64,000 nt of DNA from Bdellovibrio sp. KM01 (GTDB lineage: Bacteria; Bdellovibrionota; Bdellovibrionia; Bdellovibrionales; Bdellovibrionaceae). The position numbers and the translations under genes are program-made. Below the pieces are notes generated by a model. It saw only the letters and a list, made by a program, of their open reading frames with translations. It searched no databases and was not told the DNA's origin. The DNA lies in NCBI RefSeq assembly GCF_013752535.1, contig NZ_CP058348.1:2294001-2358000 (forward strand). Direction: 5' to 3'. Every line of letters starts with the position of its first letter. The stretch's first letter is position 1. This document shows, in pieces, positions 1-64,000 of this stretch.

Positions 1-455
1 CGGAAATCTTTGGTATTTAAAAGAGCCAGGATCGCAAAGTGATGCCACTCGGCCACGGCTTTGAAATTATCTAACGTGACTTTGTTCTGAGGCGAACGTT
101 TGGTTTTTAAAATACGGGCACGTAATTGCTGACCACTGCGCGAGTTTTCCGCAAGCTGGTCACGCGCCACCAGACGCATTAAATGAGCTTCTTCTTCAGG
201 AGTCATATCCAGAATCTGACTGATCTTGCTGGCAGAAGCTATAGATAAAGTCTTTTGGGAGTTCATCACGCGAGACAAATAGGAATGAGAGATACCCGCG
301 ATACGCGCAAAGCCGCGAAGACTCATGTTGCGCTGGGAAACCTTGCTGGAGAAAAGATCCTGCAAAAACGTCTGGTAATCTTGGTATTCGAGAGGTGAAA
401 TCATGGGGCTGGTATATGCAGCTTTAACGCGATTGTCCAGCTTGGTGGTGTCCAT
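1..455 (-). CDS. TIGR02147-family regulatory protein, N-terminal part (cut by window edge)
   Basis: Reading the minus strand from the ATG at 455 gives an uninterrupted frame to the window edge, so the C-terminal part is missing. The visible part has a helix-turn-helix of the XRE/Cro type (RGFARIAGISHSYLSRVMN) followed by a segment typical of the TIGR02147 family, which is abundant in Fibrobacter and Bdellovibrio. That family is thought to act in DNA-binding regulation; its targets are unknown. The start is uncertain: the ATG at 455 sits inside a palindrome directly after a TATAAT box, which would make the mRNA nearly leaderless. The in-frame ATG at 404 (MISPLEYQDY) is an alternative; neither has a clear Shine-Dalgarno sequence. 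Confidence 0.8.
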   Translation of the reverse strand, partial: MDTTKLDNRVKAAYTSPMISPLEYQDYQTFLQDLFSSKVSQRNMSLRGFARIAGISHSYLSRVMNSQKTLSIASASKISQILDMTPEEEAHLMRLVARDQLAENSRSGQQLRARILKTKRSPQNKVTLDNFKAVAEWHHFAILALLNTKDF

Positions 456-463
456 TGGACACC
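447..463. promoter_or_regulatory. Perfect 17-bp palindromic operator
   Basis: The sequence ggtgtccattggacacc is an 8+1+8 perfect inverted repeat centred on 455. It follows the minus-strand TATAAT box directly, so it covers the expected transcription start and the upstream candidate ATG of the TIGR02147 gene. This position suits a repressor operator, and autoregulation is the simple inference. Confidence 0.6.
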
Positions 464-493
464 ATTATAATACGGTCACGAATCGCGTGTAAA
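464..493 (-). promoter_or_regulatory. Sigma70-type promoter of the TIGR02147 gene
   Basis: On the minus strand a TTTACA hexamer (488-493) and a perfect TATAAT (464-469) are 18 bp apart. This is a good housekeeping promoter reading toward the TIGR02147 gene, overlapped downstream by the palindrome at 447-463. Confidence 0.6.
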
Positions 494-499
494 AATCAC

Positions 500-847
500 C
501 TAATTTATAAAGAGCAAGTAAGTCAGGATCGGAGCCAGTTGCCAAGAAACCAAGTTCGCTGTGAGCGAGGCTTTCCATGTCGTTTTCAGAGGAAGTTTAC
601 CAAAATAAGCATGCAAGAAAGTTTCAGCAACAAAGGCAAATCCCTCGGCAAGCAGTATCGCCTCTATATAACTTAAGCGAGAAGCCATGATGACAAAAAA
701 TACAACGGGATGAGTAAGAGTGTTTGCCAAAGTGGTCAACACAAAAGTGGCACCAAAAGCCTTAAGCTTTCTGTAGAACAAAAAGTAAACGAAGACTTCG
801 ATCGTGCTCGATTGCAGAAAGATATAGACGTAACTAAGTTTTTCCAT
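500..847 (-). CDS. Small integral membrane protein, unknown function
   Basis: This 115-residue protein is largely hydrophobic, with roughly three to four predicted membrane segments and an Asn-rich junction (TTLANTLTHPVVFF). I do not recognise the family. Its start overlaps the end of the upstream gene (834-1166) by 14 nt, and that gene in turn overlaps the one before it, so the three genes at 500-1540 are probably co-transcribed and translationally coupled. Confidence 0.65.
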   Translation of the reverse strand: MEKLSYVYIFLQSSTIEVFVYFLFYRKLKAFGATFVLTTLANTLTHPVVFFVIMASRLSYIEAILLAEGFAFVAETFLHAYFGKLPLKTTWKASLTANLVSWQLAPILTYLLFIN

Positions 848-1166
848 GGGACTTTCGCAATCTGATTAACAAATACGAAGCCACGGCGATAAAACCCACC
901 CAGCTCGCGGTAAACCCGAGGTCTGAGAAAAGGTATTCACGTGCTTGCGTCGCTTGAAACAAATACGGATACAGATAGTGTTCGTCAGCACTTAAAATAT
1001 GAAACAAGCCCAGCGGCGTCAGCATCGTGGCGATTTCAAAATTCACATCACCCACTGAGCCCACCACCGTAAAGCCGCTCAATACAGACAGGGCCAGGAG
1101 AGAAACTCCCCACAGCCCTGCAAATAGAAAGTTTACTTTCTTTTTTGGCACGAATTGCTTTCCCAT
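834..1166 (-). CDS. Small membrane protein, unknown function
   Basis: This 110-residue protein starts with a basic stretch (GKQFVPKKKVN), then a membrane segment (about 12-37), a soluble loop (about 40-85) and a second membrane segment near the C-terminus ending in RLRKSHGKT. I do not recognise the family. AAGGTGA upstream of the ATG is a plausible ribosome-binding site. It overlaps the upstream secreted-protein gene by 34 nt and the downstream membrane-protein gene by 14 nt, as the middle member of a compact operon. Confidence 0.65.
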   Translation of the reverse strand: MGKQFVPKKKVNFLFAGLWGVSLLALSVLSGFTVVGSVGDVNFEIATMLTPLGLFHILSADEHYLYPYLFQATQAREYLFSDLGFTASWVGFIAVASYLLIRLRKSHGKT

Positions 1167-1540
1167 ACGTGAGAGTCACCTTCGTCTGTTTCTGGATCAA
1201 AGCTGTTGCCAACGCTGATCGTGCACTCAGTTGTCGAAGGAATTGTTTCGATTGGATAAGGACCACCGTAGTCTTGGTTTTTATTTTTCGGTTGTTGATT
1301 GCAATTAATGCGAACTGAACCTTCAGGCCCGGTGATAGTCACAGCGCGCTCTGTGTACCAAGGTGCATAAGAGCCGCTTACTCCCAAAGCTTCATAAATT
1401 TTATAAGCGTCGCCGCCTTTAAAAGAAACTTCGCCGTTAACAGATTTAACCGAGTTCACTTTGATATAAGGAATGGATGAATCATTGGCAGAGGCAGTTG
1501 CTGCAGAGACCAAAATAACTAGACCTAAAATAAGACGCAT
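1133..1540 (-). CDS. Small secreted protein, unknown function
   Basis: I place the start at the ATG at 1540, not further upstream, because AGGAG lies 7 nt before it and the protein then opens with a signal peptide (MRLILGLVILVSAATASA). The mature part is about 117 residues with three cysteines, one in CNQQPKNKNQ, one in TTECTI and one near the C-terminus. The family is unknown. It is first in a three-gene overlapping set with two small membrane proteins, which suggests a joint envelope role. Confidence 0.7.
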   Translation of the reverse strand: MRLILGLVILVSAATASANDSSIPYIKVNSVKSVNGEVSFKGGDAYKIYEALGVSGSYAPWYTERAVTITGPEGSVRINCNQQPKNKNQDYGGPYPIETIPSTTECTISVGNSFDPETDEGDSHVWESNSCQKRK

Positions 1541-1679
1541 AAAATCTCCTAAATAAAGGGTTGTTGTTGCTGAGGTTTCTAAGGGCAGATCGCAAAATGC
1601 ACAAGGGGCCCACCCGGGAAACTGGTTCCCGCTGGTCACCACGAGATATTTTCTACATTTTTTCGCGGCGTAACCCCAC

Positions 1680-1704
1680 GAAACCCTGATCCTTTATGGG
1701 TTTC
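1680..1704. other. Hairpin in the 1541-1877 intergenic stretch
   Basis: GAAACCC (1680-1686) and GGGTTTC (1698-1704) form a perfect 7-bp stem with an 11-nt loop. No clean T-run follows on either strand, so it is not a standard terminator. Between 1541 and 1751 I see no other gene or clear signal. Confidence 0.35.
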
Positions 1705-1751
1705 CCGTAATTCAAGCCCACTTTTTCCGCATTTTTTTATTTCCCGATTAA

Positions 1752-1877
1752 CCCCTGTCAGGGGGCAGATCGTCTTACTTACAACAGAGCATGGACGCTC
1801 TAGAGGGGGATGAAGGCCAAGGAAGGCCAGCTGACACCCTCCAAAAGGAAACGATCTTAAGAAGGAGGTACGAATTT
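1752..1877 (+). ncRNA. Candidate structured 5' leader of the small peptide gene
   Basis: The leader can fold into several nested stems. CCCCT/AGGGG (1752-1764) is a 5' hairpin. AGATCGT (1767-1773) pairs with ACGATCT (1851-1857) as a closing stem. Inside it are AGAGC/GCTCT (1786-1801) and GAGGG/CCCTC (1803-1841), the latter enclosing GGCC/GGCC. The closing stem ends shortly before the AAGGAGG ribosome-binding site, so folding could affect access. I recognise no known riboswitch consensus. The pairing is read by eye and is not an energy calculation. Confidence 0.35.
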
Positions 1878-1991
1878 ATGGAATTAAGAGAAGTTGCAAT
1901 GTTCTGCCTCTTCTACTCAGGAGTTGTCATGTACACCCTGTGGCTCACGGTGGCTCGAAAGCCCGAACGAGTGAGATCTTCTCGGAAGTAA
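1878..1991 (+). CDS. 37-residue single-pass membrane peptide
   Basis: The ATG at 1878 is preceded by a near-perfect AAGAAGGAGG ribosome-binding site. The product has one hydrophobic segment (VAMFCLFYSGVVMYTLWLTV, residues 6-25) and a basic tail (ARKPERVRSSRK). A longer in-frame start at 1791 lies inside the predicted leader hairpins and has no ribosome-binding site. A strong terminator at 2039-2067 closes the unit, so leader, peptide and terminator look like a deliberate small gene. It could be a regulatory small protein or the peptide of a toxin-antitoxin pair; there is no further evidence for either. Confidence 0.55.
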   Translation: MELREVAMFCLFYSGVVMYTLWLTVARKPERVRSSRK

Positions 1992-2038
1992 ATTTATTTT
2001 GTGGATCATGAGGGTTTGGTGGTTCCCCTCACGATTCA

Positions 2039-2067
2039 GGGGGAGCAGGTGCTCCCCCATTTTTTTT
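2039..2067 (+). terminator. Rho-independent terminator
   Basis: GGGGGAGCA and TGCTCCCCC form a perfect 9-bp stem with a 2-nt centre, followed by A and eight T residues. It ends the small-peptide transcript and insulates the aldehyde dehydrogenase gene downstream. Confidence 0.9.
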
Positions 2068-2125
2068 GTCTTCACGCATCCACTCGCTGCTTTACCTTAC
2101 GCTGTTCAATGCCTAGAATTAATGC

Positions 2126-3529
2126 ATGCTTGAACAACTCGTACTTCACCAAAAAGCTTTCGCTCAACATGCCCGTACTGAATCCTGGCACCAAAGATTT
2201 GATTATTTGGAATCATTGAAAAGCATGATCACCGATCATCAACAGGAACTGTGCAAAGCTCTTTACGAAGATTTTAAAAAGCCTGAATTGGAATCGTTGG
2301 CGACCGAGATCATGCCTCTTTTGAAAGAGATCCGTTTTACGCAAAAGCATTTGAAAAAATGGATGAAACCGCAAAGAGTTTGCACTCCCCTGCTTTTATT
2401 TGGATCTAAAAGTTACACCCGTTTTGAAGCTTTGGGCTCCTGCCTGATCATTTCGCCGTGGAACTATCCTTTATATTTAACGATCGCGCCCCTGGTTTCG
2501 GCCCTTGCGGCTGGGAACGCAGCGGTGATCAAACCGTCCGAGTACGCCCCCCACACCAGCCGTTTGATGCATTCTTTGTTATCGAAGTACTTTAAGACCG
2601 AACAGGTATCGGTCATCGAAGGCGGTCCTGAAACCACGACCGAACTTTTAAAGCAGTCCTTTGACCACGTCTTTTTCACCGGCAGCACCGAGGTCGGCAG
2701 AATTATACTGAAGGGTGCTGCTCACAGCCTGGCCCGAGTCACTTTGGAATTAGGTGGCAAGTCACCGACCATTATCGATAATACGGCGAACCTAAAACTG
2801 GCGGCGCAAAAGATCATCTGGGCGAAATTCGTGAATGCAGGTCAGACCTGCGTGGCACCTGATTATCTTTTTGTTCAAGAAAGCATCCATCACGAATTCC
2901 TTCAAACACTTAAAGCACAACTTCAAGAGAACTTCGGAAACAGCAAGGATGACGTGAAATCATCCAAGAGTTTCGCCCGTATCATCAACCGTCGTCATAC
3001 GGATCGCCTTAAAGGTTTACTTGAAGATGCGATCAGCAATAGTGCAAGCCTGGTTGCCGGAGGTGAAGTAGATCTTGAACAAAACTATGTCGCTCCGACC
3101 CTGCTTGATAACGTCGATCCGCACACCAAAGTGATGAACGAAGAGATCTTTGGACCGATTCTGCCGATTTTAAAATTCAAGGACATTGGGGAGGTCGTTC
3201 ACTTTATCAACGAACGCCCCAAGCCATTGACCATTTATTGCTATTCCCATTCCGATCACAACATCAAAAAATTGATGAAGGAAACAAGTTCGGGAACATT
3301 GTCGGTGAATGACTCCTTGATTTCGTTATTGAACCCGAACCTTCCATTCGGCGGCGTGGGTGCAAGTGGTCTAGGTGCTTACCATGGGTATCACGGATTT
3401 GAGACCTTCTCCCACAAAAAGGCGATCTTCAAACAAGGCCTTGCCGGAAGATTGATGGCGATCATCTATCCCCCCTACAACCAGACCAAACTTGATCTAT
3501 TAAAACAAATCATCCGCTTTAAAATTTAG
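2126..3529 (+). CDS. Aldehyde dehydrogenase family protein (class 3-like)
   Basis: This 467-residue NAD(P)-dependent enzyme would oxidise an aldehyde to the acid. Visible signatures are PWNYP and KPSEYAPHTS of the cofactor site, FTGSTEVG of the Rossmann loop, the general-base glutamate in LELGGKSP (about residue 208), the catalytic cysteine in NAGQTCVAP (about 242), and EEIFGPILP. The length and a hydrophobic C-terminal tail without a large oligomerisation extension fit the class 3/fatty-aldehyde or coniferyl-aldehyde group. The tail (LMAIIYPPYNQTKLDLL) could associate with membrane, as in fatty aldehyde dehydrogenases. The natural substrate cannot be read from sequence. The gene stands alone between a terminator and a convergent antiporter gene. 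Confidence 0.93.
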   Translation: MLEQLVLHQKAFAQHARTESWHQRFDYLESLKSMITDHQQELCKALYEDFKKPELESLATEIMPLLKEIRFTQKHLKKWMKPQRVCTPLLLFGSKSYTRFEALGSCLIISPWNYPLYLTIAPLVSALAAGNAAVIKPSEYAPHTSRLMHSLLSKYFKTEQVSVIEGGPETTTELLKQSFDHVFFTGSTEVGRIILKGAAHSLARVTLELGGKSPTIIDNTANLKLAAQKIIWAKFVNAGQTCVAPDYLFVQESIHHEFLQTLKAQLQENFGNSKDDVKSSKSFARIINRRHTDRLKGLLEDAISNSASLVAGGEVDLEQNYVAPTLLDNVDPHTKVMNEEIFGPILPILKFKDIGEVVHFINERPKPLTIYCYSHSDHNIKKLMKETSSGTLSVNDSLISLLNPNLPFGGVGASGLGAYHGYHGFETFSHKKAIFKQGLAGRLMAIIYPPYNQTKLDLLKQIIRFKI

Positions 3530-3534
3530 AATTA

Positions 3535-3554
3535 AGCCGACGAAGCCGTCGGCT
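3535..3554. terminator. Hairpin between convergent genes
   Basis: AGCCGAC and GTCGGCT form a 7-bp GC-rich stem with a 6-nt loop. It overlaps the stop codon of the minus-strand antiporter gene and lies just after the aldehyde dehydrogenase stop. The flanking T-runs are poor, so termination is plausible but weak. Confidence 0.45.
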
Positions 3555-5772
3555 AGGCAAGATCCAGGATGCGCGAGCGATCGCCTACGATCCACAGAAG
3601 GTCGTCGATTTGCAAAATCTCGGCAGAGTCGGGATTTAACATACGGCGCCCCTGGCGTTCGATGCCGACCACCAGACCATGGGTTGTTTCCCGAAGCCCG
3701 CTGTCACGGATGCTTTTTCCCAAGAACGCCGAATTTTCAGTTAGCAGATATTTTTCCAGAGAGTATTCCGAAATCTCTGAATCAAGAGTTTGGTAATCTT
3801 GTTCTGCATCGATAAACTCTTTAAAGACCGCGAGCTGAATATCATTTCCGATCACGAATACGATATCTTGAGGCATCAACATGACGTCTGCGCCGGGGGC
3901 CATGATTTTTCTGCGCCCGCGTTCAATCAATGCCACGGTCACACCAAAACGTTCACGAATAGAAAGTTCCGACAAGGGCAATCCCACATAGTGAGCTTCT
4001 GCTGGCACACGGAATTCCGTTAAATGGGCATCCCAAGGCGCTAATGCTTGGCTGTGAGTTTTCGAGGCCACCTTATGAACGTCTTCAGTTAAATTCGAAA
4101 TAAAACGATTTTCAAACCATTGGTAAATGGCGCGCAGTCTGGTCGACAAAACATAACCAACGACGATTGCCATCCACGCCGTAATTCCCAATGCCCAACC
4201 TAGTGGTACAAATTGCGCAACCATTGCAGCGATCAATCCAACAGCCACCATGATTCTGGAAACCACAAAGACATAGTTCTGAGTTCCACGTGAATCGCCA
4301 GCGACCAGGCTATCAAATTGCTTCGTCCGACCAAAAGCCAATGCCCATAGGAATGGCGAACTTAAAATTAAAGTTGCCGTTAAAGTCAGAAACTTTGCAG
4401 AGCCTTCTTCAACTTGGTGATTTAACAAATAAGGCAATGTCACTCGGCCCATCAGCAAAAACACGCCAATCACGATCACCACATTCAAAAAAATCTTAAA
4501 GATGTAAGAACGGATTTGGTCGCGGGATTCTTTATGCGCCGTCATTGTGAAAGAAAACATCGAATAACGATCTAAAGAGTCAATAAGGTCCCGTGGCAAT
4601 TTTCTTTCAAGCAACCCATATGCTCCATCAGCCATTCGAATCATAAATGGCGTCGTAAAAGCTGTCACAACACTCACTGAAACGGCCAAAGGATAAAGCT
4701 CGGGCCTTACGACCTTAAACCCCACGCCGACGGTTGCGATAATAAAAGAAAATTCTCCAATTTGTGACAGACTCATACCTGTCTGCAAACTGGACTTTAA
4801 TGTTTGACCAGATAAGACACTTCCGACTGTCACTCCCAAAGTTTTTCCAATCAAGACCAACGCCGACAAGAGCAGAATTACCTGCCAGTGCGCAGTGATT
4901 ACATCCGGATCAATCAACATTCCGACTGAGATAAAGAACACGGCTGAGAATAAGGTTTTGATCGGATTCACTAAGTGGTGAATACGCTCGCCTTCGATCG
5001 TTTCAGCTAAGATCGATCCTGTGATAAAGGCACCCAAGGCTGCGGAAAAACCCACCTTCACCGCAAACACCACCATCGCAAGACACAAACCAACGGCCAC
5101 AACTAGAATCGTTTCTTCATTCAATAACTTTTGTGCGCGCTTCATTGCCGTCGGCAACCAAAAGATTCCCACCACAAACCACAGGGACAGATAGAACGCG
5201 AGTTTTAGGAACGACAGCAACATATCACTGCCCGCGAATTCACGAGTCAGCGCAATTGACGTTAGAAATACCAACAACAAAACTGCCACAAGATCTTCGA
5301 TGACCAGGACACCCATCACGATGCTGACGAATTTCATATTCTTGAAACCCATCTCTTCAATCGTACGCATGGAAATCGACGTCGAAGATATTGCCAAGAT
5401 GCCGCCCAGAAACAGGCAATCCATCAAGTCCCAACCCAAAAGCTTACCCGTCGTAAAACCGATCAGGGTCATGAATCCGACTTCGAACAATGCCGTCACA
5501 CCAGCCGAACCACCCACACGGAACAGCTTCTTAAAACTGAACTCTAGCCCCAAGGCGAACAAAAGAAAAATCACCCCGATATCTGCCCACAACTGCACGC
5601 CTTCAGCACTGCTGACAGTTCCAAATAATCCGACTTTAGGTCCGATCAAAAATCCGGCAACCAGATAACCCAAGACGACGGGTTGATTTAATCTTTTAAA
5701 GAGAAGAGTCACGATACCTGCGGTACCAAGAATAAGAGCCAAATCGCTGATCATTGCCGGAAGACTGTGCAT
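3553..5772 (-). CDS. CPA2-family cation:proton antiporter with two RCK-C domains
   Basis: The 739-residue protein has a Na+/H+ exchanger (CPA2, KefB/RosB-like) membrane domain over about residues 1-400 (VLGYLVAGFLIGP, FLLFALGLEFSF, GFSAALGAFITGSIL, FSAVFFISVGMLIDP). Further hydrophobic segments extend to about 560, and two TrkA-C (RCK-C) regulatory domains follow at about 590-660 and 670-739 (GLPLSELSIRERFGV; GKSIRDSGLRETTHG). There is no TrkA-N nucleotide-binding domain, unlike the second antiporter at 18130. It probably exports K+ or Na+ in exchange for protons under ligand control. No good ribosome-binding site marks the start; the in-frame ATG at 5754 is possible. Confidence 0.9.
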   Translation of the reverse strand: MHSLPAMISDLALILGTAGIVTLLFKRLNQPVVLGYLVAGFLIGPKVGLFGTVSSAEGVQLWADIGVIFLLFALGLEFSFKKLFRVGGSAGVTALFEVGFMTLIGFTTGKLLGWDLMDCLFLGGILAISSTSISMRTIEEMGFKNMKFVSIVMGVLVIEDLVAVLLLVFLTSIALTREFAGSDMLLSFLKLAFYLSLWFVVGIFWLPTAMKRAQKLLNEETILVVAVGLCLAMVVFAVKVGFSAALGAFITGSILAETIEGERIHHLVNPIKTLFSAVFFISVGMLIDPDVITAHWQVILLLSALVLIGKTLGVTVGSVLSGQTLKSSLQTGMSLSQIGEFSFIIATVGVGFKVVRPELYPLAVSVSVVTAFTTPFMIRMADGAYGLLERKLPRDLIDSLDRYSMFSFTMTAHKESRDQIRSYIFKIFLNVVIVIGVFLLMGRVTLPYLLNHQVEEGSAKFLTLTATLILSSPFLWALAFGRTKQFDSLVAGDSRGTQNYVFVVSRIMVAVGLIAAMVAQFVPLGWALGITAWMAIVVGYVLSTRLRAIYQWFENRFISNLTEDVHKVASKTHSQALAPWDAHLTEFRVPAEAHYVGLPLSELSIRERFGVTVALIERGRRKIMAPGADVMLMPQDIVFVIGNDIQLAVFKEFIDAEQDYQTLDSEISEYSLEKYLLTENSAFLGKSIRDSGLRETTHGLVVGIERQGRRMLNPDSAEILQIDDLLWIVGDRSRILDLA

Positions 5773-5796
5773 ACATAAAGCGTACGCTCTCTGCCG

Positions 5797-5837
5797 GCAC
5801 CGAGCAACGGAGGAGCTTTTTACCTCCGCTCCGGTGA
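5797..5837. repeat. Imperfect hairpin downstream of the metalloprotease gene
   Basis: CGGAGG and CCTCCG form an inner stem around a 9-nt loop; outside it CACCG-AG pairs with CTCCGGTG with small bulges. It lies between two minus-strand genes. No T-run follows on the minus strand, so it may act as an mRNA-stabilising end or a weak terminator. Confidence 0.4.
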
Positions 5838-5846
5838 CTGCCTGCG

Positions 5847-6944
5847 TTATTTGGAATACATCTGCTGAATTTCACTAATAAGGGACTGATTGAACTTCAC
5901 AGGATCGATGTTTTGAGCGGCCTCTGCATCTTTAAAATTTTCTTCATAGTGTTTGCGGAGAACTTGAACCAATTTAGTCAGAATATGCTTTTGTTCATGG
6001 GGATTTTTGACTTTGTTTCTGATCACATCCCACAGTGCCGCGCGGGTCGGTGCCAGCAATAAATAAGGATGAAGGCTCTTATTGGCGATCGTTCCATTGA
6101 TATCTTTTAGCCATTGTTGAAAGTGGGCTTCGCCCCAACTTTTATCAAATTGACGATTTTCAATATTAATACGAATAAGATCTTTTTCTGAAAATTTAAC
6201 GGCCTCTTTTGTTTTGGGATCTTGGTAATATTTAAGTTGGTCCTTGATAAGCGCATTCCCCGACAGAGCATTAAAAATAATGCGCGGATCTTGAAAGCGA
6301 ACCACCGCCACCGTATCCGCGAAGAGTTCGTGATAGGCACTACTCACATCGCGCATCTTCAACAGTTGAGACATCCGCTTTCCTGCCGCCATCATTTCTT
6401 CCAGAGCTTTAGATTTCACAACCTCAGCTTCAGCTTTTTCTTGCGGCGTTGTCGCCCTAACAGCCGTATCGATAGCGTCCATATAGGCTTTTGTCGCCTT
6501 ATTAGATCGTTCCAAAATAGTGACCGATTCAATTTCCAAGGCATTCCAGGATGGAGAAAGCTCCCGCATGTTTTTATCAAAAATGGCATGACCATATTCA
6601 TGGGATAAAATTGCCGTGCTATATTTAGGATGATTGCCTTTGCCGCTTGGGTATTTCAAAAATGAAGACATCACGATAATATCGTTGGTCTTTCTAGAAT
6701 AAAGCCCGCCGACTCCGGGCTCAGCGATCTTGATATGAACTCCGTTGGGAACTGCCAGATCTCCCAAAAGAGCATCTACAGATTTAAGCAACGCTTCGTA
6801 CTGCTCGGACGTCAGCAAAGATTTTTCAGAAACTTCCAGGGCTCGCGCGGGCTCCAAAAATACCGCCTGGCAGCTCTCCGCCGCAAACAAGGGCCGAGCA
6901 ATAACTGTCAAAAGAATAGACAAAGCAACGTGCGAAGGCTTCAT
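5847..6944 (-). CDS. Secreted putative zinc metalloprotease (HEXXH)
   Basis: The start is taken at the ATG at 6944, which has GGAGA before it; the product is then 365 residues with an N-terminal signal peptide cleaved near RPLFAAESC. HEYGH at residues 115-119 matches the HEXXH zinc-binding/catalytic motif, and YHELFAD at 204-210 supplies a second His-Glu motif that could give the third ligand, as in gluzincin-type peptidases. Between them is a charged helical stretch (about 140-195). The C-terminal part is helical and unrecognised. Periplasmic or secreted peptidase activity is inferred from the motifs only. Confidence 0.7.
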   Translation of the reverse strand: MKPSHVALSILLTVIARPLFAAESCQAVFLEPARALEVSEKSLLTSEQYEALLKSVDALLGDLAVPNGVHIKIAEPGVGGLYSRKTNDIIVMSSFLKYPSGKGNHPKYSTAILSHEYGHAIFDKNMRELSPSWNALEIESVTILERSNKATKAYMDAIDTAVRATTPQEKAEAEVVKSKALEEMMAAGKRMSQLLKMRDVSSAYHELFADTVAVVRFQDPRIIFNALSGNALIKDQLKYYQDPKTKEAVKFSEKDLIRINIENRQFDKSWGEAHFQQWLKDINGTIANKSLHPYLLLAPTRAALWDVIRNKVKNPHEQKHILTKLVQVLRKHYEENFKDAEAAQNIDPVKFNQSLISEIQQMYSK

Positions 6945-7070
6945 AGATTTCTCCAATGAAACTCGACACTGCAAATCGCTCTCCCACTCCTAAACAAACG
7001 GAGATCCTTTTGGGGTGAAAACAAACAAGACAATGCCCCAAAACGGCCAACAAAAAACCGTCGCACAACA

Positions 7071-7193
7071 GAAGCGGTCAAAATGGTTCGTATACAAGGC
7101 GGAGGGTTATCCCCGCAGCGCAGGCGGGCTCATTGCCCGTCGGAGCGAGGAGATAGCCCGACAACGAAGGAGACGGACCATTTTCACCGCTTC
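7071..7193. repeat. 123-bp long imperfect palindrome
   Basis: The outer 21-bp arms (7071-7091 and 7173-7193) are inverted copies matching at 19 of 21 positions. The sequence stays partly self-complementary toward a CGGGC/GCCCG apex at 7125-7139, whose centre coincides with that of the outer arms. It lies between the start of the metalloprotease gene and the terminator of the downstream-lying subtilase gene. A reading frame across it (7015-7221) has no ribosome-binding site and an Arg-rich product, so I treat it as non-coding. As RNA it would form a long hairpin. Confidence 0.7.
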
Positions 7194-7221
7194 CACTCAA
7201 CCGGAGAACACCAATAAATAA

Positions 7222-7256
7222 AAAAGGCCCGCATTTCTGCGAGCCTTTTTTAAATC
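7222..7256. terminator. Bidirectional rho-independent terminator of the subtilase gene
   Basis: GGC-CGCA and TGCG-GCC form a stem around TTTC with one internal mismatch, flanked by A-rich sequence on the left and a T-run on the right. It lies 17 nt past the stop codon of the minus-strand protease gene and can work on both strands. Confidence 0.85.
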
Positions 7257-7272
7257 TATTTTTTAGATCAGA

Positions 7273-8892
7273 TTATTTAGCTGATAGAGCAGCTGTTACA
7301 GCAGCTTCAGCGTTTACGATACCTGCACCGTATTCGTTGTTTGTGTTAGGGCCCAAAGCCGTCGCAGTTGACTGCAAGATTTGCTTAACTTGAGCGCCGT
7401 TAAGGTTTTTGTTAGCCGCTTTAACAAGAGCTACAACACCTGCAACGTGCGGAGTTGCCATTGAAGTACCATCGAAAGCTGCGTAGTCAGTTGCAACTGT
7501 TTGAAGAGTCGCTTTAACTTCTGTACCCGCTGCCAAAGTCGTTTGGATTTTCTTACCAACTTCTTGTTCGATCATGAACACAGCAACTGGAAGAGTTGAA
7601 CCGTCAGCAGTCAAAGCACCTTGGATCAAACCTGGAGCGTTGTTGTAGATAACTGCACCAACTGCACCCGCTTTGATAGCGTTTTGAATTTTAACAGAGA
7701 AATTGATTTCGCCGCGACCGATAAGTGCGTACTTACCTTTAACATTTTTACCAGCGAAGTCAGTGTCTTTACCAAGACCACAATCAACCAATGTGTTCGT
7801 TTCAGCAGTCAATACTTCACGAGCACCTTGGAAAGTTGTGGAGTTAACAGCTGCTTTTTTACCAGCAACAGTCAATTGAACAGACGCTTCACGACCAGTG
7901 CCTTGTGGAACTGTAGAAACAACCGCTGCACCCGGAGCTACGATCGCCAATTCTGGACCCCATTGAGAGAAATCCGTTTTCTTAAGATCGCTGTTTACTG
8001 CACCCACTGCGATAACAGTCGGCAGAGCTGCTGGATAAGAAACTTTACCAGTACCATCGTTACCAGAAGCTGCTACGACAGTAAGACCTGCTTTAGCTGC
8101 TTTTGCAATAGCATCGCGCTCACCTGGAGTCGACCATGCGCCACCCAGAGACATAGAGATCACATCAACTTTTTGAGTGATACCCCAGTTGATACCAGCT
8201 GCGATAGCTGCATTCGAGCAACCGTTTTCAGAGCATACGCGACCCATCAAGATTTTCGCTTGAGGAGCAACACCTGTGAAACCGTTGTTATCCAATACAC
8301 CTGCAATCGTACCAGAACAGTGTGAACCGTGACCTACTTTATCAGAGAAATCAGAACCATCTGATTCGCCAGTAAAGTCTTTACCTTGTTCGAAGTTAGC
8401 TTTCAAAGAAGGATGGTTTTGATCGATACCAGTATCTAGAACAAGAACGCGAGCGCCTTGACCTTGATTGGACTTCGCCCATGCTTGAGGTGCTTTAACT
8501 GCCATAATCCCCCATGGAGTTTTCGCGCCTGGAACTGTCGGAGTGTTTTTAACTGGAGTGCCCAACCAACCACGAACTGGAAGTGGAGCTGGATGGAAAA
8601 CTTCTTTTTCAACGTAAGCCACTGCTGGATCGTTTTGAAGTTTAGAGATCTCATTGTCGTTTCTTGCGTTCACGATCAATGTGTTCAAATTTTCAAGAGA
8701 TTGTTCGATTTCAGCATCAACCGGAGTAGAAACTGCTTTACCAGTTCTAAGTGCGCCAGAACCTTTAACTTTATAAGCCATGTGAGCAGCTTGGAAAGTT
8801 TGCGAGTCTTTCATGATTACGATAACGCGCTCAGCATGAGCAGATGTCGCAACCAACAGAGACAGGATAAGTGAAAACAAATTAAGTTTCAT
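7273..8892 (-). CDS. Secreted subtilisin-like serine protease (S8) with propeptide and PA insert
   Basis: The 539-residue protein has a signal peptide (MKLNLFSLILSLLVATSAHA), an I9-type propeptide (about 21-98), and a subtilase domain with the complete triad: Asp153 in VLDTGID, His191 in HGSHCSG and Ser477 in DGTSMATPHVAG. A protease-associated (PA) domain is inserted between the His and Ser motifs (about 330-460, including AGAVGAVIYNNAP). Cys192 and nearby cysteines (CSENGCS) suggest disulfides. It is an exported, self-processing endopeptidase. In a predator it could help degrade prey protein, which is inference. The gene has its own leader hairpin and terminator. Confidence 0.95.
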   Translation of the reverse strand: MKLNLFSLILSLLVATSAHAERVIVIMKDSQTFQAAHMAYKVKGSGALRTGKAVSTPVDAEIEQSLENLNTLIVNARNDNEISKLQNDPAVAYVEKEVFHPAPLPVRGWLGTPVKNTPTVPGAKTPWGIMAVKAPQAWAKSNQGQGARVLVLDTGIDQNHPSLKANFEQGKDFTGESDGSDFSDKVGHGSHCSGTIAGVLDNNGFTGVAPQAKILMGRVCSENGCSNAAIAAGINWGITQKVDVISMSLGGAWSTPGERDAIAKAAKAGLTVVAASGNDGTGKVSYPAALPTVIAVGAVNSDLKKTDFSQWGPELAIVAPGAAVVSTVPQGTGREASVQLTVAGKKAAVNSTTFQGAREVLTAETNTLVDCGLGKDTDFAGKNVKGKYALIGRGEINFSVKIQNAIKAGAVGAVIYNNAPGLIQGALTADGSTLPVAVFMIEQEVGKKIQTTLAAGTEVKATLQTVATDYAAFDGTSMATPHVAGVVALVKAANKNLNGAQVKQILQSTATALGPNTNNEYGAGIVNAEAAVTAALSAK

Positions 8893-9231
8893 GAATAGGT
8901 CCCCCCATATTCCATGGACTTCACCCTTTAGAAGTCCTTATGGAGAGGCACTTCATTTCATGCTGAACATTTTATCAAGTACTCTTTTGGAACCACCTGC
9001 ATATTTTTTTTGAACGCTAAAAAATGAAATTATCTGTCATGGTGTCACTCCAGAGTTGTAGTTCCAAAGTGGCACCCCAGTTCAAAACTAGAACCATTTC
9101 GCGCGAAAGTATTAGAAGTACTTATGGAAGCCATGATTTTATCTGAGAATAGTTGCCTAAAATTAAATCAGCGCAAGCAACGCTATGCGCCAATTTAATA
9201 CTGATGATGAACAGTTTTTGAGCATCGAAAA
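8893..9231. promoter_or_regulatory. Intergenic region upstream of the subtilase, with two hairpins
   Basis: No gene is visible in these 339 bases. GGACTTC/GAAGTCC (8916-8937) would form a hairpin in the subtilase mRNA leader, just upstream of a GGGGGA ribosome-binding site. A second inverted repeat, GGTGTCACT and AGTGGCACC (9041-9076, one wobble, 18-nt spacer), is a possible operator or RNA hairpin. I could not place a convincing -35/-10 pair. Confidence 0.4.
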
Positions 9232-11322
9232 TCAGTGCGAATGCCCGCCGGGAGCGGATTTCGGAACCGTTTTTCCCACCGGCAAGATGAAACTCAGTGG
9301 ATGATTTAAGAGACGTCGGAAGACTGCTTTGCGGATGGCACGACGAGTGGGTGGAGTGACTCCACGGGCTTTGATCGCCACCCAGAAGGCCATGGCAAAG
9401 CTCACCGACACATTAAAGAAACCAATGCAAAGAACACCCATCACCGCACGCCAGAAAATCCAAGTCTTTAAAAAGGACGCACCCATTACGGGCAAGGCTG
9501 CCCCCATGGACCCCGATGAAAGAGTCACGTGGCGCACATCCAATGGAATCCCGATAAAGCGCATGATCTCTGGAGTAAAGCCCAAGAGAATACCCAAGGA
9601 CGCATTCCCCAAAAGACCGGAAATGTTTTTCTCAAAGAATGAAGCAATTCTTCTCGCACCGACTCGTCCAAATATAGTTGTCAGTGTCGGACTGCGCGCC
9701 AAAGTTGTGCGCAATGAGTTCAGGGCAAACCAGTTGTCCCCCCATCCCGCGAATAAACTTGAGAACCACAAGATTATACCGGTGAATGCGGCATAGAATA
9801 TCGCAGGCCCCAAAATGTCGACCGAAGTGAAGGCTTTCATCGCCGTTGCCTCGGACATAATATGACGACCGGAAACCAGGAAATAAATCGTATCAATAAC
9901 CAGTGTCGTTGGAACCACCATTAAAATGTTTCCACCCACAGCTGCCACTTGCGAGCGGATGATATGCGCAATCTGATCCACCATGCGCTCCATGCCCTCT
10001 TCAGTATCCACGTCACGCATTTGCTCTGCGAGTGCTGGAGCCGTCATCGCCGGCTGCTTAGTTCCTAAAGTAAAGCCCGCAAGATGGATCACGATGAAAC
10101 TGATCGCATAGTTTGTTGATGCCAGAACACCGATCATAAATTCAGAAGGACCCACCGCCAGAATTCCCGTCTTTATATAGACAGTGAATGCCGTCACAAA
10201 ACCACCACCCGCTGCGGCCTGCACCATACGGCGATATTCTTCTTTGGTGCGCGTGATATAGTGCTCGCCCGTTTCTGCAGCACGCTCGACCATTTTTTTA
10301 GCGAGCAAATTGATATTCTGTGAAAGAAGTGCACCCACACTTTGCAAATCATGATTTTCTTCAATCAGATTTGCCAGAAAAGATGTCACTTTTTTTGCAT
10401 CTGGAACATCCGTGATAAGAATGTCCACCAGACTGTCTATGCGCTGCAGATAAATTCTTAAACGAGTCATCTGGAAAACCAGATTTACGCTGACACCGAA
10501 CTCATCCAAGTGACGATACACTTGCGTCAGTTCGCGACGGCACTCCCAAACTAACAGGCGTAAGCGGGAGGCCTTTTCATAGAATAATTCAGGCTTCCCT
10601 GTTTGGTGAGCAGCCAGAAAGTCTTCCAGAACGCGCACCAAATTAAAGAATGCAGAATCGCGGAAATTTGGCTTATCCAGACGATGACGAATCCCTGGTG
10701 AAAGACCGATGGCGCGAACTTGAATGCCCAAATAAATCAAAGCATCTTCCATGTCGCGGTCCAAACGGTTCCAATCTGATTCCACGGGCGACACATCGTA
10801 GTTAAAGAGTTCCACTAATTTATCGAATAAAACGTGGTCAATCGAAGCGATCCACATGGGATCCTTGGCACTTGGGAACAACTCCCAAAACAAATAACCC
10901 AGCTCATGATCCAATGGAGGACTGGGAAGGATTTTCATCATCATGCGATCAAAGAACTCCCCAATCACACCCACTTCATGTGGAAGGCCTGTTTCGGTAT
11001 AGAGTTCAAGACCGCTGACATTCTTAATCACGGAACGCAAGATCACAGCCACATCGCGCTTCCAGGCAGGATTGCGATCTAACACCATCAACACATATCG
11101 CAGTCGTGCAATGGGAACATGCCCAGAGGAGTTATCCAACCCCTCGACAGCTGTGCCTTCATAGCGCACCCAACGTAATAAATTCACTAACCAGTGAAGT
11201 TGATCTTCAAGATTCTTTTGATCTGAAGCAAAGCTTAACAGGGCATCTAAATCACTGTGAACATTACTGCGTTGGCGATGAAGTTTAAATCGGTGAAAGT
11301 ACTTGCGAAGTTGATCAAACAT
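9232..11322 (-). CDS. PF10136 'site-specific recombinase Gcr' family membrane protein
   Basis: The 696-residue product (ATG at 11322; a TTG at 11361 is possible but poorer) has a helical soluble N-terminal half (about 1-380) and a C-terminal half with several membrane segments (FVTAFTVYIKTGILAVGPSEF; ISFIVIHLAGFTLGT; ILMVVPTTLVIDTIYFL; AIFYAAFTGIILWFSSL). The overall pattern, including HLAGFTLGTKQPAMTAPALA, matches the family annotated after Neisseria Gcr. It has neither a serine nor a tyrosine recombinase active site, so the family name is likely misleading. Its actual role in the inner membrane is unknown. Confidence 0.8.
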   Translation of the reverse strand: MFDQLRKYFHRFKLHRQRSNVHSDLDALLSFASDQKNLEDQLHWLVNLLRWVRYEGTAVEGLDNSSGHVPIARLRYVLMVLDRNPAWKRDVAVILRSVIKNVSGLELYTETGLPHEVGVIGEFFDRMMMKILPSPPLDHELGYLFWELFPSAKDPMWIASIDHVLFDKLVELFNYDVSPVESDWNRLDRDMEDALIYLGIQVRAIGLSPGIRHRLDKPNFRDSAFFNLVRVLEDFLAAHQTGKPELFYEKASRLRLLVWECRRELTQVYRHLDEFGVSVNLVFQMTRLRIYLQRIDSLVDILITDVPDAKKVTSFLANLIEENHDLQSVGALLSQNINLLAKKMVERAAETGEHYITRTKEEYRRMVQAAAGGGFVTAFTVYIKTGILAVGPSEFMIGVLASTNYAISFIVIHLAGFTLGTKQPAMTAPALAEQMRDVDTEEGMERMVDQIAHIIRSQVAAVGGNILMVVPTTLVIDTIYFLVSGRHIMSEATAMKAFTSVDILGPAIFYAAFTGIILWFSSLFAGWGDNWFALNSLRTTLARSPTLTTIFGRVGARRIASFFEKNISGLLGNASLGILLGFTPEIMRFIGIPLDVRHVTLSSGSMGAALPVMGASFLKTWIFWRAVMGVLCIGFFNVSVSFAMAFWVAIKARGVTPPTRRAIRKAVFRRLLNHPLSFILPVGKTVPKSAPGGHSH

Positions 11323-11431
11323 GGGGAAATTTTGCCCGAACACATCCCTTCCTGCAAGCAAGGCGCGTCAAAAACTTAGGTGCAACAATTTGCCATCTTG
11401 CCTCTAAGACCCTCTGTGTTAGAAACACCTC

Positions 11432-11986
11432 ATGAAACGATTTATTCTGCTTTTATCATTCTTGGGGTCAGTAAATACTTGGGCCGCCAAACAAGTCACT
11501 TCGATCGATGGAACGAATGTGTTGAATGACAAATTCATTCATCTTGAAACCAAGGCCGCATCAAAAGGCACTGTCGTTGTTTTCATGTCAGCTAAATGCC
11601 CTTGTTCTGCAAGCCACGAAAGCTTGCTGAAAGACATGTCTGCTGAATTTAAAGATTTCAATTTCGTCGCGGTTCACTCCAATTCTGACGAACAATCGGC
11701 AATGACCAAAGAACATTTCGAAAAAGCTGCTTTGCCTTTTCCGGTAATTCAAGATTCCAAGTCGCGCTTGGCGAACGAATTCGGTGCTTTGAAAACTCCC
11801 CATGCCTTTGTGGTAAATCCGTCAGGAGAAATCGTTTATCAAGGTGGCGTGACGGACAGTCACGTGGGTCCTTCAGCAAAAAAACAATTTTTGAAAGATG
11901 CCTTGGAAGATATTCAAGCTGGCAAATCAGTGCGCATGAAAGAAGGCCGAGCTTTAGGTTGCTTCATTCAACGCGAGGACAGCTAG
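11432..11986 (+). CDS. Exported thioredoxin-fold/peroxiredoxin-like protein (CPC motif)
   Basis: The 184-residue protein has a signal peptide (MKRFILLLSFLGSVNTWA) and a thioredoxin fold of the AhpC/TSA-redoxin type. VVVFMSAKCPCSASH carries Cys56 and Cys58 at the active-site position, TPHAFVVNPSG holds the cis-Pro region, and a third cysteine lies near the end (LGCFI). A CPC rather than CXXC arrangement suggests metal binding or a peroxiredoxin-like role more than general disulfide exchange. It is first in a three-gene operon; its stop is directly followed by the next ATG. Redox or copper handling in the periplasm is the likely setting. Confidence 0.8.
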   Translation: MKRFILLLSFLGSVNTWAAKQVTSIDGTNVLNDKFIHLETKAASKGTVVVFMSAKCPCSASHESLLKDMSAEFKDFNFVAVHSNSDEQSAMTKEHFEKAALPFPVIQDSKSRLANEFGALKTPHAFVVNPSGEIVYQGGVTDSHVGPSAKKQFLKDALEDIQAGKSVRMKEGRALGCFIQREDS

Positions 11987-12430
11987 ATGAAAAGACTTTT
12001 GCTGGGATTTTTATTTCTGACTGCGTGTGCCCGTCCTGATTATATCAATCCGGCGGTAAAAAATAATGCGCAATCACCCACAGCTAATGAATGCAGCTTA
12101 AAACTCGCTCAATCGCAGTTGTGTGCTTCCATTCAGTGGGTGTCGGGACCTCAATCACCTGCAGAGTCTGAATTCATTTTAAAATTCTGGAATGAATCCA
12201 CGGCCACGGTCAACGGCCCTTATACAGACCCGGCAACGGCATTAAGTGTGATTTTGTGGATGCCTTCGATGGGACATGGTTCTTCACCAGTAAAGATCGA
12301 TAAGATTGAAACCGGTGTGTACCGCGTTCATCGCGTGTTCTTTATTATGCCTGGTGACTGGGAAGTTCGAATTTACTTGAAAGATGGCACCGCAACCGTT
12401 GATCAAGCGACAGAAAGTCTTCGGCTGTGA
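11987..12430 (+). CDS. Lipoprotein with FixH/YtkA-like immunoglobulin-type fold
   Basis: The 147-residue protein has a lipobox (LTAC, Cys14). Its core, ALSVILWMPSMGHGSS followed by YRVHRVFFIMPGDWEVRIYL, resembles YtkA-like/FixH domains, where a Met/His-rich MPxMGHG loop can bind copper. It starts immediately after the thioredoxin-fold gene and its stop overlaps the GTG start of the next gene. Copper delivery or protection at the outer membrane is a reasonable inference, not shown. Confidence 0.7.
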   Translation: MKRLLLGFLFLTACARPDYINPAVKNNAQSPTANECSLKLAQSQLCASIQWVSGPQSPAESEFILKFWNESTATVNGPYTDPATALSVILWMPSMGHGSSPVKIDKIETGVYRVHRVFFIMPGDWEVRIYLKDGTATVDQATESLRL

Positions 12431-13326
12431 AACATTTGATTCTGGCTTTCCTATTCCTTAATTTTAGTTCGCGAGCATTCGCTGCCAGCTGTTGCGGCGG
12501 CGGATTTGCATTCCCGGCTTTGATTATGGGTGATGATAAAGCCCAGATCACAAGTTCTTTAAGTTACGGTCAGGTGACTGATGACGTTTTACCCAATCAA
12601 AAATGGATCAAACGCAGTGATGATAATCACAGCCAGACATTTAAAATTGAAGCTGCCACGCTGCTAACTGACTCCATTCAAAGCGGTATTTCCATTCCTG
12701 TCGTCAGCCGCCAGATTGCACACGAAAACAGCACGGGCACGGGCGACGTCTCATTGAACCTGGGCCATGAAACATTTCCGGAACTTAGCTATTCTCGCTG
12801 GAAACCCAAAGGCCTCACGTTCTTGCAAGTGACCCTGCCGACATCCCCTTCTGTGTATGATGCGACCAATGTGCTTGCCGCAGATTCCCGTGGTCGTGGA
12901 TTTTTCACCGTTGGTGGAGGATTAGCTTTTATCAAAGCCATGGGAACTTGGGATTTAAATTCCAGCGTGGAGCTGCATAAGTCCTTTGCGCGTGATTTTA
13001 CCAGCGAATCTTCTGGCGGCACGATCACGGCCACTCCTGATTTAGGTCACAGTTGGACCGTGGGTGGTGGTTGGAATAAAGGCGACTTCAGAGTCGGCAC
13101 AAGCTTTACGGGTATGTATGAAGACGCGGTCGCTATTTCAGGTGCGCAAACTTCATCGGGTGCTGTTCAAAAAAATGTGACTTGGTCTGCGATGGTGAAC
13201 TATATGATGGGTCTTGAAAATGCGTGGACGCTTTCTTACGCCGATCAAACACTGTTCGGCACGCCTGAAAACTCAAGTCTTTCAAAAACTGTGACGTTAA
13301 GTTTCCAAACGCGCTGGCAGCGTTAA
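12427..13326 (+). CDS. Outer-membrane beta-barrel-like protein with N-terminal CCGGG motif
   Basis: The GTG start at 12427 overlaps the stop of the preceding lipoprotein gene. The 299-residue product has a signal peptide (ending SSRAFA), then a striking ASCCGGGFAFP at the mature N-terminus, and alternating beta-strand sequence through to an aromatic/basic C-terminus (TLSFQTRWQR) typical of barrels. The paired cysteines right after the cleavage site could bind metal. Together with the CPC redoxin and YtkA-like lipoprotein this makes a compact envelope redox/metal operon. It converges on the RND gene with only 3 bases between the stops. Confidence 0.65.
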   Translation: MKHLILAFLFLNFSSRAFAASCCGGGFAFPALIMGDDKAQITSSLSYGQVTDDVLPNQKWIKRSDDNHSQTFKIEAATLLTDSIQSGISIPVVSRQIAHENSTGTGDVSLNLGHETFPELSYSRWKPKGLTFLQVTLPTSPSVYDATNVLAADSRGRGFFTVGGGLAFIKAMGTWDLNSSVELHKSFARDFTSESSGGTITATPDLGHSWTVGGGWNKGDFRVGTSFTGMYEDAVAISGAQTSSGAVQKNVTWSAMVNYMMGLENAWTLSYADQTLFGTPENSSLSKTVTLSFQTRWQR

Positions 13327-13329
13327 TGC

Positions 13330-16300
13330 TTACAGATCGCGATCCCTGTCGCGATCACGATCTGGCCGCTGACTTAACATCGAACTCTTAGCTTTTCTTT
13401 TTTCTTCGCGAATCATGCGGCGTTCTTCACGCTCTCGATCTCGGCGATCCTTTGCTGCCTCCGATATCGAGCGAGCTTCTGCCATATGAGGCATGTTGCT
13501 ATCAAAGTCAGCCTCAATATCTTCGGCTCTTGGAGGACGCGACGGCGCCGAAGGCGTGGGCGAAAGCACTTCCGAAGGTTTCTTTTCGGCTTTGGGTTGA
13601 TACTTTCTTTTTAGGAAGTCAAAAAAGCCTCGTTTTGGTTTTTCATGATTGGTCTGTGACATCGCGGGCTCCTTTCGCTGTTTATTCTGATCGTGGTCCT
13701 CTGAAATTTCCGGCATCGTTTGATCTTGCTTAAAATAATCCTGCGAAACGGTCGTCGCTTCCTGATCGGCGGGTTGTGGACCTTCGCCATTATTCAGGAC
13801 AGGCACACCATCGGCATTGATCGATGTCGCGTCTCCGACTTTAAGGAAGGCATCCCGCACGTCTTTTTGTCGGGTGTCGCGTTTACGGAATCGATCTGAC
13901 AAAGAGTACACCACAGGCACCACATACAAGGTCAGTAACGTCGAAACCAAAACCCCACCGATCAACGTGATCGCCATAGGTTTAAAGGTTTCCGACCCCG
14001 CCCCTTGTGCAAGTGCCGATGGCAAAGCCGCCGTAATCGTCGCCACACTGGTCATGATGATGGGACGTAAACGCACGGGGCAGGCTTCCTTTAGCGCCGC
14101 ATCCGCAGTGACATTGGTTCCTCCCGCGCGGTCACGAACGGCATTGGTAAAGTCGATCAAAAGGATCGAGTTCTTTTTCACTATACCCATCAACAGCAAA
14201 ATACCGATCATGGAATACATATTGATGCTTTGACCAGTGAGATTTAAGGCAAAGAAAGCGCCGGAAAAACTAAATGGCAAAGCCATCAAAATCGTCATCG
14301 GATCCAAGAACGAATTGAACTGACTTGCTAAAACCATGTAGGCGACGATCACGCCCAAGGCCAAAGCAAATATCAAACTATTGAATGACTCACTAAAAGT
14401 TTTTGCGGCTCCGGATTGATCGATATGATAGCCCTCAGGAAGCTCATTGCCTTTATTAAAGATAAATTCCAAGGCTTTTTGTTGTGAAACCCCCGGAGCT
14501 AAATTTGCATACATCGTAATCGCCCGTTGGCGATTCACCCGCGTCACTTGCTGCAAACTTGCGCGCTGCTCGACGTCTGCCACCTGCGTGATCGGGATCA
14601 AGTTGTTACGATCATTCGCAATAAGGAGCTTGTTAAATTCATCCCGTGGATCGGGAGTTTTCTTTAACTGCACATAGACGTCATAGCGATGTCCATCTTT
14701 GGTGTACTGACCGTTTTTAACCCCACCAATCATCGCCTGTACAGTGATCCCGATATCTTCAGCACTCACTCCACGACGTGCGGCCTTATCCCGCGCCGGG
14801 GTCACTTGAATTTCTGGCATCCCGGCGAGGTAATCGGAATCGACGTCGACCATGAGTTTTGAGTTACGCATGTCTTCTTTAAATTTATTATTCAGCTCTT
14901 CAAGTTTAGCCCAATCGGGACCTTGCAGGATAAATTCAATCGGATAACCTTTCCCCGTCGAAAACCCCCGACTGGAAGGATCCATCATAAAGACCATCAC
15001 ACCTTGAACATTTTTGGTGAGCTCACTGCGCGCATAGGACATGAATTCTTGTTGGGAGCGTTCTTTAGTCTGCCCAGGTGCTATGCCCCGATTGCCTTTG
15101 TCTTTTAAGGTGATGAACATCATCCCCGTATTGGCATCACTGCCTCCACCTGAGCCCAAGCCCCCGACGCTTGCGTAAACGTGGGCGACTTCTTGTTGAG
15201 ATCGCATCCATTTTTCAATCTCCTTTGCCTTTTGATCCGAAGTCGCCAGCGAAGTTCCAATGGGCAGAAACAAGCGCATGATGAAAAGGCTTTGATCCAT
15301 GGTCGGCGTCATTTCTTTGTTCAAGGATTTTACTGAAAAGAAAGAAACCGCCACGAACGCAATTGAAACGGCCAGCACAGGCCAGCGATGAGCGAGTGTC
15401 CAATTCAGGGATTTACCGTAAAATTCCTTCAACTTGGCCATGAACCATTCAAAAGATTTTCCGATACGTGTGGTACGTTCGCCAGTGTGAACAAATGAAG
15501 AGCAACGCATCGGCGTGATCGTTAAAGATTCAAGAAGCGACAACATCACAGCGAGCGAAATGGTAATTCCATATTGCAAAAAGAATTTACCGATCACGCC
15601 CTTCATGAAGGCGACGGGCAGGAAAATTGCAATGATGGCGACACTGGCCGCTAATGCTGCGAAAGTAATTTCACGCGCACCAACAATCGCAGACTCAATC
15701 GGCCTCAATCCCCGCTCGTTATAGCGGAATATATTTTCCAGAACCATGATCGCATCATCTACCACGATACCAATAGCAAGAGTTAATCCCAGCAAGGTGA
15801 AGGTATTCAAAGTAAAACCAAAGAAATAAAGCCCGATGAAGGCCCCCATAATCGAGGTCGGAATCGCCAGCAATACATTTAAAGTTGCCGTGAAACTTCC
15901 CAAGAACACCCAGCACACGATCGAAGTCAGAATAACTGCCAGGATCAAGTGCTTGATCATTTCATGAATACTTTGTTCGATATAGCGAGAGGAGTCGAAA
16001 TTGATCGCCAGACGCATGCCTTCAGGCAGGTCTTTTTGGATCTCTTTCATTTGCTCTTTGACGGCATTAGCGACCGCCACGGCATTTGACCCCAGTTGTT
16101 TTTTTATTCCCAGCCCCAAAGCCATCACTCCATCAAAGCGCGAGATACGATACATTTCCGCAAGGGACTCTTTGGCGAAACCGACATCTTTTAAGCGAAT
16201 GGTATTGAAAGGATCCTGAATCACCATGCCGGCGCGCTTATTGATGATCATGTTATCAAAACCTTTGGCGTCTTTAAACTCCCCCAGGGTTCTGACGTTA

Positions 16301-16977
16301 AAAGCATTTTTAGAATTTTGAATAAATCCACCGGGAACTTCCGTGTGCTGACTGGTGATGGATGCCATCACGTCATTTACGGCTATATTGTGCTTGCGAA
16401 GTTTATCTGCATCGACCCAAACCCGCATGGCAGGATCAGTATACCCCCCAAGAATGATATCCCCCACACCTGACACCATGGTGAAACGGTCTTTTAGATA
16501 GTCCTTGGCATAGGTCATTAAAAAATACGGATCATTTTTCTCATACACCAAAGCCAACCACAAAATCGGCTGATCATCAGGATTGGTTTTTGTGATAATG
16601 GGTGGATCCACGGCCGGTGGCAACAGACGCTGAGCTTGCGCAACCTTGGTTTGCACCTCTTGCAAGGCCACATCAATATTGCGGTCCAATTCAAATTCGA
16701 TGGTGATATTGGCAATACCGGTTTTACTGACGGAGCTGATACGCTCCACACCTTGTACTGAGGACAGAGCATCCTCGACCGGGTCCACCACAGAAGTTTC
16801 CATAATTTCCGGTGCAGCCCCCAACAGAGTGATGGAAACATTCACGACAGGAAAGTCGACGTCAGGAAGCTGACTCACACCCAAACGCATAAAAGAGATA
16901 AAGCCGAAAATAATAAATGCTGCAAACAGCATCCACGAAAAAACAGCATTGCGAATGGAGACGTCGGAAATACGCAT
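13330..16977 (-). CDS. RND-family efflux transporter with long charged cytoplasmic tail
   Basis: The 1215-residue protein is an AcrB/HAE1-type proton-driven pump: an N-terminal membrane helix, two large periplasmic loops, and the TM4 relay aspartates in GIVVDDAIMVLENI. GVIVAYMVLASQFNSFLDP and MSIIGILLLMG-like motifs (here MYSMIGILLLMGIVKKNS) mark the second half. After the last helix, from about residue 1045, a roughly 170-residue hydrophilic tail ends in a run of alternating Asp and Arg. No membrane-fusion or outer-membrane partner is adjacent, so partners must be encoded elsewhere. The substrate is unknown. Confidence 0.93.
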   Translation of the reverse strand: MRISDVSIRNAVFSWMLFAAFIIFGFISFMRLGVSQLPDVDFPVVNVSITLLGAAPEIMETSVVDPVEDALSSVQGVERISSVSKTGIANITIEFELDRNIDVALQEVQTKVAQAQRLLPPAVDPPIITKTNPDDQPILWLALVYEKNDPYFLMTYAKDYLKDRFTMVSGVGDIILGGYTDPAMRVWVDADKLRKHNIAVNDVMASITSQHTEVPGGFIQNSKNAFNVRTLGEFKDAKGFDNMIINKRAGMVIQDPFNTIRLKDVGFAKESLAEMYRISRFDGVMALGLGIKKQLGSNAVAVANAVKEQMKEIQKDLPEGMRLAINFDSSRYIEQSIHEMIKHLILAVILTSIVCWVFLGSFTATLNVLLAIPTSIMGAFIGLYFFGFTLNTFTLLGLTLAIGIVVDDAIMVLENIFRYNERGLRPIESAIVGAREITFAALAASVAIIAIFLPVAFMKGVIGKFFLQYGITISLAVMLSLLESLTITPMRCSSFVHTGERTTRIGKSFEWFMAKLKEFYGKSLNWTLAHRWPVLAVSIAFVAVSFFSVKSLNKEMTPTMDQSLFIMRLFLPIGTSLATSDQKAKEIEKWMRSQQEVAHVYASVGGLGSGGGSDANTGMMFITLKDKGNRGIAPGQTKERSQQEFMSYARSELTKNVQGVMVFMMDPSSRGFSTGKGYPIEFILQGPDWAKLEELNNKFKEDMRNSKLMVDVDSDYLAGMPEIQVTPARDKAARRGVSAEDIGITVQAMIGGVKNGQYTKDGHRYDVYVQLKKTPDPRDEFNKLLIANDRNNLIPITQVADVEQRASLQQVTRVNRQRAITMYANLAPGVSQQKALEFIFNKGNELPEGYHIDQSGAAKTFSESFNSLIFALALGVIVAYMVLASQFNSFLDPMTILMALPFSFSGAFFALNLTGQSINMYSMIGILLLMGIVKKNSILLIDFTNAVRDRAGGTNVTADAALKEACPVRLRPIIMTSVATITAALPSALAQGAGSETFKPMAITLIGGVLVSTLLTLYVVPVVYSLSDRFRKRDTRQKDVRDAFLKVGDATSINADGVPVLNNGEGPQPADQEATTVSQDYFKQDQTMPEISEDHDQNKQRKEPAMSQTNHEKPKRGFFDFLKRKYQPKAEKKPSEVLSPTPSAPSRPPRAEDIEADFDSNMPHMAEARSISEAAKDRRDREREERRMIREEKRKAKSSMLSQRPDRDRDRDRDL
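13335..13356. repeat. Perfect inverted repeat inside the Asp-Arg repeat codons
   Basis: GATCGCGA (13335-13342) and TCGCGATC (13349-13356) pair perfectly with a 6-nt loop. It lies at the 3' end of the RND gene, where alternating Asp (GAT/GAC) and Arg (CGC/CGA) codons create the symmetry, and beside the convergent gene's stop. It could help transcript termination, but no T-run follows. Confidence 0.45.
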
Positions 16978-17073
16978 GATCGACCTCCCCTCGATTGTAG
17001 AGGCAAATCCTGGCGCGCGGAATTTGTGGAGACGATCATGACAAAGGACAACTTATTATTTGCGTAAGAGCAT

Positions 17074-17104
17074 AAAAAAAGGAGACCCAGTGGATCTCCT
17101 TTTT
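17074..17104. terminator. Bidirectional rho-independent terminator
   Basis: AAAAAGGAGA and TCTCCTTTTT form a perfect stem around a 9-nt loop, with A- and T-runs on either side. It lies past the stop of the minus-strand trypsin-like gene and separates it from the RND gene promoter region. Confidence 0.9.
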
Positions 17105-17133
17105 AGTCTTAAATAAATTCTGTGTGCGGCTAA

Positions 17134-17943
17134 TTATTTAGCTTTAAGATCTGCCATGTTGTCAGCAATCCATTTCGCGTAGATGTCTGCGCGAGTGTAG
17201 ATAGACATCAGAAAGCAATCTGGAGTAAGACGCGTTGGCAAAGCGTCGGAACGGCTCGCTACACCCCATACTTGCAACTCACCATCAACCTCTAGGTAAG
17301 CGGGCCCACCGGAATCACCAGAGCAAACGCCACGGTTGATAGTTTGTGCCAAGGATGTTTCAGTCGCCGTCATATTGGGATCTGCAATTTTAAGAGTTGT
17401 CGTTCTAAGAACGCCTGCGCCCGATTTAATTACCCACGAACGATTCAAACCGTAACCAGCTACGATCGTTGTCGTGCCTTCACGAAGAGCGCCTGAGTTT
17501 TTAAGGATTTTAGCCGGTCCATAAGAAGCTGGCAGGTTTCCTACGAAGCGCACAAGGGCGATGTCAGCCGTGTTTTCTTTGCGAGACGTGCTGTAGTCTT
17601 TGTTCACGATCGCAGCATCCACCACGCGAACTTGTTCTTTTTTAGCTTTCTCAACTTCATTCGTGAAGAACACCACCATCTTTTTTGGATTCGGTCCCAC
17701 GCAATGAGCTGCTGTCAAAACGATATTTTCAGAGATCAAAGTGCCTGAACACAAAGCGCCCACTTTAGTGTCATAAAGAGCCACCGTAGAGTGAATGATA
17801 CGAGAACCCGGCAATACTTTATCGCCACCAATAATTTGCCCGTCATTTTGAGCTGTCATTGTCCCGTTTTGATTGCCTGGAGAACATGCTGTCAACGCTG
17901 TGGCTGCCAACAAACCTGATACTAGTACTTTGAAAGATTTCAT
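17134..17943 (-). CDS. Trypsin-like serine protease (S1), lipoprotein
   Basis: The ATG at 17943 has AGGAG 7-8 nt upstream and gives a 269-residue product with a lipobox (ALTAC, Cys20). IIGG at 37-40 is the classical zymogen-activation N-terminus. The full catalytic triad is present: His80 in LTAAHC, Asp127 in TADIALVRF and Ser211 in CSGDSGGPA, with cysteines suitable for disulfides. This is an envelope-anchored or secreted endopeptidase that is probably activated by cleavage before IIGG. A role in prey digestion fits the inferred lifestyle but is not shown. Confidence 0.94.
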   Translation of the reverse strand: MKSFKVLVSGLLAATALTACSPGNQNGTMTAQNDGQIIGGDKVLPGSRIIHSTVALYDTKVGALCSGTLISENIVLTAAHCVGPNPKKMVVFFTNEVEKAKKEQVRVVDAAIVNKDYSTSRKENTADIALVRFVGNLPASYGPAKILKNSGALREGTTTIVAGYGLNRSWVIKSGAGVLRTTTLKIADPNMTATETSLAQTINRGVCSGDSGGPAYLEVDGELQVWGVASRSDALPTRLTPDCFLMSIYTRADIYAKWIADNMADLKAK

Positions 17944-18129
17944 TCGAAAAACTCCTGATTTAAATTCGTTTTCGTGGAGGGTTCTACACCCCTTCCCCAG
18001 AAACCCAAAATGAAATTTTCCTAATCGGGACACTCTTTAAATCGGGACAGTCGTAAGTCTCCGGCCAAGGCGCGCACCTTGTACTTTTTTTAACTTGGCG
18101 ACCTAAGGAGCAATTGTTACGCTCTCTTC

Positions 18130-19971
18130 ATGTTAGAACATCCGCACTTACTTCAAGCTCTCGCATTTTTAGGATCTTCCGTCCTTCTCGTTCCCGTATT
18201 TCAAAGATTAGGCCTGGGTAGCATCTTAGGATACCTTGCGGCAGGCATTCTGATTGGCCCTCAGGGAGCAAAACTGATCATTGACGTGAAGGCGGTTCAA
18301 AATCTCTCCGAGTTCGGTGTGGTCTTTCTGTTATTCATGATTGGTCTCGAACTCCAACCCAAAAAACTTTTGGCCATGAAACGAACGCTGGCAGGGTTTG
18401 GTGGCTTACAGATCATCACCTGCTGCTTAGCCTTAGGAGCCCTGGTCAAGCTTTTAGGAGCCTCGTGGCAAAGTGCTATGGTAGCGGGATTTGCGTTGAG
18501 TCTTTCGTCAACGGCGTTCGCCTTACAAGCCATGGCAGAAAAGAAAGTTCTAAACACCGAGTTTGGCAGATCCTCTTTTGCAATCTTACTTATGCAAGAC
18601 GTGGCTGCGATTCCTGCGTTGGCCATCATCCCCACACTGGGACTGGCCCAAGCTACTTCAGGCCATGAAGTAAACTGGCTGGGAGTTTTGGGAATATTCC
18701 TGGGGCTTTTGATTTTCAACTACACTTTGATGGGACCGTTCCTGCGTCAGGTGGCAGCACTGCGCAGTCGCGAGCTGTTCACGGGAGTCACTTTGACGAT
18801 CGTGATTGGTGTTGCGTACCTGATGGAGCATATGGGGATCTCGATGGCCTTAGGGGCTTTTTTAGCGGGCGTTCTTTTATCTGAATCTGAATATCGCCAC
18901 GAACTCGAAGCCGACCTAGAACCCTTCAAAGGTTTGTTGATGGGTCTGTTCTTTATCTCGGTGGGCATGTCGGTGAATATCACTCTATTGATGAAGAACC
19001 CGGCATTCGTGTTGTTCGCAACAGCATTATATATGATGGTCAAAGGCTTCCTGCTTTATGGTGTGGGCCGCACATTAAAACTTCATTCGACGGCTTCCAG
19101 AAACATGGCCGCTTACTTGGCTCAAGGGGGTGAGTTCGCCTTTGTGATCTTTGGTGTAGGCCAAAACTCGAATGTTTTAAGTCAGGAACTTTCAGACACG
19201 CTGACGTTGATCGTAACCCTATCGATGATCATAAGTCCGTTCGTCATCGTCGCGAATGCAAAATTCGAAAGCTGGGCAGCCACTCACAAGCCAAAACAAG
19301 AATGGGACAGCTTCGAAGGAGCCGACAGCGAAATCATCATCGCGGGTTTTGGTCGCTTCGGTCAGATCTTTGGCCGTATTTTACGTGCCCAGGACATTAA
19401 GTTCACCGCCATTGATCACGATCCCGAGCAAATCGAGTTACTAAGACGCTTCGGCAACAAGGTCTATTATGGAGACGCCTCCCGTCACGAAATTATGGAA
19501 GCGGCCGGAGCCGGGAAAGCAAAGTACTTGATCATCGCCGTTGACGATATTGAGACTTCCAAAAAACTCGCCCAAATGGCGAAAGATCATTTTAAGAATT
19601 TGAAAATATATGCCCGTGCCCGAAACCGCGCCCACGTTTTTGATTTGCTAGATATCGGAATCGAAATGACTCACATTCGCAGGGAAACTTTCGAATCAAG
19701 CCTGCTGCTGACGCGCGAATTACTGTTGGATCTGGGGTTCCCAAGTGATCGGGCCCGCGCTGTGATCGAAAGATTCCACCGCCACGATGAATTGATGATG
19801 GCTGAGCAATACAAAGTCCGCCACGATCAAAAACTTTTCCTGGATACATCCCGCCAGGGCATGCAGCAATTATCTGAAGTTTTACGTGAAGACCAAATCA
19901 GAACCTACATCGACGCCAAAGACTTACCAAAGGCCGAAGACAAAGCCCCAGAATCGGAGACCCGCGCATGA
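18130..19971 (+). CDS. KefB/KefC-type K+:H+ antiporter with TrkA-N domain
   Basis: The 613-residue protein has a CPA2 exchanger domain (about 1-380: GYLAAGILIGPQG, FLLFMIGLELQP, MALGAFLAGVLLSESEYRHELEADLEPFKG, FISVGMSVN) followed by a TrkA-N/RCK nucleotide-binding domain (about 395-520: IIIAGFGRFGQIFGRIL, GDASRHEIMEAAGA). EYRHELEADLEPFKGLLMGLFF is typical of Kef proteins. The family effluxes K+ in exchange for protons, gated by a nucleotide and, in enterobacteria, by glutathione adducts. Its stop overlaps the start of ybaK, so the two are coupled. No KefF/KefG partner is present. Confidence 0.93.
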   Translation: MLEHPHLLQALAFLGSSVLLVPVFQRLGLGSILGYLAAGILIGPQGAKLIIDVKAVQNLSEFGVVFLLFMIGLELQPKKLLAMKRTLAGFGGLQIITCCLALGALVKLLGASWQSAMVAGFALSLSSTAFALQAMAEKKVLNTEFGRSSFAILLMQDVAAIPALAIIPTLGLAQATSGHEVNWLGVLGIFLGLLIFNYTLMGPFLRQVAALRSRELFTGVTLTIVIGVAYLMEHMGISMALGAFLAGVLLSESEYRHELEADLEPFKGLLMGLFFISVGMSVNITLLMKNPAFVLFATALYMMVKGFLLYGVGRTLKLHSTASRNMAAYLAQGGEFAFVIFGVGQNSNVLSQELSDTLTLIVTLSMIISPFVIVANAKFESWAATHKPKQEWDSFEGADSEIIIAGFGRFGQIFGRILRAQDIKFTAIDHDPEQIELLRRFGNKVYYGDASRHEIMEAAGAGKAKYLIIAVDDIETSKKLAQMAKDHFKNLKIYARARNRAHVFDLLDIGIEMTHIRRETFESSLLLTRELLLDLGFPSDRARAVIERFHRHDELMMAEQYKVRHDQKLFLDTSRQGMQQLSEVLREDQIRTYIDAKDLPKAEDKAPESETRA

Positions 19972-20459
19972 GCCAACAAGAAAAACCACCAATGACTTTG
20001 GCGTTGCGTGAATTAGAAAAACACGGCGTAGAATTAACCTACCACCTTTTCACTTACCAAGAAAAAGGCGGCACCGCCCACTCCTCAAAAGAAATGGGCG
20101 TCACTGAGCACGCCGTCATCAAAACCCTGATTATGGAAGACGAAAACAAAGATCCATTGATTGTGCTCATGCACGGAGACATGCAAGTCTCCACCAAAAA
20201 CCTAGCCAGAACCCTAGGCAAAAAATCCATCGCCCCCTGTAAACCCGAAGTCGCCGACCGCCACTCCGGCTACCAAGTAGGCGGCACCTCCCCTTTCGGA
20301 ACAAAAAAGAAAATGCCGATCTACATGGAAGAAACAATTTTAGCGCTACCAAAAATCTACATCAACGGCGGCAAAAGAGGTTTCCTAGTAGGCATGGACC
20401 CAAAACAAGCCCAAAAAATCCTAAGCCCTACATTAGTAAACGTAGGAATCAAAGGCTAA
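19968..20459 (+). CDS. ybaK: YbaK-family Cys-tRNA(Pro) deacylase
   Basis: The 163-residue protein matches the YbaK/EbsC subgroup: TYHLFTYQEKGGTAHSSKEMGV at the N-terminus, KTLIMEDEN, the VGGTSPFGTKKKMPIYMEE block and the terminal NGGKRGFLVGM. Members hydrolyse mischarged Cys-tRNA(Pro) and related species in the cytoplasm. It starts inside the stop of the Kef-like antiporter gene (ATGA overlap), so it is translated from the same message; I see no functional reason for the pairing. Confidence 0.92.
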   Translation: MSQQEKPPMTLALRELEKHGVELTYHLFTYQEKGGTAHSSKEMGVTEHAVIKTLIMEDENKDPLIVLMHGDMQVSTKNLARTLGKKSIAPCKPEVADRHSGYQVGGTSPFGTKKKMPIYMEETILALPKIYINGGKRGFLVGMDPKQAQKILSPTLVNVGIKG

Positions 20460-20473
20460 GAACCCTTTTCTCT

Positions 20474-20713
20474 GATAACCAGCCTCTTAAATAATTAAAC
20501 TGCGCATGGACGAGCGGCCCTGACTCGGCTTGGGCTGGCTCATGCCCTCAACGCAGCGACCTCCGTGGGCGCCACGACGGCGCGCACTCGCCGAAGGCGA
20601 GCCACGGCTGAGCCCGGATGGCGTGTCGCGAAGTTGTGGGTGTGAGACAGACCAGGCCGAGGCAGGGACGCTCGGCCATTCGTTGAACTAGATTATTTAA
20701 GAGGCTGGTTATC
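20474..20713. repeat. 240-bp long imperfect palindrome between convergent genes
   Basis: The outer arms (20474-20495 and 20692-20713) are a perfect 22-bp inverted repeat. The next 50 bp on each side match at roughly four of five positions, and the centre is a CTCGCC/GGCGAG hairpin at 20587-20601, so the whole block is one giant imperfect hairpin. It fills the gap between ybaK and the 3D-domain lipoprotein gene, and its right arm contains the last codons and stop of that gene. No transposase or terminal target duplication is visible. Confidence 0.8.
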
Positions 20714-21691
20714 CGGCGGAATGCGAGGATAAGCACGTCGGGCTTGAATCTCTTTCGCCTTAGCTCCAGTGATTCTCATATAAGGAACAGCCGTATTCTT
20801 ATCAGCAAGCCCAATACGATTGAACGGGTTCATTTTTTCATACCAGGGTACGAAGCCCGAGTAAAAGTCAAAGCGACCTCTGCCATTGATGCCTGATCCC
20901 TTATCACGAATGATAAAGTAACCGTCATGCATCGTCCCGTCTGGTAAAATAAGTCCAATGATAGATGGGATGTAAATCACCTCACCCAATTTATAAACTG
21001 TTAAATCCGCCGCCAAAGTGTGGAAAGGATCCAAGCAAACGGTACGATCACCATAACCATATTTGCATTCTTCACGATTGATTTCGAAATAACGGTTTTG
21101 GCCTTTGATACGTGCCAAAATATTTAGCATGCGAATCTTGCCTTTTTGTTTGATCGAACAAGAACCCTGAAGGCCACAAGCCATCGAATTCTTTTTGCAT
21201 ACGCGGATCAACGCTTTACCACCCTGACCATGCAAAGTGACTTTTTCAGAATCCGGGCAGGATTTTTTATCTTCATCAAACACTGGGAAGAAATAAACTG
21301 TCGGAGTCAGCTTCGCAGTTCCCTTCACGTCAGCTGCGGCAGGACGATCTTTGTTGATCTGCTCCTCAGAGACAGTGCCATGGGTAGGTGTCGTCTCGGC
21401 TTCAAAAGTCGCTGGCTGAGTTGGAAGTGTCGAGGTGTTTTCATCAACCACTGGTGGATTTGTAGGAGCTGGAAAATCCTCGGGTTTGCCGACTGTCGCG
21501 TGTTCGGTCGGTAGAGTTGTTCTCCAGTCATCAGAGTTTTCATCAGTTTGGATACTTTGGTGATTCAATGCGATTCGGCCACTGTCATCAGTCTGGGTGT
21601 TATAAGATGCAAATTGGTCGGCAGATCCACAAGCGGATAAAGCCATGGCTCCCACGACCCCCAACAAGGTAAAAATCCGTCTCAATTGCAT
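20693..21691 (-). CDS. Lipoprotein with C-terminal 3D (MltA-like) domain
   Basis: GGAGGT precedes the ATG at 21691. The 332-residue protein has a lipobox (LSAC), a Thr/Pro-rich low-complexity linker (about 25-130), a Cys-rich segment (about 145-220, possibly disulfide-bonded), and a C-terminal 3D domain (about 225-290). That domain carries the conserved aspartates in TLAADLTVY, YFIIRDKGSG and RFDFYSGF. 3D domains occur in peptidoglycan-active enzymes such as MltA and the Sps1-like proteins, so a role in cell-wall cleavage is likely. The last codons lie inside the long palindrome. Confidence 0.8.
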   Translation of the reverse strand: MQLRRIFTLLGVVGAMALSACGSADQFASYNTQTDDSGRIALNHQSIQTDENSDDWRTTLPTEHATVGKPEDFPAPTNPPVVDENTSTLPTQPATFEAETTPTHGTVSEEQINKDRPAAADVKGTAKLTPTVYFFPVFDEDKKSCPDSEKVTLHGQGGKALIRVCKKNSMACGLQGSCSIKQKGKIRMLNILARIKGQNRYFEINREECKYGYGDRTVCLDPFHTLAADLTVYKLGEVIYIPSIIGLILPDGTMHDGYFIIRDKGSGINGRGRFDFYSGFVPWYEKMNPFNRIGLADKNTAVPYMRITGAKAKEIQARRAYPRIPPDNQPLK

Positions 21692-21840
21692 GCGACCTCC
21701 AAAGATGAACAGGGCTTAAAAGTACCAGACTTATGACAAAGAAACGAAGCCTTTTTTATGACTGAAAACAAGTGAAATGCCGTGCCGAAAAATGGTACTT
21801 TTTGTCTCTATCATGCCAGCAATTTTGGGTCTCCACCCGG

Positions 21841-21857
21841 TGTTGATTTTATCGACA
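21841..21857. promoter_or_regulatory. Inverted repeat upstream of the cbb3 oxidase operon
   Basis: TGTTGAT and ATCGACA flank TTT, a 7+3+7 inverted repeat with one mismatch, 75 bp before ccoI. It recalls an FNR/ANR box (TTGAT-N4-ATCAA), but the spacing is one base short and the right half deviates, so it may instead bind another dimeric regulator. Control of a cbb3 operon by oxygen would be expected. Confidence 0.35.
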
Positions 21858-21931
21858 ATGTGACGGCCATCATTGCTAATTCCGCATATTTACCCGATAA
21901 CGTTCTCAGCACATGTTAGGAGACTTTACAC

Positions 21932-24199
21932 ATGGAGCTCGATCGGCATCTCACTTGTAAATACTGTCAAAGCCCCTCAAATGGAGCTGAGTACTGTTGT
22001 GAAGCCTGTAAGGTCTTAGATACCCAGGTTGGCCCCCTTAAATTGGACCAAGAAAATCCTTTCGCTCACCTGGATCAACCACAATTTAAAGCCCTTTATA
22101 AACAAGATGAACGCAAGGATTACGACTACCTAATTTTTGCCGAGGGCATGCATTGCTCATCTTGTGTGCATCTTTTAGAAAAGCTGCCTGAATTTTGCCC
22201 GGGAATTTTGGAAGCCCGCGCTAATTTTGGTCAATCAACAATTGCTGTGAAGTTAAGCGAAACAGGTTCTTTGGCAAAAGCCGTACAAAGTATCGCAGAA
22301 CTTGGTTACGAACCGAAAATCTTGAGTCCTGAGGACAACCTTCAAGAAAAATACAAAGAGGAAAATCGCACTTTTCTAAAACGAATTGCGGTGGCGGGAT
22401 TTTGCGCAGGGAACATCATGCTTTTCACCATTCCGATTTATGCGGGATTGGAAAGTTCTTGGGCGTATGTTTTCAATGGCATTTCTTTGGCATTGTTCTT
22501 ACCGATTCTTTGCTATAGCGCGGTTCCATTTTATCAAGGCACATTGAACGCTTTAAAATTCCGTATGATGAATGTGGACCTGCCAATTACAATCGCCATG
22601 TTAAGCGGATTTATCTTTTCCACTTGGAACTTTTTCCACAAACGAGATGGTATTTATTATGACAGCACAGCGAGCTTTTTATTCTTAATTTTAAGCGCCC
22701 GTTATCTACTAAAAAGAGTGCAACAGAACTATCTCGCGCCAGCACGTATGCAGACATATTTTAAAGACCAGACTTATGAACGTCTGACACATGATCACAC
22801 GGATCTTATTCCGTGGAACCACATCCGTCTGCACGACACTCTGGTTATTAAGCAAAATCAAACTTTGCCAACAGACTGCGTGCTCTTAAGTGATTGTGCC
22901 ACCGTGGATCTGTCTTTATTCAATGGCGAATCTTTGCCGCAAATTTATTCTTCCGGCATGACTTTGCTGGGGGGAACAAAACTTTTAAGTGAAAATATTA
23001 AAGTACAAGCCAGCTCCACTTTCGAAAACAGTCAGATTGGTAAGCTCTTTAATGACCTGGATCAAAAAAGCTATCAAAAAAGCAACTTTGTCAGTTTAAC
23101 CGATCGTCTGGCGCAAAGATTGATTGCGATCGTATTTGGGCTAGCGGCCGTGTTTTTAGCTCTTTACTCTTTCGTAGATCCGCTGGAGGCCTTTCAACGT
23201 TCACTGGCTTTGATTGTGATCGCCTGCCCTTGCGCTTTGGCCTTTGGCTCACCTTTGACTTTGGGCCTTGCGATTAAAAAAGCTCAACGTATGGGCATCT
23301 TGATGAAAAGTGCCAATACGTTTGAAAAAATCCTGGATCTGAAAAATATCTTTTTTGACAAAACCGGTACACTTAGCGAAGGCAGTCTGACTTTAGTTAA
23401 CTCTGCGCCTGAATCCCTGCCCGTAAGCGTGCAACAAATCGTCTTGGCGCTGGAAGCTCACTCTCACCATCCCGTGGCTTTTGCCCTTCGCAAAGCCTGG
23501 GGCCATATTCCCGCTGCAAAAAACGTAACCAACGCCCAAGAGATTCTGGGGCAAGGTGTTCGCGGTTATGTGGGCGATGATCTTTACGAAATTTTTCCTT
23601 ACAACACGACATTGCCTGGAAGCCAGATCGCTGTTGAGGTTTTAAAAAACCATCGCAGCGTTTGTCAGTTGTATTTCGCAGACCGCCTGCGTGAAGACTC
23701 TGCTCGTATCGTGAATGAACTGCAAAAACGCGGGCTTCATACTTTCTTGATTTCCGGAGATAAATCCGTACGCGCGAAAGAGGCGGCTTTTCACTGCAAT
23801 ATTCCTTCGCAAAATGCTTATGGAGATTTAAATCCACAAGCCAAATACGAGTTGATTAGAAATTATCCTGACAGTTGCATGATTGGCGACGGCGCTAACG
23901 ATTCCCTGTCTCTTCAAAATGCCACAGTTGGTATCGCGGTTAAAGGCAGCGTCGATTTAAGCTTGCAACATGCGGATATTTATTTCACTCGTGGGGGGCT
24001 GCAACCCCTGATGGATCTTTTTGCCCTGACAGAAACAACTCGCAATGTGATGGCAAAAACTTTGACGGTTTCCCTGGTCTATAATTGCCTGGGTGGAGCC
24101 GCCGCACTTTTAGGACTTATTAATCCAATGATGGCAGCGATCCTGATGCCGATCAGCTCCGTGTTGATTGTACTAACCTCTCTTTGGGGGATGCGATGA
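21932..24199 (+). CDS. ccoI: Copper-translocating P-type ATPase for cbb3 oxidase assembly
   Basis: The 755-residue protein has an N-terminal Cys-rich metal site (CKYCQ...CCEAC, residues 9-26) and an HMA domain with GMHCSSC (about 71-77). It also has the copper-type CPC motif in IACPCALAF (about 430), the phosphorylated Asp in DKTGT (about 475), the HP motif in HSHHPVA, and GDGAND (about 651). This is the CcoI/FixI subgroup, which moves copper across the inner membrane for oxidase maturation. ATPase activity is inferred from motifs. The stop overlaps ccoS, and the rest of the cbb3 operon follows. AGGAG lies before the ATG. Confidence 0.93.
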   Translation: MELDRHLTCKYCQSPSNGAEYCCEACKVLDTQVGPLKLDQENPFAHLDQPQFKALYKQDERKDYDYLIFAEGMHCSSCVHLLEKLPEFCPGILEARANFGQSTIAVKLSETGSLAKAVQSIAELGYEPKILSPEDNLQEKYKEENRTFLKRIAVAGFCAGNIMLFTIPIYAGLESSWAYVFNGISLALFLPILCYSAVPFYQGTLNALKFRMMNVDLPITIAMLSGFIFSTWNFFHKRDGIYYDSTASFLFLILSARYLLKRVQQNYLAPARMQTYFKDQTYERLTHDHTDLIPWNHIRLHDTLVIKQNQTLPTDCVLLSDCATVDLSLFNGESLPQIYSSGMTLLGGTKLLSENIKVQASSTFENSQIGKLFNDLDQKSYQKSNFVSLTDRLAQRLIAIVFGLAAVFLALYSFVDPLEAFQRSLALIVIACPCALAFGSPLTLGLAIKKAQRMGILMKSANTFEKILDLKNIFFDKTGTLSEGSLTLVNSAPESLPVSVQQIVLALEAHSHHPVAFALRKAWGHIPAAKNVTNAQEILGQGVRGYVGDDLYEIFPYNTTLPGSQIAVEVLKNHRSVCQLYFADRLREDSARIVNELQKRGLHTFLISGDKSVRAKEAAFHCNIPSQNAYGDLNPQAKYELIRNYPDSCMIGDGANDSLSLQNATVGIAVKGSVDLSLQHADIYFTRGGLQPLMDLFALTETTRNVMAKTLTVSLVYNCLGGAAALLGLINPMMAAILMPISSVLIVLTSLWGMR

Positions 24200-24363
24200 A
24201 CATTATCATACTGATGATACCAATGGCGTTACTCCTGGGTGTTGGATTCTTGTATGCCTTTTTCTGGGCCAACAAGAAGGGTCAGTTTGATGACCTGGAA
24301 ACACCCGCTCACCGTATGCTTTTAGATGAAAACGAAAGGACTGAACGTGAACACACAAAGTAA
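24196..24363 (+). CDS. ccoS: cbb3 oxidase maturation protein CcoS
   Basis: The ATG overlaps the ccoI stop (ATGA). The 55-residue product has one membrane helix (MNIIILMIPMALLLGVGFLY) followed by FFWANKKGQFDDLETPAHR, which is the CcoS signature. CcoS is needed for cofactor insertion into the CcoN subunit. Its 3' end overlaps the start of the ccoNO gene. Confidence 0.95.
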   Translation: MNIIILMIPMALLLGVGFLYAFFWANKKGQFDDLETPAHRMLLDENERTEREHTK

Positions 24364-26470
24364 TGTCGTCGAAAGAATTATCTACGACGACGATATAGTA
24401 AAGAAGTTCGCAATCGCTACCATGATATGGGCTGTGGCTGCATTTCTTTTTGGCGTTATCGCTGCTATCCAAATTCCTTGGTGGCCGGCGAACTTGAATT
24501 TAGAATGGATTACCTTTGGCCGACTGAGACCGCTGCACACCAACGCTGCGATCTTTGCCTTCGGTGGTAATGCGATCTTTGCCGGGATCTATCATTCTTC
24601 TCAGCGCCTGCTTAAAGCGCGCATGTTCTCGGATCTTTTGTCCCGCATGCACTTTTGGGGCTGGCAACTTATCATCGTTGCGGCCGCGATCACTTTGCCA
24701 TTGGGGTACTCCCAAGCCAAAGAATATGCTGAGCTGGAATGGCCGATCGATATCGCCATTGCGGTGGTGTGGGTGATCTTTGCCGTGAACTTCTTTATGA
24801 CGATACATCGTCGTCGGGAAAAACATCTGTATGTGGCTTTGTGGTTCTATATTTCCACAATCATCACTGTGGCGGTTTTGCACATCGTGAACTCGATTGA
24901 GATTCCCGTGGATTTCATGAAGTCCTTCCCGGTCTATGCCGGAATTCAAGATGCCATGGTTCAATGGTGGTACGGTCATAATGCCGTGGCCTTTTTCCTG
25001 ACCACACCATTTTTGGGTTTGATGTATTACTATGTTCCGAAAGCAGCGAACCGCCCGGTGTATTCGTACCGCCTGTCGATCGTGCATTTTTGGTCTTTGG
25101 TATTCATCTATATCTGGGCCGGCCCCCATCACTTGCTGTACACTTCGATGCCGGAGTGGGCGCAAACATTGGGAATGATTTTCTCGGTCATGCTCTGGGC
25201 TCCATCATGGGGTGGTATGATCAATGGTCTTTTGACTTTGAAAGGTTCCTGGAACTTGCTCCGCACCCAACCGCTGCTTAAATTCTTTGTCGCAGCGCTA
25301 ACGTTCTATGGTATGTCGACTTTCGAAGGTCCACTTCTTTCAATCAAATCAGTAAGCGCTCTTGGACATTACACTGACTGGATCATTGGACACGTTCATT
25401 CGGGCACATTAGGTTGGAATGGTTTCTTAACGTTCGGTATTTTGTATTACATGATTCCACGCTTGTGGAAGACCGAGCTTTATTCCAAAAAGCTTTTAGA
25501 AAACCATTTCTGGATGGGTCTTCTTGGCGTCATCATGTATTACGTGTCGATGGTCGTGGCAGGTATCACTCAAGGTTTGATGTGGAGAGCTGTAAATAAA
25601 GACGGCACTCTGGTTTACCCGGACTTTATCGAAACAGTGGTGCGTATCATTCCACTTTATTGGGTGCGTGCTTTAGGTGGAATGCTCTTCCTGATTGGTT
25701 TCTTGTTGATGTGCTACAACATCTACATGACGATCAAACTGGCTCCAAAACAAGTCAAAGAAGAAGCCGTTGAAGTCACTCGCACGGGTTACAACGAGAT
25801 TCCAGGCACAGGACACCGTAAATTGGAAGGTATGGGCTTCGTGTTCTCGGTCTTGGCATTCCTGGCCATCGCTGTGGGATCGTTTATTGAAATTTATCCA
25901 ACACTGTCTTTGCATAAGTACATCACACCGACAAACGTGACCGAGCCCTATACGGCATTGGAAATCGCAGGTCGCAGTATTTATCAAAAAGAAGGTTGCT
26001 ACGTCTGCCACTCGCAACAGATTCGTCCGATTGTTTCTGAAGTCCTTCGTTACGGAAATGCTTCAACAATTGAAGAATCCATGTGGGATCACCCTTTCCA
26101 ATGGGGTTCAAAGCGTACCGGCCCTGATCTGGCTCGCGTCGGTAAGAAATATCCAAACTTGTGGCACTTCAGTCACATGATGGATCCTCGCACTGTCACT
26201 CCAGCGAGTATCATGCCGAACTATCCATGGCTTGCGGATAAAGACACAGACTTCCTGCGCCTGCGCAAAGAATTGTCTGTCCTAAGAAGATTAGGTGTGC
26301 CGTATGACGACGACACAGTCGCCAATGCCGATGGGATCGCTCAAAAACAGGCAAAAGAAATCGCAGCGGATATTGAAGCGAATGGTGGCCCAAAAGGCAT
26401 GGAGAAAAAAGAAATCATCGCCCTGATCGCCTACCTTCAAGCCCTGGGTCAGAAAGGAAAAGCACAATGA
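24347..26470 (+). CDS. ccoNO: Fused CcoN-CcoO subunit of cbb3-type cytochrome c oxidase
   Basis: I choose the GTG at 24347 (AAAGGA just upstream) over the ATG at 24326. The 707-residue protein begins with the CcoN catalytic subunit: haem/copper histidines in RPLHTNAAIFAFGG, WWYGHNAVAFF, AGPHHLLYT and IGHVHSGTLGWN. From about residue 495 it continues into CcoO with a monohaem cytochrome c site, GCYVCHSQQIRP (about 550), and an axial-Met region near PASIMPNYPWL. ccoN and ccoO are separate genes in proteobacterial models; the fusion is known in some other phyla. It reduces O2 to water with proton pumping in the inner membrane. Confidence 0.95.
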   Translation: MNTQSNVVERIIYDDDIVKKFAIATMIWAVAAFLFGVIAAIQIPWWPANLNLEWITFGRLRPLHTNAAIFAFGGNAIFAGIYHSSQRLLKARMFSDLLSRMHFWGWQLIIVAAAITLPLGYSQAKEYAELEWPIDIAIAVVWVIFAVNFFMTIHRRREKHLYVALWFYISTIITVAVLHIVNSIEIPVDFMKSFPVYAGIQDAMVQWWYGHNAVAFFLTTPFLGLMYYYVPKAANRPVYSYRLSIVHFWSLVFIYIWAGPHHLLYTSMPEWAQTLGMIFSVMLWAPSWGGMINGLLTLKGSWNLLRTQPLLKFFVAALTFYGMSTFEGPLLSIKSVSALGHYTDWIIGHVHSGTLGWNGFLTFGILYYMIPRLWKTELYSKKLLENHFWMGLLGVIMYYVSMVVAGITQGLMWRAVNKDGTLVYPDFIETVVRIIPLYWVRALGGMLFLIGFLLMCYNIYMTIKLAPKQVKEEAVEVTRTGYNEIPGTGHRKLEGMGFVFSVLAFLAIAVGSFIEIYPTLSLHKYITPTNVTEPYTALEIAGRSIYQKEGCYVCHSQQIRPIVSEVLRYGNASTIEESMWDHPFQWGSKRTGPDLARVGKKYPNLWHFSHMMDPRTVTPASIMPNYPWLADKDTDFLRLRKELSVLRRLGVPYDDDTVANADGIAQKQAKEIAADIEANGGPKGMEKKEIIALIAYLQALGQKGKAQ

Positions 26471-26649
26471 AACAAGAAGGATTAAAATACTTCACGGATC
26501 TTCATTTAACTTCTATTGGTCTGATGATTTTTTTCGTGTTCTTTATTTGTGTATTGGTTTGGGTATTTCGCAAAAACAGCAAGCACTTCTACAATGAAAT
26601 GCAGAATATGCCTTTGAGAGATCAGGAGTTCACAGATGCAAGACAATAA
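26467..26649 (+). CDS. ccoQ: Small CcoQ-like subunit
   Basis: The start overlaps the ccoNO stop (ATGA). The 60-residue product has one membrane helix (LTSIGLMIFFVFFICVLVWVFR) followed by a polar tail (KNSKHFYNEMQNMPLRD) characteristic of CcoQ/FixQ. It would stabilise the association of CcoP with the core. It overlaps ccoP by 14 nt. Confidence 0.9.
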   Translation: MKQEGLKYFTDLHLTSIGLMIFFVFFICVLVWVFRKNSKHFYNEMQNMPLRDQEFTDARQ

Positions 26650-27214
26650 CAATCCAAATCCAGAAGGCTATAAACAGCTCTTCCACGAATACGACGGCAT
26701 CATTGAACATGACAATCCACTGCCGACGTGGTGGTTGTGGACGTTCTTTCTGACGATCATCTTTGCTTCTCTTTACTTCCTGCACTATCAGTTTGGTGGT
26801 GGCATCACATTGCAAGACGAACTAGCGATTCATATGACGGCCTTGGAAAAAGAAAAAGCTACTCAACAGGCATCGGCCCCAGCTGAAACAGAGGACTCTT
26901 TAAAAGAAGCCTTTGAAAAGATCGATGCGAACGCTGGTGCCGCTGTTTTCGCTGGCAAATGCGCCGCTTGCCACGGTCAGGAATTGCAAGGTTTGATCGG
27001 TCCAAACTTGACCGATCACTTCTGGATTCACGGAAAAGGCACTCGCATGGATATCGTCAAAGTTATTCGTGAAGGTGCCGCGGACAAAGGTATGCCGCCC
27101 TGGGGCCCAGTCCTGAAACGCGAGGAGCTTTATTCCGTCGCAAAGTATATAATGACGAAACTAGATTCCAAACCTGCTGGAGCTAAGCCTCCACAAGGAG
27201 AAGAAGTGAAATGA
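26636..27214 (+). CDS. ccoP: CcoP-like cytochrome c subunit, monohaem and short
   Basis: AGGAG lies before the ATG, which is inside the end of ccoQ. The protein is 192 residues, whereas usual CcoP is about 300. Features are the N-terminal Gly/His-rich EYDGIIEHDNPLPTWWLWTFF entry to the membrane helix (CcoP signature), a Glu/Lys-rich linker (about 65-95), and a single cytochrome c domain with CAACHG (about 114-118) and the axial-Met region KGMPPWG. Only one CXXCH is present where classical CcoP has two. It passes electrons to the catalytic subunit. Its stop overlaps ccoG. Confidence 0.92.
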   Translation: MQDNNNPNPEGYKQLFHEYDGIIEHDNPLPTWWLWTFFLTIIFASLYFLHYQFGGGITLQDELAIHMTALEKEKATQQASAPAETEDSLKEAFEKIDANAGAAVFAGKCAACHGQELQGLIGPNLTDHFWIHGKGTRMDIVKVIREGAADKGMPPWGPVLKREELYSVAKYIMTKLDSKPAGAKPPQGEEVK

Positions 27215-28617
27215 GCTTAGACCCGAACCTCCTTACCTCTGTTGACGAGCACGGCGATCACATCGCTATCATTCCTGCTGAAGTAAAGGGGTTCTATAAA
27301 AAGCATCGCACCTGGGTGCATGCTGTCTTGCTGGTGATTTTTCTGGCACTGCCGTGGACTACGATCCGCGGCGTGCAAACAATCCTGATCAATATTCCTG
27401 ACCGCGAATTTTCTTTCTTTGGTCTTTTGTTTCACGCCCACGATGCTCCATTATTATTTTTTATTATCGGCACCCTGGTGATTGGCTTGGCCTTTGTCAC
27501 TGCCATTTGGGGTCGAGTTTGGTGTGGCTGGGCTTGCCCCCAAACCGTCTTTATTGAATCTGTTTTCCGTCGTATCGAGCAATGGACGGAAGGTAACTAT
27601 ATTGAACGTCGTAAACTTCGAGATGAATCCATGTCGTTCAATAAAATAAAAAAAAGCGGAACCAAGTGGGTGTTGTTCACTGTGGTGTCTTCGTTGATTG
27701 CTCACAGCTTCATTGCCTACTTTGTGGGGGCAAAAGACTTGCTACATATGATGGAGCAACCCCCGGGCGACAACTGGACATATTTTATTTTAGTCTCTTT
27801 GGTAACTGGTGCTGTGCTTTTTGACTTTGGCTGGTTCCGCGAACAGTTCTGCGTGATCATGTGCCCCTATGGCCGCTTTCAATCTCTTTTAATCGACAAT
27901 AAATCTTTGGCAGTTATTTACGACGTAAAACGTGGTGAACCTCGACGTGGTCGCAATCAGCCCGGCGAAGCCCAAGGTGACTGTGTCGCCTGCAATCGCT
28001 GTGTGAATGCCTGCCCTACAGGTATTGATATTCGCAATGGTCTGCAAATGGAATGTATTGCGTGCACAGCTTGCGTGGATGCCTGTGACGAAATTATGGA
28101 GAAAGTTAAAAAACCAAAAGGTCTGATTCGTTACGACACTTTGGACTTCAGCAAAATCAAACTGACTCGCCCACGTCCCTTGGTTTACATGGGGGCTTTG
28201 CTGATTTTAATTTCCGGTCTTTCCTATGCGATCGCAACCCGCTCCCCTTTCCATTGGACATTATTGCGTGGTCAGGGTTTGCCATATTCCTATGTGCAAG
28301 AGGGCGAAACGAAAGACGTGATTCAAAATCAATTCAAGATTCATATCCAGAATCAAGAGCGCGAAGAGACATCTTATACGCTTTCGATTGATCCCGAGTT
28401 AATTAAATCAGGTGCGAAGCTGACGATAGGTGAAAATCCAAAAGTTTTGAAACCACAAGGAACGCACGAATGGTATTTCTTTGTGCGCCTGCCTGAAAGC
28501 AGCTTCAAAGGAACACACGGCAAGATTATATCCCGGGTGACAATCGAAAGCCGTCATGGTGATGTGGTAAATCGCAGTGACAAAGAACTTATCATCGTGG
28601 GACCTCAAGGAATATGA
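27211..28617 (+). CDS. ccoG: CcoG/RdxA-type ferredoxin-like cbb3 assembly protein
   Basis: The 468-residue membrane protein has WCGWACPQTVFIE, MCPYGRFQSLL and two [4Fe-4S] ferredoxin motifs (CVACNRCVNACPTG and CIACTACVDACDE, about 265-300). A C-terminal Ig-like periplasmic domain follows (about 360-468). CcoG is thought to reduce Cu(II) to Cu(I) for copper insertion into the oxidase. It starts in the ccoP stop (ATGA) and its own stop overlaps the next gene. Confidence 0.94.
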   Translation: MSLDPNLLTSVDEHGDHIAIIPAEVKGFYKKHRTWVHAVLLVIFLALPWTTIRGVQTILINIPDREFSFFGLLFHAHDAPLLFFIIGTLVIGLAFVTAIWGRVWCGWACPQTVFIESVFRRIEQWTEGNYIERRKLRDESMSFNKIKKSGTKWVLFTVVSSLIAHSFIAYFVGAKDLLHMMEQPPGDNWTYFILVSLVTGAVLFDFGWFREQFCVIMCPYGRFQSLLIDNKSLAVIYDVKRGEPRRGRNQPGEAQGDCVACNRCVNACPTGIDIRNGLQMECIACTACVDACDEIMEKVKKPKGLIRYDTLDFSKIKLTRPRPLVYMGALLILISGLSYAIATRSPFHWTLLRGQGLPYSYVQEGETKDVIQNQFKIHIQNQEREETSYTLSIDPELIKSGAKLTIGENPKVLKPQGTHEWYFFVRLPESSFKGTHGKIISRVTIESRHGDVVNRSDKELIIVGPQGI

Positions 28618-29258
28618 ACTCAGGAATGCTGCTCGCATTAGGAATTCTCAGCACCAGCTTTTTCGGAAGCTGGCACTGTGCTGCGATGTGCGGGCCGATC
28701 TCCTGCTTGATGGGAGACCGTAAATCCCTTCTGTCGTATCACCTGGGAAGATTGATTGCCTACGTATCCCTGGGAGTCCTTGCGGGTGGCTTGGGACAGT
28801 TTCTACTCGACTCCCAATACGCGTGGCTAAGAACGGCCTCTGCAGTTTTATTTGCGGTGGTTTTACTTAGCATGGGACTTCGCCTGCTCGCTCCCTCGTT
28901 CACTCAGAAATTAATTCCGAAAGTGGACCCTCACGGTTTGATGAAAGTCTTTCGTCAGCTTAGAAAATTTCACTTAAACCAATCTGGAATTGTGGTGGGA
29001 TTCTTAACAGGCCTTCTTCCCTGTGGCTGGCTTTATACTTATGTGACTGCGGCGATCGCCATGCAAAATCCATTGATGGGTGGCGCATTGATGTTTTTAT
29101 TCTGGGTCGGTGGCTTGCCAGCACTTAGCATCCTGCCCTCAATGATTCAAAAAGGTTTAAGTCAAATTCCAATGCGCCACCAGCGTATTGCCGGCGTCAT
29201 TTTAATAGTCGCATCCGTGTACTCCGTCTGGAGTTTCGTTTTCTTCACCCACTCTTAG
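28614..29258 (+). CDS. SafE/TauE-like membrane protein of the cbb3 operon
   Basis: The ATG overlaps the ccoG stop (ATGA). The 214-residue protein has about six membrane segments and the family signature GSWHCAAMCGPISCL near the N-terminus, with GLLPCGWLY in the middle. These Cys motifs are seen in the UreH/SafE-like proteins that often accompany cbb3 clusters and are linked to copper handling. It stands where ccoH is commonly found; I see no FixH gene in this operon. It ends the cluster. Confidence 0.85.
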   Translation: MNSGMLLALGILSTSFFGSWHCAAMCGPISCLMGDRKSLLSYHLGRLIAYVSLGVLAGGLGQFLLDSQYAWLRTASAVLFAVVLLSMGLRLLAPSFTQKLIPKVDPHGLMKVFRQLRKFHLNQSGIVVGFLTGLLPCGWLYTYVTAAIAMQNPLMGGALMFLFWVGGLPALSILPSMIQKGLSQIPMRHQRIAGVILIVASVYSVWSFVFFTHS

Positions 29259-29336
29259 TGTCCATATTGATTCCCTGCAGCTCGAAAATCAGAGTGTGAC
29301 TTGCTCTAAAATTAGTTTTGTCGATACCATAGAGTC

Positions 29337-29849
29337 ATGAGCACTTATGTTTTTTTGACTGAAGTCGCAGACTTTCCCCAAGCACAGGTTGTGAAATCTT
29401 TTTTGGTGGCCCAGGGATTTCACCCACGCTTGCGTGATGAACAAACCCGTGCGGTTGCGCCTCATTTGGAACAATTCCTGGGAAAATTGATTATCGATAT
29501 TCCTGAAGAAGAATTTCTGCAAGCTTCACAAACTTTGGAAGAACTGCAAGATTCCCATCGTTTAAAGATCGCAGGTCAGGAAGAGGAAGAACTCGCCAAG
29601 GATCAAGCCCTGGCGGAAAGCCAAGCGATGGCCAAGCAATGTCTGGTGAATGCGGTTTTGGGCTGTGTATTGATTCCCGTTGTCTGCAATCTGTATTCAA
29701 TGCTTTTGGGATTCCGTGTTCTTGGCAAAGAAATGCCCCTTTCAAGACTTTCCCGCACTCGTTTAGTCATGGCCTTTTTCTTTAACTGTGCAGGCTTTTA
29801 TATCTGGCTTACGTTTGGCGGAAGAATCCTGCGCAACATGTTCATGTAA
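29337..29849 (+). CDS. Membrane-anchored protein, unknown function (DUF2007-like start)
   Basis: The 170-residue protein opens with a small alpha/beta module (YVFLTEVADFPQAQVVKSFLVAQGFHPRL) that resembles the DUF2007 'signal-transducing' fold, then a Glu/Gln-rich helix (about 60-100) and two membrane helices at the C-terminus. The topology would place the N-terminal module in the cytoplasm. Function unknown; similarity to DUF2007 is by eye. Confidence 0.6.
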   Translation: MSTYVFLTEVADFPQAQVVKSFLVAQGFHPRLRDEQTRAVAPHLEQFLGKLIIDIPEEEFLQASQTLEELQDSHRLKIAGQEEEELAKDQALAESQAMAKQCLVNAVLGCVLIPVVCNLYSMLLGFRVLGKEMPLSRLSRTRLVMAFFFNCAGFYIWLTFGGRILRNMFM

Positions 29850-29919
29850 TTTTATTTGTAGGCAGAATTAGTTTTTACATTAATTGCGGCGCATCATTTT
29901 CAGTCAGATTTCAATTAAT

Positions 29920-29979
29920 CCCCTCATAAGGGGCAATCGTCTATTCCCGTCGCAATTTGATTGATTGCGGGGCTTTTTC
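29920..29979 (+). ncRNA. Candidate short RNA or attenuator upstream of the 97-residue secreted protein
   Basis: A 5' hairpin CCCCT-CATA-AGGGG (29920-29933) is followed by a terminator-like stem (CCC..CGCAAT with ATTGCG GGG, 29946-29972) and CTTTTTCT. This terminator lies 45 bp before the next ATG, so transcription starting upstream would end before the gene. It is either a short RNA or an attenuator for the downstream gene. The 29850-30024 gap holds nothing else clear. Confidence 0.45.
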
Positions 29980-30024
29980 TCATTAACCCCTACCTATCTA
30001 TAACTTTTCAATGAAGGGATTGTT

Positions 30025-30318
30025 ATGCGTTTTCTTTTAGCGACTGTAGCTTCTTTGTTCATCTCCACAGCGGCTTTCGCGTGGGTGCCTCAGTGGAATT
30101 ATCAAATCAATGGTTACCAAGCGGCTGTTACTATGTACAACCCGACTGGTTTCACAGTTTACTGCCAAGGTTACGTGACTGGCCAAGTTCAAAATGGTTT
30201 TGTAGTGAATGCTTGGTTTGCTGACTGGGTTGGGCCATTCCAATACCGCACGGCTTGGGTTTATGCGACTCCACCGTATTTCTTTGTCAATGCATGGGCT
30301 AACGTAAATTGCCAGTAA
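30025..30318 (+). CDS. Small secreted aromatic-rich protein, unknown function
   Basis: GAAGGGA precedes the ATG. The 97-residue product has a signal peptide ending STAAFA and a mature part unusually rich in Trp, Tyr and Asn, ending in NCQ with one earlier Cys that could form a disulfide. It looks like a compact beta-sandwich, but I do not recognise the family. It ends convergent to, and overlapping by 20 nt, the yheU-like gene. Confidence 0.6.
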   Translation: MRFLLATVASLFISTAAFAWVPQWNYQINGYQAAVTMYNPTGFTVYCQGYVTGQVQNGFVVNAWFADWVGPFQYRTAWVYATPPYFFVNAWANVNCQ

Positions 30319-30583
30319 GCTTTTTCCAATCAGAGTCGGTCATCATCGTGACTGACTCTGTATTGAAATCGTAAACAATACGGATGTCATTTTTCTGCAG
30401 CTGTTTACGAACCTGTTCTTTCTTTTTGTCTAAAGAAATTTCGATCACACCGTAGTCGGTGCCTTCACGCAAAATAAACGCCTCAATCACCGCATCAACC
30501 ACTTCCGCAGAAAGCTGATCCACAGGGATTACCATGGGTGGCTGAGGATTTTTTTCCAGTTCATTGTCGTTTTCGAAATTCAT
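30299..30583 (-). CDS. yheU: YheU-family protein (UPF0270)
   Basis: The 94-residue protein contains IPVDQLSAEVVDAVIEAFILREGTDYG followed by a KKKEQVRKQL helix, which matches YheU of enterobacteria (72 residues), with extra N- and C-terminal residues. The biochemical role is unknown. Its ATG lies 2 nt after the rnhA stop, with the GGAG ribosome-binding site inside the last rnhA codons, so it is translated with rnhA. Confidence 0.85.
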   Translation of the reverse strand: MNFENDNELEKNPQPPMVIPVDQLSAEVVDAVIEAFILREGTDYGVIEISLDKKKEQVRKQLQKNDIRIVYDFNTESVTMMTDSDWKKLTGNLR

Positions 30584-30585
30584 AA

Positions 30586-31071
30586 TCAGATCTCCAGATC
30601 TTTGCTTCTAGCACGAATACAAAGTTCGTCACATCTTTCGTTAAACTCAATGCCAGAGTGCGCCTTCACCCAGCGCCATTCGATACGATGCTGCCGCTGA
30701 AGCGTGTATAGTTCACGAATCAAATCCACCTCTGGAATCGGCTGCCCTTGATTTTTAACCCAGCCATTGTCACTCCACCGCGGACTTTTTTCCAAAGCTT
30801 CAAGCATGACTCGAGAGTCGGTATAAAGCCTTGCGCGGCTGTTTTCAGGCAAAGCCTTTAAAGCCTCGATAGCCGCTTGAAATTCCATACGGTTGCTGGA
30901 AGTTTTCTTTTGTCCTGCAGAATCTTCACTGATGATTTTGCCACGACGGCAGATCACGTAAGCCCATGCACCTTTACCGTGTTTAAGGCTACCATCCGTG
31001 TAGATATCAAATACATTACCAGAAAATAAACGAAGCAATCTTTGCCAGAATCGATACATACTACAAAGCAT
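30586..31071 (-). CDS. rnhA: Ribonuclease HI
   Basis: The 161-residue protein carries the RNase H catalytic residues: Asp in IYTDGSLK, Glu in NRMEFQAAIEAL, Asp in YTDSRVMLE and the late Asp in RCDELC, plus WVKAHSG with the conserved His. It removes RNA from RNA-DNA hybrids in the cytoplasm. A hydrophobic/basic N-terminal extension (MYRFWQRLLRLF) precedes the core; a second ATG at 31059 is possible and neither has a strong ribosome-binding site. Confidence 0.95.
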   Translation of the reverse strand: MLCSMYRFWQRLLRLFSGNVFDIYTDGSLKHGKGAWAYVICRRGKIISEDSAGQKKTSSNRMEFQAAIEALKALPENSRARLYTDSRVMLEALEKSPRWSDNGWVKNQGQPIPEVDLIRELYTLQRQHRIEWRWVKAHSGIEFNERCDELCIRARSKDLEI

Positions 31072-31181
31072 TCCATAAACATTTGATAAACGCAGTAAAT
31101 TGTTGCGGAATTAACGCGGAGATTTTGGATGCGCTTGCTGAAACTTCAAGTTATCCCTCTCAAGATCAAACGAGGTGATTT

Positions 31182-31469
31182 ATGGTTCAAGCATTCAGAG
31201 TATTGGGTTGGCTCGAAGGGGCTTCATTTCTAATTCTATTGTTCATTGCGATGCCAGTTAAGTATATGGCTCACAATCCGGCGATGGTTAAAGCGATGGG
31301 ACCGATCCATGGTTTCTTGTTCGTGGCCTATGTGCTTTTCGCAAACTTTTTGGCGGGAGAATTAAACTGGTCTGCCAAAACGCGCATCAAAGCGTTCTTT
31401 GCAGCGGTCCTGCCCTTTGGAACTTTCTGGTTCGAGAAAAAATATTTGGCCGTGACTGAAAAAGCTTAA
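31182..31469 (+). CDS. DUF3817-family membrane protein
   Basis: The 95-residue protein has three membrane helices and the DUF3817 pattern: FRVLGWLEGASFLILLF, PVKY, MGPIHGFLFVAYV and FGTFWFEKKYL. The family function is unknown. It stands alone and its end overlaps the convergent outer-membrane gene by 4 nt. Confidence 0.85.
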   Translation: MVQAFRVLGWLEGASFLILLFIAMPVKYMAHNPAMVKAMGPIHGFLFVAYVLFANFLAGELNWSAKTRIKAFFAAVLPFGTFWFEKKYLAVTEKA

Positions 31470-32215
31470 CGCTTTTTCTTAGGCTTCATTGTGCCCTTCT
31501 CCGGAGGGGCCGTCTCATCCGCTTTGTTTTCAGGCGCGGTTTTTATCTCTGCTGGCTTTTTTTCTTCCATCGGCGCTAGCGCTTTTGGTTTTTCCACTCG
31601 GCTTTGAATGAAATAGCGAAGCCCGATCATAAATGCATACTGATCAGAATATTCGTTGGGCTGCTTAGACACCGCATAAGTGTATCTGGCATCCGCCATC
31701 ACGGCCCACAATCCCGCGTTCCAAATTTCTCCTTCAAGGGCCAGATTTGCGCCACTTTCTGAAGATGACCAAGCAGAGGTTTGAATTCCTTCGGCGGGAG
31801 TGAAATCCGTGTGGACGGTTTTGACTCCTCCCATAGGATAAGTCGTATAAATTCCCAACGAAGTTGAAAAAGAAGGTGCCCAGTAACGGCGATAAGCAAT
31901 GGTCACCTGCATCGCCTGAGTTTTCTCGATAACCGAGCGACCCGCCGCCTCGTCGCGGAAATAATATTTATTAAAATAAACCGCTGCCATCTCCAGAGCG
32001 CCGTGATCGCTCACATCACCAGAAGCGACCAAGGCAAGCCCCGGCATGGTTTCATTCAAGTCCGAATAATCTCCGTCATAAATTGTGCGAGAGAAATAAG
32101 GACCGACATAGGCCATGACATTTCCCCGCTGAGGCACATAGGCTTCAGCAAAATCTGCACACAGAATAAAGATACTCAGAGACAGAATGGAAAGTGTCCG
32201 TTTAAGATAGACCAT
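31466..32215 (-). CDS. Secreted outer-membrane-like protein with charged C-terminal tail
   Basis: The 249-residue product has a signal peptide ending ADFAEA and a beta-rich central part (about 30-205) with repeated aromatic strands (MAYVGPYFSRTIYDG; YAFMIGLRYF). It ends in a Lys/Glu/Pro-rich disordered tail (about 210-249) finishing KPKKKR. It could be a small barrel with a periplasmic tail that binds peptidoglycan or another polyanion. Family not recognised. It is divergent from the gene at 32235 and may share its promoter. Confidence 0.6.
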   Translation of the reverse strand: MVYLKRTLSILSLSIFILCADFAEAYVPQRGNVMAYVGPYFSRTIYDGDYSDLNETMPGLALVASGDVSDHGALEMAAVYFNKYYFRDEAAGRSVIEKTQAMQVTIAYRRYWAPSFSTSLGIYTTYPMGGVKTVHTDFTPAEGIQTSAWSSSESGANLALEGEIWNAGLWAVMADARYTYAVSKQPNEYSDQYAFMIGLRYFIQSRVEKPKALAPMEEKKPAEIKTAPENKADETAPPEKGTMKPKKKR

Positions 32216-32234
32216 AACTGGAGCCTAATGGTTG

Positions 32235-33203
32235 ATGAGTAAAAAATCATTATCTTTATATATAAAAAAATTTGCATTGTTGGCAGCAACAATGACGGTC
32301 TTTTTATGGCTCATGCCCACCCAGGCCGCCAAAAATGAAACTCCTCCGGACGATAAAACCACGCTGGAAGAAGACTTCATCAACAGTAACATCTATGTCT
32401 CGCGCTTCTTTGATAACATGGCGGACAGTATGGATCTGTTTTTGGCGGGACAACAGTATACCGAAAGACCCAATACCACATCAGCGGTTTTTGAAACAGC
32501 GTCGTACTATAACTCACTGGAGGGGTTAAGAAACGATCTAAGCTTTGACTTCTATTTACGTCTGCCGAATGTGGAAGAATACTGGCAAGTGACATTTACT
32601 TCCTATGACGAAACAGCCGAGCGTGGTGTGAGTCAGGAATACCTCAGAAATCAACCCCGTCAGCGTAATGCCGGGGCGACCTTCGGATTTTTCAGACAAC
32701 TGGGAAATGTCAGAACATCCTACCAACCCCGTATTTCGTTTTCTTTACCGCTTAAGATTTCTCACACTTTGACGTTTGAAAGCATCGTGGAAAAATCAAA
32801 ATCCTATCGGATCAATCCCAAGTTGCAATTTTACGCAGATGCGGACAAGGGAACCGGGATGTTCCAGGCACTGAATTTTAACTTTACGCTTTCTCGCCGC
32901 TTCAGTTTAACCTTCGTCAACGAGGGGGATTATGAAGACAGGATTGCCACTTATACGGTGACGAACGGTGTGGCCCTGGGGCAGTGGTTTAGCAAGATGT
33001 CGAGCATCTCTTACAATATTTTCTTTACGTCGAAAAATCGCCCGAATTACCACTTGTACTCGTACAACTTTTCAGCGGCCTTTAGTCAGATTTTATATAA
33101 GAATATTTTGGATTATCAGATTCAGCCCAATATCGATTTTTCTGAAGAGCATGACTTTGTCAGAAATCCGGGCGTCAATTTTCACTTGTATATCAGATTT
33201 TAA
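32235..33203 (+). CDS. Predicted outer-membrane protein, unknown function
   Basis: I use the ATG at 32235 rather than the TTG before it. The 322-residue product has a signal peptide (ending MPTQAA) and, from about residue 95, long amphipathic beta-strands with aromatic girdles ending in VNFHLYIRF, a typical barrel C-terminus. The N-terminal mature part is acidic (TPPDDKTTLEEDF). Family not recognised. It converges with the histidine kinase gene, overlapping by 4 nt. Confidence 0.6.
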   Translation: MSKKSLSLYIKKFALLAATMTVFLWLMPTQAAKNETPPDDKTTLEEDFINSNIYVSRFFDNMADSMDLFLAGQQYTERPNTTSAVFETASYYNSLEGLRNDLSFDFYLRLPNVEEYWQVTFTSYDETAERGVSQEYLRNQPRQRNAGATFGFFRQLGNVRTSYQPRISFSLPLKISHTLTFESIVEKSKSYRINPKLQFYADADKGTGMFQALNFNFTLSRRFSLTFVNEGDYEDRIATYTVTNGVALGQWFSKMSSISYNIFFTSKNRPNYHLYSYNFSAAFSQILYKNILDYQIQPNIDFSEEHDFVRNPGVNFHLYIRF

Positions 33204-35260
33204 ACCGAGGGCGTTATTTCGCTCTGGCGTTTTTCAAACTGCCCCAAAAAACCCATCAGCTTTTGAATCAAATCATGACGACGGATAGGCTTACTTAAAT
33301 GCGCATCAAAGCCCGCTGCCAAACAGCGATCACGCTCTTCTTTCATCGCATTTGCCGTCAACGCCACGATCAAGTTGGAGTACCCCTCTGAACGAAGCTC
33401 CATGGTCGCCTGGCAACCATCTTTGATTGGCATTTGGACATCCATCAAAATCACGTCATAGTTTTTAAGGCGCGCAGCCTGCACCCCTTCGTCACCGTTG
33501 CTTGCAATAGAAATCTTTGCGCCCGCACCTTCAAGGAAACGTTGAAGCAAGGCCTGAATGTCCGAAGAGTCTTCAACCAACAAGATTTCGCGCCCCTGCA
33601 AAGCAGTCGCAAAATCCAATGACGTGACATCCATGATCCTGATTTTGTGCTCGTTATCTTGTTCCGACAGATTCGTAAATACCGGTCCATTCTCAGGACA
33701 AATACAATCCACAGTCACCAGAAAGGAACTTCCCTTACCCAGTTCAGAATCCATCAATACCAAGTCTCCACCTAAACGACGAGCCAACGTGCGTGACAAA
33801 GCCAGGCCCAAGCCCGTGCCACCAAACTGGCGCGTATGAGAAGCATCGGCTTGCGTAAACGGCTGAAATAAAATTCCAGCTTGGGCTGGGCTGATCCCAA
33901 TACCGGAATCCGTGATCTCAAAACTTAGGGACTGATGAGTCTCGGATTTACTGACGCTTAAACGTACGAAACCCGAACTTGTGAACTTAATGGCATTGCC
34001 AATCAAGTTGGACAAAATCTGCGACAAACGAGTCGCATCGGATTTAATAAAACGAGGCACGGCCGATTCGATGATAACTTCAAACTGTACATCTTTGCTG
34101 GCAGTACGGGAATCAGCGAACAAACTCAGCTCACGCAAAAGTTCGCGCAAATCCACCTCACTGATTTCAAGCTCCACTTTACCGGCTTCGACTTTGGAAA
34201 TATCCAGGATGTCATCAATGATTCTTAGTAAATAGGTGCTGTTGGTGCGAACTTTCGCCGCCCAGTCCTGACGTTCAGCAACTGTCGAAGTCGAATTCGT
34301 CAACAGATCCGAGAAACCTACGATAGCTCCCAACGGTGTGCGAATTTCATGACTGACGTTCGCGATAAAATTCGTTTTCGCGCGATTCGCAGCCTCGGCC
34401 GCGTTTTTCATTTCAGCAAGATTTTTATAGAGCAGCGCTCTTTCGATATTTACCGCAAGTTTGTTCGCAAACTCTTCAGCCATCATCGCATCGACCGCAT
34501 CAAAATTGGCAGAACCCGGCGCGCGCGCCAAGGTCACACAACCAATGGTGTCGCCATTTTGTTTGATGGGCATGCAGATGTAAGAGCGCAACCCCACTTT
34601 CGTAAACAATGCAAAAGTGCGCGGCGAAACGGAAAGCATGCGAAACATTTCTGGCAGGATGTCTTCGTGAAAAACAGATGCGCCTGAGCGCAAAACCTTC
34701 AGAGGACTTAAAACATCGTCGGCATTATCAAAGCCGATATCTTGAAGCTCTTTTAAAAACGGCACGAGTGCGGGGTGCTTGTGAGCCACGGTGCCAGGCC
34801 CGACTCCTAAGTCTTCACGCAAATCTATGCGACACCAATCCGCCATATTTTCAATGGCTACTTCCGCAGCTGCAGTGATTACGGAGTTACAACACGCCGT
34901 TAAATCAAAATTCCTATCCAGTGATTTCAGTGTGGTTGCATAAAACGTCAAAAGGCGTTCGGCATAATAGTTTTCGCGCGTGTCGTGGAGATAGATCAAA
35001 AGATGTTCATTGTAGGGAGATGGCGCCAACACTTTTTGAACACGAATCATTTGGCGCAAAGAAGGATTTAAACGCGCCAGTAATTTATCTAGTTTGTGAT
35101 CGGCGGTCTCGTCTTCAAAACCAAGAAGGTCGCGGGCTGAATCGTTTAAATGCAGCACACGCTCATCCCGAGTCGTGATAAGAATCGGCAGATGCGTTGC
35201 AAAGAAGATGTGCTTCCACATCTCTGCTTCAATCTCCGAAAGCTGAATTTGACCGGCCAT
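33200..35260 (-). CDS. Hybrid sensor histidine kinase (PAS-GAF-HisKA-HATPase-REC)
   Basis: AGGG before the ATG at 35260 decides the start. The 686-residue protein has a PAS-like domain (about 10-100), a GAF domain (about 115-275), a HisKA domain with the phosphoryl-accepting His304 in SHEIRTPLG, an ATPase domain (about 410-520: NAIKFTSSG, DSGIGISPAQAG, GGTGLGLALS) and a receiver domain with Asp607 in LMDVQMP. No membrane segments are seen, so it senses a cytoplasmic signal, perhaps a ligand of the GAF domain. No output regulator is adjacent. Confidence 0.95.
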   Translation of the reverse strand: MAGQIQLSEIEAEMWKHIFFATHLPILITTRDERVLHLNDSARDLLGFEDETADHKLDKLLARLNPSLRQMIRVQKVLAPSPYNEHLLIYLHDTRENYYAERLLTFYATTLKSLDRNFDLTACCNSVITAAAEVAIENMADWCRIDLREDLGVGPGTVAHKHPALVPFLKELQDIGFDNADDVLSPLKVLRSGASVFHEDILPEMFRMLSVSPRTFALFTKVGLRSYICMPIKQNGDTIGCVTLARAPGSANFDAVDAMMAEEFANKLAVNIERALLYKNLAEMKNAAEAANRAKTNFIANVSHEIRTPLGAIVGFSDLLTNSTSTVAERQDWAAKVRTNSTYLLRIIDDILDISKVEAGKVELEISEVDLRELLRELSLFADSRTASKDVQFEVIIESAVPRFIKSDATRLSQILSNLIGNAIKFTSSGFVRLSVSKSETHQSLSFEITDSGIGISPAQAGILFQPFTQADASHTRQFGGTGLGLALSRTLARRLGGDLVLMDSELGKGSSFLVTVDCICPENGPVFTNLSEQDNEHKIRIMDVTSLDFATALQGREILLVEDSSDIQALLQRFLEGAGAKISIASNGDEGVQAARLKNYDVILMDVQMPIKDGCQATMELRSEGYSNLIVALTANAMKEERDRCLAAGFDAHLSKPIRRHDLIQKLMGFLGQFEKRQSEITPSV

Positions 35261-35430
35261 TTCGTCCCTCACATGAAATAAGGTTTAGTTTTACCTTATG
35301 GGATAGAGCGCCTCTAAAACTTATCTTTTGTATTATATTTTTTATACCGAAAAGTACGCATTTGCTTAAGCCCCGAGCAGTTACATTGCTAACCAGCAAG
35401 GGATCTAAACAAGTCTTTGAAAATATTGAA

Positions 35431-36255
35431 CTAAACACGTTTCAGAGAAGCCCCTAAAGCGAAAATGCTTTGCTGACTTTTTCCGTGCAAATACTCCTGA
35501 ACTCCCGCCAAAACCAACTTAAAAGAAGGCCCGACCTTCACCATCCCGGCATCCGTTTTTATCACATCTGTTCCTAGCAACTGATCTTCTGCTACCAGAA
35601 CTCGCTGATTGAAGTCCTGGGGGCCCAACTCATCCCGCTCGCCATAACGATTGAGTTCAATATTACGAACTCCAGACACCATAAACCCTGCGTGAGGTTC
35701 GGTGCTGACCACCCAATGCGCCTTCGCTCCTTCGGCGGTTCCCAGCAAAGAGTGCCCCGTACCGACAGCCCCAATCACGGCTGATACGGCAGCTCCCATA
35801 AACGCTGCAGCCCGCTGACCCAGGGAATGATAGTGACGGCGCTTTTGAAAATCAAAAAGCTGATCAAAACGAACACTTCCCGGTTGCTCGAGCAAAAACT
35901 TTTCGTAGTTGGGATAGATATTGGCCATGTCCTCTTGAAAAACTTCAGCACCCTGGGAGGTCAGAAACTCCACCAGGGAGGGCATAACAGTTTTTGGCAC
36001 GAACAATGTACAGCGAAGCCCTCGCTCTTTGCAGTAGTGAGCTAAAGAAACGGCTGTACTCCCCGCACTGACTTCAGAAATTATGGAGCCTTTTGCCACT
36101 CGTCCAGAATTAAAAAGAAAAGAGATCTCCCCTTCGACCATATGATCTTTCATAGAGCCGCCGGGATTTTCCCCTTCCAAAGAAGTAAAAACGCGGTTGC
36201 CGTCCCGAAGATTTAATTCGGGAGCGACAATTTCAACAATTCGAGACTGAGGCAT
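35431..36255 (-). CDS. Divergent cysteine-synthase-like PLP enzyme
   Basis: This 274-residue protein has the fold-type II PLP signatures in degenerate form: the Schiff-base Lys36 in NPGGSMKDH, an asparagine-loop equivalent SAGST (63-67) where OASS has SGNTG, the phosphate loop GAVGTGHS (162-169), and GPS (242-244) near the PLP nitrogen. It is shorter than CysK/CysM (about 300-320). Beta-replacement chemistry on serine-type substrates is likely, but the product is open (cysteine, 2,3-diaminopropionate or another amino acid). Its ATG shares one base with the stop of the adenylyltransferase gene upstream, so the two enzymes are made together. Confidence 0.8.
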   Translation of the reverse strand: MPQSRIVEIVAPELNLRDGNRVFTSLEGENPGGSMKDHMVEGEISFLFNSGRVAKGSIISEVSAGSTAVSLAHYCKERGLRCTLFVPKTVMPSLVEFLTSQGAEVFQEDMANIYPNYEKFLLEQPGSVRFDQLFDFQKRRHYHSLGQRAAAFMGAAVSAVIGAVGTGHSLLGTAEGAKAHWVVSTEPHAGFMVSGVRNIELNRYGERDELGPQDFNQRVLVAEDQLLGTDVIKTDAGMVKVGPSFKLVLAGVQEYLHGKSQQSIFALGASLKRV

Positions 36256-37106
36256 TAGGCAACAATCGGTTTATCAGCGTGTTTCAAGTTCTCAGGAATA
36301 TTCAAAGCGCGTGCTTTGTAAGACGCTTCAAAGATCGTCGTTTTCACTTGGGCCACATCCACGAAAATTCCGTTGGGAGAGTGCACAGTTTTACCCATAC
36401 CCACAACATTTTTCGCGATTTCCGACGCAGCTACCGCAGCCGAAGTTTCCCCACCAGGAGTGACAAACGGAATATAAGAGGAGCGATCCATTGCATGAAT
36501 CAACTGACCCCAGAGGTATGTCGGAACTTCTGGACAGATGAAGCGCAAGAATCGAGACAGATTTTCTTCATAAGGAAGTTTATCTGAAATCCCCGTTTGC
36601 TCAGCAAATGACGGAGTGTTTTTATTAAATACCACCACAGAACCAGAAAATCCCAAAGTCGCACAAGAGGCTACGGGGATTCCACGTTTATGAGCTTCCA
36701 CATTCAAAGCCAGCTTATCTTCCATGGCAAACAGATCCACCACGTCCACAACCCAGTCGACACCTTTTAAGAATTCATCCAAATTAGCTTTCTTAACGCC
36801 CTCAGGGAAAACTTTAATTTTCACAGCAGGATTGATCGCGCGAGCTTCCGCCAAAGAACACTCGTCCTTGCGCATACCAATAGTTGTTTCTTTCGCCATA
36901 CGCTGACGATTGATATTCGTTCTTTCGAAAGTATCCGGGTCAGCAATATGGAAATTTTCAAATCCCATACGAACCAGATTGATAAAAATTGAACCACCCA
37001 AACCCAAACCACCAACAGCGATTTTTGTGTTTTTCATTTTCTCAAGCTGGGCTTCTGTGAAAATGCCGATGCTGCGAAGAAATCTTTCTTTGTAATGTTG
37101 ATCCAT
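36255..37106 (-). CDS. Lone ThiF/MoeB-type adenylyltransferase (E1-like)
   Basis: AAGGAG before the ATG at 37106 decides the start; the product is 283 residues. It has the Rossmann glycine loop (VGGLGLGG, 31-38), Asp58, NINRQ (64-68) with the ATP-site Arg, and Asp124 in VVDLF. E1-like enzymes adenylate a C-terminal carboxylate, usually of a ubiquitin-like sulfur carrier (ThiS, MoaD) or a peptide (MccB). The two CXXC zinc pairs of MoeB/ThiF are absent. No ThiS/MoaD-like gene is visible nearby, so the substrate is unclear. It is coupled to the PLP gene, as ThiF-CysM pairs are in thio-metabolite pathways. Confidence 0.85.
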   Translation of the reverse strand: MDQHYKERFLRSIGIFTEAQLEKMKNTKIAVGGLGLGGSIFINLVRMGFENFHIADPDTFERTNINRQRMAKETTIGMRKDECSLAEARAINPAVKIKVFPEGVKKANLDEFLKGVDWVVDVVDLFAMEDKLALNVEAHKRGIPVASCATLGFSGSVVVFNKNTPSFAEQTGISDKLPYEENLSRFLRFICPEVPTYLWGQLIHAMDRSSYIPFVTPGGETSAAVAASEIAKNVVGMGKTVHSPNGIFVDVAQVKTTIFEASYKARALNIPENLKHADKPIVA

Positions 37107-37136
37107 GATGAGCTCCTTCAAATTATTTTTGAACGA

Positions 37137-37206
37137 AATAAAATTTTGTGTGCAACAACAATTTATTTATGCAGATAATCTGAAAGAAGACTAATAAAAT
37201 TTTATT
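37137..37206. promoter_or_regulatory. Divergent AT-rich promoter region with repeated AATAAAATTTT sites
   Basis: A perfect 14-bp palindrome AATAAAATTTTATT (37193-37206) lies 16 bp before the ATG at 37222. Its first 11 bases recur at 37137-37147, close to the adenylyltransferase start on the other strand. The spacing is 56 bp. This pairing between divergent genes suggests a shared regulator of both transcripts; it could also just be promoter AT-richness. Confidence 0.4.
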
Positions 37207-37221
37207 TAGCTTTAACTCGAT

Positions 37222-37992
37222 ATGGTAAAAGCGGAGCCCATCTTGAAAAACCTCAATGATTTATTTCAGCTTGTGATTTTAGATTCTCCCATCGAAAACT
37301 GGGAAAATAGTGACACTCAAAATGTCTTCGCAAAAATGGTGACTTTAAAAAAGAAAGGCTATGAAAGCTGCTACCAGCAAGGCGTTCTACCTGTGGACAC
37401 TTCTGATTTTTTTGCGACGCACGTGATGCTTTTTGCAAAAGAAGACAACCAGGAATTAACCCCCGTAATGGGATACAAAACAATATCTCTTAACAAGTGC
37501 CGTGAATTCAATCAGACTTTTCCGGGCCTGGCGCTAGTGACCAACGCAAAAATGCCTGAGCATATTGAAGTCCTGAATGGCATCATCTCTCGCTGTGAAA
37601 AAGAAAATCGCAACCTGGCTTACCTAGGATCGTGGACAAAAAATCCACACTACGACGTCCCTGCAAATATAAACTTAAAAGACGCTTTTCGCGCCTTTTA
37701 CCGCCAAGTCTATCGTGAGCAAAACGTGCATGAAGTTGTGATCGGGGGCACTCTTCGTTTTCGTACCGAAAAATTATTTTTCGAATTAGGTCACAGACCC
37801 CTCGAAGCAAACGGCGCTCCCCTTTCACACATCCACGTTGCCCACTTAGTGAAGGAACCAGTGTTGGTGATGCACTCGACGAAATTTAACGACGATGCGA
37901 CTGTAGCTGCCGAAAAAATGTGGGCTGAAGTTTGGAACAACCGGGTGGAAATTGGTGCGGCAGAGATTAAGAAAATGCCTTTGGCGGTTTAG
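37222..37992 (+). CDS. Unrecognised protein, possibly a GNAT/N-acyl-amino-acid-synthase-like acyltransferase
   Basis: The 256-residue product has no signal peptide or membrane segment. A strand pattern (HVMLFAKEDNQELTPVMGYKTISLNKCREF) and the later EVVIGGTLRFRTEKLFFELGHRPL recall the GNAT-like fold of autoinducer and N-acyl-amino-acid synthases, but no acetyl-CoA P-loop is convincing, so this is a guess. The ATG at 37222 has no ribosome-binding site; a TTG at 37243 has GGAG before it. It is divergent from the adenylyltransferase/PLP pair and ends overlapping the V4R-like gene by 4 nt. Confidence 0.55.
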   Translation: MVKAEPILKNLNDLFQLVILDSPIENWENSDTQNVFAKMVTLKKKGYESCYQQGVLPVDTSDFFATHVMLFAKEDNQELTPVMGYKTISLNKCREFNQTFPGLALVTNAKMPEHIEVLNGIISRCEKENRNLAYLGSWTKNPHYDVPANINLKDAFRAFYRQVYREQNVHEVVIGGTLRFRTEKLFFELGHRPLEANGAPLSHIHVAHLVKEPVLVMHSTKFNDDATVAAEKMWAEVWNNRVEIGAAEIKKMPLAV

Positions 37993-38873
37993 TGTTTGTG
38001 ATTTTGAAAAGTAATTTCGAAAACGCAGGCTTGCGCTCCCTTGTGAGCGCAGCACTTTTCGACTACACGGGCCTGAGCTTGACCCAAATATAATGGTGCA
38101 GATGCCATCATGCCCGCCTTCAAGTGGCAGACATGTTCATTGCCCAGATGTTTTACGCGCATTTCATCTGCGACGTCTCTTTCCGAAGTCACTTCTAACA
38201 AAGCTCCCTGCTCATCAAGACTCAAAAAGCGATAACGGCAGTTCTTTTCATAAAACTTAAGACAATCACTCCACATGTGCTCGATGATTTCTCGGGCGCT
38301 TGCCATCTGCCCATAATGATCACCCAAGATTGTGGTGGCATTACCAACGTACGTGTAAAGCCCCATGGCAAAAAAGTCTTTGGCTTGAAAACGACGTTTC
38401 GCCAAGTAAGTGAGAGTATCAGAAATCACCCGCATGCTGATCGTCGCAAAGGGATCCTGCAAAACCGACTCGCTTAAGCCCAAGTGCTTTAAAATATCAA
38501 AGCGCAACTTCCAACCGTGATATCTTTCGATATATTCAAAAGTGGTGATCGTCGTGCGACGACGGCCATAATTTGCATAGGTATAAGGTTCAGGCAAAGC
38601 CCAGGATGACTTTTGATCCGCGCGAATTTGCAAATCGTGATAGTCGACTTCCCCGAAAAGAATCTGCTCGGGCGAATAAAGAATCTGATCGGAAATACGA
38701 ATCAACGAATGCTCAGATAGCTTGCGCTGACCAGTGCGGATAAGAGTGTAATCCCACCAGCTCAGGTCCAAAAGCTCCTGCCACTGATTCTCTGAAAACT
38801 GAGAAACCTGGCGGATGCGCTCCAATGTATCGAAGGACAAAGACTTGCCCATTCGTGCAACCGTTGTATTCAT
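37989..38873 (-). CDS. HTH and V4R-like sensor/regulator
   Basis: GGAG before the ATG at 38873 sets the start; the product is 294 residues. The N-terminal part (about 10-80) looks like an XRE-type helix-turn-helix (FSENQWQELLDLS... RKLSEHSLIRISDQILYSPEQILFGE). The C-terminal part ends in HLKAGMMASAPLYLGQ followed by KCCAHKGAQACVFEITF, which resembles the V4R/4-vinyl-reductase domain, a small-molecule-binding fold in which C-terminal Cys can bind a cofactor or metal. It could regulate the neighbouring ThiF/PLP/acyltransferase-like genes in response to a ligand. This link rests on adjacency only. Confidence 0.65.
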   Translation of the reverse strand: MNTTVARMGKSLSFDTLERIRQVSQFSENQWQELLDLSWWDYTLIRTGQRKLSEHSLIRISDQILYSPEQILFGEVDYHDLQIRADQKSSWALPEPYTYANYGRRRTTITTFEYIERYHGWKLRFDILKHLGLSESVLQDPFATISMRVISDTLTYLAKRRFQAKDFFAMGLYTYVGNATTILGDHYGQMASAREIIEHMWSDCLKFYEKNCRYRFLSLDEQGALLEVTSERDVADEMRVKHLGNEHVCHLKAGMMASAPLYLGQAQARVVEKCCAHKGAQACVFEITFQNHKH

Positions 38874-39048
38874 GACGCTCCAAATGACGCTGTGGGTTCT
38901 ACATGGAATCCAGGCCACCTAAAAGCACTTTCTGTACTCACCTTTGTTTATTTAGGGTTCTAAGGGACCACCCGTGCGGTTTTTACAGGGGTCTGAGAGC
39001 GGGATTTACCTGACAGGCCGCCATTCCATCATTTAAGGTGGGGGGAGC

Positions 39049-39387
39049 ATGTCACTTTCAGAAGTTCAAATTACAGATCAGATCACGGGTACCGGCGAAG
39101 TTGCCAGCAAAGGTGCTTTGGTTTTCATTCATTATACGGGCACTTTAAAGGACGGAACCGTCTTTGATTCATCCCACACTCACGGTCGACCGTTTGAGTT
39201 CGTGGTGGGCTCTAAGAAAGTCATTCAAGGCATGAGCCAGGGAGTCCTTGGTATGAAGGTCGGTGGCAAGCGCACCCTGCAAATTCCTGCCAGTCTGGCC
39301 TATGGTGAGCGCACCATGGGTAAAATCCCTCCCCATTCTGATTTGATCTTCGAAGTAGAGTTACTGGAGTCGCGCCCTCGCGAATAA
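39049..39387 (+). CDS. FKBP-type peptidyl-prolyl isomerase
   Basis: The 112-residue single-domain protein has the FKBP core: VFIHYTGTLKDGTVFDSS, PFEFVVGSKKVIQGMSQGVLGMKVGGKRTL and SLAYGER, with LIFEVELLE at the end. It speeds proline isomerisation in folding proteins; no signal peptide is seen, so it is cytoplasmic. GGGGGAG precedes the ATG. Confidence 0.95.
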   Translation: MSLSEVQITDQITGTGEVASKGALVFIHYTGTLKDGTVFDSSHTHGRPFEFVVGSKKVIQGMSQGVLGMKVGGKRTLQIPASLAYGERTMGKIPPHSDLIFEVELLESRPRE

Positions 39388-39440
39388 TCCTCAAGATACA
39401 GCGTCTGGCCACCAAGGCATTGCTATGCTACACTTGCTGT

Positions 39441-40049
39441 ATGTTGAATTCATTTTTTCCCAACCACGATTTTAAAGCCTTGCTCTTTGACTTTGACGGC
39501 ACGGTTGCCGACACCATGCCTGCTCACTTGGGCGCATGGAATAAGGCACTGGCTAAGTATTCGTTGTCTTTAAGCCGCGAGCAGCACCAAGCCTGGGCCG
39601 GCCGCCCCACTCATCGGATTGTTGAAATGATGAACGAGCTTCACAAGGCGACCATTGATCCACAGCAGTTCTTGGCGGAAAAAGAAGTTCACTATCTTTC
39701 CTCCCTGCATGAAGTAAAAACCATCACATCGGTGATGGATGTGATCACTCACTATCATGGCAAAGTTCCTATGGCGATCGTGACTGGCAGTCGTCGCAAG
39801 ATCGTGGACCTGACAATGAAACAACTGAATCTGCATTCCTATTTTGATTTATTGGTTTGTGCGGAAGACTACACCCAAGGAAAACCCGCACCGGATTGCT
39901 TCCTGATCGCGGCATCAAAACTTAATATCGCTCCCGCAGAGTGTTTGGTTTTTGAAGATGCGGTTTTGGGTATGCAAGCCGCCCACTCTGCCGGCATGAA
40001 ATGCCTGATGGTGGATGAACAGTACAGCCTGACCCACACACGAAAATGA
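39441..40049 (+). CDS. HAD-superfamily phosphatase/phosphoglucomutase-like
   Basis: The 202-residue protein has the HAD motifs DFDGTVADT (motif I, nucleophile and acid Asp), TGSRRK (motif II) and the Lys of KPAPDCF followed by EDAVLGMQAAHSAGM (motif IV). The cap insertion after motif I is of the phosphoglycolate-phosphatase/beta-phosphoglucomutase type. The substrate cannot be told from sequence. I use the ATG at 39441; a possible -10 (TATGCT at about 39424) is very close upstream, so the message may be leaderless. Confidence 0.9.
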   Translation: MLNSFFPNHDFKALLFDFDGTVADTMPAHLGAWNKALAKYSLSLSREQHQAWAGRPTHRIVEMMNELHKATIDPQQFLAEKEVHYLSSLHEVKTITSVMDVITHYHGKVPMAIVTGSRRKIVDLTMKQLNLHSYFDLLVCAEDYTQGKPAPDCFLIAASKLNIAPAECLVFEDAVLGMQAAHSAGMKCLMVDEQYSLTHTRK

Positions 40050-40070
40050 CTTTAAGGTCGGTGGAGAGCA

Positions 40071-40101
40071 AAAAAAATCCCGAACAGTGTCGGGATTTTT
40101 T
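40071..40101. terminator. Bidirectional rho-independent terminator
   Basis: AATCCCGA and TCGGGATT form a stem around ACAGTG, with seven A before it and a T-run after. It lies between the plus-strand HAD gene and the minus-strand tRNA-Cys gene and can terminate both. Confidence 0.92.
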
Positions 40102-40127
40102 GAAGCGCGAAATTTAAAAAGAAAAAT

Positions 40128-40201
40128 TGGAGGTGACGAGCGGACTTGAACCGCTGTAGCAGCTTTTGCAGAGCTGAGCCTAGCCACTCGGCCACATCAC
40201 C
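40128..40201 (-). tRNA. tRNA-Cys (anticodon GCA), CCA encoded
   Basis: The minus strand folds as a cloverleaf: acceptor GGTGATG with CGTCACC (one G-U), D arm GCCGAGTGGCTAGGC, anticodon stem CAGCT/AGCTG with loop CTGCAAA (anticodon GCA), T arm AGCGG TTCAAGT CCGCT, discriminator T, then CCA at 40128-40130. Length is 74 nt with CCA. The Cys-tRNA synthetase gene is also in this window at 61383. Confidence 0.97.
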
Positions 40202-40259
40202 CCAGAGTGATTTCGAAGGTCTAATCTATGTTAAATCAGTCGTTTAAGTCAATCTAATC

Positions 40260-41708
40260 CTAGCATCCGAGTCTTTTGAGGGCCTCGACCGGTTCGAAGG
40301 TCATTTTTAGGGCAGTCTCTACATGGTGGGGCTGCAGCTTTTCGACCTGTTCAAGGTCCGCCATGGTTCTTGCGACTCGGAGCGTTGCGAGCTCGCGACG
40401 GCGACTGGATATCTCCTTGGGGAAGAGCTCCTTCATATAAAAGCTGGGAAGATCCGAGACGAGCTCTTCATAGTTCCAACGACTGGATAACTTTTTAAAT
40501 CGCTCATCCACCACCGACTGCCGGGCGCGAAACATGCGACTGGCTTCAAGCTTCGCCAGTATCTCCGCACCCGATACGGACTCACCTTCTTCGCGTTTTT
40601 GCGTAAAGAACGTGATGTGAAAGCGATCCACTAAGGGACCCGAGAGTCTTTCCATATAAGACTGACATTTTTTTAAAGACCTGCCGCAGACGACTTTGGA
40701 TTTGGGAACCCAGTCGCCACAGGGACAGAGATTCGTCGTCGCAATCATTAAGGACTCCGCCGGAAACTCCTCAACGAAACGACCGCGACGGATGCGAATC
40801 ATGGATTCCTCCATGGGTTCCCGTAAAGACTCCTGAGCACGCACGTTGAATTCCAAAAGCTCATCCAAAATCATCACACCTTTATGGGCCCGAGTGATTT
40901 CCCCCTTAAAGGGTGGCACACCCCCACCGATCAACCCAAGAGCGGTGGTCGAGTGATGGGGATGAACCACGGGACGCCAGCGAAGAGGGGCTTCACTGCC
41001 ACCCCGGTTGTTTTTTGAAATTGTATGCATGTCTTCCTGAGTGGGAGCAGCCAAGAGCGCCGATAAAGTCCGAGCAATCGTACTTTTCCCGGAGCCCGCG
41101 GGACCTGCGAGCAAAACGGAGTGTTCTCCCAAAGCGATAATCTCTAACAGCCGCGCCTGCCTTTGCGGAAATTGAAGATTTAAATCACTTTCAGGCCTGC
41201 GCACTTCGTATTGTCTGGGAACTGCTGCCACCTCCACGGGTTCACGAACATCCTGCAAACAACTCATGACCCGTCGATCAAATACCGCCACAGAGTTTTG
41301 CGACTGCCCTGTCCATACCGGAACATTTTCGTCAGGCTCAAAATCTGTAGGCAAATCTTCGGGTTCATAGACTTCACCAAGTAATCCCAACTCCCCGTAC
41401 ACCATCACATTCTCTGAGGGTTTCGGAAGCTGCTCTGACTCCCATAATATCCCTAAGGCCACGGCCAGCTCCAAACCGCGCGAGGATTTTTTTAAGTGAT
41501 TGGGACGAAGATTCACCAACACCTGTTGCGCTTTCGGAAATTCGAAACCCTGGGCACGGATGGCACTTTTAATACGATGGATGCTTTCGCGGATTCCCTG
41601 ATCCGGGAGTCCTAAGAATTGAATTTGCGGCAGTCCCGCAGTGAAATTGATTTCAACCTCGACAGGAACCAGGGCTTCATTTTCGCGAATCAGAGATTTG
41701 ATTTTCAT
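40260..41708 (-). CDS. comM: YifB/ComM-family Mg-chelatase-like AAA ATPase
   Basis: The ATG at 41708 (MKIKSLIREN) gives 482 residues; longer frames run through a terminator hairpin. The N-terminal Lon-protease-like fold domain (about 1-170) has LVPVEVEINFTAGLPQIQFLGLPD, and the AAA+ part has Walker A GPAGSGKST and GVMILDELLEF. ATTNLCPCGDW and a C-terminal Mg-chelatase extension follow. ComM/YifB promotes branch migration during natural transformation. I see no ribosome-binding site. The terminator hairpin 14 nt upstream leaves no room for a separate promoter. Confidence 0.92.
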   Translation of the reverse strand: MKIKSLIRENEALVPVEVEINFTAGLPQIQFLGLPDQGIRESIHRIKSAIRAQGFEFPKAQQVLVNLRPNHLKKSSRGLELAVALGILWESEQLPKPSENVMVYGELGLLGEVYEPEDLPTDFEPDENVPVWTGQSQNSVAVFDRRVMSCLQDVREPVEVAAVPRQYEVRRPESDLNLQFPQRQARLLEIIALGEHSVLLAGPAGSGKSTIARTLSALLAAPTQEDMHTISKNNRGGSEAPLRWRPVVHPHHSTTALGLIGGGVPPFKGEITRAHKGVMILDELLEFNVRAQESLREPMEESMIRIRRGRFVEEFPAESLMIATTNLCPCGDWVPKSKVVCGRSLKKCQSYMERLSGPLVDRFHITFFTQKREEGESVSGAEILAKLEASRMFRARQSVVDERFKKLSSRWNYEELVSDLPSFYMKELFPKEISSRRRELATLRVARTMADLEQVEKLQPHHVETALKMTFEPVEALKRLGC

Positions 41709-41721
41709 GAATCGCACTAAA

Positions 41722-41757
41722 AGCAAAAAAAAGCCCACAACTGGTGTGGGCTTTTTT
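41722..41757 (-). terminator. Rho-independent terminator after xer, touching the comM start
   Basis: AAGCCCACA and TGTGGGCTT form a 9-bp stem around ACTGG, with a long A-run to the left, so it terminates minus-strand transcription from the Xer gene. The comM ATG starts only 14 nt further on, so this hairpin sits in the comM leader. Confidence 0.88.
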
Positions 41758-41792
41758 CGCAAAATCACTGAATGTTAAAACCGAAGATCGGA

Positions 41793-42671
41793 TTATTTCT
41801 CTACTTCCGCCATCTGGGAAAGTGGATGATGTTCCTCGATTGTACGAGTCATCGTGTTCGTCGTCACATTCGTGTAGATCTGAGTTGTCTGGATACTTGC
41901 GTGCCCCAACAACATTTGGATCGAACGAAGATCCGCGCCACTTTCCAGCAAAGCCGTGGCGCAACCATGACGGAAACGATGTGGGTTTACCGGTTCAGCA
42001 AAACCCGCACGTGTCGACCAGCTTGCAAGCCATCTCCACACGTCCACACGAGACGGACGGTGACCACGGTCGTTGATCAAAATCGAAGGACTGTTTTCTT
42101 TCATCAGCACAGAACGGTGCTCACGAAGATAAGTCGTCAATGTCTCTGCCAGTTTTTCAGTCAAAGGCACCAAACGCTCCTTACTGCCTTTACCCAAAAC
42201 TTTGATCCAACGATCTGTTTGGTTAAAGTCAGTGACGTTCAAACCAATCAATTCAGAAACACGGCACCCCAGGCCGTACAAGAACAACAACGTCAATTGA
42301 TTGCGTGCTGTCTTAACCGGATCTGTCACTTCGGCTGCATCGAAAAGCTGCTGAAATTCTTGCGGAGTTAGAACTTTCGGAAGACCTACTTTGACTTTGG
42401 GGGGGCGCAGTTCGCGCAGCTCCGGGCTGTTATGGCCACGAGTCTCGCAGAATTTAAAGTACGTGCGCAAAGACGAAATCACACGCGCTTGGGAGCGAGT
42501 GGAAAGCTTATGCTTTTTCATAAATTCGTAAAAGCCGGTCACGTTGTTATGGGTTTTGCGATACTCAATATAGAGTTCCAGATCACGGCGATAAGCCATC
42601 ACCGTATTTTGGGAACGTCCACGCACATTTTGTAGTTCATCAAAGAAGTCGATCCAAAGAGGTAGTTCCAT
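41793..42671 (-). CDS. Tyrosine recombinase of the XerC/XerD family
   Basis: From the ATG at 42671 the product is 292 residues. It has the N-terminal SAM-like core-binding domain (about 1-90) and a catalytic domain with Arg137 (GCRVSEL), Lys161, His231 and Arg234 (HRFRH), His257 (LLGHASI) and the nucleophile Tyr266 (TQIYTNV). Length and motif spacing match the chromosome-dimer-resolving XerC/D, not an integron or phage integrase. There are no attachment-site repeats or phage genes beside it. Which of the two Xer partners it is cannot be told. Confidence 0.9.
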   Translation of the reverse strand: MELPLWIDFFDELQNVRGRSQNTVMAYRRDLELYIEYRKTHNNVTGFYEFMKKHKLSTRSQARVISSLRTYFKFCETRGHNSPELRELRPPKVKVGLPKVLTPQEFQQLFDAAEVTDPVKTARNQLTLLFLYGLGCRVSELIGLNVTDFNQTDRWIKVLGKGSKERLVPLTEKLAETLTTYLREHRSVLMKENSPSILINDRGHRPSRVDVWRWLASWSTRAGFAEPVNPHRFRHGCATALLESGADLRSIQMLLGHASIQTTQIYTNVTTNTMTRTIEEHHPLSQMAEVEK

Positions 42672-42733
42672 AGCTAATATTAGAACCAGACTTTGGGCTA
42701 AGCGCAAGAAATATTATGTCACCATTTGAAAAT

Positions 42734-42772
42734 AAAAAACGCCCTTCACTGCGAGGTCAGTGAAAGGCGTTT
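42734..42772 (-). terminator. Rho-independent terminator
   Basis: AACGCC-TTCACTG and CAGTGAA-GGCGTT form a 13-bp stem interrupted by one mismatch around CGAGGT; on the minus strand it ends in TTTTTT. It follows the stop of the secreted lipoprotein gene at 42798. Confidence 0.88.
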
Positions 42773-42797
42773 GCGATTTAAAATCTATTTTTCCGTC

Positions 42798-43433
42798 TTA
42801 GTTGAAAGTTCCACCAAAGACAGGGCTGCAATTGATACCGTTTGCTTGCGCCACATGGATACCACCTGGAGGAATTGCTACCAAGCGATTGCCATTGATC
42901 ATACCACCATTCACTTCCATGATGATATTCCCTGGGTTCGCAACCAATCTTACTGTCGACATCATACCTGCATAAGCCATCGTACCCGGAGTCACTGTAT
43001 CAACAGTGTATGTGCCCGGAGCGACCTGACAGCCTGAACCGTAAAGATCGTACCAGTTCACTCCTACAGTCATCGTTCCTTGGAACGCCACTGGGCCTGA
43101 ATACTGATTCAAGTTAGTACCAATATTAGAGTAACCTGGATAACCATACCCCGGATAACCGTTGGTATAAGTACCGTTGTAAGCTGTCGCGCCATTATCC
43201 ACGATCACATTCAAAGACAAAGAAACCGAATTCATCGGATTCACACTTTGAACAGAACCGAATTGCTGGGCATTTGCGAACCCTACACCGTTCGTCCAAA
43301 CAGTTCCTGCTGGGACGCCACCGCCTCCGTCATTGCCTTGGCAAGCTGCCATGAATGCTGAAATAGCCAGCATCGCAATCAGCTGCATGATCAATGTCGG
43401 AAAACTTACTTTGCGTAAATTAAGTTTATCCAT
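42798..43433 (-). CDS. Gly/Tyr-rich lipoprotein, unknown function
   Basis: GAGGAG precedes the ATG. The 211-residue protein has a lipobox (FMAAC), a GGGG linker, and a mature part rich in Gly, Asn, Val and Tyr with a short PGYGYPGY repeat (about 97-105). Two later cysteines (SGCQ and NGINCSP) may pair. No known domain is apparent. It lies just downstream of another lipoprotein gene on the same strand but shows no sequence likeness to it. Probably an envelope or surface protein. Confidence 0.6.
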   Translation of the reverse strand: MDKLNLRKVSFPTLIMQLIAMLAISAFMAACQGNDGGGGVPAGTVWTNGVGFANAQQFGSVQSVNPMNSVSLSLNVIVDNGATAYNGTYTNGYPGYGYPGYSNIGTNLNQYSGPVAFQGTMTVGVNWYDLYGSGCQVAPGTYTVDTVTPGTMAYAGMMSTVRLVANPGNIIMEVNGGMINGNRLVAIPPGGIHVAQANGINCSPVFGGTFN

Positions 43434-43470
43434 ATTTTACTCCTCGTTTAAAAACCGTTCTAAAATTCGC

Positions 43471-43491
43471 ACTCCAGCCAGGCCGGAGTGT
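43471..43491. other. Hairpin between the two lipoprotein genes
   Basis: CACTCC-GCC pairs with GGC-GGAGTG in a compact GC-rich hairpin. On the minus strand it is followed by CGAATTTTAG, a weak T-run, so it could be a leaky terminator or an mRNA-stability element. Confidence 0.45.
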
Positions 43492-43501
43492 TTAAAGTTA
43501 A

Positions 43502-44278
43502 TTATTGGAAAGCTGCTGCTTTAGAAATCCCAGAGAATGTACCAAGCTTTCTGTAACCGTCGTTTGGAATCACAGCTGATTTATTGATCACTGAACCCGA
43601 GCGACAGTTGTAAGGACCGTCATAGATGAACCAGCATTTTCTGTATGGAGACTGAGTTGCGTAAGATTGTGCGAAGTTCTTATAATAAAGAGAACCCGTC
43701 ACGATCGTGCCACCTTGAGCATCACCTTGGCTGATAACATTATCAACAACCAGAACCACACCGCCCCACTGATCTTGGAAGAAACCAGAGAACACAGTTT
43801 TGCCACCAGAAGTAAAGAATCTATTGTATTCAGCTTCCAACGTGTTGTTGTCTTTCAAACCAGAGTAGCTCGCATTTTTACCAGTGCCTGTTGTAAAGGA
43901 ACCTGTGTATGTCACACCTGAATCTGTATAAGACATGCTGACTGTCCCTGCGTAACGACCATTACCCACGTCGCTCAATTGAACCTTCAATTTAAAGTTC
44001 TTAGGGTCATTGACCGGGCGAGTACCAATGTAATTATTTAACTCTGTGATCGAGACCGGTGTAAAAGTGCCTTCATTAGAATAGCTTGTAGTCGTACCAC
44101 CATTAGTAGTACCAGAGCCATCTGGTGAAGTTGGGATCGTGCCCGTTCCACTATTATTAGAATCAACAACAACTGCAGTAGACTCTGCAACGGCCATCTT
44201 ATTATTGCCACACCCAACACCTGCTAGTGCGATTGCGGCCACCAAGATCATCATTGGAGCGTTGAATTTGTTGTTCAT
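43502..44278 (-). CDS. Secreted lipoprotein, unknown function
   Basis: The 258-residue protein has a lipobox (GVGC), a Gly/Ser/Thr/Asn-rich linker (about 38-66) and a beta-rich domain of repeated tyrosine-glycine strands (GRYAGTVSMSYTDSG; FFQDQWGGVVLVVDN). It ends with a Cys pair region (RKCWFIYDGPYNCRSG) likely to form a disulfide. Family not recognised. GCAAGG lies near the ATG. Confidence 0.65.
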   Translation of the reverse strand: MNNKFNAPMMILVAAIALAGVGCGNNKMAVAESTAVVVDSNNSGTGTIPTSPDGSGTTNGGTTTSYSNEGTFTPVSITELNNYIGTRPVNDPKNFKLKVQLSDVGNGRYAGTVSMSYTDSGVTYTGSFTTGTGKNASYSGLKDNNTLEAEYNRFFTSGGKTVFSGFFQDQWGGVVLVVDNVISQGDAQGGTIVTGSLYYKNFAQSYATQSPYRKCWFIYDGPYNCRSGSVINKSAVIPNDGYRKLGTFSGISKAAAFQ

Positions 44279-44570
44279 ACCTTGCCTCTTTCAAGAACCC
44301 GTTTTCAATGGTGGGTCCTCACGGTTCTGTAATGCTATGCCTATGCCAACATCCAGAAAGTGGGCTAAGTTATGGATAGAAGGACATATTTCTAGCGATT
44401 CTCAAGGTGATACAAACAACCGTTCTGTGACTAAGACCCAAGGGGTAAGCGCAAAAGCGGCACTTATTCTAAAAATAAGACATGTCAAAGATATGTACGC
44501 AAAAATAACATTTAAGATTTTCCCTAACATTACCGAAATGGGATGTATCACGTACAAAAAGGACGCAAAA
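44279..44570. other. Intergenic stretch before the putative small peptide
   Basis: In these 292 bases I see the upstream region of the 43502 lipoprotein gene and no convincing gene. Longer frames here (for example 44139-44648 on plus and 44402-44638 on minus) lack ribosome-binding sites and look like shadows. The plus strand may carry the promoter and leader for the peptide at 44571. Confidence 0.4.
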
Positions 44571-44648
44571 ATGACTGTCACTGCAACGAATGTTTTGATC
44601 CTCGGCGCTGTATTTATGTTCGCAGCACGAGTATTCATGGGGTTCTAG
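44571..44648 (+). CDS. Possible 25-residue membrane peptide
   Basis: ATG at 44571 follows AAAAAGGACGC, a plausible ribosome-binding site. The product is a single hydrophobic segment (VLILGAVFMFAARVFMG) of 25 residues. It is short enough to arise by chance, and no conserved context supports it, so confidence is low. Confidence 0.25.
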   Translation: MTVTATNVLILGAVFMFAARVFMGF

Positions 44649-44678
44649 GAACCAGATTACATACAAGTAAGATGATCC

Positions 44679-44706
44679 CTGGTGTGACGCCTGTTAAACA
44701 CCAGTA
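44679..44706 (+). terminator. Hairpin directly before the substrate-binding protein gene
   Basis: CTGGTGT and ACACCAG form a 7-bp stem around a 12-nt loop, and TTTTT follows inside the first codons of the next gene (ATG at 44707). It may terminate upstream transcription or fold in the leader of that gene. Confidence 0.4.
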
Positions 44707-45513
44707 ATGCTTTTTCTGTTTAAACGATTTTTAATGGTCTGTGTGCTCCTTGCAAGCGTCCCCGCTTTGGCAAAGCCTATCAAAATCCTCGTTGAGGACT
44801 CCTGGCCCCCCTTTGCATTTAAAAAAGAAAACCGTGCTGTTGGAATGTCGATTGACATCGTTCGTGCTGCATTTAAAAACGTCGGTGAAAACATTGAGCT
44901 CGTCCAAGTCCCTTACACCCGCTGTAAAGCACAAACCGCAACGGGTCGCTATGTCGCCTGCTTTAACTCTGCTCATTCCAAAGAAATGGATGCCGATTTC
45001 CTCTTCCCCAAAGAGCCCCTTTTCAAAAGCAAAGGCTTGATCATTGCCAATAAAATCACGGTTCGCAGCAAGCCTGCAAAGGTAAAAGATCTAGAAGGTA
45101 AATCCGTGGCTCTGCCGGCCGAGTTTCCCTTCGGCAAAGAGTTTGATGAAAACACGCAAATCAATAAGATCTTCACATCCAGCGATCAGACATCACTGAT
45201 GATGCTAAAATCAAATCGCGTGTCCTATGTGGCAATTGATGAATTCGTTTACTACTATTACTTAAAAACCAATCCCGATTTCAAAAATCAGTTTCACGTC
45301 GTGTTAGAACTTTCTGAAGAGCCGATATTCGTGCACTTTTCAAAAAAGCACCAGGACACCGCAGACTTGATTAAAAAGTATGACATCGGTCTTGCGATGC
45401 TGAAGGTTTCCAATCGCTATAACGAAATTCTGGAAGACTGGGTGGGAGTAAAGGGTCAAAAGCGCGTGCAGATCTTTTCAGTTCTGCCAAAAACTCACGC
45501 CTATGATTACTAG
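44707..45513 (+). CDS. Periplasmic solute-binding protein, family 3 (amino-acid type)
   Basis: The 268-residue protein has a signal peptide (ending SVPALA) and the SBP family-3 fold start IKILVEDSWPPFAFKKENRAVGMSIDIVRAAF. Then come LEGKSVALPAEFPFGKEF and a closing helix (YDIGLAMLKVSNRYNEILEDWVG). No ABC permease or ATPase is adjacent. Orphan family-3 proteins may serve transport with distant permeases or sensing. The ligand is unknown. Its end overlaps the convergent SpoIID gene by 4 nt. Confidence 0.9.
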   Translation: MLFLFKRFLMVCVLLASVPALAKPIKILVEDSWPPFAFKKENRAVGMSIDIVRAAFKNVGENIELVQVPYTRCKAQTATGRYVACFNSAHSKEMDADFLFPKEPLFKSKGLIIANKITVRSKPAKVKDLEGKSVALPAEFPFGKEFDENTQINKIFTSSDQTSLMMLKSNRVSYVAIDEFVYYYYLKTNPDFKNQFHVVLELSEEPIFVHFSKKHQDTADLIKKYDIGLAMLKVSNRYNEILEDWVGVKGQKRVQIFSVLPKTHAYDY

Positions 45514-46712
45514 TTTTGCGCGACGCGGGCTGCGGGATAGTAGTGCTTAAGAATCTGCACGAAATTTTGGCCTTTAAGACCCAGGGCTCGACTGCCCCAC
45601 TGACAAAGACCTACACCGTGACCAAAGCCACGACCGGTGAAAGTATAAAGATCACCTTCTTGTTTCATTTCAAATAAGGTACTGCGAAGTTCTGAAAAAC
45701 CCAACGCCTGTCGAAACTCATTGGCATTGATATATTTTTGTTCGCCGTCGTTCATCGCAACTTTCACACCGCGCACGCGGGTTTCGTTGTTAGCGCGATC
45801 TAAAGTCAACTTCGTCACATCTTCCATACGCAGCTTTTGAGCCAGCTCGGCACGAGTGACTTTCACAGTCCAATGGGCTTTTGGATTTGTCGGGCAGGAA
45901 TTATCAACCGCCACGCCACTGTTCACCCCACCGCTCCAAACGTTCTTTGCCAGAGTTGTGTGACCACCGCAATCAGCGTGATAGTAGGCTTTTAGAACAT
46001 TGTGATTACCGGCAAAAAGTTTTACTCCTGCTGTATCGCGCACGGCTTTTAAAGCCTTTTGCAATTTAGGATCGCTTTCATCACCATCCGTAACGTGACG
46101 GAAGACTTGGTCCAATACAGAACTCTCCAAGTGATAGGGTTTGTCGGCGCGCTCTTCCATCACAGACAAGGCATAAGATCTGGCCGCGACGGCCTGGGCT
46201 TTCAAAGTTTCGAGGGGCCAGTTGGTTGGCATTTCGCTGGATAGAACACCTGCAAGGTATTCATCCAGTGGCAGAACCCCTACCACGTCCACTTGCTCCC
46301 CGGGGCCTGCTGACAGCAAGACACGGGATGGAAGACTTTGGGCTCCCACGCGCAGGTTTTCACCTTGGATCATAAGATATTTATCTTTGAACAGATGCTC
46401 GTTCTCGCGATTATTTAAGCGCAAAGCCCAGATATGCTTGCCGTTTTTTTTCATCACGCGAACTTCAGCGGAACCACTGTCAGGAATAGCGACATTACGA
46501 TAGGGCTGAGAAAGAATTTGAAAGCGCAGGGCTTGTCCCGCCACTTGCACGCGTTTGGAATTCGTCAGCAAACGAACTCGAACAAGTTCTTTATCAAATG
46601 GGGGTTTTGCGGAAACTTGGGATATTGCCTGCGGTTGCGATTGGGCTTGTGCTTCAGAGATGGAATACGTCAGAGCTGCTAAAAAGCACACCAGGGCCCA
46701 GAATAATCTCAC
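45510..46712 (-). CDS. SpoIID/LytB domain-containing protein
   Basis: GTG start at 46712 with GGAGA before it. The 400-residue protein has a signal peptide (MRLFWALVCFLAALTYSISEAQA) and the SpoIID/LytB core: LPLDEYLAGVLSSEMPTNWPLETLKAQAVAARSYAL (about 150-185), YHADCGGHT, and GRGFGHGVGLCQWGS near the C-terminus. In spore formers SpoIID is a lytic transglycosylase acting on denuded glycan strands. This organism shows no sporulation genes here, so it likely remodels its own or prey peptidoglycan; that is inference. Confidence 0.93.
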   Translation of the reverse strand: MRLFWALVCFLAALTYSISEAQAQSQPQAISQVSAKPPFDKELVRVRLLTNSKRVQVAGQALRFQILSQPYRNVAIPDSGSAEVRVMKKNGKHIWALRLNNRENEHLFKDKYLMIQGENLRVGAQSLPSRVLLSAGPGEQVDVVGVLPLDEYLAGVLSSEMPTNWPLETLKAQAVAARSYALSVMEERADKPYHLESSVLDQVFRHVTDGDESDPKLQKALKAVRDTAGVKLFAGNHNVLKAYYHADCGGHTTLAKNVWSGGVNSGVAVDNSCPTNPKAHWTVKVTRAELAQKLRMEDVTKLTLDRANNETRVRGVKVAMNDGEQKYINANEFRQALGFSELRSTLFEMKQEGDLYTFTGRGFGHGVGLCQWGSRALGLKGQNFVQILKHYYPAARVAQN

Positions 46713-46735
46713 GCGCAGTTCTCCATCCTAGAGTT

Positions 46736-46766
46736 AAAAAAAAGAGGCCCAATCCGTAGGCCTCTT
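46736..46766 (-). terminator. Rho-independent terminator of the SPFH gene
   Basis: AAGAGGCC and GGCCTCTT form an 8-bp stem around a 9-nt loop; on the minus strand a run of eight T follows. It closes the UDG-like/NfeD/SPFH operon. Confidence 0.9.
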
Positions 46767-46811
46767 ATAGCTATGCTTCTATTTAACCAACATCCGCGAA
46801 GGGATGAAAGT

Positions 46812-47561
46812 CTAGTTTTGATTGCCAGAGTTCAAGAACGGTCTAACCATATCTAGCGGCAACGGGAAGATCACCGTGTTCGACTTATCACCAGCGATTT
46901 CTGTTAAGGTCTGCAAATAAGCCAGCTGAAGGGCTGACGGAGAACTTGCCAACATCTGCGAAGCCGCTGCCAGTTTTTCGGATCGTTGCACCTCGCCATC
47001 GGCGCTGATGACCTTGGCGCGACGTTCACGCTCGGCTTCCGCTTCACGAGCCATGGCTCTTTGCATTTCTTTGGGCAAATCGATCTGTTTCACTTCCACC
47101 ATGGTCACTTTGATACCCCAAGATTCTGTATGCTTATCCAAAATACCCTGAAGTGCGCCGTTGATTTTATCACGGTGCTCAAGCACGTCGTCCAATGGAT
47201 ATTGTCCCATCACAGACCGCAAAGTCGTTTGTGCCAATTGACTTGTGGCAAAGTAAAAGTCTTCAATTTTCGTGATCGCTTCCATCGGAGAAATCACTTT
47301 AAAGTAAACCACCGCATTCACTTGCATGCTGACGTTGTCTTTCGTGATAACGTCTTGAGGTTTCACATCCATCGCAATCGTACGTGTGTCGACTTTGATC
47401 ATACGCTCAACGAAAGGAATCAAAACAATCAAACCAGGGCCACGCACGCCAACAGCTTTACCCAGGCGCAAGACCACGCCGCGATCCCATTCATTCAGAA
47501 TTTTCACCATCGAACTCAAAATGATGGCGCCCACCACTAATAAAATAATAAAAAATTCCAT
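46812..47561 (-). CDS. SPFH-domain (slipin/stomatin-like) membrane protein
   Basis: The 249-residue protein has one N-terminal membrane helix and the slipin SPFH domain: [48 protein letters not shown] and [21 protein letters not shown]. It forms oligomers that organise membrane microdomains. AAGGAG precedes the ATG, and only 5 nt separate it from the NfeD-type protease gene upstream. That pairing is standard for this family. Confidence 0.95.
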
Positions 47562-47566
47562 CGCAC

Positions 47567-48847
47567 TTACTCCTTATTTTTCTTAACATTTAATGTGAGT
47601 CCCTGGCGTGCCGTCACATTCACCGGCTCTCCAGGTTTCAGGGAATCTTCAGAAACAAAATTCCAGGTTTCACCCATAATTTGCATCTGACCACGGTGAC
47701 CATTTTCATCAGTGCTGACCACGACTCCGACATTATCTTTCAAATCTTGATCCGCATCACGGGACCTTAAACGCAAAGTTTTAAGAGCCAGATATCCCAC
47801 GCCGAAAAACACCGCGCCAATCGCCAGCACCACGGACAGGATCACAGTATAAGGCAAAGTATAGCCCGTGCTTTGATCAAACAGAAAAACACTTCCCACA
47901 AAAAGAGAAACCAATCCGCCAATTCCCAAAATACCGAAACTTGGAATAAAGATTTCGGCAATCAGAAACCCAATCCCTAAAAGGATCAATGCGAGTCCAC
48001 CCCATGCTACTTCCAATTTGTGGAAAGCAATCATCGAGAACACCAAGCCAATACCGCCAATCACACCCGGGGCGATAAGACCTGGATGAGTCAACTCCAC
48101 ATACAAAAGCCCCAGGCTTCCCATAAACAGCAGGTACGCAAACTCGGGGTCGGCGATAAAACTTAAAATCTGATAGCGCGTATCGGGAGTGAATTCGCGC
48201 AAGTCACCGACTACAACCTGAATCGGAGCTTTATCTTGCATCAATACTTTACGACCTTCCGCTTTCTTTAAGAAATCGGTTTCGTCTTCAGCCAAAATAT
48301 CCAGGGCTTTGGATTCGACAGCCACAGCGGAACTTACGGATTTTGCTTCGGTCACGATGTCCTTGGAAAACTTTAAATCACGTCCGCGCAAGGTTGTAAC
48401 ACCTTCAAGCCAGCTGACCGTATCGTTGATCATCTTGTTACGAAGATCATCGGGCATTTTTTCACCTGTTCCTAAAATAGGAGTGGCCGCACCCACGTTG
48501 GTGGCAATCACTCCCCCATTCACGTGGCAAGCTTGCAGAATAATCGCCCCCGCACTGCCAGCATGGCCGCCGCGTGGAGTAATCAAGCACAGATAGGGAA
48601 CTTTAGATGCCAGCATGCGCTCGACAATTCGCCGTGTGCTCATCAAGCTTCCGCCAGGAGTGTTCATTCTGACAAAAATGGATTCGCATTTGTTTTCAAG
48701 GGCCCGCTTTTCGGCGCGTTCAAGATAATCAGTCGTTGACGCCGTGATGGCTTCGTTGATGGTAATCGCAAGGGTGCAGGTCGCAGCCGATGAAACTTTC
48801 GTCCCCAGCAACAACACTAGCAGCACAGGAACTAAGAGCTTCATCAT
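47567..48847 (-). CDS. NfeD-type membrane serine protease (long form)
   Basis: The 426-residue protein has a signal peptide, a ClpP-class protease domain (about 20-230) with the Ser in [11 protein letters not shown] (catalytic Ser preceded by AG) and a Lys dyad candidate further on, then four membrane helices (about 235-350), and a C-terminal OB-fold NfeD domain ([21 protein letters not shown]). Long-form NfeD proteases cleave stomatin partners and related membrane proteins. Its ATG overlaps the UDG-like stop (ATGATG) and the SPFH gene follows, giving a three-gene coupled set. Confidence 0.92.
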
Positions 48848-49365
48848 AAATTCAACTCCTTCATCACTTTTTGAAGATCGTTCCAGACGACCTTTTTCGC
48901 TGCCGCATCTTCCAGCAGATACGCAGGGCTATATGTTTCAATCCACTTGCCCGGACCTTTGTAAATCATCTCCCCCAGATCTTTCGGGAAAGAACTAAAG
49001 ACCACCACCACTTTGCTTTCACAAAACTGTGCAAGTTCTGAAGGCAACAAAGAACGATCCTCCACCGTGCAATCCAACTCCAATACTTGAATATTGCGAA
49101 TTTTCATCGCCGATTTCATTTTATCAAATAAATCGCGCGTTTCGGGCAGAAAGAAACTTTCTTTGGCCTGAGTCAAAATATTTAGGAACACCAGTTCACG
49201 GTGAACCATTTCTGCTGGAACGTAAGGACCTTTTTGTGTGAAAAATTGGATTTTTGCAGCCGTTGGATTTACGTCGGACGCAACACCCACGGGCGTTGTC
49301 GTGTCATTCAGCATAACCTTTTGCAAACCCAAAACTTCTTCCAAATATTGAACGTAGTCCTTCAT
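48844..49365 (-). CDS. Degenerate uracil-DNA-glycosylase-like protein, unknown function
   Basis: The 173-residue protein ends with IETYSPAYLLEDAAAKKVVWNDLQKVM, which resembles the conserved C-terminal block of family 4/5 uracil-DNA glycosylases (HPSxLLRxPxxKxxxWxDL). VFLNILTQAKESFF and KVVVVFSSFPKD are compatible with the same Rossmann-like fold. The family's four iron-sulfur cysteines and usual GExPG motif are absent, so glycosylase activity is unlikely. It is the first gene of the NfeD/SPFH set and overlaps NfeD by 4 nt, so it may have been recruited to membrane-protein control. Recognition is by eye. Confidence 0.55.
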   Translation of the reverse strand: MKDYVQYLEEVLGLQKVMLNDTTTPVGVASDVNPTAAKIQFFTQKGPYVPAEMVHRELVFLNILTQAKESFFLPETRDLFDKMKSAMKIRNIQVLELDCTVEDRSLLPSELAQFCESKVVVVFSSFPKDLGEMIYKGPGKWIETYSPAYLLEDAAAKKVVWNDLQKVMKELNL

Positions 49366-49529
49366 GGGCAGGAGCTTACTCCGCCCCCTGTTTCTAGACT
49401 ATAAAAACCGCTATTAATGCGCTGCTTTGTGGCCTTTGATTCCTAGCAAGAAGGCTCAAATTTATTCCCGGAGGGTGAAAGCCCTGTGACATTCTAGGAA
49501 AGCCGATCGAAAGACCCTAAGGAGGGCCC

Positions 49530-50024
49530 ATGAATGCACGTTCTTTAGTGTTTGCCTTTACATTTGTGACTTTTGGATCACTCCCAGCCATGGCTTATCC
49601 CAGTGTGGGAGACAAAGTCACTTGGTCAGGCGATTTTAAAACGGCGGAAGGCATTGCCTCTGAAGTTCAAATCATCAAAGAAGTTGTCTCCTACAATAAA
49701 GACACCAAAGTTTGGTCTGTGAAAATAGACACTCGTGTGGGTTCAGAAACTTCAACTCAAACAATAGAGACAGCGGACCTTTACACTCCCGCAAATTTCA
49801 GTTCGATGCTGACTCAGTGTAAAGATAAAGGTGGAGTGTTAGAAACTTTAGAAACAAATCCGGGAAAATATAAAACCTGCAAAATCACGACGACTGAAAA
49901 TGGCGTGGTGATTGAAAAATGGTGGGGCGATATTCCGTTTGGAATCGTCAGTAAAGCAACTCGCGCCCCTACAGGAGTCAATGGCAATGACTCCCCTTTG
50001 AATGTGGCAACGCGAGGTCTTTAA
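49530..50024 (+). CDS. Secreted protein, unknown function
   Basis: AAGGAGGG before the ATG is a strong ribosome-binding site. The 164-residue protein has a signal peptide (ending SLPAMA), a beta-rich mature domain beginning VGDKVTWSGDFK, and two cysteines (TQCKD and KTCKI) that probably pair. No known family is evident. It stands alone between divergent and convergent neighbours and ends 6 bases from the MFS gene. Confidence 0.7.
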   Translation: MNARSLVFAFTFVTFGSLPAMAYPSVGDKVTWSGDFKTAEGIASEVQIIKEVVSYNKDTKVWSVKIDTRVGSETSTQTIETADLYTPANFSSMLTQCKDKGGVLETLETNPGKYKTCKITTTENGVVIEKWWGDIPFGIVSKATRAPTGVNGNDSPLNVATRGL

Positions 50025-50030
50025 CTTCTC

Positions 50031-51242
50031 TTATAAAGATTTTACAACTTTGGAATTCAGGAATTTATAAAGAGCAATAACTGTTAATCCGGCTGACGAC
50101 GTGATCAGCGCCATGCTTGTGGAACCCATCCGCGCCATGGCTCCCCAGCTGACGGAACCCAACGCCATTCCGGCATAGAACACGGCTAAGAAAACACCGA
50201 GCATGGTGGCTTTCAGATGCGACTTACCTGTAAGTTGGCGTGAACTCATGTTCATCAACGTCGCAAGGATCAACCAACCAATTCCGGCAAAGAACATCCC
50301 CTGACACATGAAAATATAACTGGGTGCTACACCAATAAAAAACAATCCCACGGCATAGACAAAGTAAGCACCAGCCAAGGACTGCCCGGTTCTTTCTGGC
50401 AGCATGATTTTGTTGGAGTAAATCGTCGCGAAACAAGCACCCAGACCTAAGAATCCCAGCAGTGAACCATATTGCCAGCTATTCAAACCCAACTCCAAAC
50501 GGCCGCGTGTTGGATAAAGAGCCCACAAGCTGGAAGCAAAGAAAGTGACGATGAAGATCTCCACCCACAATTTCATATTATGGAAGGAGAACAAAAATTC
50601 GAATTCTTTTTGCGTGAATTTGATTTCCTTTTTTTCTTCATGATGAGGAGCCGCTTCTTTAACTGGCCACTTCCAAAAAAATAAAATCAATCCCAGGAAA
50701 GAAAGACTGTTTAGGCAAAAGGCCGCCGCCGGACCAACTCCCCCCAAAATCACACCACCCAAGGTGGGACCTAAAACGCGCGTGATGTTGATGCCGATAT
50801 AATAAACCAACACCGCCTGCGCTTGGCGCTCGCTAGGGACAAGATCTGTCAGCACACTTTGAAACGGAGGATTGGAAAGAGCAAAGCCCACCCCCATCAC
50901 CAGCGATAGTAAAAGCAACGAGCCTTCGGTGATTTTTTCCTGCCACACCAAATATGCTAAGATGGCGGCAGCAATAAACATCATGCTTTCGGATGCAAGC
51001 AGGATGCGACGACGATGCCCCTGATCAGCCAAATACCCGGCCGCGATACTTAGAAACACCACCGGCAAGTTACTTGTGAATGAAAGCAAAGAAACAATCA
51101 AAGGCGACGTTGAAAGATGTGTCATCACCCAGCTTGCGGCCACATCCTGAATCCAAGTTCCAAGATTTGACAAAAAAGCACAGATCCAAAAGTTACGGTA
51201 AACTGAAATTTTGAGCGGTGACCACATAGATGAATCATTCAT
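50031..51242 (-). CDS. MFS transporter (MFS_3/EntS-like)
   Basis: The 403-residue protein has about twelve membrane helices and the MFS_3 pattern: YRNFWICAFLSNLGTWIQDVAASW at the start, GYLADQGHRRRILLASE as the loop-2 signature and NPPFQSVLTDLVPSERQAQAV. It is a proton-coupled exporter or importer of small molecules; substrate unknown. I use the ATG at 51242 rather than the TTG 9 nt upstream. The gene lies 35 bp past murJ on the same strand and could be read from the murJ transcript. Confidence 0.9.
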   Translation of the reverse strand: MNDSSMWSPLKISVYRNFWICAFLSNLGTWIQDVAASWVMTHLSTSPLIVSLLSFTSNLPVVFLSIAAGYLADQGHRRRILLASESMMFIAAAILAYLVWQEKITEGSLLLLSLVMGVGFALSNPPFQSVLTDLVPSERQAQAVLVYYIGINITRVLGPTLGGVILGGVGPAAAFCLNSLSFLGLILFFWKWPVKEAAPHHEEKKEIKFTQKEFEFLFSFHNMKLWVEIFIVTFFASSLWALYPTRGRLELGLNSWQYGSLLGFLGLGACFATIYSNKIMLPERTGQSLAGAYFVYAVGLFFIGVAPSYIFMCQGMFFAGIGWLILATLMNMSSRQLTGKSHLKATMLGVFLAVFYAGMALGSVSWGAMARMGSTSMALITSSAGLTVIALYKFLNSKVVKSL

Positions 51243-51277
51243 GACGAACAAATCTTACTATGGTTTAAGGGCACCGA

Positions 51278-52843
51278 CTAGCGTTTCAAGCGGCGCAAGA
51301 CTTTTTCCAAGAAACCTTGTGCTTGCTCAATCTTGAATACGTATCCCAATCCAAAGTAAAGCACACCATAGATAACGACTGCGACCGCAGCCCTGATGAT
51401 GACATGCAAATCCTGAGACATCGCTAAGCGAGCGACAACGGCTCCAACCGCAGCGCTGACAGCAGCAATAGACCAAACCTTGGCTTGGAATTTAAGGGGC
51501 AAACCCGTCTCGCCAATCTTACGGTTTAAAGCGCGGCGCAGGTAAAAGAATTCAATCCAACCCGCGATTCCAGCCGATGCCGTCAAACCTGGCGTCCCCC
51601 ACTGAGCATCAAGATGCAACCAACCGGGAAGGTAAAATGCGAACAGCACACCTAGACCTGTTGTTGAAATCACACGAACCACCGCGTACTTTAACGGCGT
51701 GCGCGTGTCTTTTAAAGAATAAAATGTCGAGGAATACAAACGACCCAAGGTGGAGGCAAGTAAACCCACCGTTGAACCGATCAATACCATCCAAACCGTT
51801 TGCGTGCTGCTCGCATCAAATTGGCCCGTTTGAAAAACGGCCCCTACGATAAGATCGCCCAAAAGCAAAAAGGCCACGACACTTGGAATGACAAAAAAAG
51901 CGATCTGCTGCAAACCGCGATTCAGACGACCTTTAAGATAATTACGGATCTCTTCATCGCTGCCCACGGCTTGGGACATACTGGGAAGTTCTGCCGCAGA
52001 AACACTCATACCAAATAAACTGACTGGTAATAGGTAAAGAGTTTGCGCATACGCCAATGAAGAAACTGCCCCCGTGGGCAAAAGACTGGCAAGCATACTG
52101 TCAATATAAGCACTGACCTGGACAACTCCACGAGAAACGACGACCGGAACAAAATTTCTCATGACTGTCGTAACACTCGAAATTTTCAAATCAAGTGAGG
52201 GCTTGATTTTTTTACCCAGGCGAAGCGCTGATGGTAACTGTACGAAAAATTGCAAAAAGCTTCCTGCAACCAAACCCCACGCAACCGTGATGGCGAGATC
52301 AAATTGCATCTGTTTGGAACCCCAGATCACCAAGGTCGCGATGATCGTCAAATTCCAAATCACCGGTGCAATGTAGGATAAGAAAAACTTTTTATGAGAA
52401 TTCAAAATCCCCAAACACCAAGCGGACATCACCAAAAAGCCTGTTCCTGGGAACAGGATCTGCACTATTTGAATAGTCAGTTCGCGCTTTTCACCTGTGA
52501 ACCCGGGGGCGATGAGATCAATCAGGAATGGCGTCGCAAAAACACCACTGATCACCAACAACGAAGTCAGCAAGAACATTAAACTGCCAATAACGGAAGC
52601 CACCTTGGCGGCTTCTTCGTCATGCTTTTTCGCTAAAAGTTGAGCATAAACTGGAATGAAGCTGGCCGAAAGCACACCCTCACCGAAAAGATTTTGCAGG
52701 AAGTTTGGAATTTTAAGAGCAGCTTTAAAAGCATCACCGGCTGCGGAGTTACCAAAGAAGTGGGCAAACACACGTTCGCGAACCAGTCCCGCGATACGGC
52801 TTAAGAAAATGGCAATTCCCACTAAAAAGGCATGATTCTTCAT
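51278..52843 (-). CDS. murJ: Lipid II flippase MurJ
   Basis: The 521-residue polytopic protein has the MurJ/MviN signature: FLSRIAGLVRERVFAHFFGNSAAGDAFKAALKIPNFLQNLFGEGVLSASFIPVYAQ at the N-terminus (seen in pieces), FPGTGFLVMSAWCLGILNSHKKF and SAAELPSMS. It moves lipid II across the inner membrane for peptidoglycan synthesis. It is separated from uvrC upstream by only 29 bases, so uvrB, uvrC and murJ are likely one operon. Start is the ATG at 52843; a GTG 6 nt upstream is possible. Confidence 0.95.
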   Translation of the reverse strand: MKNHAFLVGIAIFLSRIAGLVRERVFAHFFGNSAAGDAFKAALKIPNFLQNLFGEGVLSASFIPVYAQLLAKKHDEEAAKVASVIGSLMFLLTSLLVISGVFATPFLIDLIAPGFTGEKRELTIQIVQILFPGTGFLVMSAWCLGILNSHKKFFLSYIAPVIWNLTIIATLVIWGSKQMQFDLAITVAWGLVAGSFLQFFVQLPSALRLGKKIKPSLDLKISSVTTVMRNFVPVVVSRGVVQVSAYIDSMLASLLPTGAVSSLAYAQTLYLLPVSLFGMSVSAAELPSMSQAVGSDEEIRNYLKGRLNRGLQQIAFFVIPSVVAFLLLGDLIVGAVFQTGQFDASSTQTVWMVLIGSTVGLLASTLGRLYSSTFYSLKDTRTPLKYAVVRVISTTGLGVLFAFYLPGWLHLDAQWGTPGLTASAGIAGWIEFFYLRRALNRKIGETGLPLKFQAKVWSIAAVSAAVGAVVARLAMSQDLHVIIRAAVAVVIYGVLYFGLGYVFKIEQAQGFLEKVLRRLKR

Positions 52844-52872
52844 GTGCACTCTATTCGGCTATAAGCCGGGCT

Positions 52873-54762
52873 TTATTCAGCTTCGACTTCTTCTTCTTCC
52901 GATTCATTCAATTGCAAAATAATTCGCTCCGCCAAAACGCGGTTGAAGCTTTTAAGTTTTGCAATCTCACTAGGATCGGCCATTCTGATTTCATCAATAG
53001 AGTTAAACTGAGTCAAAAGAGTTTTCTTTCTTTTTTCGCCTAAACCCACAACGTAATCCAATTCGCTCTCTAAAGACGTTCCTTCGCGTAACTTACGGTG
53101 GTAAGTGATGGCAAAACGATGGGCTTCGTCACGAATGCCCACCAGAATATGCTGGGCTTCGGAGTTGTTCTTGAAGATCACCGGGTTTGCACGGCCCGGC
53201 AGAAAGAAACGCTCATCTGTAGATTCCACTTCGGCCTTTTGAAAGTCACTTTCAGTACGAGCTTTGGCTAAACCCACCACCGGAATGTCATTACGTCCAA
53301 TTTCAGTCAAAATCTTGATGGCTTGGGACAATTGCCCTTTACCACCGTCGATAACGATCAACTGCGGATCTTCATATTCCGTGTGCTTAAATCGGCGACT
53401 TAAAACCTCATACATGGACGCGAAGTCATTGATACCTTCGACTGTTCTGATTTTATAACGACGGTAGTGATCCTTGGCCGGGACTCCCTCCTCAAAAACC
53501 ACCTGGGATGCGACAGTCTCTGCCCCTTGGAAGGTGGAAATATCATAACACTCGATACGACGAGGCATTTCCGAAAGATTGAATTTCTCTTTGATCTCTT
53601 GCAGACCACGGAGTTTTTCTTCGGACTTGGATACGTACTTTAAAAAATGCGCCTTGGCGTTTTCATTGGCCATTTCCACCAAATTTCGACCGCGTTCATC
53701 CGTTGCAAATCGAACTGTCGATTTCGTTTCGGAACGCGATTCCAAAACCTGTTCCATCAACTTATTCAAGTCACTGCCAATATCCAATGGCAACAAGACA
53801 TCATCGGGAATAAAGTTGTCTTCGTAATACTGATTCAGGAAGTCCACCATCCACTCACGCGGATCTTCCACTGGGTCGTTCGGATCAAAATGCGGCAAGA
53901 AGTGAGGACGCGTTCCGATCACACGACCTGAACGCACGTGGACTGTTTCAATCAAGCAGCCACGGTCATCCCCGTAATAACCCACGGCATCCTGATCTTT
54001 TTCTGTCGTATCATTGATGACTGATTGTTTTTCCAGAATGGTCTTAATGGCCTCAATCGAATCACGCAAGCGCGCTGCTACTTCGAATTTTTCTTCGTCG
54101 GCGGCACTCATCATTTTTTCTTTTAACGCTTTTATGACCTTTTTGTTCTGGCCTTTCAGGAATAGCTTCGCCCCTTCAACTTCACCTTTATATTCTTCTT
54201 GAGAGATATATTCCACGCACGGAGCCGTACAACGACCAATCTGGTACGTCATACAAGGGCGTTTACGTGTGTTGAACATAGCATCTGTACAATCACGAAT
54301 TTTAAAAGTGCGGTTCAAGAAACGAATGGTCCCCTGCACAGCCAAACCTGACGTGTAAGGTCCAAAATACAAGCTGCCATCGCGCTTTACTTTACGAGCG
54401 ACAAACAGACGAGGAAATTTCTCTGACCAACTGAGGCGAATGTAAGGATAAGCCTTATCGTCACGCAGTCGGATATTGTATTTGGGACGATGCTTTTTGA
54501 TCAACGAAGCTTCCAGCAAAAATGCCTCAACCTCGGTTTTGGTTAATATGTATTCAACTTCCAGGATATTAGAAACCAGAAGTCTGGTTTTCGGAGAGTG
54601 ATCTTTGCTATCTGTAAAGTAACTGCGAACACGATTGCGCAAAGACTTGGCTTTACCGATATAGATAATCTTATCGCCAGGTCCTTTCATCAGGTACACG
54701 CCACTTTGCGTGGGGAATTCGCGCACCTTATCGCGTATTTCTTCGAACTTACTCGAGGCCAT
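52873..54762 (-). CDS. uvrC: Excinuclease ABC subunit C
   Basis: The 629-residue protein has the GIY-YIG domain ([26 protein letters not shown], about 18-45), [13 protein letters not shown], a UVR motif ([17 protein letters not shown]), the RNase H-like endonuclease domain ([33 protein letters not shown]) and C-terminal HhH motifs. It makes the dual incision in nucleotide excision repair with UvrAB. AAGGTGA precedes the ATG, which lies 14 nt inside the end of uvrB. Confidence 0.97.
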
Positions 54763-56827
54763 CTTTATTCACCTTGGCGCTATCGCCCTCAACTTCACCA
54801 CTGCGAATGCCCAACTCAACGATCTGTAAGCGCTTGATTTCATCACGCACTTTCGCGGCTTCCTCGAAATCAAGATTTTTAGACAGCTTACGCATTTTCT
54901 CACGAAGCTTGTCGATTTCCTGGGTCAGTTTGTCGGGCGCATGGGAATACTTATTCACAATCGCCTCCTGGCGATTCTCTCCCTTCAGCGGCTGTCCACC
55001 TACAGATCCATCGAATGTTTCACCCAAACCATCTCTGATTTTCTTACGAATAGATTGTGGCGTGATCCCGTGCGCTTCATTGTGTTCCTGCTGAATGCGT
55101 CGACGACGTTCGGTTTCCCCGATCGCTTTTTTCATACTGTCGGTAATCACGTCACCATACAAAATCACGCGCCCGTTCAAGTTACGGGCCGCACGGCCAA
55201 TTGTTTGAATCAAAGAACGCTCAGAGCGAAGAAATCCCTCTTTGTCGGCATCAGTGATACCCACAAGACTCACCTCTGGAATATCCAAACCTTCTCTTAA
55301 AAGATTGATCCCGACCAGAACGTCAAAGACGCCCAGACGCAAATCGCGCAGGATTTCAGAACGCTCGATCGTATCGATATCACTGTGAAGGTACTTGATC
55401 TTGATGCCCAAGTTTTCATAATACTCAGTCAAGTCTTCGGCAGAACGTTTCGTCAAAGTCGTGATCAAGACACGTTCTTTAAGCTTGATGCGCTCGCGGA
55501 TTTCTTTCAGCAAATCATCGACTTGATGTTTTACCGGGCGCACCTCCACCACAGGATCAATCAATCCCGTCGGACGAATGATCTGCTCGACGATGATCCC
55601 TTCGGATTTTTGCAATTCATAATTTCCCGGAGTCGCGGACACATAGACGACTTTGTCCATCATCTTTTCGAACTCTTGAAAATTCAAAGGTCTGTTATCC
55701 AATGCGGAAGGCATACGGAAGCCATGCTCCACCAGCGTGGTTTTACGAGCACGGTCTCCACGATACATACCACCGATCTGCGGTACCGTGACGTGAGATT
55801 CATCGATAAAGGTGATGAAGTCTTTCGGGAAATACTCCAGCAAAGTTGGAGGAGGTTCGCCTTCTCCACGGCCCGTCAAGTGGCGCGAGTAATTCTCGAT
55901 CCCCTGACAGAAACCCATTTGTTCCATCATCTCGATATCATAATAAGTTCTTTGCTCCAGGCGCTGAGCTTCCAGGAATTTTAAGTTTTGATTTAAATAC
56001 TGCAGGCGATCGCGCAACTCATCTTGGATGGTCTTGATGGCGCGTTTTAGATTGTCATCACCGGTCGCATAGTGACTTCCGGGATAGATACCGATTTGAT
56101 CGATTTCTTCCAGTACTTGCCCCGTCAATGGATCAATCCACGACAGCCTTTCGATAAAGTCACCAAAGAATTCCACGCGGATCACACGGTCTTCCTCATA
56201 GGGTGGGAAAATTTCGACGTTATCGCCCCGCACACGCACAGTTCCACGAGTGAAATCGACGTTGTTGCGCTGATATTGTACACGGATTAGTTCACGCAAA
56301 AGATGGTCGCGTTTCATTTCTGTGTTCGAAACCACCTGAATCATCATTCCTTCGTAGGCTTCCGGAGACCCCAAACCATAGATACACGAAACGGAACTGA
56401 CGATGATCACATCGCGACGATCAAACAAAGAACGCGTCGCCGAGTGGCGCATGCGATCAATCTGCTCATTAATTGCCGAGTCTTTTTCAATATAAGTGTC
56501 CGTCGAAGGAATATAAGCTTCCGGCTGGTAGTAGTCGTAGTAACTGACGAAATACTCCACCGCATTTTGCGGGAACAGCTCTTTAAACTCCGCATAGAGC
56601 TGAGCCGCCAATGTTTTATTAGGAGCTAGCACCAAGGCCGGTTGATTCAATCGCGCAATAGTATGCGCCATACTGAAGGTTTTCCCCGAGCCGGTTACAC
56701 CTAACAGAGTTTGGTGTTTTAAACCTGCAGCAATGTTTTCCACCATCTGCTCGATCGCTTTTGGCTGATCACCAGAAGGTTTGAATTCAGATACCAGTTG
56801 AAAGTTCTTTTTATAAGCTTTGGCCAT
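54749..56827 (-). CDS. uvrB: Excinuclease ABC subunit B
   Basis: AGAGGG before the ATG at 56827 sets the start ([13 protein letters not shown]); the product is 692 residues. Motifs are Walker [10 protein letters not shown], the beta-hairpin region [53 protein letters not shown] and a C-terminal UVR motif ([16 protein letters not shown]). It is the damage-verifying helicase of nucleotide excision repair. It overlaps uvrC by 14 nt. Confidence 0.97.
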
Positions 56828-56934
56828 CCCTCTGATTCTAGCATAATTGAAAGCCAATTCGCTAGAGGTCCCTGCGGTGCATGATGACATCTCGCAGGCT
56901 TGCCTGAAGAGCTAGTCTTTGTGACAGTGAGGGC

Positions 56935-59229
56935 ATGAGAAAACTCAAAATCTCCCTGTTGATTCTTGCAGTAATGGTCGTTGTGGCCGGCGTTGGAACT
57001 TATACCTTCATGCGACGCTCATTGGCGCCTCTCGACGGTGAAATTTCGCTCACAAACATGCAGTCTCCCGTTAAAATCCAACGTGACTCCTTTGGCATCC
57101 CTCATATCTTTGCTCAAAACAAAACTGATGCATTTAGAGCCCTGGGATATGTCATGGCCAGCGAAAGACTTTTCCAAATGGAAATGGCTCGCCGCCAAAC
57201 ACAAGGATTGCTTTCCGAAGTGATCGGCGAAAAAACCATCAAATCCGACATGCTGTATCGCAGTCTTGCGTTGAAAGAGACTTCAGAAAAGATGCTGGCG
57301 AAAAAGCGCCAAGACGGAACTTTCGATCACGAGATGTGGGCCTTAATGGAAGCCTACTGCGACGGCGTAAATCAATATGTCGCAACTCGTCCCGTTCCTT
57401 ATGATTTGGCGATCCTGGGGATCAAACCAAAACCATTCTCCCCGATTGATTCTTACGTGATGACAGGACAGATCGCTTACAGTTTCGGAATTGCACTGCG
57501 AGTGGACCCGACGATGACCTCACTGTCTCAGAAGTTTTCACCGGAAATTTTTAATGAGCTTCGCAATGATCAATTAAAAACTCCCTACAAAAATGCGGGC
57601 AATATCGATTTAAGCCCCCTTTACTCCGTGGCGGATAATTCTTTTGCGACGGTTTTTGATAGCAGCAACTCGTGGCTTTTAGCGCCGAAACGTTCTGCCA
57701 GCGGCAAAAGTATTTTTTCCAATGATCCGCACATTGCCTATTCACATCCTTCGGTGTGGTTCGAAGCTCACATCAACACGCCTGACTTTGAAATTTACGG
57801 TCACTATCTGCCATTGGTTCCATTTGCGATCTTGGGGCACACGCCTCACCACGCTTGGGGATTTACGATGTCCCAAACAGATGACATGGATCTTTATGCT
57901 GAAAAGATTGATCGTACGAAAAAAACTTTGATCTTTAATGGCAAGGAGCAGTCTTATCAGGTTCGCAAAGAAACGATCCTGGTAAAAAAGCAGAATCCGA
58001 TCAATTTGGAGATTATTGAAACTCCCCATGGTCCTTTAATGGATCACGTGATCGACGCTGATTTGTCGATGAAGTGGGCTTATCACAAAGTCGACAACGA
58101 TCCTTTATATGCGCTTTACATTATGGGTAAGGCAAAGGACATGAAAACTTTTGAAGACGCACTGAAACCGGGTACGGCTCCCGGCTTGAATGTGATGTAC
58201 GCTGACGCCGACAATATCGCGTGGTGGATGTTTGGTGACGTGGAAGTTAAGAACAATCCCAATTCAGATTTGATTTTAGATGGCACCAGCGGCAAAGATG
58301 AATACAAGCGCTTGCTGTCATGGCAGGAAAAACCTCACACGGTGAATCCTGATTCCGGCGTGATCGTGACCGCCAACACTCGCCCGGCAAATGCGGATTC
58401 AGAAATTCGTGGCGACTGGCAAAGTGCGGACCGCCAGAACACGATTCTGAGGGAGCTAAGTCTTAAAGAAAAATGGAACAGCGAAGAGATGCGCGCCTTG
58501 CAGGTTAAAAACTACAACATGGCCAACGCCCTCTTGCTGCAAAAAATGCTGGGTTATTTGCAGCTGACCCCCGCAGAGCAAACCAACTATGGACCATGGT
58601 TAAATCGCCTGAAGAATTGGAACTATATTTCTGATCCTGACTCCCAGGAAGCAAGTCTTTACTATGAGTGGGTTAATCAAAGTCTTTTGTTGATGTTGTC
58701 TCCTTTGAATGATTTGCGCGCGACTTATCTTTCGACTCCCCATGCCTGGATGTTTTTTGAGCGTGTTGTAAAAAACGAAAACTCTCCGTGGTGGACGCTT
58801 GTGAAACCTTCCGATGTCTTTACTGATGGTTTGCGTGCGACTTTTGCAAAATGGGCGCAACCGCCTCAATGGGGCAAGCTGCATACGATTGAGTACATTC
58901 ACCCCCTGGGACGGGAAAAACCTTTGAGTTATATTTTCAATCTGGGCCCTTATCCGATGGGTGGAGCTTATAACGAAATCACCAACAATAAAGCGCGCTC
59001 TTTGGGAGCGGACTTTAATGTGACCGCGGGTGCCTCCACTCGCCGAGTTGTTGATATGGCGGATGTTGCACACAGTTGGGGGATCAATCCCATCGGTATC
59101 AGCGGCCATATGCTTTCGCCATTTTACCAAGATCAAGTGGAGCTATTCTTACGGGGAAAACATCGTCCTCAATTGATGAATCCAGACGAGATTGAAAAAA
59201 ACAAATCCCACGAGTTGATTTTAAAATAA
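56935..59229 (+). CDS. Penicillin acylase family (Ntn) amidohydrolase
   Basis: The 764-residue precursor has an N-terminal membrane/signal segment (about 5-24), an alpha-chain region (IQRDSFGIPHIFAQNKTDAFRALGYVMASERLFQMEMARRQ, seen in pieces) and the autocatalytic N-terminal nucleophile Ser in SSNSWLLAP (about residue 244). This is followed by FSNDPHIAYS and the beta-chain with DDMDLYAE. Members cleave amide bonds of beta-lactams or N-acyl-homoserine lactones, or process peptides; the true substrate here is unknown. It faces the periplasm. A membrane-bound glycosyltransferase gene follows after 27 bases. Confidence 0.93.
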   Translation: MRKLKISLLILAVMVVVAGVGTYTFMRRSLAPLDGEISLTNMQSPVKIQRDSFGIPHIFAQNKTDAFRALGYVMASERLFQMEMARRQTQGLLSEVIGEKTIKSDMLYRSLALKETSEKMLAKKRQDGTFDHEMWALMEAYCDGVNQYVATRPVPYDLAILGIKPKPFSPIDSYVMTGQIAYSFGIALRVDPTMTSLSQKFSPEIFNELRNDQLKTPYKNAGNIDLSPLYSVADNSFATVFDSSNSWLLAPKRSASGKSIFSNDPHIAYSHPSVWFEAHINTPDFEIYGHYLPLVPFAILGHTPHHAWGFTMSQTDDMDLYAEKIDRTKKTLIFNGKEQSYQVRKETILVKKQNPINLEIIETPHGPLMDHVIDADLSMKWAYHKVDNDPLYALYIMGKAKDMKTFEDALKPGTAPGLNVMYADADNIAWWMFGDVEVKNNPNSDLILDGTSGKDEYKRLLSWQEKPHTVNPDSGVIVTANTRPANADSEIRGDWQSADRQNTILRELSLKEKWNSEEMRALQVKNYNMANALLLQKMLGYLQLTPAEQTNYGPWLNRLKNWNYISDPDSQEASLYYEWVNQSLLLMLSPLNDLRATYLSTPHAWMFFERVVKNENSPWWTLVKPSDVFTDGLRATFAKWAQPPQWGKLHTIEYIHPLGREKPLSYIFNLGPYPMGGAYNEITNNKARSLGADFNVTAGASTRRVVDMADVAHSWGINPIGISGHMLSPFYQDQVELFLRGKHRPQLMNPDEIEKNKSHELILK

Positions 59230-59256
59230 TGACCAGTTAGTAACTTGCCGCGAATC

Positions 59257-61194
59257 ATGACCGAGGCTACAGCTTCGGCCATGGAATTTGCACGAACACG
59301 CCTGTTTTGGTTCAGTTTTTTTATTGGGATCCTTTGCCTGAATTGGTTTCAATTGCTGACACCGAAAATGCAAAACATCCAAATCGTGCGTCCGAATCTA
59401 GAGACCGAAACCAACTCCCCCATTCCCCTTATCATCAAAGATCACAACCCGGCCGAGGGCGGCCTTTTTTGGGTGCAGTTCGATACTCGCGCCTCCTTAT
59501 TGCCATCGTGGATGAATTTGAAGCAGTTTCGCTTGCGAACTTTAAGCTGCATCAATTCGATGAGCACCAATGGAGTGGATTGGAAGCTCCCCGCCTCTCC
59601 GGAACTTCGTTGCAATAACGAGCGAGGGCTTCCGATATATTCTCGTCTGGATGTTATGGGGAAAGCCACCTCGTGGAATTTGACTGGGGATTCTTTCGGT
59701 GGAAGCTTTGGTTTTTACCTGGATAAAGATTGGAGTGCCCCGCAGTTGTTAGGTGGTTTGATCGTCTTGTGTATGGCTTTATGCGGTATGCTTTATGCAA
59801 AACTCCCGTTACCTTCTGATCGCTGGAAGATCCCCGTTATTGCTATTTTCCTCATGGGTTTTCTTTTGCGGTTTTGGACCACGCAAGTGGTGATGCCTCC
59901 GGAAATGTTTTTGTTTTCCGATATGGCGGGGTACTTTCAGCGCGGCATTCAGATGCTTCGCGGGTCATTCAATTTAGGTCAGACATTTCAACCGATCGGT
60001 TACACGATTTACGGTTTGGCTTTGCGCCTGCTCGGCGATTGGGAACTCCATAAGTGGGCCAGTATTTTCGTATCGATGGGTACGGTATTGCTTGGGTATC
60101 TTTTAGTCTTGAAACATTTTGGAAAAATTGCGGCTTTATTAACACTTTTGTTTTTGTCGTTGGACGTTCCGCAGATTGGCTTCACGGCCCGCTATATGGC
60201 GGAATCACCTTACAGCTTTTTGATTATGCTGACGTTGTGGGGAATTTCCCGGGCTTTGGAATCTGCTAAGCTTCGCGATTATTTCTTGGTCGGCGTTTTA
60301 GTGATGGTTTCGTTTTATTTTAAGGGCAATCACGCGTTCTTTGTTCCCGCATTCAGCTTGTGGCTTTTATATCGCGAGCGCGCGCAAATTCGTTCTGCTT
60401 TTAGAAAAGTTGCGATGATGGCACTGGGCTGTCTGGTTATCATGACTCCCCATCTGGCATTTACGAAATGGGCCTATAACCAGTGGCAATGGGGTCCAAC
60501 AGCAGGAGCTTTAAATTTCGTCGAAGGAAAATGTCCGTCAAAAAACAATACCGACTCCGCAGGCGCTGGCTGGATGTCTCCGCTGTTTGTGACCTTAAAA
60601 GAAACTACCGCTAAAAAATGGGACCGTCCGTTCACCGACCAGGCTTACTTTTGGAAAGCTGGAGCCAACTGTGCGAAAGAAAATCCGTGGGTCATGGTGG
60701 AAAGTCTTCGCTATATCAATTATCTTTTCTATGGAAACAGCACTTGGCCCGTCGCGGGCTCCGACATAGATTTTCTATACAAATTCTGGGCACCGATTTT
60801 CGAGTGGATTTTGCTACCATTGGCATTGATCGGCGCGCTGGCATTTTCTCGCCGACGCAATTCTTTTGCACAGAATTTCGATCCCCGCCTTGGCTTAAGA
60901 AACCAACATCAGAGAAATTCGAGCCCACATCAAAGCAATTCAATCTCTGACGACGAGCAATCTTCAGCAGAAAGAAGCAATTCCTTCAATGAAGTCTGTG
61001 CACTGTTGATTTTAACGATTTTCTTTACGGTTTATATTTTCAAATCCGAAAATCGCTTTCGAGTTCCATTCGATGGAATCTTCCTAATGTGGAGCAGTCT
61101 TGGAGTGATTTACTGCGGAGGCCTCGTGCGATCGACATTGCGGTTCGTAGTTCCACACAAAAAACCACTTTCAGAAACCACCACGGCGGTATAA
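59257..61194 (+). CDS. Membrane GT39/ArnT-like glycosyltransferase
   Basis: Start is uncertain (ATG 59257, ATG 59281 or TTG 59245); the 645-residue product has an N-terminal helix, a periplasmic loop (about 45-155) and then about ten membrane helices. SDMAGYFQRGIQML carries the Asp expected in the first loop of GT-C enzymes of the PMT/ArnT group, and FTARYMAESPYSFLIML matches the family. A Ser/Asn/Gln-rich loop (about 545-590) interrupts the C-terminal helices. It likely transfers a sugar from a polyprenyl donor to lipid A, a protein or a glycan at the periplasmic side. Acceptor unknown. Confidence 0.8.
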   Translation: MTEATASAMEFARTRLFWFSFFIGILCLNWFQLLTPKMQNIQIVRPNLETETNSPIPLIIKDHNPAEGGLFWVQFDTRASLLPSWMNLKQFRLRTLSCINSMSTNGVDWKLPASPELRCNNERGLPIYSRLDVMGKATSWNLTGDSFGGSFGFYLDKDWSAPQLLGGLIVLCMALCGMLYAKLPLPSDRWKIPVIAIFLMGFLLRFWTTQVVMPPEMFLFSDMAGYFQRGIQMLRGSFNLGQTFQPIGYTIYGLALRLLGDWELHKWASIFVSMGTVLLGYLLVLKHFGKIAALLTLLFLSLDVPQIGFTARYMAESPYSFLIMLTLWGISRALESAKLRDYFLVGVLVMVSFYFKGNHAFFVPAFSLWLLYRERAQIRSAFRKVAMMALGCLVIMTPHLAFTKWAYNQWQWGPTAGALNFVEGKCPSKNNTDSAGAGWMSPLFVTLKETTAKKWDRPFTDQAYFWKAGANCAKENPWVMVESLRYINYLFYGNSTWPVAGSDIDFLYKFWAPIFEWILLPLALIGALAFSRRRNSFAQNFDPRLGLRNQHQRNSSPHQSNSISDDEQSSAERSNSFNEVCALLILTIFFTVYIFKSENRFRVPFDGIFLMWSSLGVIYCGGLVRSTLRFVVPHKKPLSETTTAV

Positions 61195-61346
61195 CTGCGT
61201 TCATTCATGACAGTTTCATCTCCGCTTCGGTAACTGATTGCAGCAATTCATCTTATTAGAGCTATTTCCCTCTGCGAGTATAACAGCGATGCAATTTCCA
61301 CTTCCGCTGAGGTTGCTGCACGCGTCAGTGTAATGTCGTAAGCAAT

Positions 61347-61373
61347 AAAAAAGGGTTTCATTCGAAGCCCTTT
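61347..61373 (-). terminator. Rho-independent terminator of cysS
   Basis: AAAGGGTTTC and GAAGCCCTTT form a 10-bp stem with one wobble around ATTC, and TTTTTT follows on the minus strand. It lies 10 bases past the cysS stop codon. Confidence 0.88.
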
Positions 61374-61382
61374 AATTATTCC

Positions 61383-62834
61383 CTATTTCGTAACTTCCCA
61401 GAAGGAACCTTCTGGCGTATCGCTCACAGAAATATTCATCGCGACCAACTTATTACGAAGCTCATCAGACTTAGCGAAATCTTTATTCGCACGAGCCAAC
61501 GAACGCTCTGCTACCAGGGCATCGACGTCAGCGCGTTTGATATTTGCTTTATCCAAAAGCATGTTATCCAGCTTAATCAAGAAATCATGCGCGGGCTCTT
61601 GGAACAATGCCAATACTGCACCCATCTTTTTGATGAACTGACTGAAGGCCAAAGCTTTCCCCTGGGTTGCAGGGTTTGCCTTCATACCACGGCGAACTTG
61701 GTTATTGAACTGGCGAACCACTTCAAACATCACAGCGAAAACTTCGGGAGTTCCAAAGTCGTCATTCATCGCAGCTTCAACTTTTTTCCAAGCGTCTTCT
61801 GTGATTTTCGCAAAACTTGCATCCACTTGAGTGACTTCCGGAGTCAGATAGCTTTCCGCCATCGCCATCGCTGAATACACGCGCGCCAAACCAGAAATCG
61901 CACGATCCACAGCCGCATCACCGAACTCACTCATCGTACGGTAATGAACGGATTGAATCATCCATTTGTAGATCTCGGCATTATACATCGTCACAAATTC
62001 ACGAAGAGAAACGATGTTACCCAATGACTTCGACATCTTCTGACCGCCGAAGTTAAGCATATTGTTATGCATCCAGTATTTTACGAAATGCTTACCCGTG
62101 CAGCCTTCCGACTGCGCGATTTCATTTTCATGATGTGGGAAAATCAAATCCATACCACCACCGTGAATGTCGATCTGATCACCAAAGATATTTTTAATCA
62201 TCGCCGAACACTCGATGTGCCAGCCGGGACGACCCGGGCCCCATGGAGACGGCCAGGAGATTTCCCCTGGTTTAGCGGCCTTCCACAAAGCAAAATCCAT
62301 CGGAGAACGTTTCTTTTCGTCCACCTCAACACGAGCACCGGCAAGCAATTCGTCCGTGTGGCGACCGCTTAGTTTGCCGTAGTCTTTGAAAGTTTCGATC
62401 GAGTAAAGAACGTCACCCTGCGCTTCGTAAGCGACTTTTTTATCAATCAATGTACCGACCATTGAAAGGATGTCTTCCATATGCTCAGTCACTTTTGGAT
62501 TCATATCATGCGGACGAAGGCCCAAACTTGCAAAGTCAGTTTTGTATTCGGCAATGTACTTTTCAGAAAGCTCGCCAGGAGCCATTCCCAATTCATTCGC
62601 TTTCGCGATGATTTTGTCGTCGACATCCGTAAAATTCAAAGCATAGGAAACTTTGAAGCCCAAATACTCCAACCAATTGCGAACCATATTAAACACGACT
62701 GGTCCACGGAAGTTACCGACATGAAGGAAGTTGTAAACCGTCGGACCACACACGTACATTTTCACATGCTTCGGATCGTAAGGAACAAATTCCTCGGACT
62801 GACGGGATTGAGAGTTGTAAATCTTCAATGACAT
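61383..62834 (-). CDS. cysS: Cysteinyl-tRNA synthetase
   Basis: The 483-residue class I synthetase has the HIGH-equivalent CGPTVYNFLHVGNFRGPVVF with the zinc Cys, the Zn-site region WHIECSAMI, HHENEIAQSEGCTG, and KMSKSLGN. It attaches cysteine to tRNA-Cys; the tRNA-Cys gene is in this window at 40128. It lies 8 bases after gltX on the same strand, so the two are co-transcribed. A strong terminator follows. Confidence 0.97.
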   Translation of the reverse strand: MSLKIYNSQSRQSEEFVPYDPKHVKMYVCGPTVYNFLHVGNFRGPVVFNMVRNWLEYLGFKVSYALNFTDVDDKIIAKANELGMAPGELSEKYIAEYKTDFASLGLRPHDMNPKVTEHMEDILSMVGTLIDKKVAYEAQGDVLYSIETFKDYGKLSGRHTDELLAGARVEVDEKKRSPMDFALWKAAKPGEISWPSPWGPGRPGWHIECSAMIKNIFGDQIDIHGGGMDLIFPHHENEIAQSEGCTGKHFVKYWMHNNMLNFGGQKMSKSLGNIVSLREFVTMYNAEIYKWMIQSVHYRTMSEFGDAAVDRAISGLARVYSAMAMAESYLTPEVTQVDASFAKITEDAWKKVEAAMNDDFGTPEVFAVMFEVVRQFNNQVRRGMKANPATQGKALAFSQFIKKMGAVLALFQEPAHDFLIKLDNMLLDKANIKRADVDALVAERSLARANKDFAKSDELRNKLVAMNISVSDTPEGSFWEVTK

Positions 62835-62842
62835 AAATTTCC

Positions 62843-64000
62843 TTACAGAGTCGCTAGTGCTTTTTCTGCACGAGTCACCAGGGATTGCTTTTTCATTAGC
62901 GGAACCAGGATTTTTAGCTCTGCTCCGTGAGGTTGACCGATCACAGCCACGCGAATTGGCTGGAACAAGTTCTTACCTTTCGCACCCGTTTTGTTTTTTA
63001 CTTCGTCTTGGATTTTAAGGAATTCTTCCTCTGTCATGTATTCAGCACCGTGGGCTTGAACCAATTCCTTCCAAGTCGTCAAAACGGCTTTCGTCGTTTC
63101 TAGCTTCATCACTTCTTCTGCGTCTGGTTGAATCACGTAAGAGTTGTCATTCAACGGACGGTACAAAGTAATCGCATCAGCCAAAACTTCCATGTACGGC
63201 TTAAACAAGTTCAAAGACTTATCCTGCCATACGGGATCTGACGGCAATTCCATTTTCTCGCGAGCCAGGAACGGCTGAATCGCCTTCCACAACTCTGTAT
63301 TGGGCAAAGCACGCAAGTGCTGCGCATTCATCCATTTGAATTTCACGCGGTCAAAGATCGCCCCCGAAGGATTCAAACGAGAGATATCGAAGGCAGCAAC
63401 CATGTCGTCAACCGACATGATCTCCTTACCTTCCGGATGTGACCAACCAAGAAGTGCGATGAAATTCAATACTGCCGACGCCAGATAGCCTTCGTCTTTC
63501 AACTGACCACAAGCCACGGCACCTTTACGTTTAGAAAGTTTTTGACGGTCTTCATCCAAGATCAAAGCCATGTGACCGAACTCAGGTGCTTTCCATCCCA
63601 TCGCTTCGTAAATCATCAACTGACGGAGAGTGTTCGGAAGATGCTCTTCCGCACGGAATACGTGGGTCATTTTCATCAAATGATCATCCACCACACAGCA
63701 GAAGTTATAAACCGGCATACCGCCGCCACGAAGCAGAACGAAATCCCCAACCATGTCGGATGGGAACTTTACTTCGCCGCGAACGATGTCGTTAAAGATA
63801 TAGTCTTTTTTAAGGTGCTTCGTTTTAAAACGAACAACTGGGGGAGTTCCGCCCTCTGCCATTTTTGCTTTGGCTTGATCCAAAGTCCAATCAGCGTAAG
63901 GAGATTGAATATGCGGCTGACCGCCCGCCTTCATTTGAGCCTCACGCTGCACTTCAATTTCAGCGTCCGTCAAAAAGCAGTAGTAAGCTTTGCCGTCAGC
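62843..64000 (-). CDS. gltX: Glutamyl-tRNA synthetase, C-terminal part (cut by window edge)
   Basis: The minus-strand frame is open to the window end; its first visible codons read ADGKAYYCFLTDAEIE, an internal GluRS segment, so the N-terminus with the HIGH motif lies outside. Visible parts include NDIVRGEVKFPSDMVGDFVLLRGGGMPVYNFCCVVDDHLMKMTHVFRAEEHLPNT (in pieces) and KLSKRKGAV, the KMSKS equivalent. It charges tRNA-Glu. The stop is 8 bases before cysS. Confidence 0.97.
   Translation of the reverse strand, partial: ADGKAYYCFLTDAEIEVQREAQMKAGGQPHIQSPYADWTLDQAKAKMAEGGTPPVVRFKTKHLKKDYIFNDIVRGEVKFPSDMVGDFVLLRGGGMPVYNFCCVVDDHLMKMTHVFRAEEHLPNTLRQLMIYEAMGWKAPEFGHMALILDEDRQKLSKRKGAVACGQLKDEGYLASAVLNFIALLGWSHPEGKEIMSVDDMVAAFDISRLNPSGAIFDRVKFKWMNAQHLRALPNTELWKAIQPFLAREKMELPSDPVWQDKSLNLFKPYMEVLADAITLYRPLNDNSYVIQPDAEEVMKLETTKAVLTTWKELVQAHGAEYMTEEEFLKIQDEVKNKTGAKGKNLFQPIRVAVIGQPHGAELKILVPLMKKQSLVTRAEKALATL

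Follow-up and report, generated by a model that had tools for sequence, protein, structure and literature searches.

Acyl-oxazolone clusters, namely OxzAB (Pseudoalteromonas rubra), TyzABC and TrzAS (Mycobacterium tuberculosis), are among the closest described counterparts of the locus studied here; in these pathways, an N-acyl amino acid is the substrate of ThiF, the reaction taking place at its carboxylate (PMC10404671, PMC12856293). The locus lies in a 64,000-nt stretch of DNA from Bdellovibrio sp. KM01 (the window) and resembles these clusters in combining a putative N-acyltransferase of the FeeM/LuxI kind with a ThiF enzyme that has no carrier; moreover, the nearest relatives of that ThiF protein (P0002) occur in such settings. 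It differs in having a dedicated, predicted HTH-V4R receptor and in that its acyltransferase-like protein (P0003, hereafter ACYL) appears to be only a remote relative of FeeM. To our knowledge, all known oxazolone clusters also encode a nitroreductase-type desaturase, whereas no nitroreductase gene is present in the module, which carries a PLP-dependent enzyme or a hydrolase instead. The module is also similar to LuxI/LuxR systems (PF00765) in its synthase–receptor gene pair, in the solo receptor kept by a relative, and in the GNAT-like fold that we infer for the synthase. However, its receptor is of the XRE-V4R rather than the LuxR type, it has additional finishing enzymes, and its role in signaling is putative. 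No description of a LuxI/LuxR-type signal for Bdellovibrio was found in the open literature searched.

Four genes were confirmed between positions 35431 and 38873 of the window (Table 1). As the first-pass annotation of this DNA had stated, the ThiF and PLP genes share a single base of stop and start: on the minus strand, the TAA of the former and the ATG of the latter have one A in common (GCC-TAATG-CCT, base 36255). This overlap is kept in relatives, amounting to 1–4 bp in G012, G005, G015, G184, and G205, while a 3-bp gap separates the two genes in G025. The ACYL and HTH-V4R genes are convergent and overlap by 4 nt (37989–37992); the start codon of ACYL is uncertain, being either the ATG at 37222 or a later TTG.

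Table 1. Features of the KM01 locus, with positions counted from the first nucleotide of the window
Feature	Position	Strand	Size or basis
Hybrid histidine kinase (N-terminal sensor, HisKA, HATPase, receiver) adjoining the PLP gene; doubtful part	33200..35272	-	Pfam of the G015 homologue, synteny
PLP-dependent fold-II (PALP) enzyme, P0001	35431..36255	-	274 aa; Pfam PALP 4.7e-22
Lone ThiF/E1-like adenylating enzyme without zinc CXXC, P0002	36255..37106	-	283 aa; Pfam ThiF 9e-35
AT-rich divergent intergenic region, shared promoter region of ThiF and ACYL	37107..37221	.	Sequence
Imperfect palindrome, speculative operator of the HTH-V4R regulator	37136..37168	.	Inverted repeat
Acyltransferase-like protein ACYL, P0003	37222..37992	+	256 aa; remote FeeM profile match
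C-terminal Ala-Val of ACYL, ssrA-like degradation-tag motif	37984..37989	+	Homologue tails, tmRNA tag
Predicted XRE-type HTH plus C-terminal V4R regulator, P0004	37989..38873	-	294 aa; family profiles, pairing with ACYL

The ACYL family occurs in 86 of the 369 genomes of the phylum Bdellovibrionota, i.e., about a quarter, and its presence is patchy within the genus (5 of 24 genomes). Homologues were absent from the plasmid and phage collections searched. Gene order is conserved among genomes whose flanks differ, which argues for more than chance. An HTH-V4R gene lies within 5 kb of ACYL in 49 of 51 loci, in 41 of them tail to tail. In contrast to this pair, the finishing genes come in several versions: ThiF with the PLP enzyme, as in KM01; a hydrolase alongside ThiF; or, where ThiF is missing, a methyltransferase. 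Only seven loci of the 51 carry a PALP gene, each together with a ThiF gene, while most ThiF loci have no PLP enzyme and carry hydrolases; PALP and hydrolase never occur in the same locus. ThiF and methyltransferase are nearly mutually exclusive (28/18/1/3, p = 1.3e-9). The constant core of the module is therefore ACYL and the HTH-V4R gene, and the ThiF/PLP pair is an exchangeable addition to it. The first-pass annotation had placed that pair at the center; its linkage is real, but its central position is not. It had also proposed examining whether the pair and its two neighbors co-occur across genomes, and since they do, its proviso that the genes might prove unlinked elsewhere falls away.

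P0003 has no Pfam match, and an AlphaFold model from the single sequence gave no usable fold (pLDDT 34). When the ACYL family was aligned with the FeeM profile PF21926, hhalign returned a score of 41 (E = 2e-5), compared to maxima of 22 and 28 for shuffled sequences and about 20 for control families, and FeeM is the Pfam match most often found among ACYL members. No member reaches the FeeM cut-off: P0003 gave no match, and 3 of the 51 homologues matched at E = 0.0066 or weaker. Neither P0003 nor any of the 51 homologues matched Autoind_synth (PF00765) up to E = 1, the profile alignment with FeeM showed no clear counterpart of the LuxI catalytic Glu, and the ACYL family matched nothing in the PDB, by phmmer or by profile search, even at E = 10. 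The profile comparison suggests that ACYL is remotely related to the N-acyl amino acid synthases of the FeeM type and may adopt a GNAT-like synthase fold, in line with the earlier description of the divergent gene as possibly GNAT-like. Within the phylum, FeeM synthases are common and often accompanied by PilZ; ACYL differs from them in scoring below the cut-off, in lacking PilZ, in having a V4R regulator as its partner, and in its -AA tail.

This tail was analyzed across the family. ACYL homologues end in AA in 30 of 51 cases and in [AVS][AG] in 43 of 51, an ending found in only 12 of 386 other ORFs; P0003 itself ends in AV, not AA, and the tmRNA tag of the genome is GNDYALAA. Since ACYL proteins from loci without ThiF have the same tail, and since -AA or -VA is also a frequent ending of the PALP-clade ThiF proteins, the ACYL C-terminus looks like a degradation tag, putatively an ssrA-like C-degron of the ClpXP type.

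With a score of 120.4 bits against PF00899 (cut-off 28.1) and adenylation-site residues that are invariant in 11 homologues (Arg finger R11, glycine-rich ATP loop G33–G37, N64, R67, K80, and D124), P0002 can be assigned by sequence to the ThiF/E1-like superfamily, like ThiF/MoeB and PRK08223/PRK14851. Unlike ThiF/MoeB enzymes, it contains three Cys but no CXXC, and no candidate sulfur carrier, i.e., no GG-ending ORF of at least 40 aa, was present between 30 and 45 kb of the window, so that both absences reported previously are confirmed. Its best NCBIfam match was PRK08223 (178 bits), every curated NCBIfam cut-off being missed, and P0002 appears to lie outside the sulfur-carrier activating enzymes of the MoeB/ThiF type. 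Its nearest relatives either adjoin genes for FeeM N-acyl amino acid synthases or form ThiF-nitroreductase fusions, one of which adjoins an acyltransferase, and in the tree the PALP-type ThiFs are sister to FeeM-associated ThiFs with weak support (85/51). Since these relatives, which lie outside the module, stand beside true FeeM genes, as in oxazolone clusters, a sulfur carrier would not be needed, and the comparison with E1/CysM sulfur transfer drawn in the first-pass annotation is unsupported.

The PLP enzyme shares its fold-II PALP domain and catalytic lysine with cysteine synthase, CBS, and SbnA, the lysine lying in NPGGSMKD (N-P-x-x-S-x-K-D), invariant in 7 homologues. It departs from them in its short length and in its loops, where the previously noted SAGST for SGNTG is accompanied by GTGHS for GTGGT. 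Scores against the cysteine synthase/CBS/SbnA models (TIGR01136, TIGR01137, and TIGR03945) were 47–58 bits, with cut-offs of about 345–600, and against cysteine synthase (TIGR01136/TIGR01139) 55.8 bits, with a cut-off of 344. Judged by score and by both loops, P0001 would not count as a cysteine synthase.

Taken alone, P0004 matched V4R (PF02830) at 6.3e-05 and 23.4 bits, below the curated 31. V4R was matched in 12 of 35 P0004 homologues (best 4.8e-9), and the family profile revealed a Cro/C1-type HTH (PDB 3op9, E = 2.7e-8); the earlier reading of the convergent gene as HTH plus V4R-like, and hence as a predicted regulator, holds at the family level. In the close relative G022, exactly the three enzymes have been lost and an intact receptor is kept; in a dN/dS analysis of this solo receptor, dS was saturated. 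Since the core is retained while finishing enzymes are swapped, and since G022 keeps a solo receptor, signaling fits better than a product without a signaling role. The V4R protein probably senses the product of the module, and the earlier proposal of a sensor-equipped pathway for a small molecule or modified amino acid appears right. The palindrome upstream of ACYL, AAATAAAATTTTGT-N5-ACAACAATTTATTT, has 14-nt arms that are 86% complementary and could, speculatively, be an operator of the regulator; it was not recognized in distant loci, and a common operator is not supported. Candidate promoter hexamers in the intergenic region occurred at shuffle level only.

Unlike the linkage, gene overlap, module swapping, and tail motif, which are established, the chemistry and signaling of the module can be put forward only as a model. 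To judge from its remote FeeM homology, ACYL would acylate an amino acid at its amino group, with acyl-CoA or acyl-ACP as the donor. The PLP enzyme may form or alter the beta-position of that amino acid, which is the weakest step. ThiF would then adenylate the resulting N-acyl amino acid at its free carboxylate and cyclize it to an oxazolone-like head with no sulfur carrier involved, a step modeled on OxzB, TyzB, and TrzS and suggested by residues, tree, and gene pairing; in methyltransferase loci, the carboxylate might be capped instead. The neutral, lipid-like product would bind the V4R domain, and the HTH regulator would control the divergent promoter and probably others, as the near-constant ACYL/V4R pairing and the relative with only a receptor suggest. 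The conserved ssrA-like -AA tail may keep the synthase short-lived via ClpXP-type proteases. We give an even chance to this modular acyl-amino-acid product with a V4R receptor, which would function in the manner of LuxI/LuxR without being a member of either family. The broader proposal is somewhat less probable, namely an undescribed family of cell-to-cell signaling in predatory and related bacteria, with a tagged, remotely FeeM/LuxI-like synthase, a matched XRE-V4R receptor, exchangeable finishing enzymes, lineage-distinct signals, and solo receptors left after loss of synthesis.

The module might instead yield a natural product of lipid-like nature, be it an antibiotic, a surfactant, or a membrane lipid, with V4R acting solely as a feedback or substrate sensor and no signaling between cells. 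The same enzyme evidence (FeeM profile, ThiF tree, and locus distribution) also fits this, and the functions of known N-acyl amino acids and oxazolones are either unknown or unrelated to signaling (PMC10404671). We nevertheless regard it as rather unlikely, given a two-gene core that stays constant while finishing enzymes vary and a G022 receptor that outlasted all three enzymes.

Much less probable is that ThiF activates an unlinked sulfur-carrier protein whose thiocarboxylate then serves the PLP enzyme in the synthesis of cysteine or of a thio natural product: the kinship of the PLP enzyme with CysK/CysM/CBS and the ThiF/PLP gene overlap speak for this, but neither carrier nor CXXC was found, most loci pair ThiF with hydrolases and no PLP enzyme, its relatives are paired with FeeM, and the PLP enzyme falls far under the cysteine-synthase cut-offs with an altered substrate loop. 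ThiF/E1 enzymes adenylate C-terminal carboxylates, and most ACYL members end in small residues, so ThiF could in principle act as an E1 on the ACYL C-terminus itself; with the same tail in loci without ThiF and similar ends on the ThiFs of the PALP clade, we consider this very improbable. The ThiF and PALP families are very large, but that ordinary metabolic enzymes were grouped by chance or for housekeeping amino-acid metabolism is the least credible reading, because the linkage already contradicts chance, order survives differing flanks, finishing genes exclude one another, and presence in the genus is patchy.

If the signaling reading is true, the module is a concrete candidate for a mechanism of mutual sensing or coordination among these predators, and its phylum-wide synthase–receptor pair with interchangeable finishing enzymes would yield a new class of acyl signals. 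The module would also allow a clear check on whether finishing N-acyl amino acids is a general function of ThiF enzymes without a carrier, and the solo receptor of G022 makes loss or eavesdropping directly testable.

The histidine kinase adjoining the PLP gene was rejected as a constant part of the module. An aconitase gene takes its place in G025, and a search with the N-terminal half of the kinase gave no match next to the G024 module. Four genomes of the genus have a hybrid histidine kinase gene alongside the module.

The four genes claimed in the first-pass annotation were all present as described. A ThiF-like gene and a PLP (PALP) gene share one base of stop and start (TAATG), and, across an AT-rich divergent spacer of 115 bases, the coordinates bore out an acyltransferase-like gene (ACYL) converging on an HTH-V4R gene.

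Features of the module and of the loci compared with it (L-numbers, loci of other genomes; G-numbers, genomes of relatives)
Feature	Position	Strand	Remark
PLP gene	35431-36255	minus	overlaps ThiF gene by one base
ThiF gene	36255-37106	minus	divergent from ACYL gene
ACYL gene	37222-37992	plus	convergent with HTH-V4R gene
HTH-V4R gene	37989-38873	minus	4-nt overlap with ACYL gene
Hybrid histidine kinase	33200-35272	minus	shared with relatives
G022 solo-receptor site	L181:6684-7568		compared with window 35414-38004
PilZ-FeeM-GAF-cyclase proteins	L162:1177-4716 (G024), L163:1622-5110 (G090)		
FeeM-PilZ proteins	L164:4542-5756 (G027), L058:328-1713 (G047), many others		
Extra small XRE-type HTH proteins	L097:4269-4571, L110:4324-4599 and relatives		

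We analyzed 51 ACYL loci. Of these, 49 had an HTH-V4R homologue no more than 5 kb from ACYL, and in 46 the distance was at most 1 kb; the two genes were convergent in 41 loci and in tandem in 5. ACYL and V4R form the constant part of the module, and the other genes vary: ThiF lay within 5 kb in 30/51 loci and PALP in 7/51, ThiF being present in every one. An alpha/beta hydrolase occurred in 24 of the 51 loci, in none with PALP, and a SAM-dependent methyltransferase marked the other main group (19 loci). ThiF and the methyltransferase are almost mutually exclusive: of 50 loci, 28 had just ThiF and 18 just the methyltransferase, with both in 1 and neither in 3 (Fisher p = 1.3e-9, kinship ignored). 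Given the near-constant ACYL-V4R linkage and the varying ThiF, PALP, hydrolase and methyltransferase genes, the module seems to combine a single synthase-receptor core with finishing enzymes that can be swapped. In about 19 loci (L111-L136, e.g., L124:1417-2202) the methyltransferase stands beside ACYL in place of ThiF, a hint that these loci make a product of a second chemical class. In 9-11 loci with hydrolase-type modules, small XRE-type HTH proteins of 91-113 aa, one or two per locus, recur as additional genes near the V4R gene.

A family profile search found ACYL in 48 of the phylum's 182 genera (86/369 genomes). Among 60 relatives, the ThiF-ACYL-V4R order recurred in G012, G005, G015, G024 and G025, accompanied by the PLP gene in all except G024; in G005 and G015 the flanks beyond the block differ, and nothing but the module and the histidine kinase is shared with the window. 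Possibly a second sensor, this kinase is found with the module in four genomes of the genus. No description of an ACYL-V4R system was found in the open-access literature searched.

The window's ACYL protein had no match in Pfam, NCBIfam, PHROG or PDB, nor did the family profile match PDB. FeeM, an N-acyl amino acid synthase family, was the commonest Pfam match over the 51 homologues (3 members, best E 0.0066, weak alone). In profile-profile comparison, ACYL scored 41 against FeeM homologues of the same phylum (E 2e-5), above the maxima of 120 column shuffles (22), 80 ten-column block shuffles (28) and six unrelated neighbour families (~20). This makes remote homology to FeeM/LuxI-type N-acyltransferases likely, though not proven; ACYL is not a LuxI, nor by defining tests a FeeM. 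D59, D62 and H67 are nearly invariant and are reminiscent of the LuxI motif that contains Asp45 and Asp48, which is a lead only. The ACYL C-terminus is AA in 30/51 proteins and [AVS][AG] in 43/51, compared to 12/386 other long ORFs from these loci; the window's own ends in AV, and the genome's tmRNA tag is GNDYALAA. Loci lacking ThiF have the tail as well as those that contain it, which favours a ClpXP-type degradation tag over an E1 substrate. ThiF proteins of the PALP clade (window 36258-37106 and its homologues) often end in -AA or -VA too, so two of the pathway's enzymes may have a degradation-tag-like tail.

The ThiF protein belongs to the ThiF superfamily, but not to the MoeB/ThiF sulfur-carrier enzymes. 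Its adenylation residues (R11, N64, R67, K80, D124) are all kept and invariant in 11 homologues. It has no CXXC pair, and no GG-ending small ORF lies nearby, confirming the absence of the zinc ligands and carrier gene reported missing; that the carrier is missing is expected, since the ThiF of oxazolone clusters needs ATP but no carrier to cyclise N-acyl amino acids (PMC10404671, PMC12856293). D124 occupies the position expected for the ThiF adenylation Asp and, going by our reading of the motif, would be equivalent to TrzS Asp217, which is described as a conserved residue of the adenylation motif and is required for cyclisation (PMC12856293). In a tree, PALP-type ThiFs formed one fully supported clade. 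Its nearest group, with weak support (85/51), combines ThiFs adjacent to true FeeM genes with a ThiF-nitroreductase fusion; far from it lies the branch with these genomes' lone chromosomal ThiF paralogue. This fusion comes from an Alphaproteobacteria MAG (L003) and was the sole relative that the genome collection yielded; the gene after it has matches to GNAT, FeeM and Autoind_synth, the same layout as in oxazolone clusters.

The PLP protein keeps its Schiff-base lysine; beside the SAGST for SGNTG already noted, it has GTGHS for GTGGT. It is not a housekeeping cysteine synthase, because it scores far below curated cut-offs and two ordinary CysK/CBS-like enzymes are encoded elsewhere in the genome. 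Its restriction to 7 loci, always adjoining and mostly overlapping ThiF, suggests a part in providing or modifying the amino acid that ACYL and ThiF work on, the least supported step.

The regulator is a V4R family member: the family's N-terminal part matches Cro/C1-type HTH structures (3op9, E 2.7e-8), and 12/35 members match Pfam V4R (best 4.8e-9). G022 belongs to the same genus and matches the window in its surrounding genes. It lacks equivalents of window ~35414-38004 (PLP, ThiF, ACYL), and a family profile search found no ACYL elsewhere in it. It keeps the histidine kinase at the site, the FKBP and HAD genes of the opposite flank, and an intact V4R regulator (293 aa, 71% identical; dS saturated in this comparison). 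The loss in this close relative covers exactly the PLP-ThiF-ACYL trio; the lone regulator resembles LuxR solos but could be a relic. Taken together, the putative module would operate in the manner of an oxazolone-type pathway for N-acyl amino acids, with sensing through a LuxR-like loop, although by defining tests it is not an oxazolone cluster.

Elsewhere in the phylum, single ~1170-aa proteins combine PilZ, FeeM, GAF and adenylate/guanylate cyclase domains (G024, G090) and so join N-acyl amino acid synthase to domains of cyclic-nucleotide signalling; similar ORFs (1160-1184 aa) occur in G091, G093 and G094. FeeM-PilZ proteins of 400-460 aa are common, the joined domains suggesting control of N-acyl amino acid synthesis by c-di-GMP.
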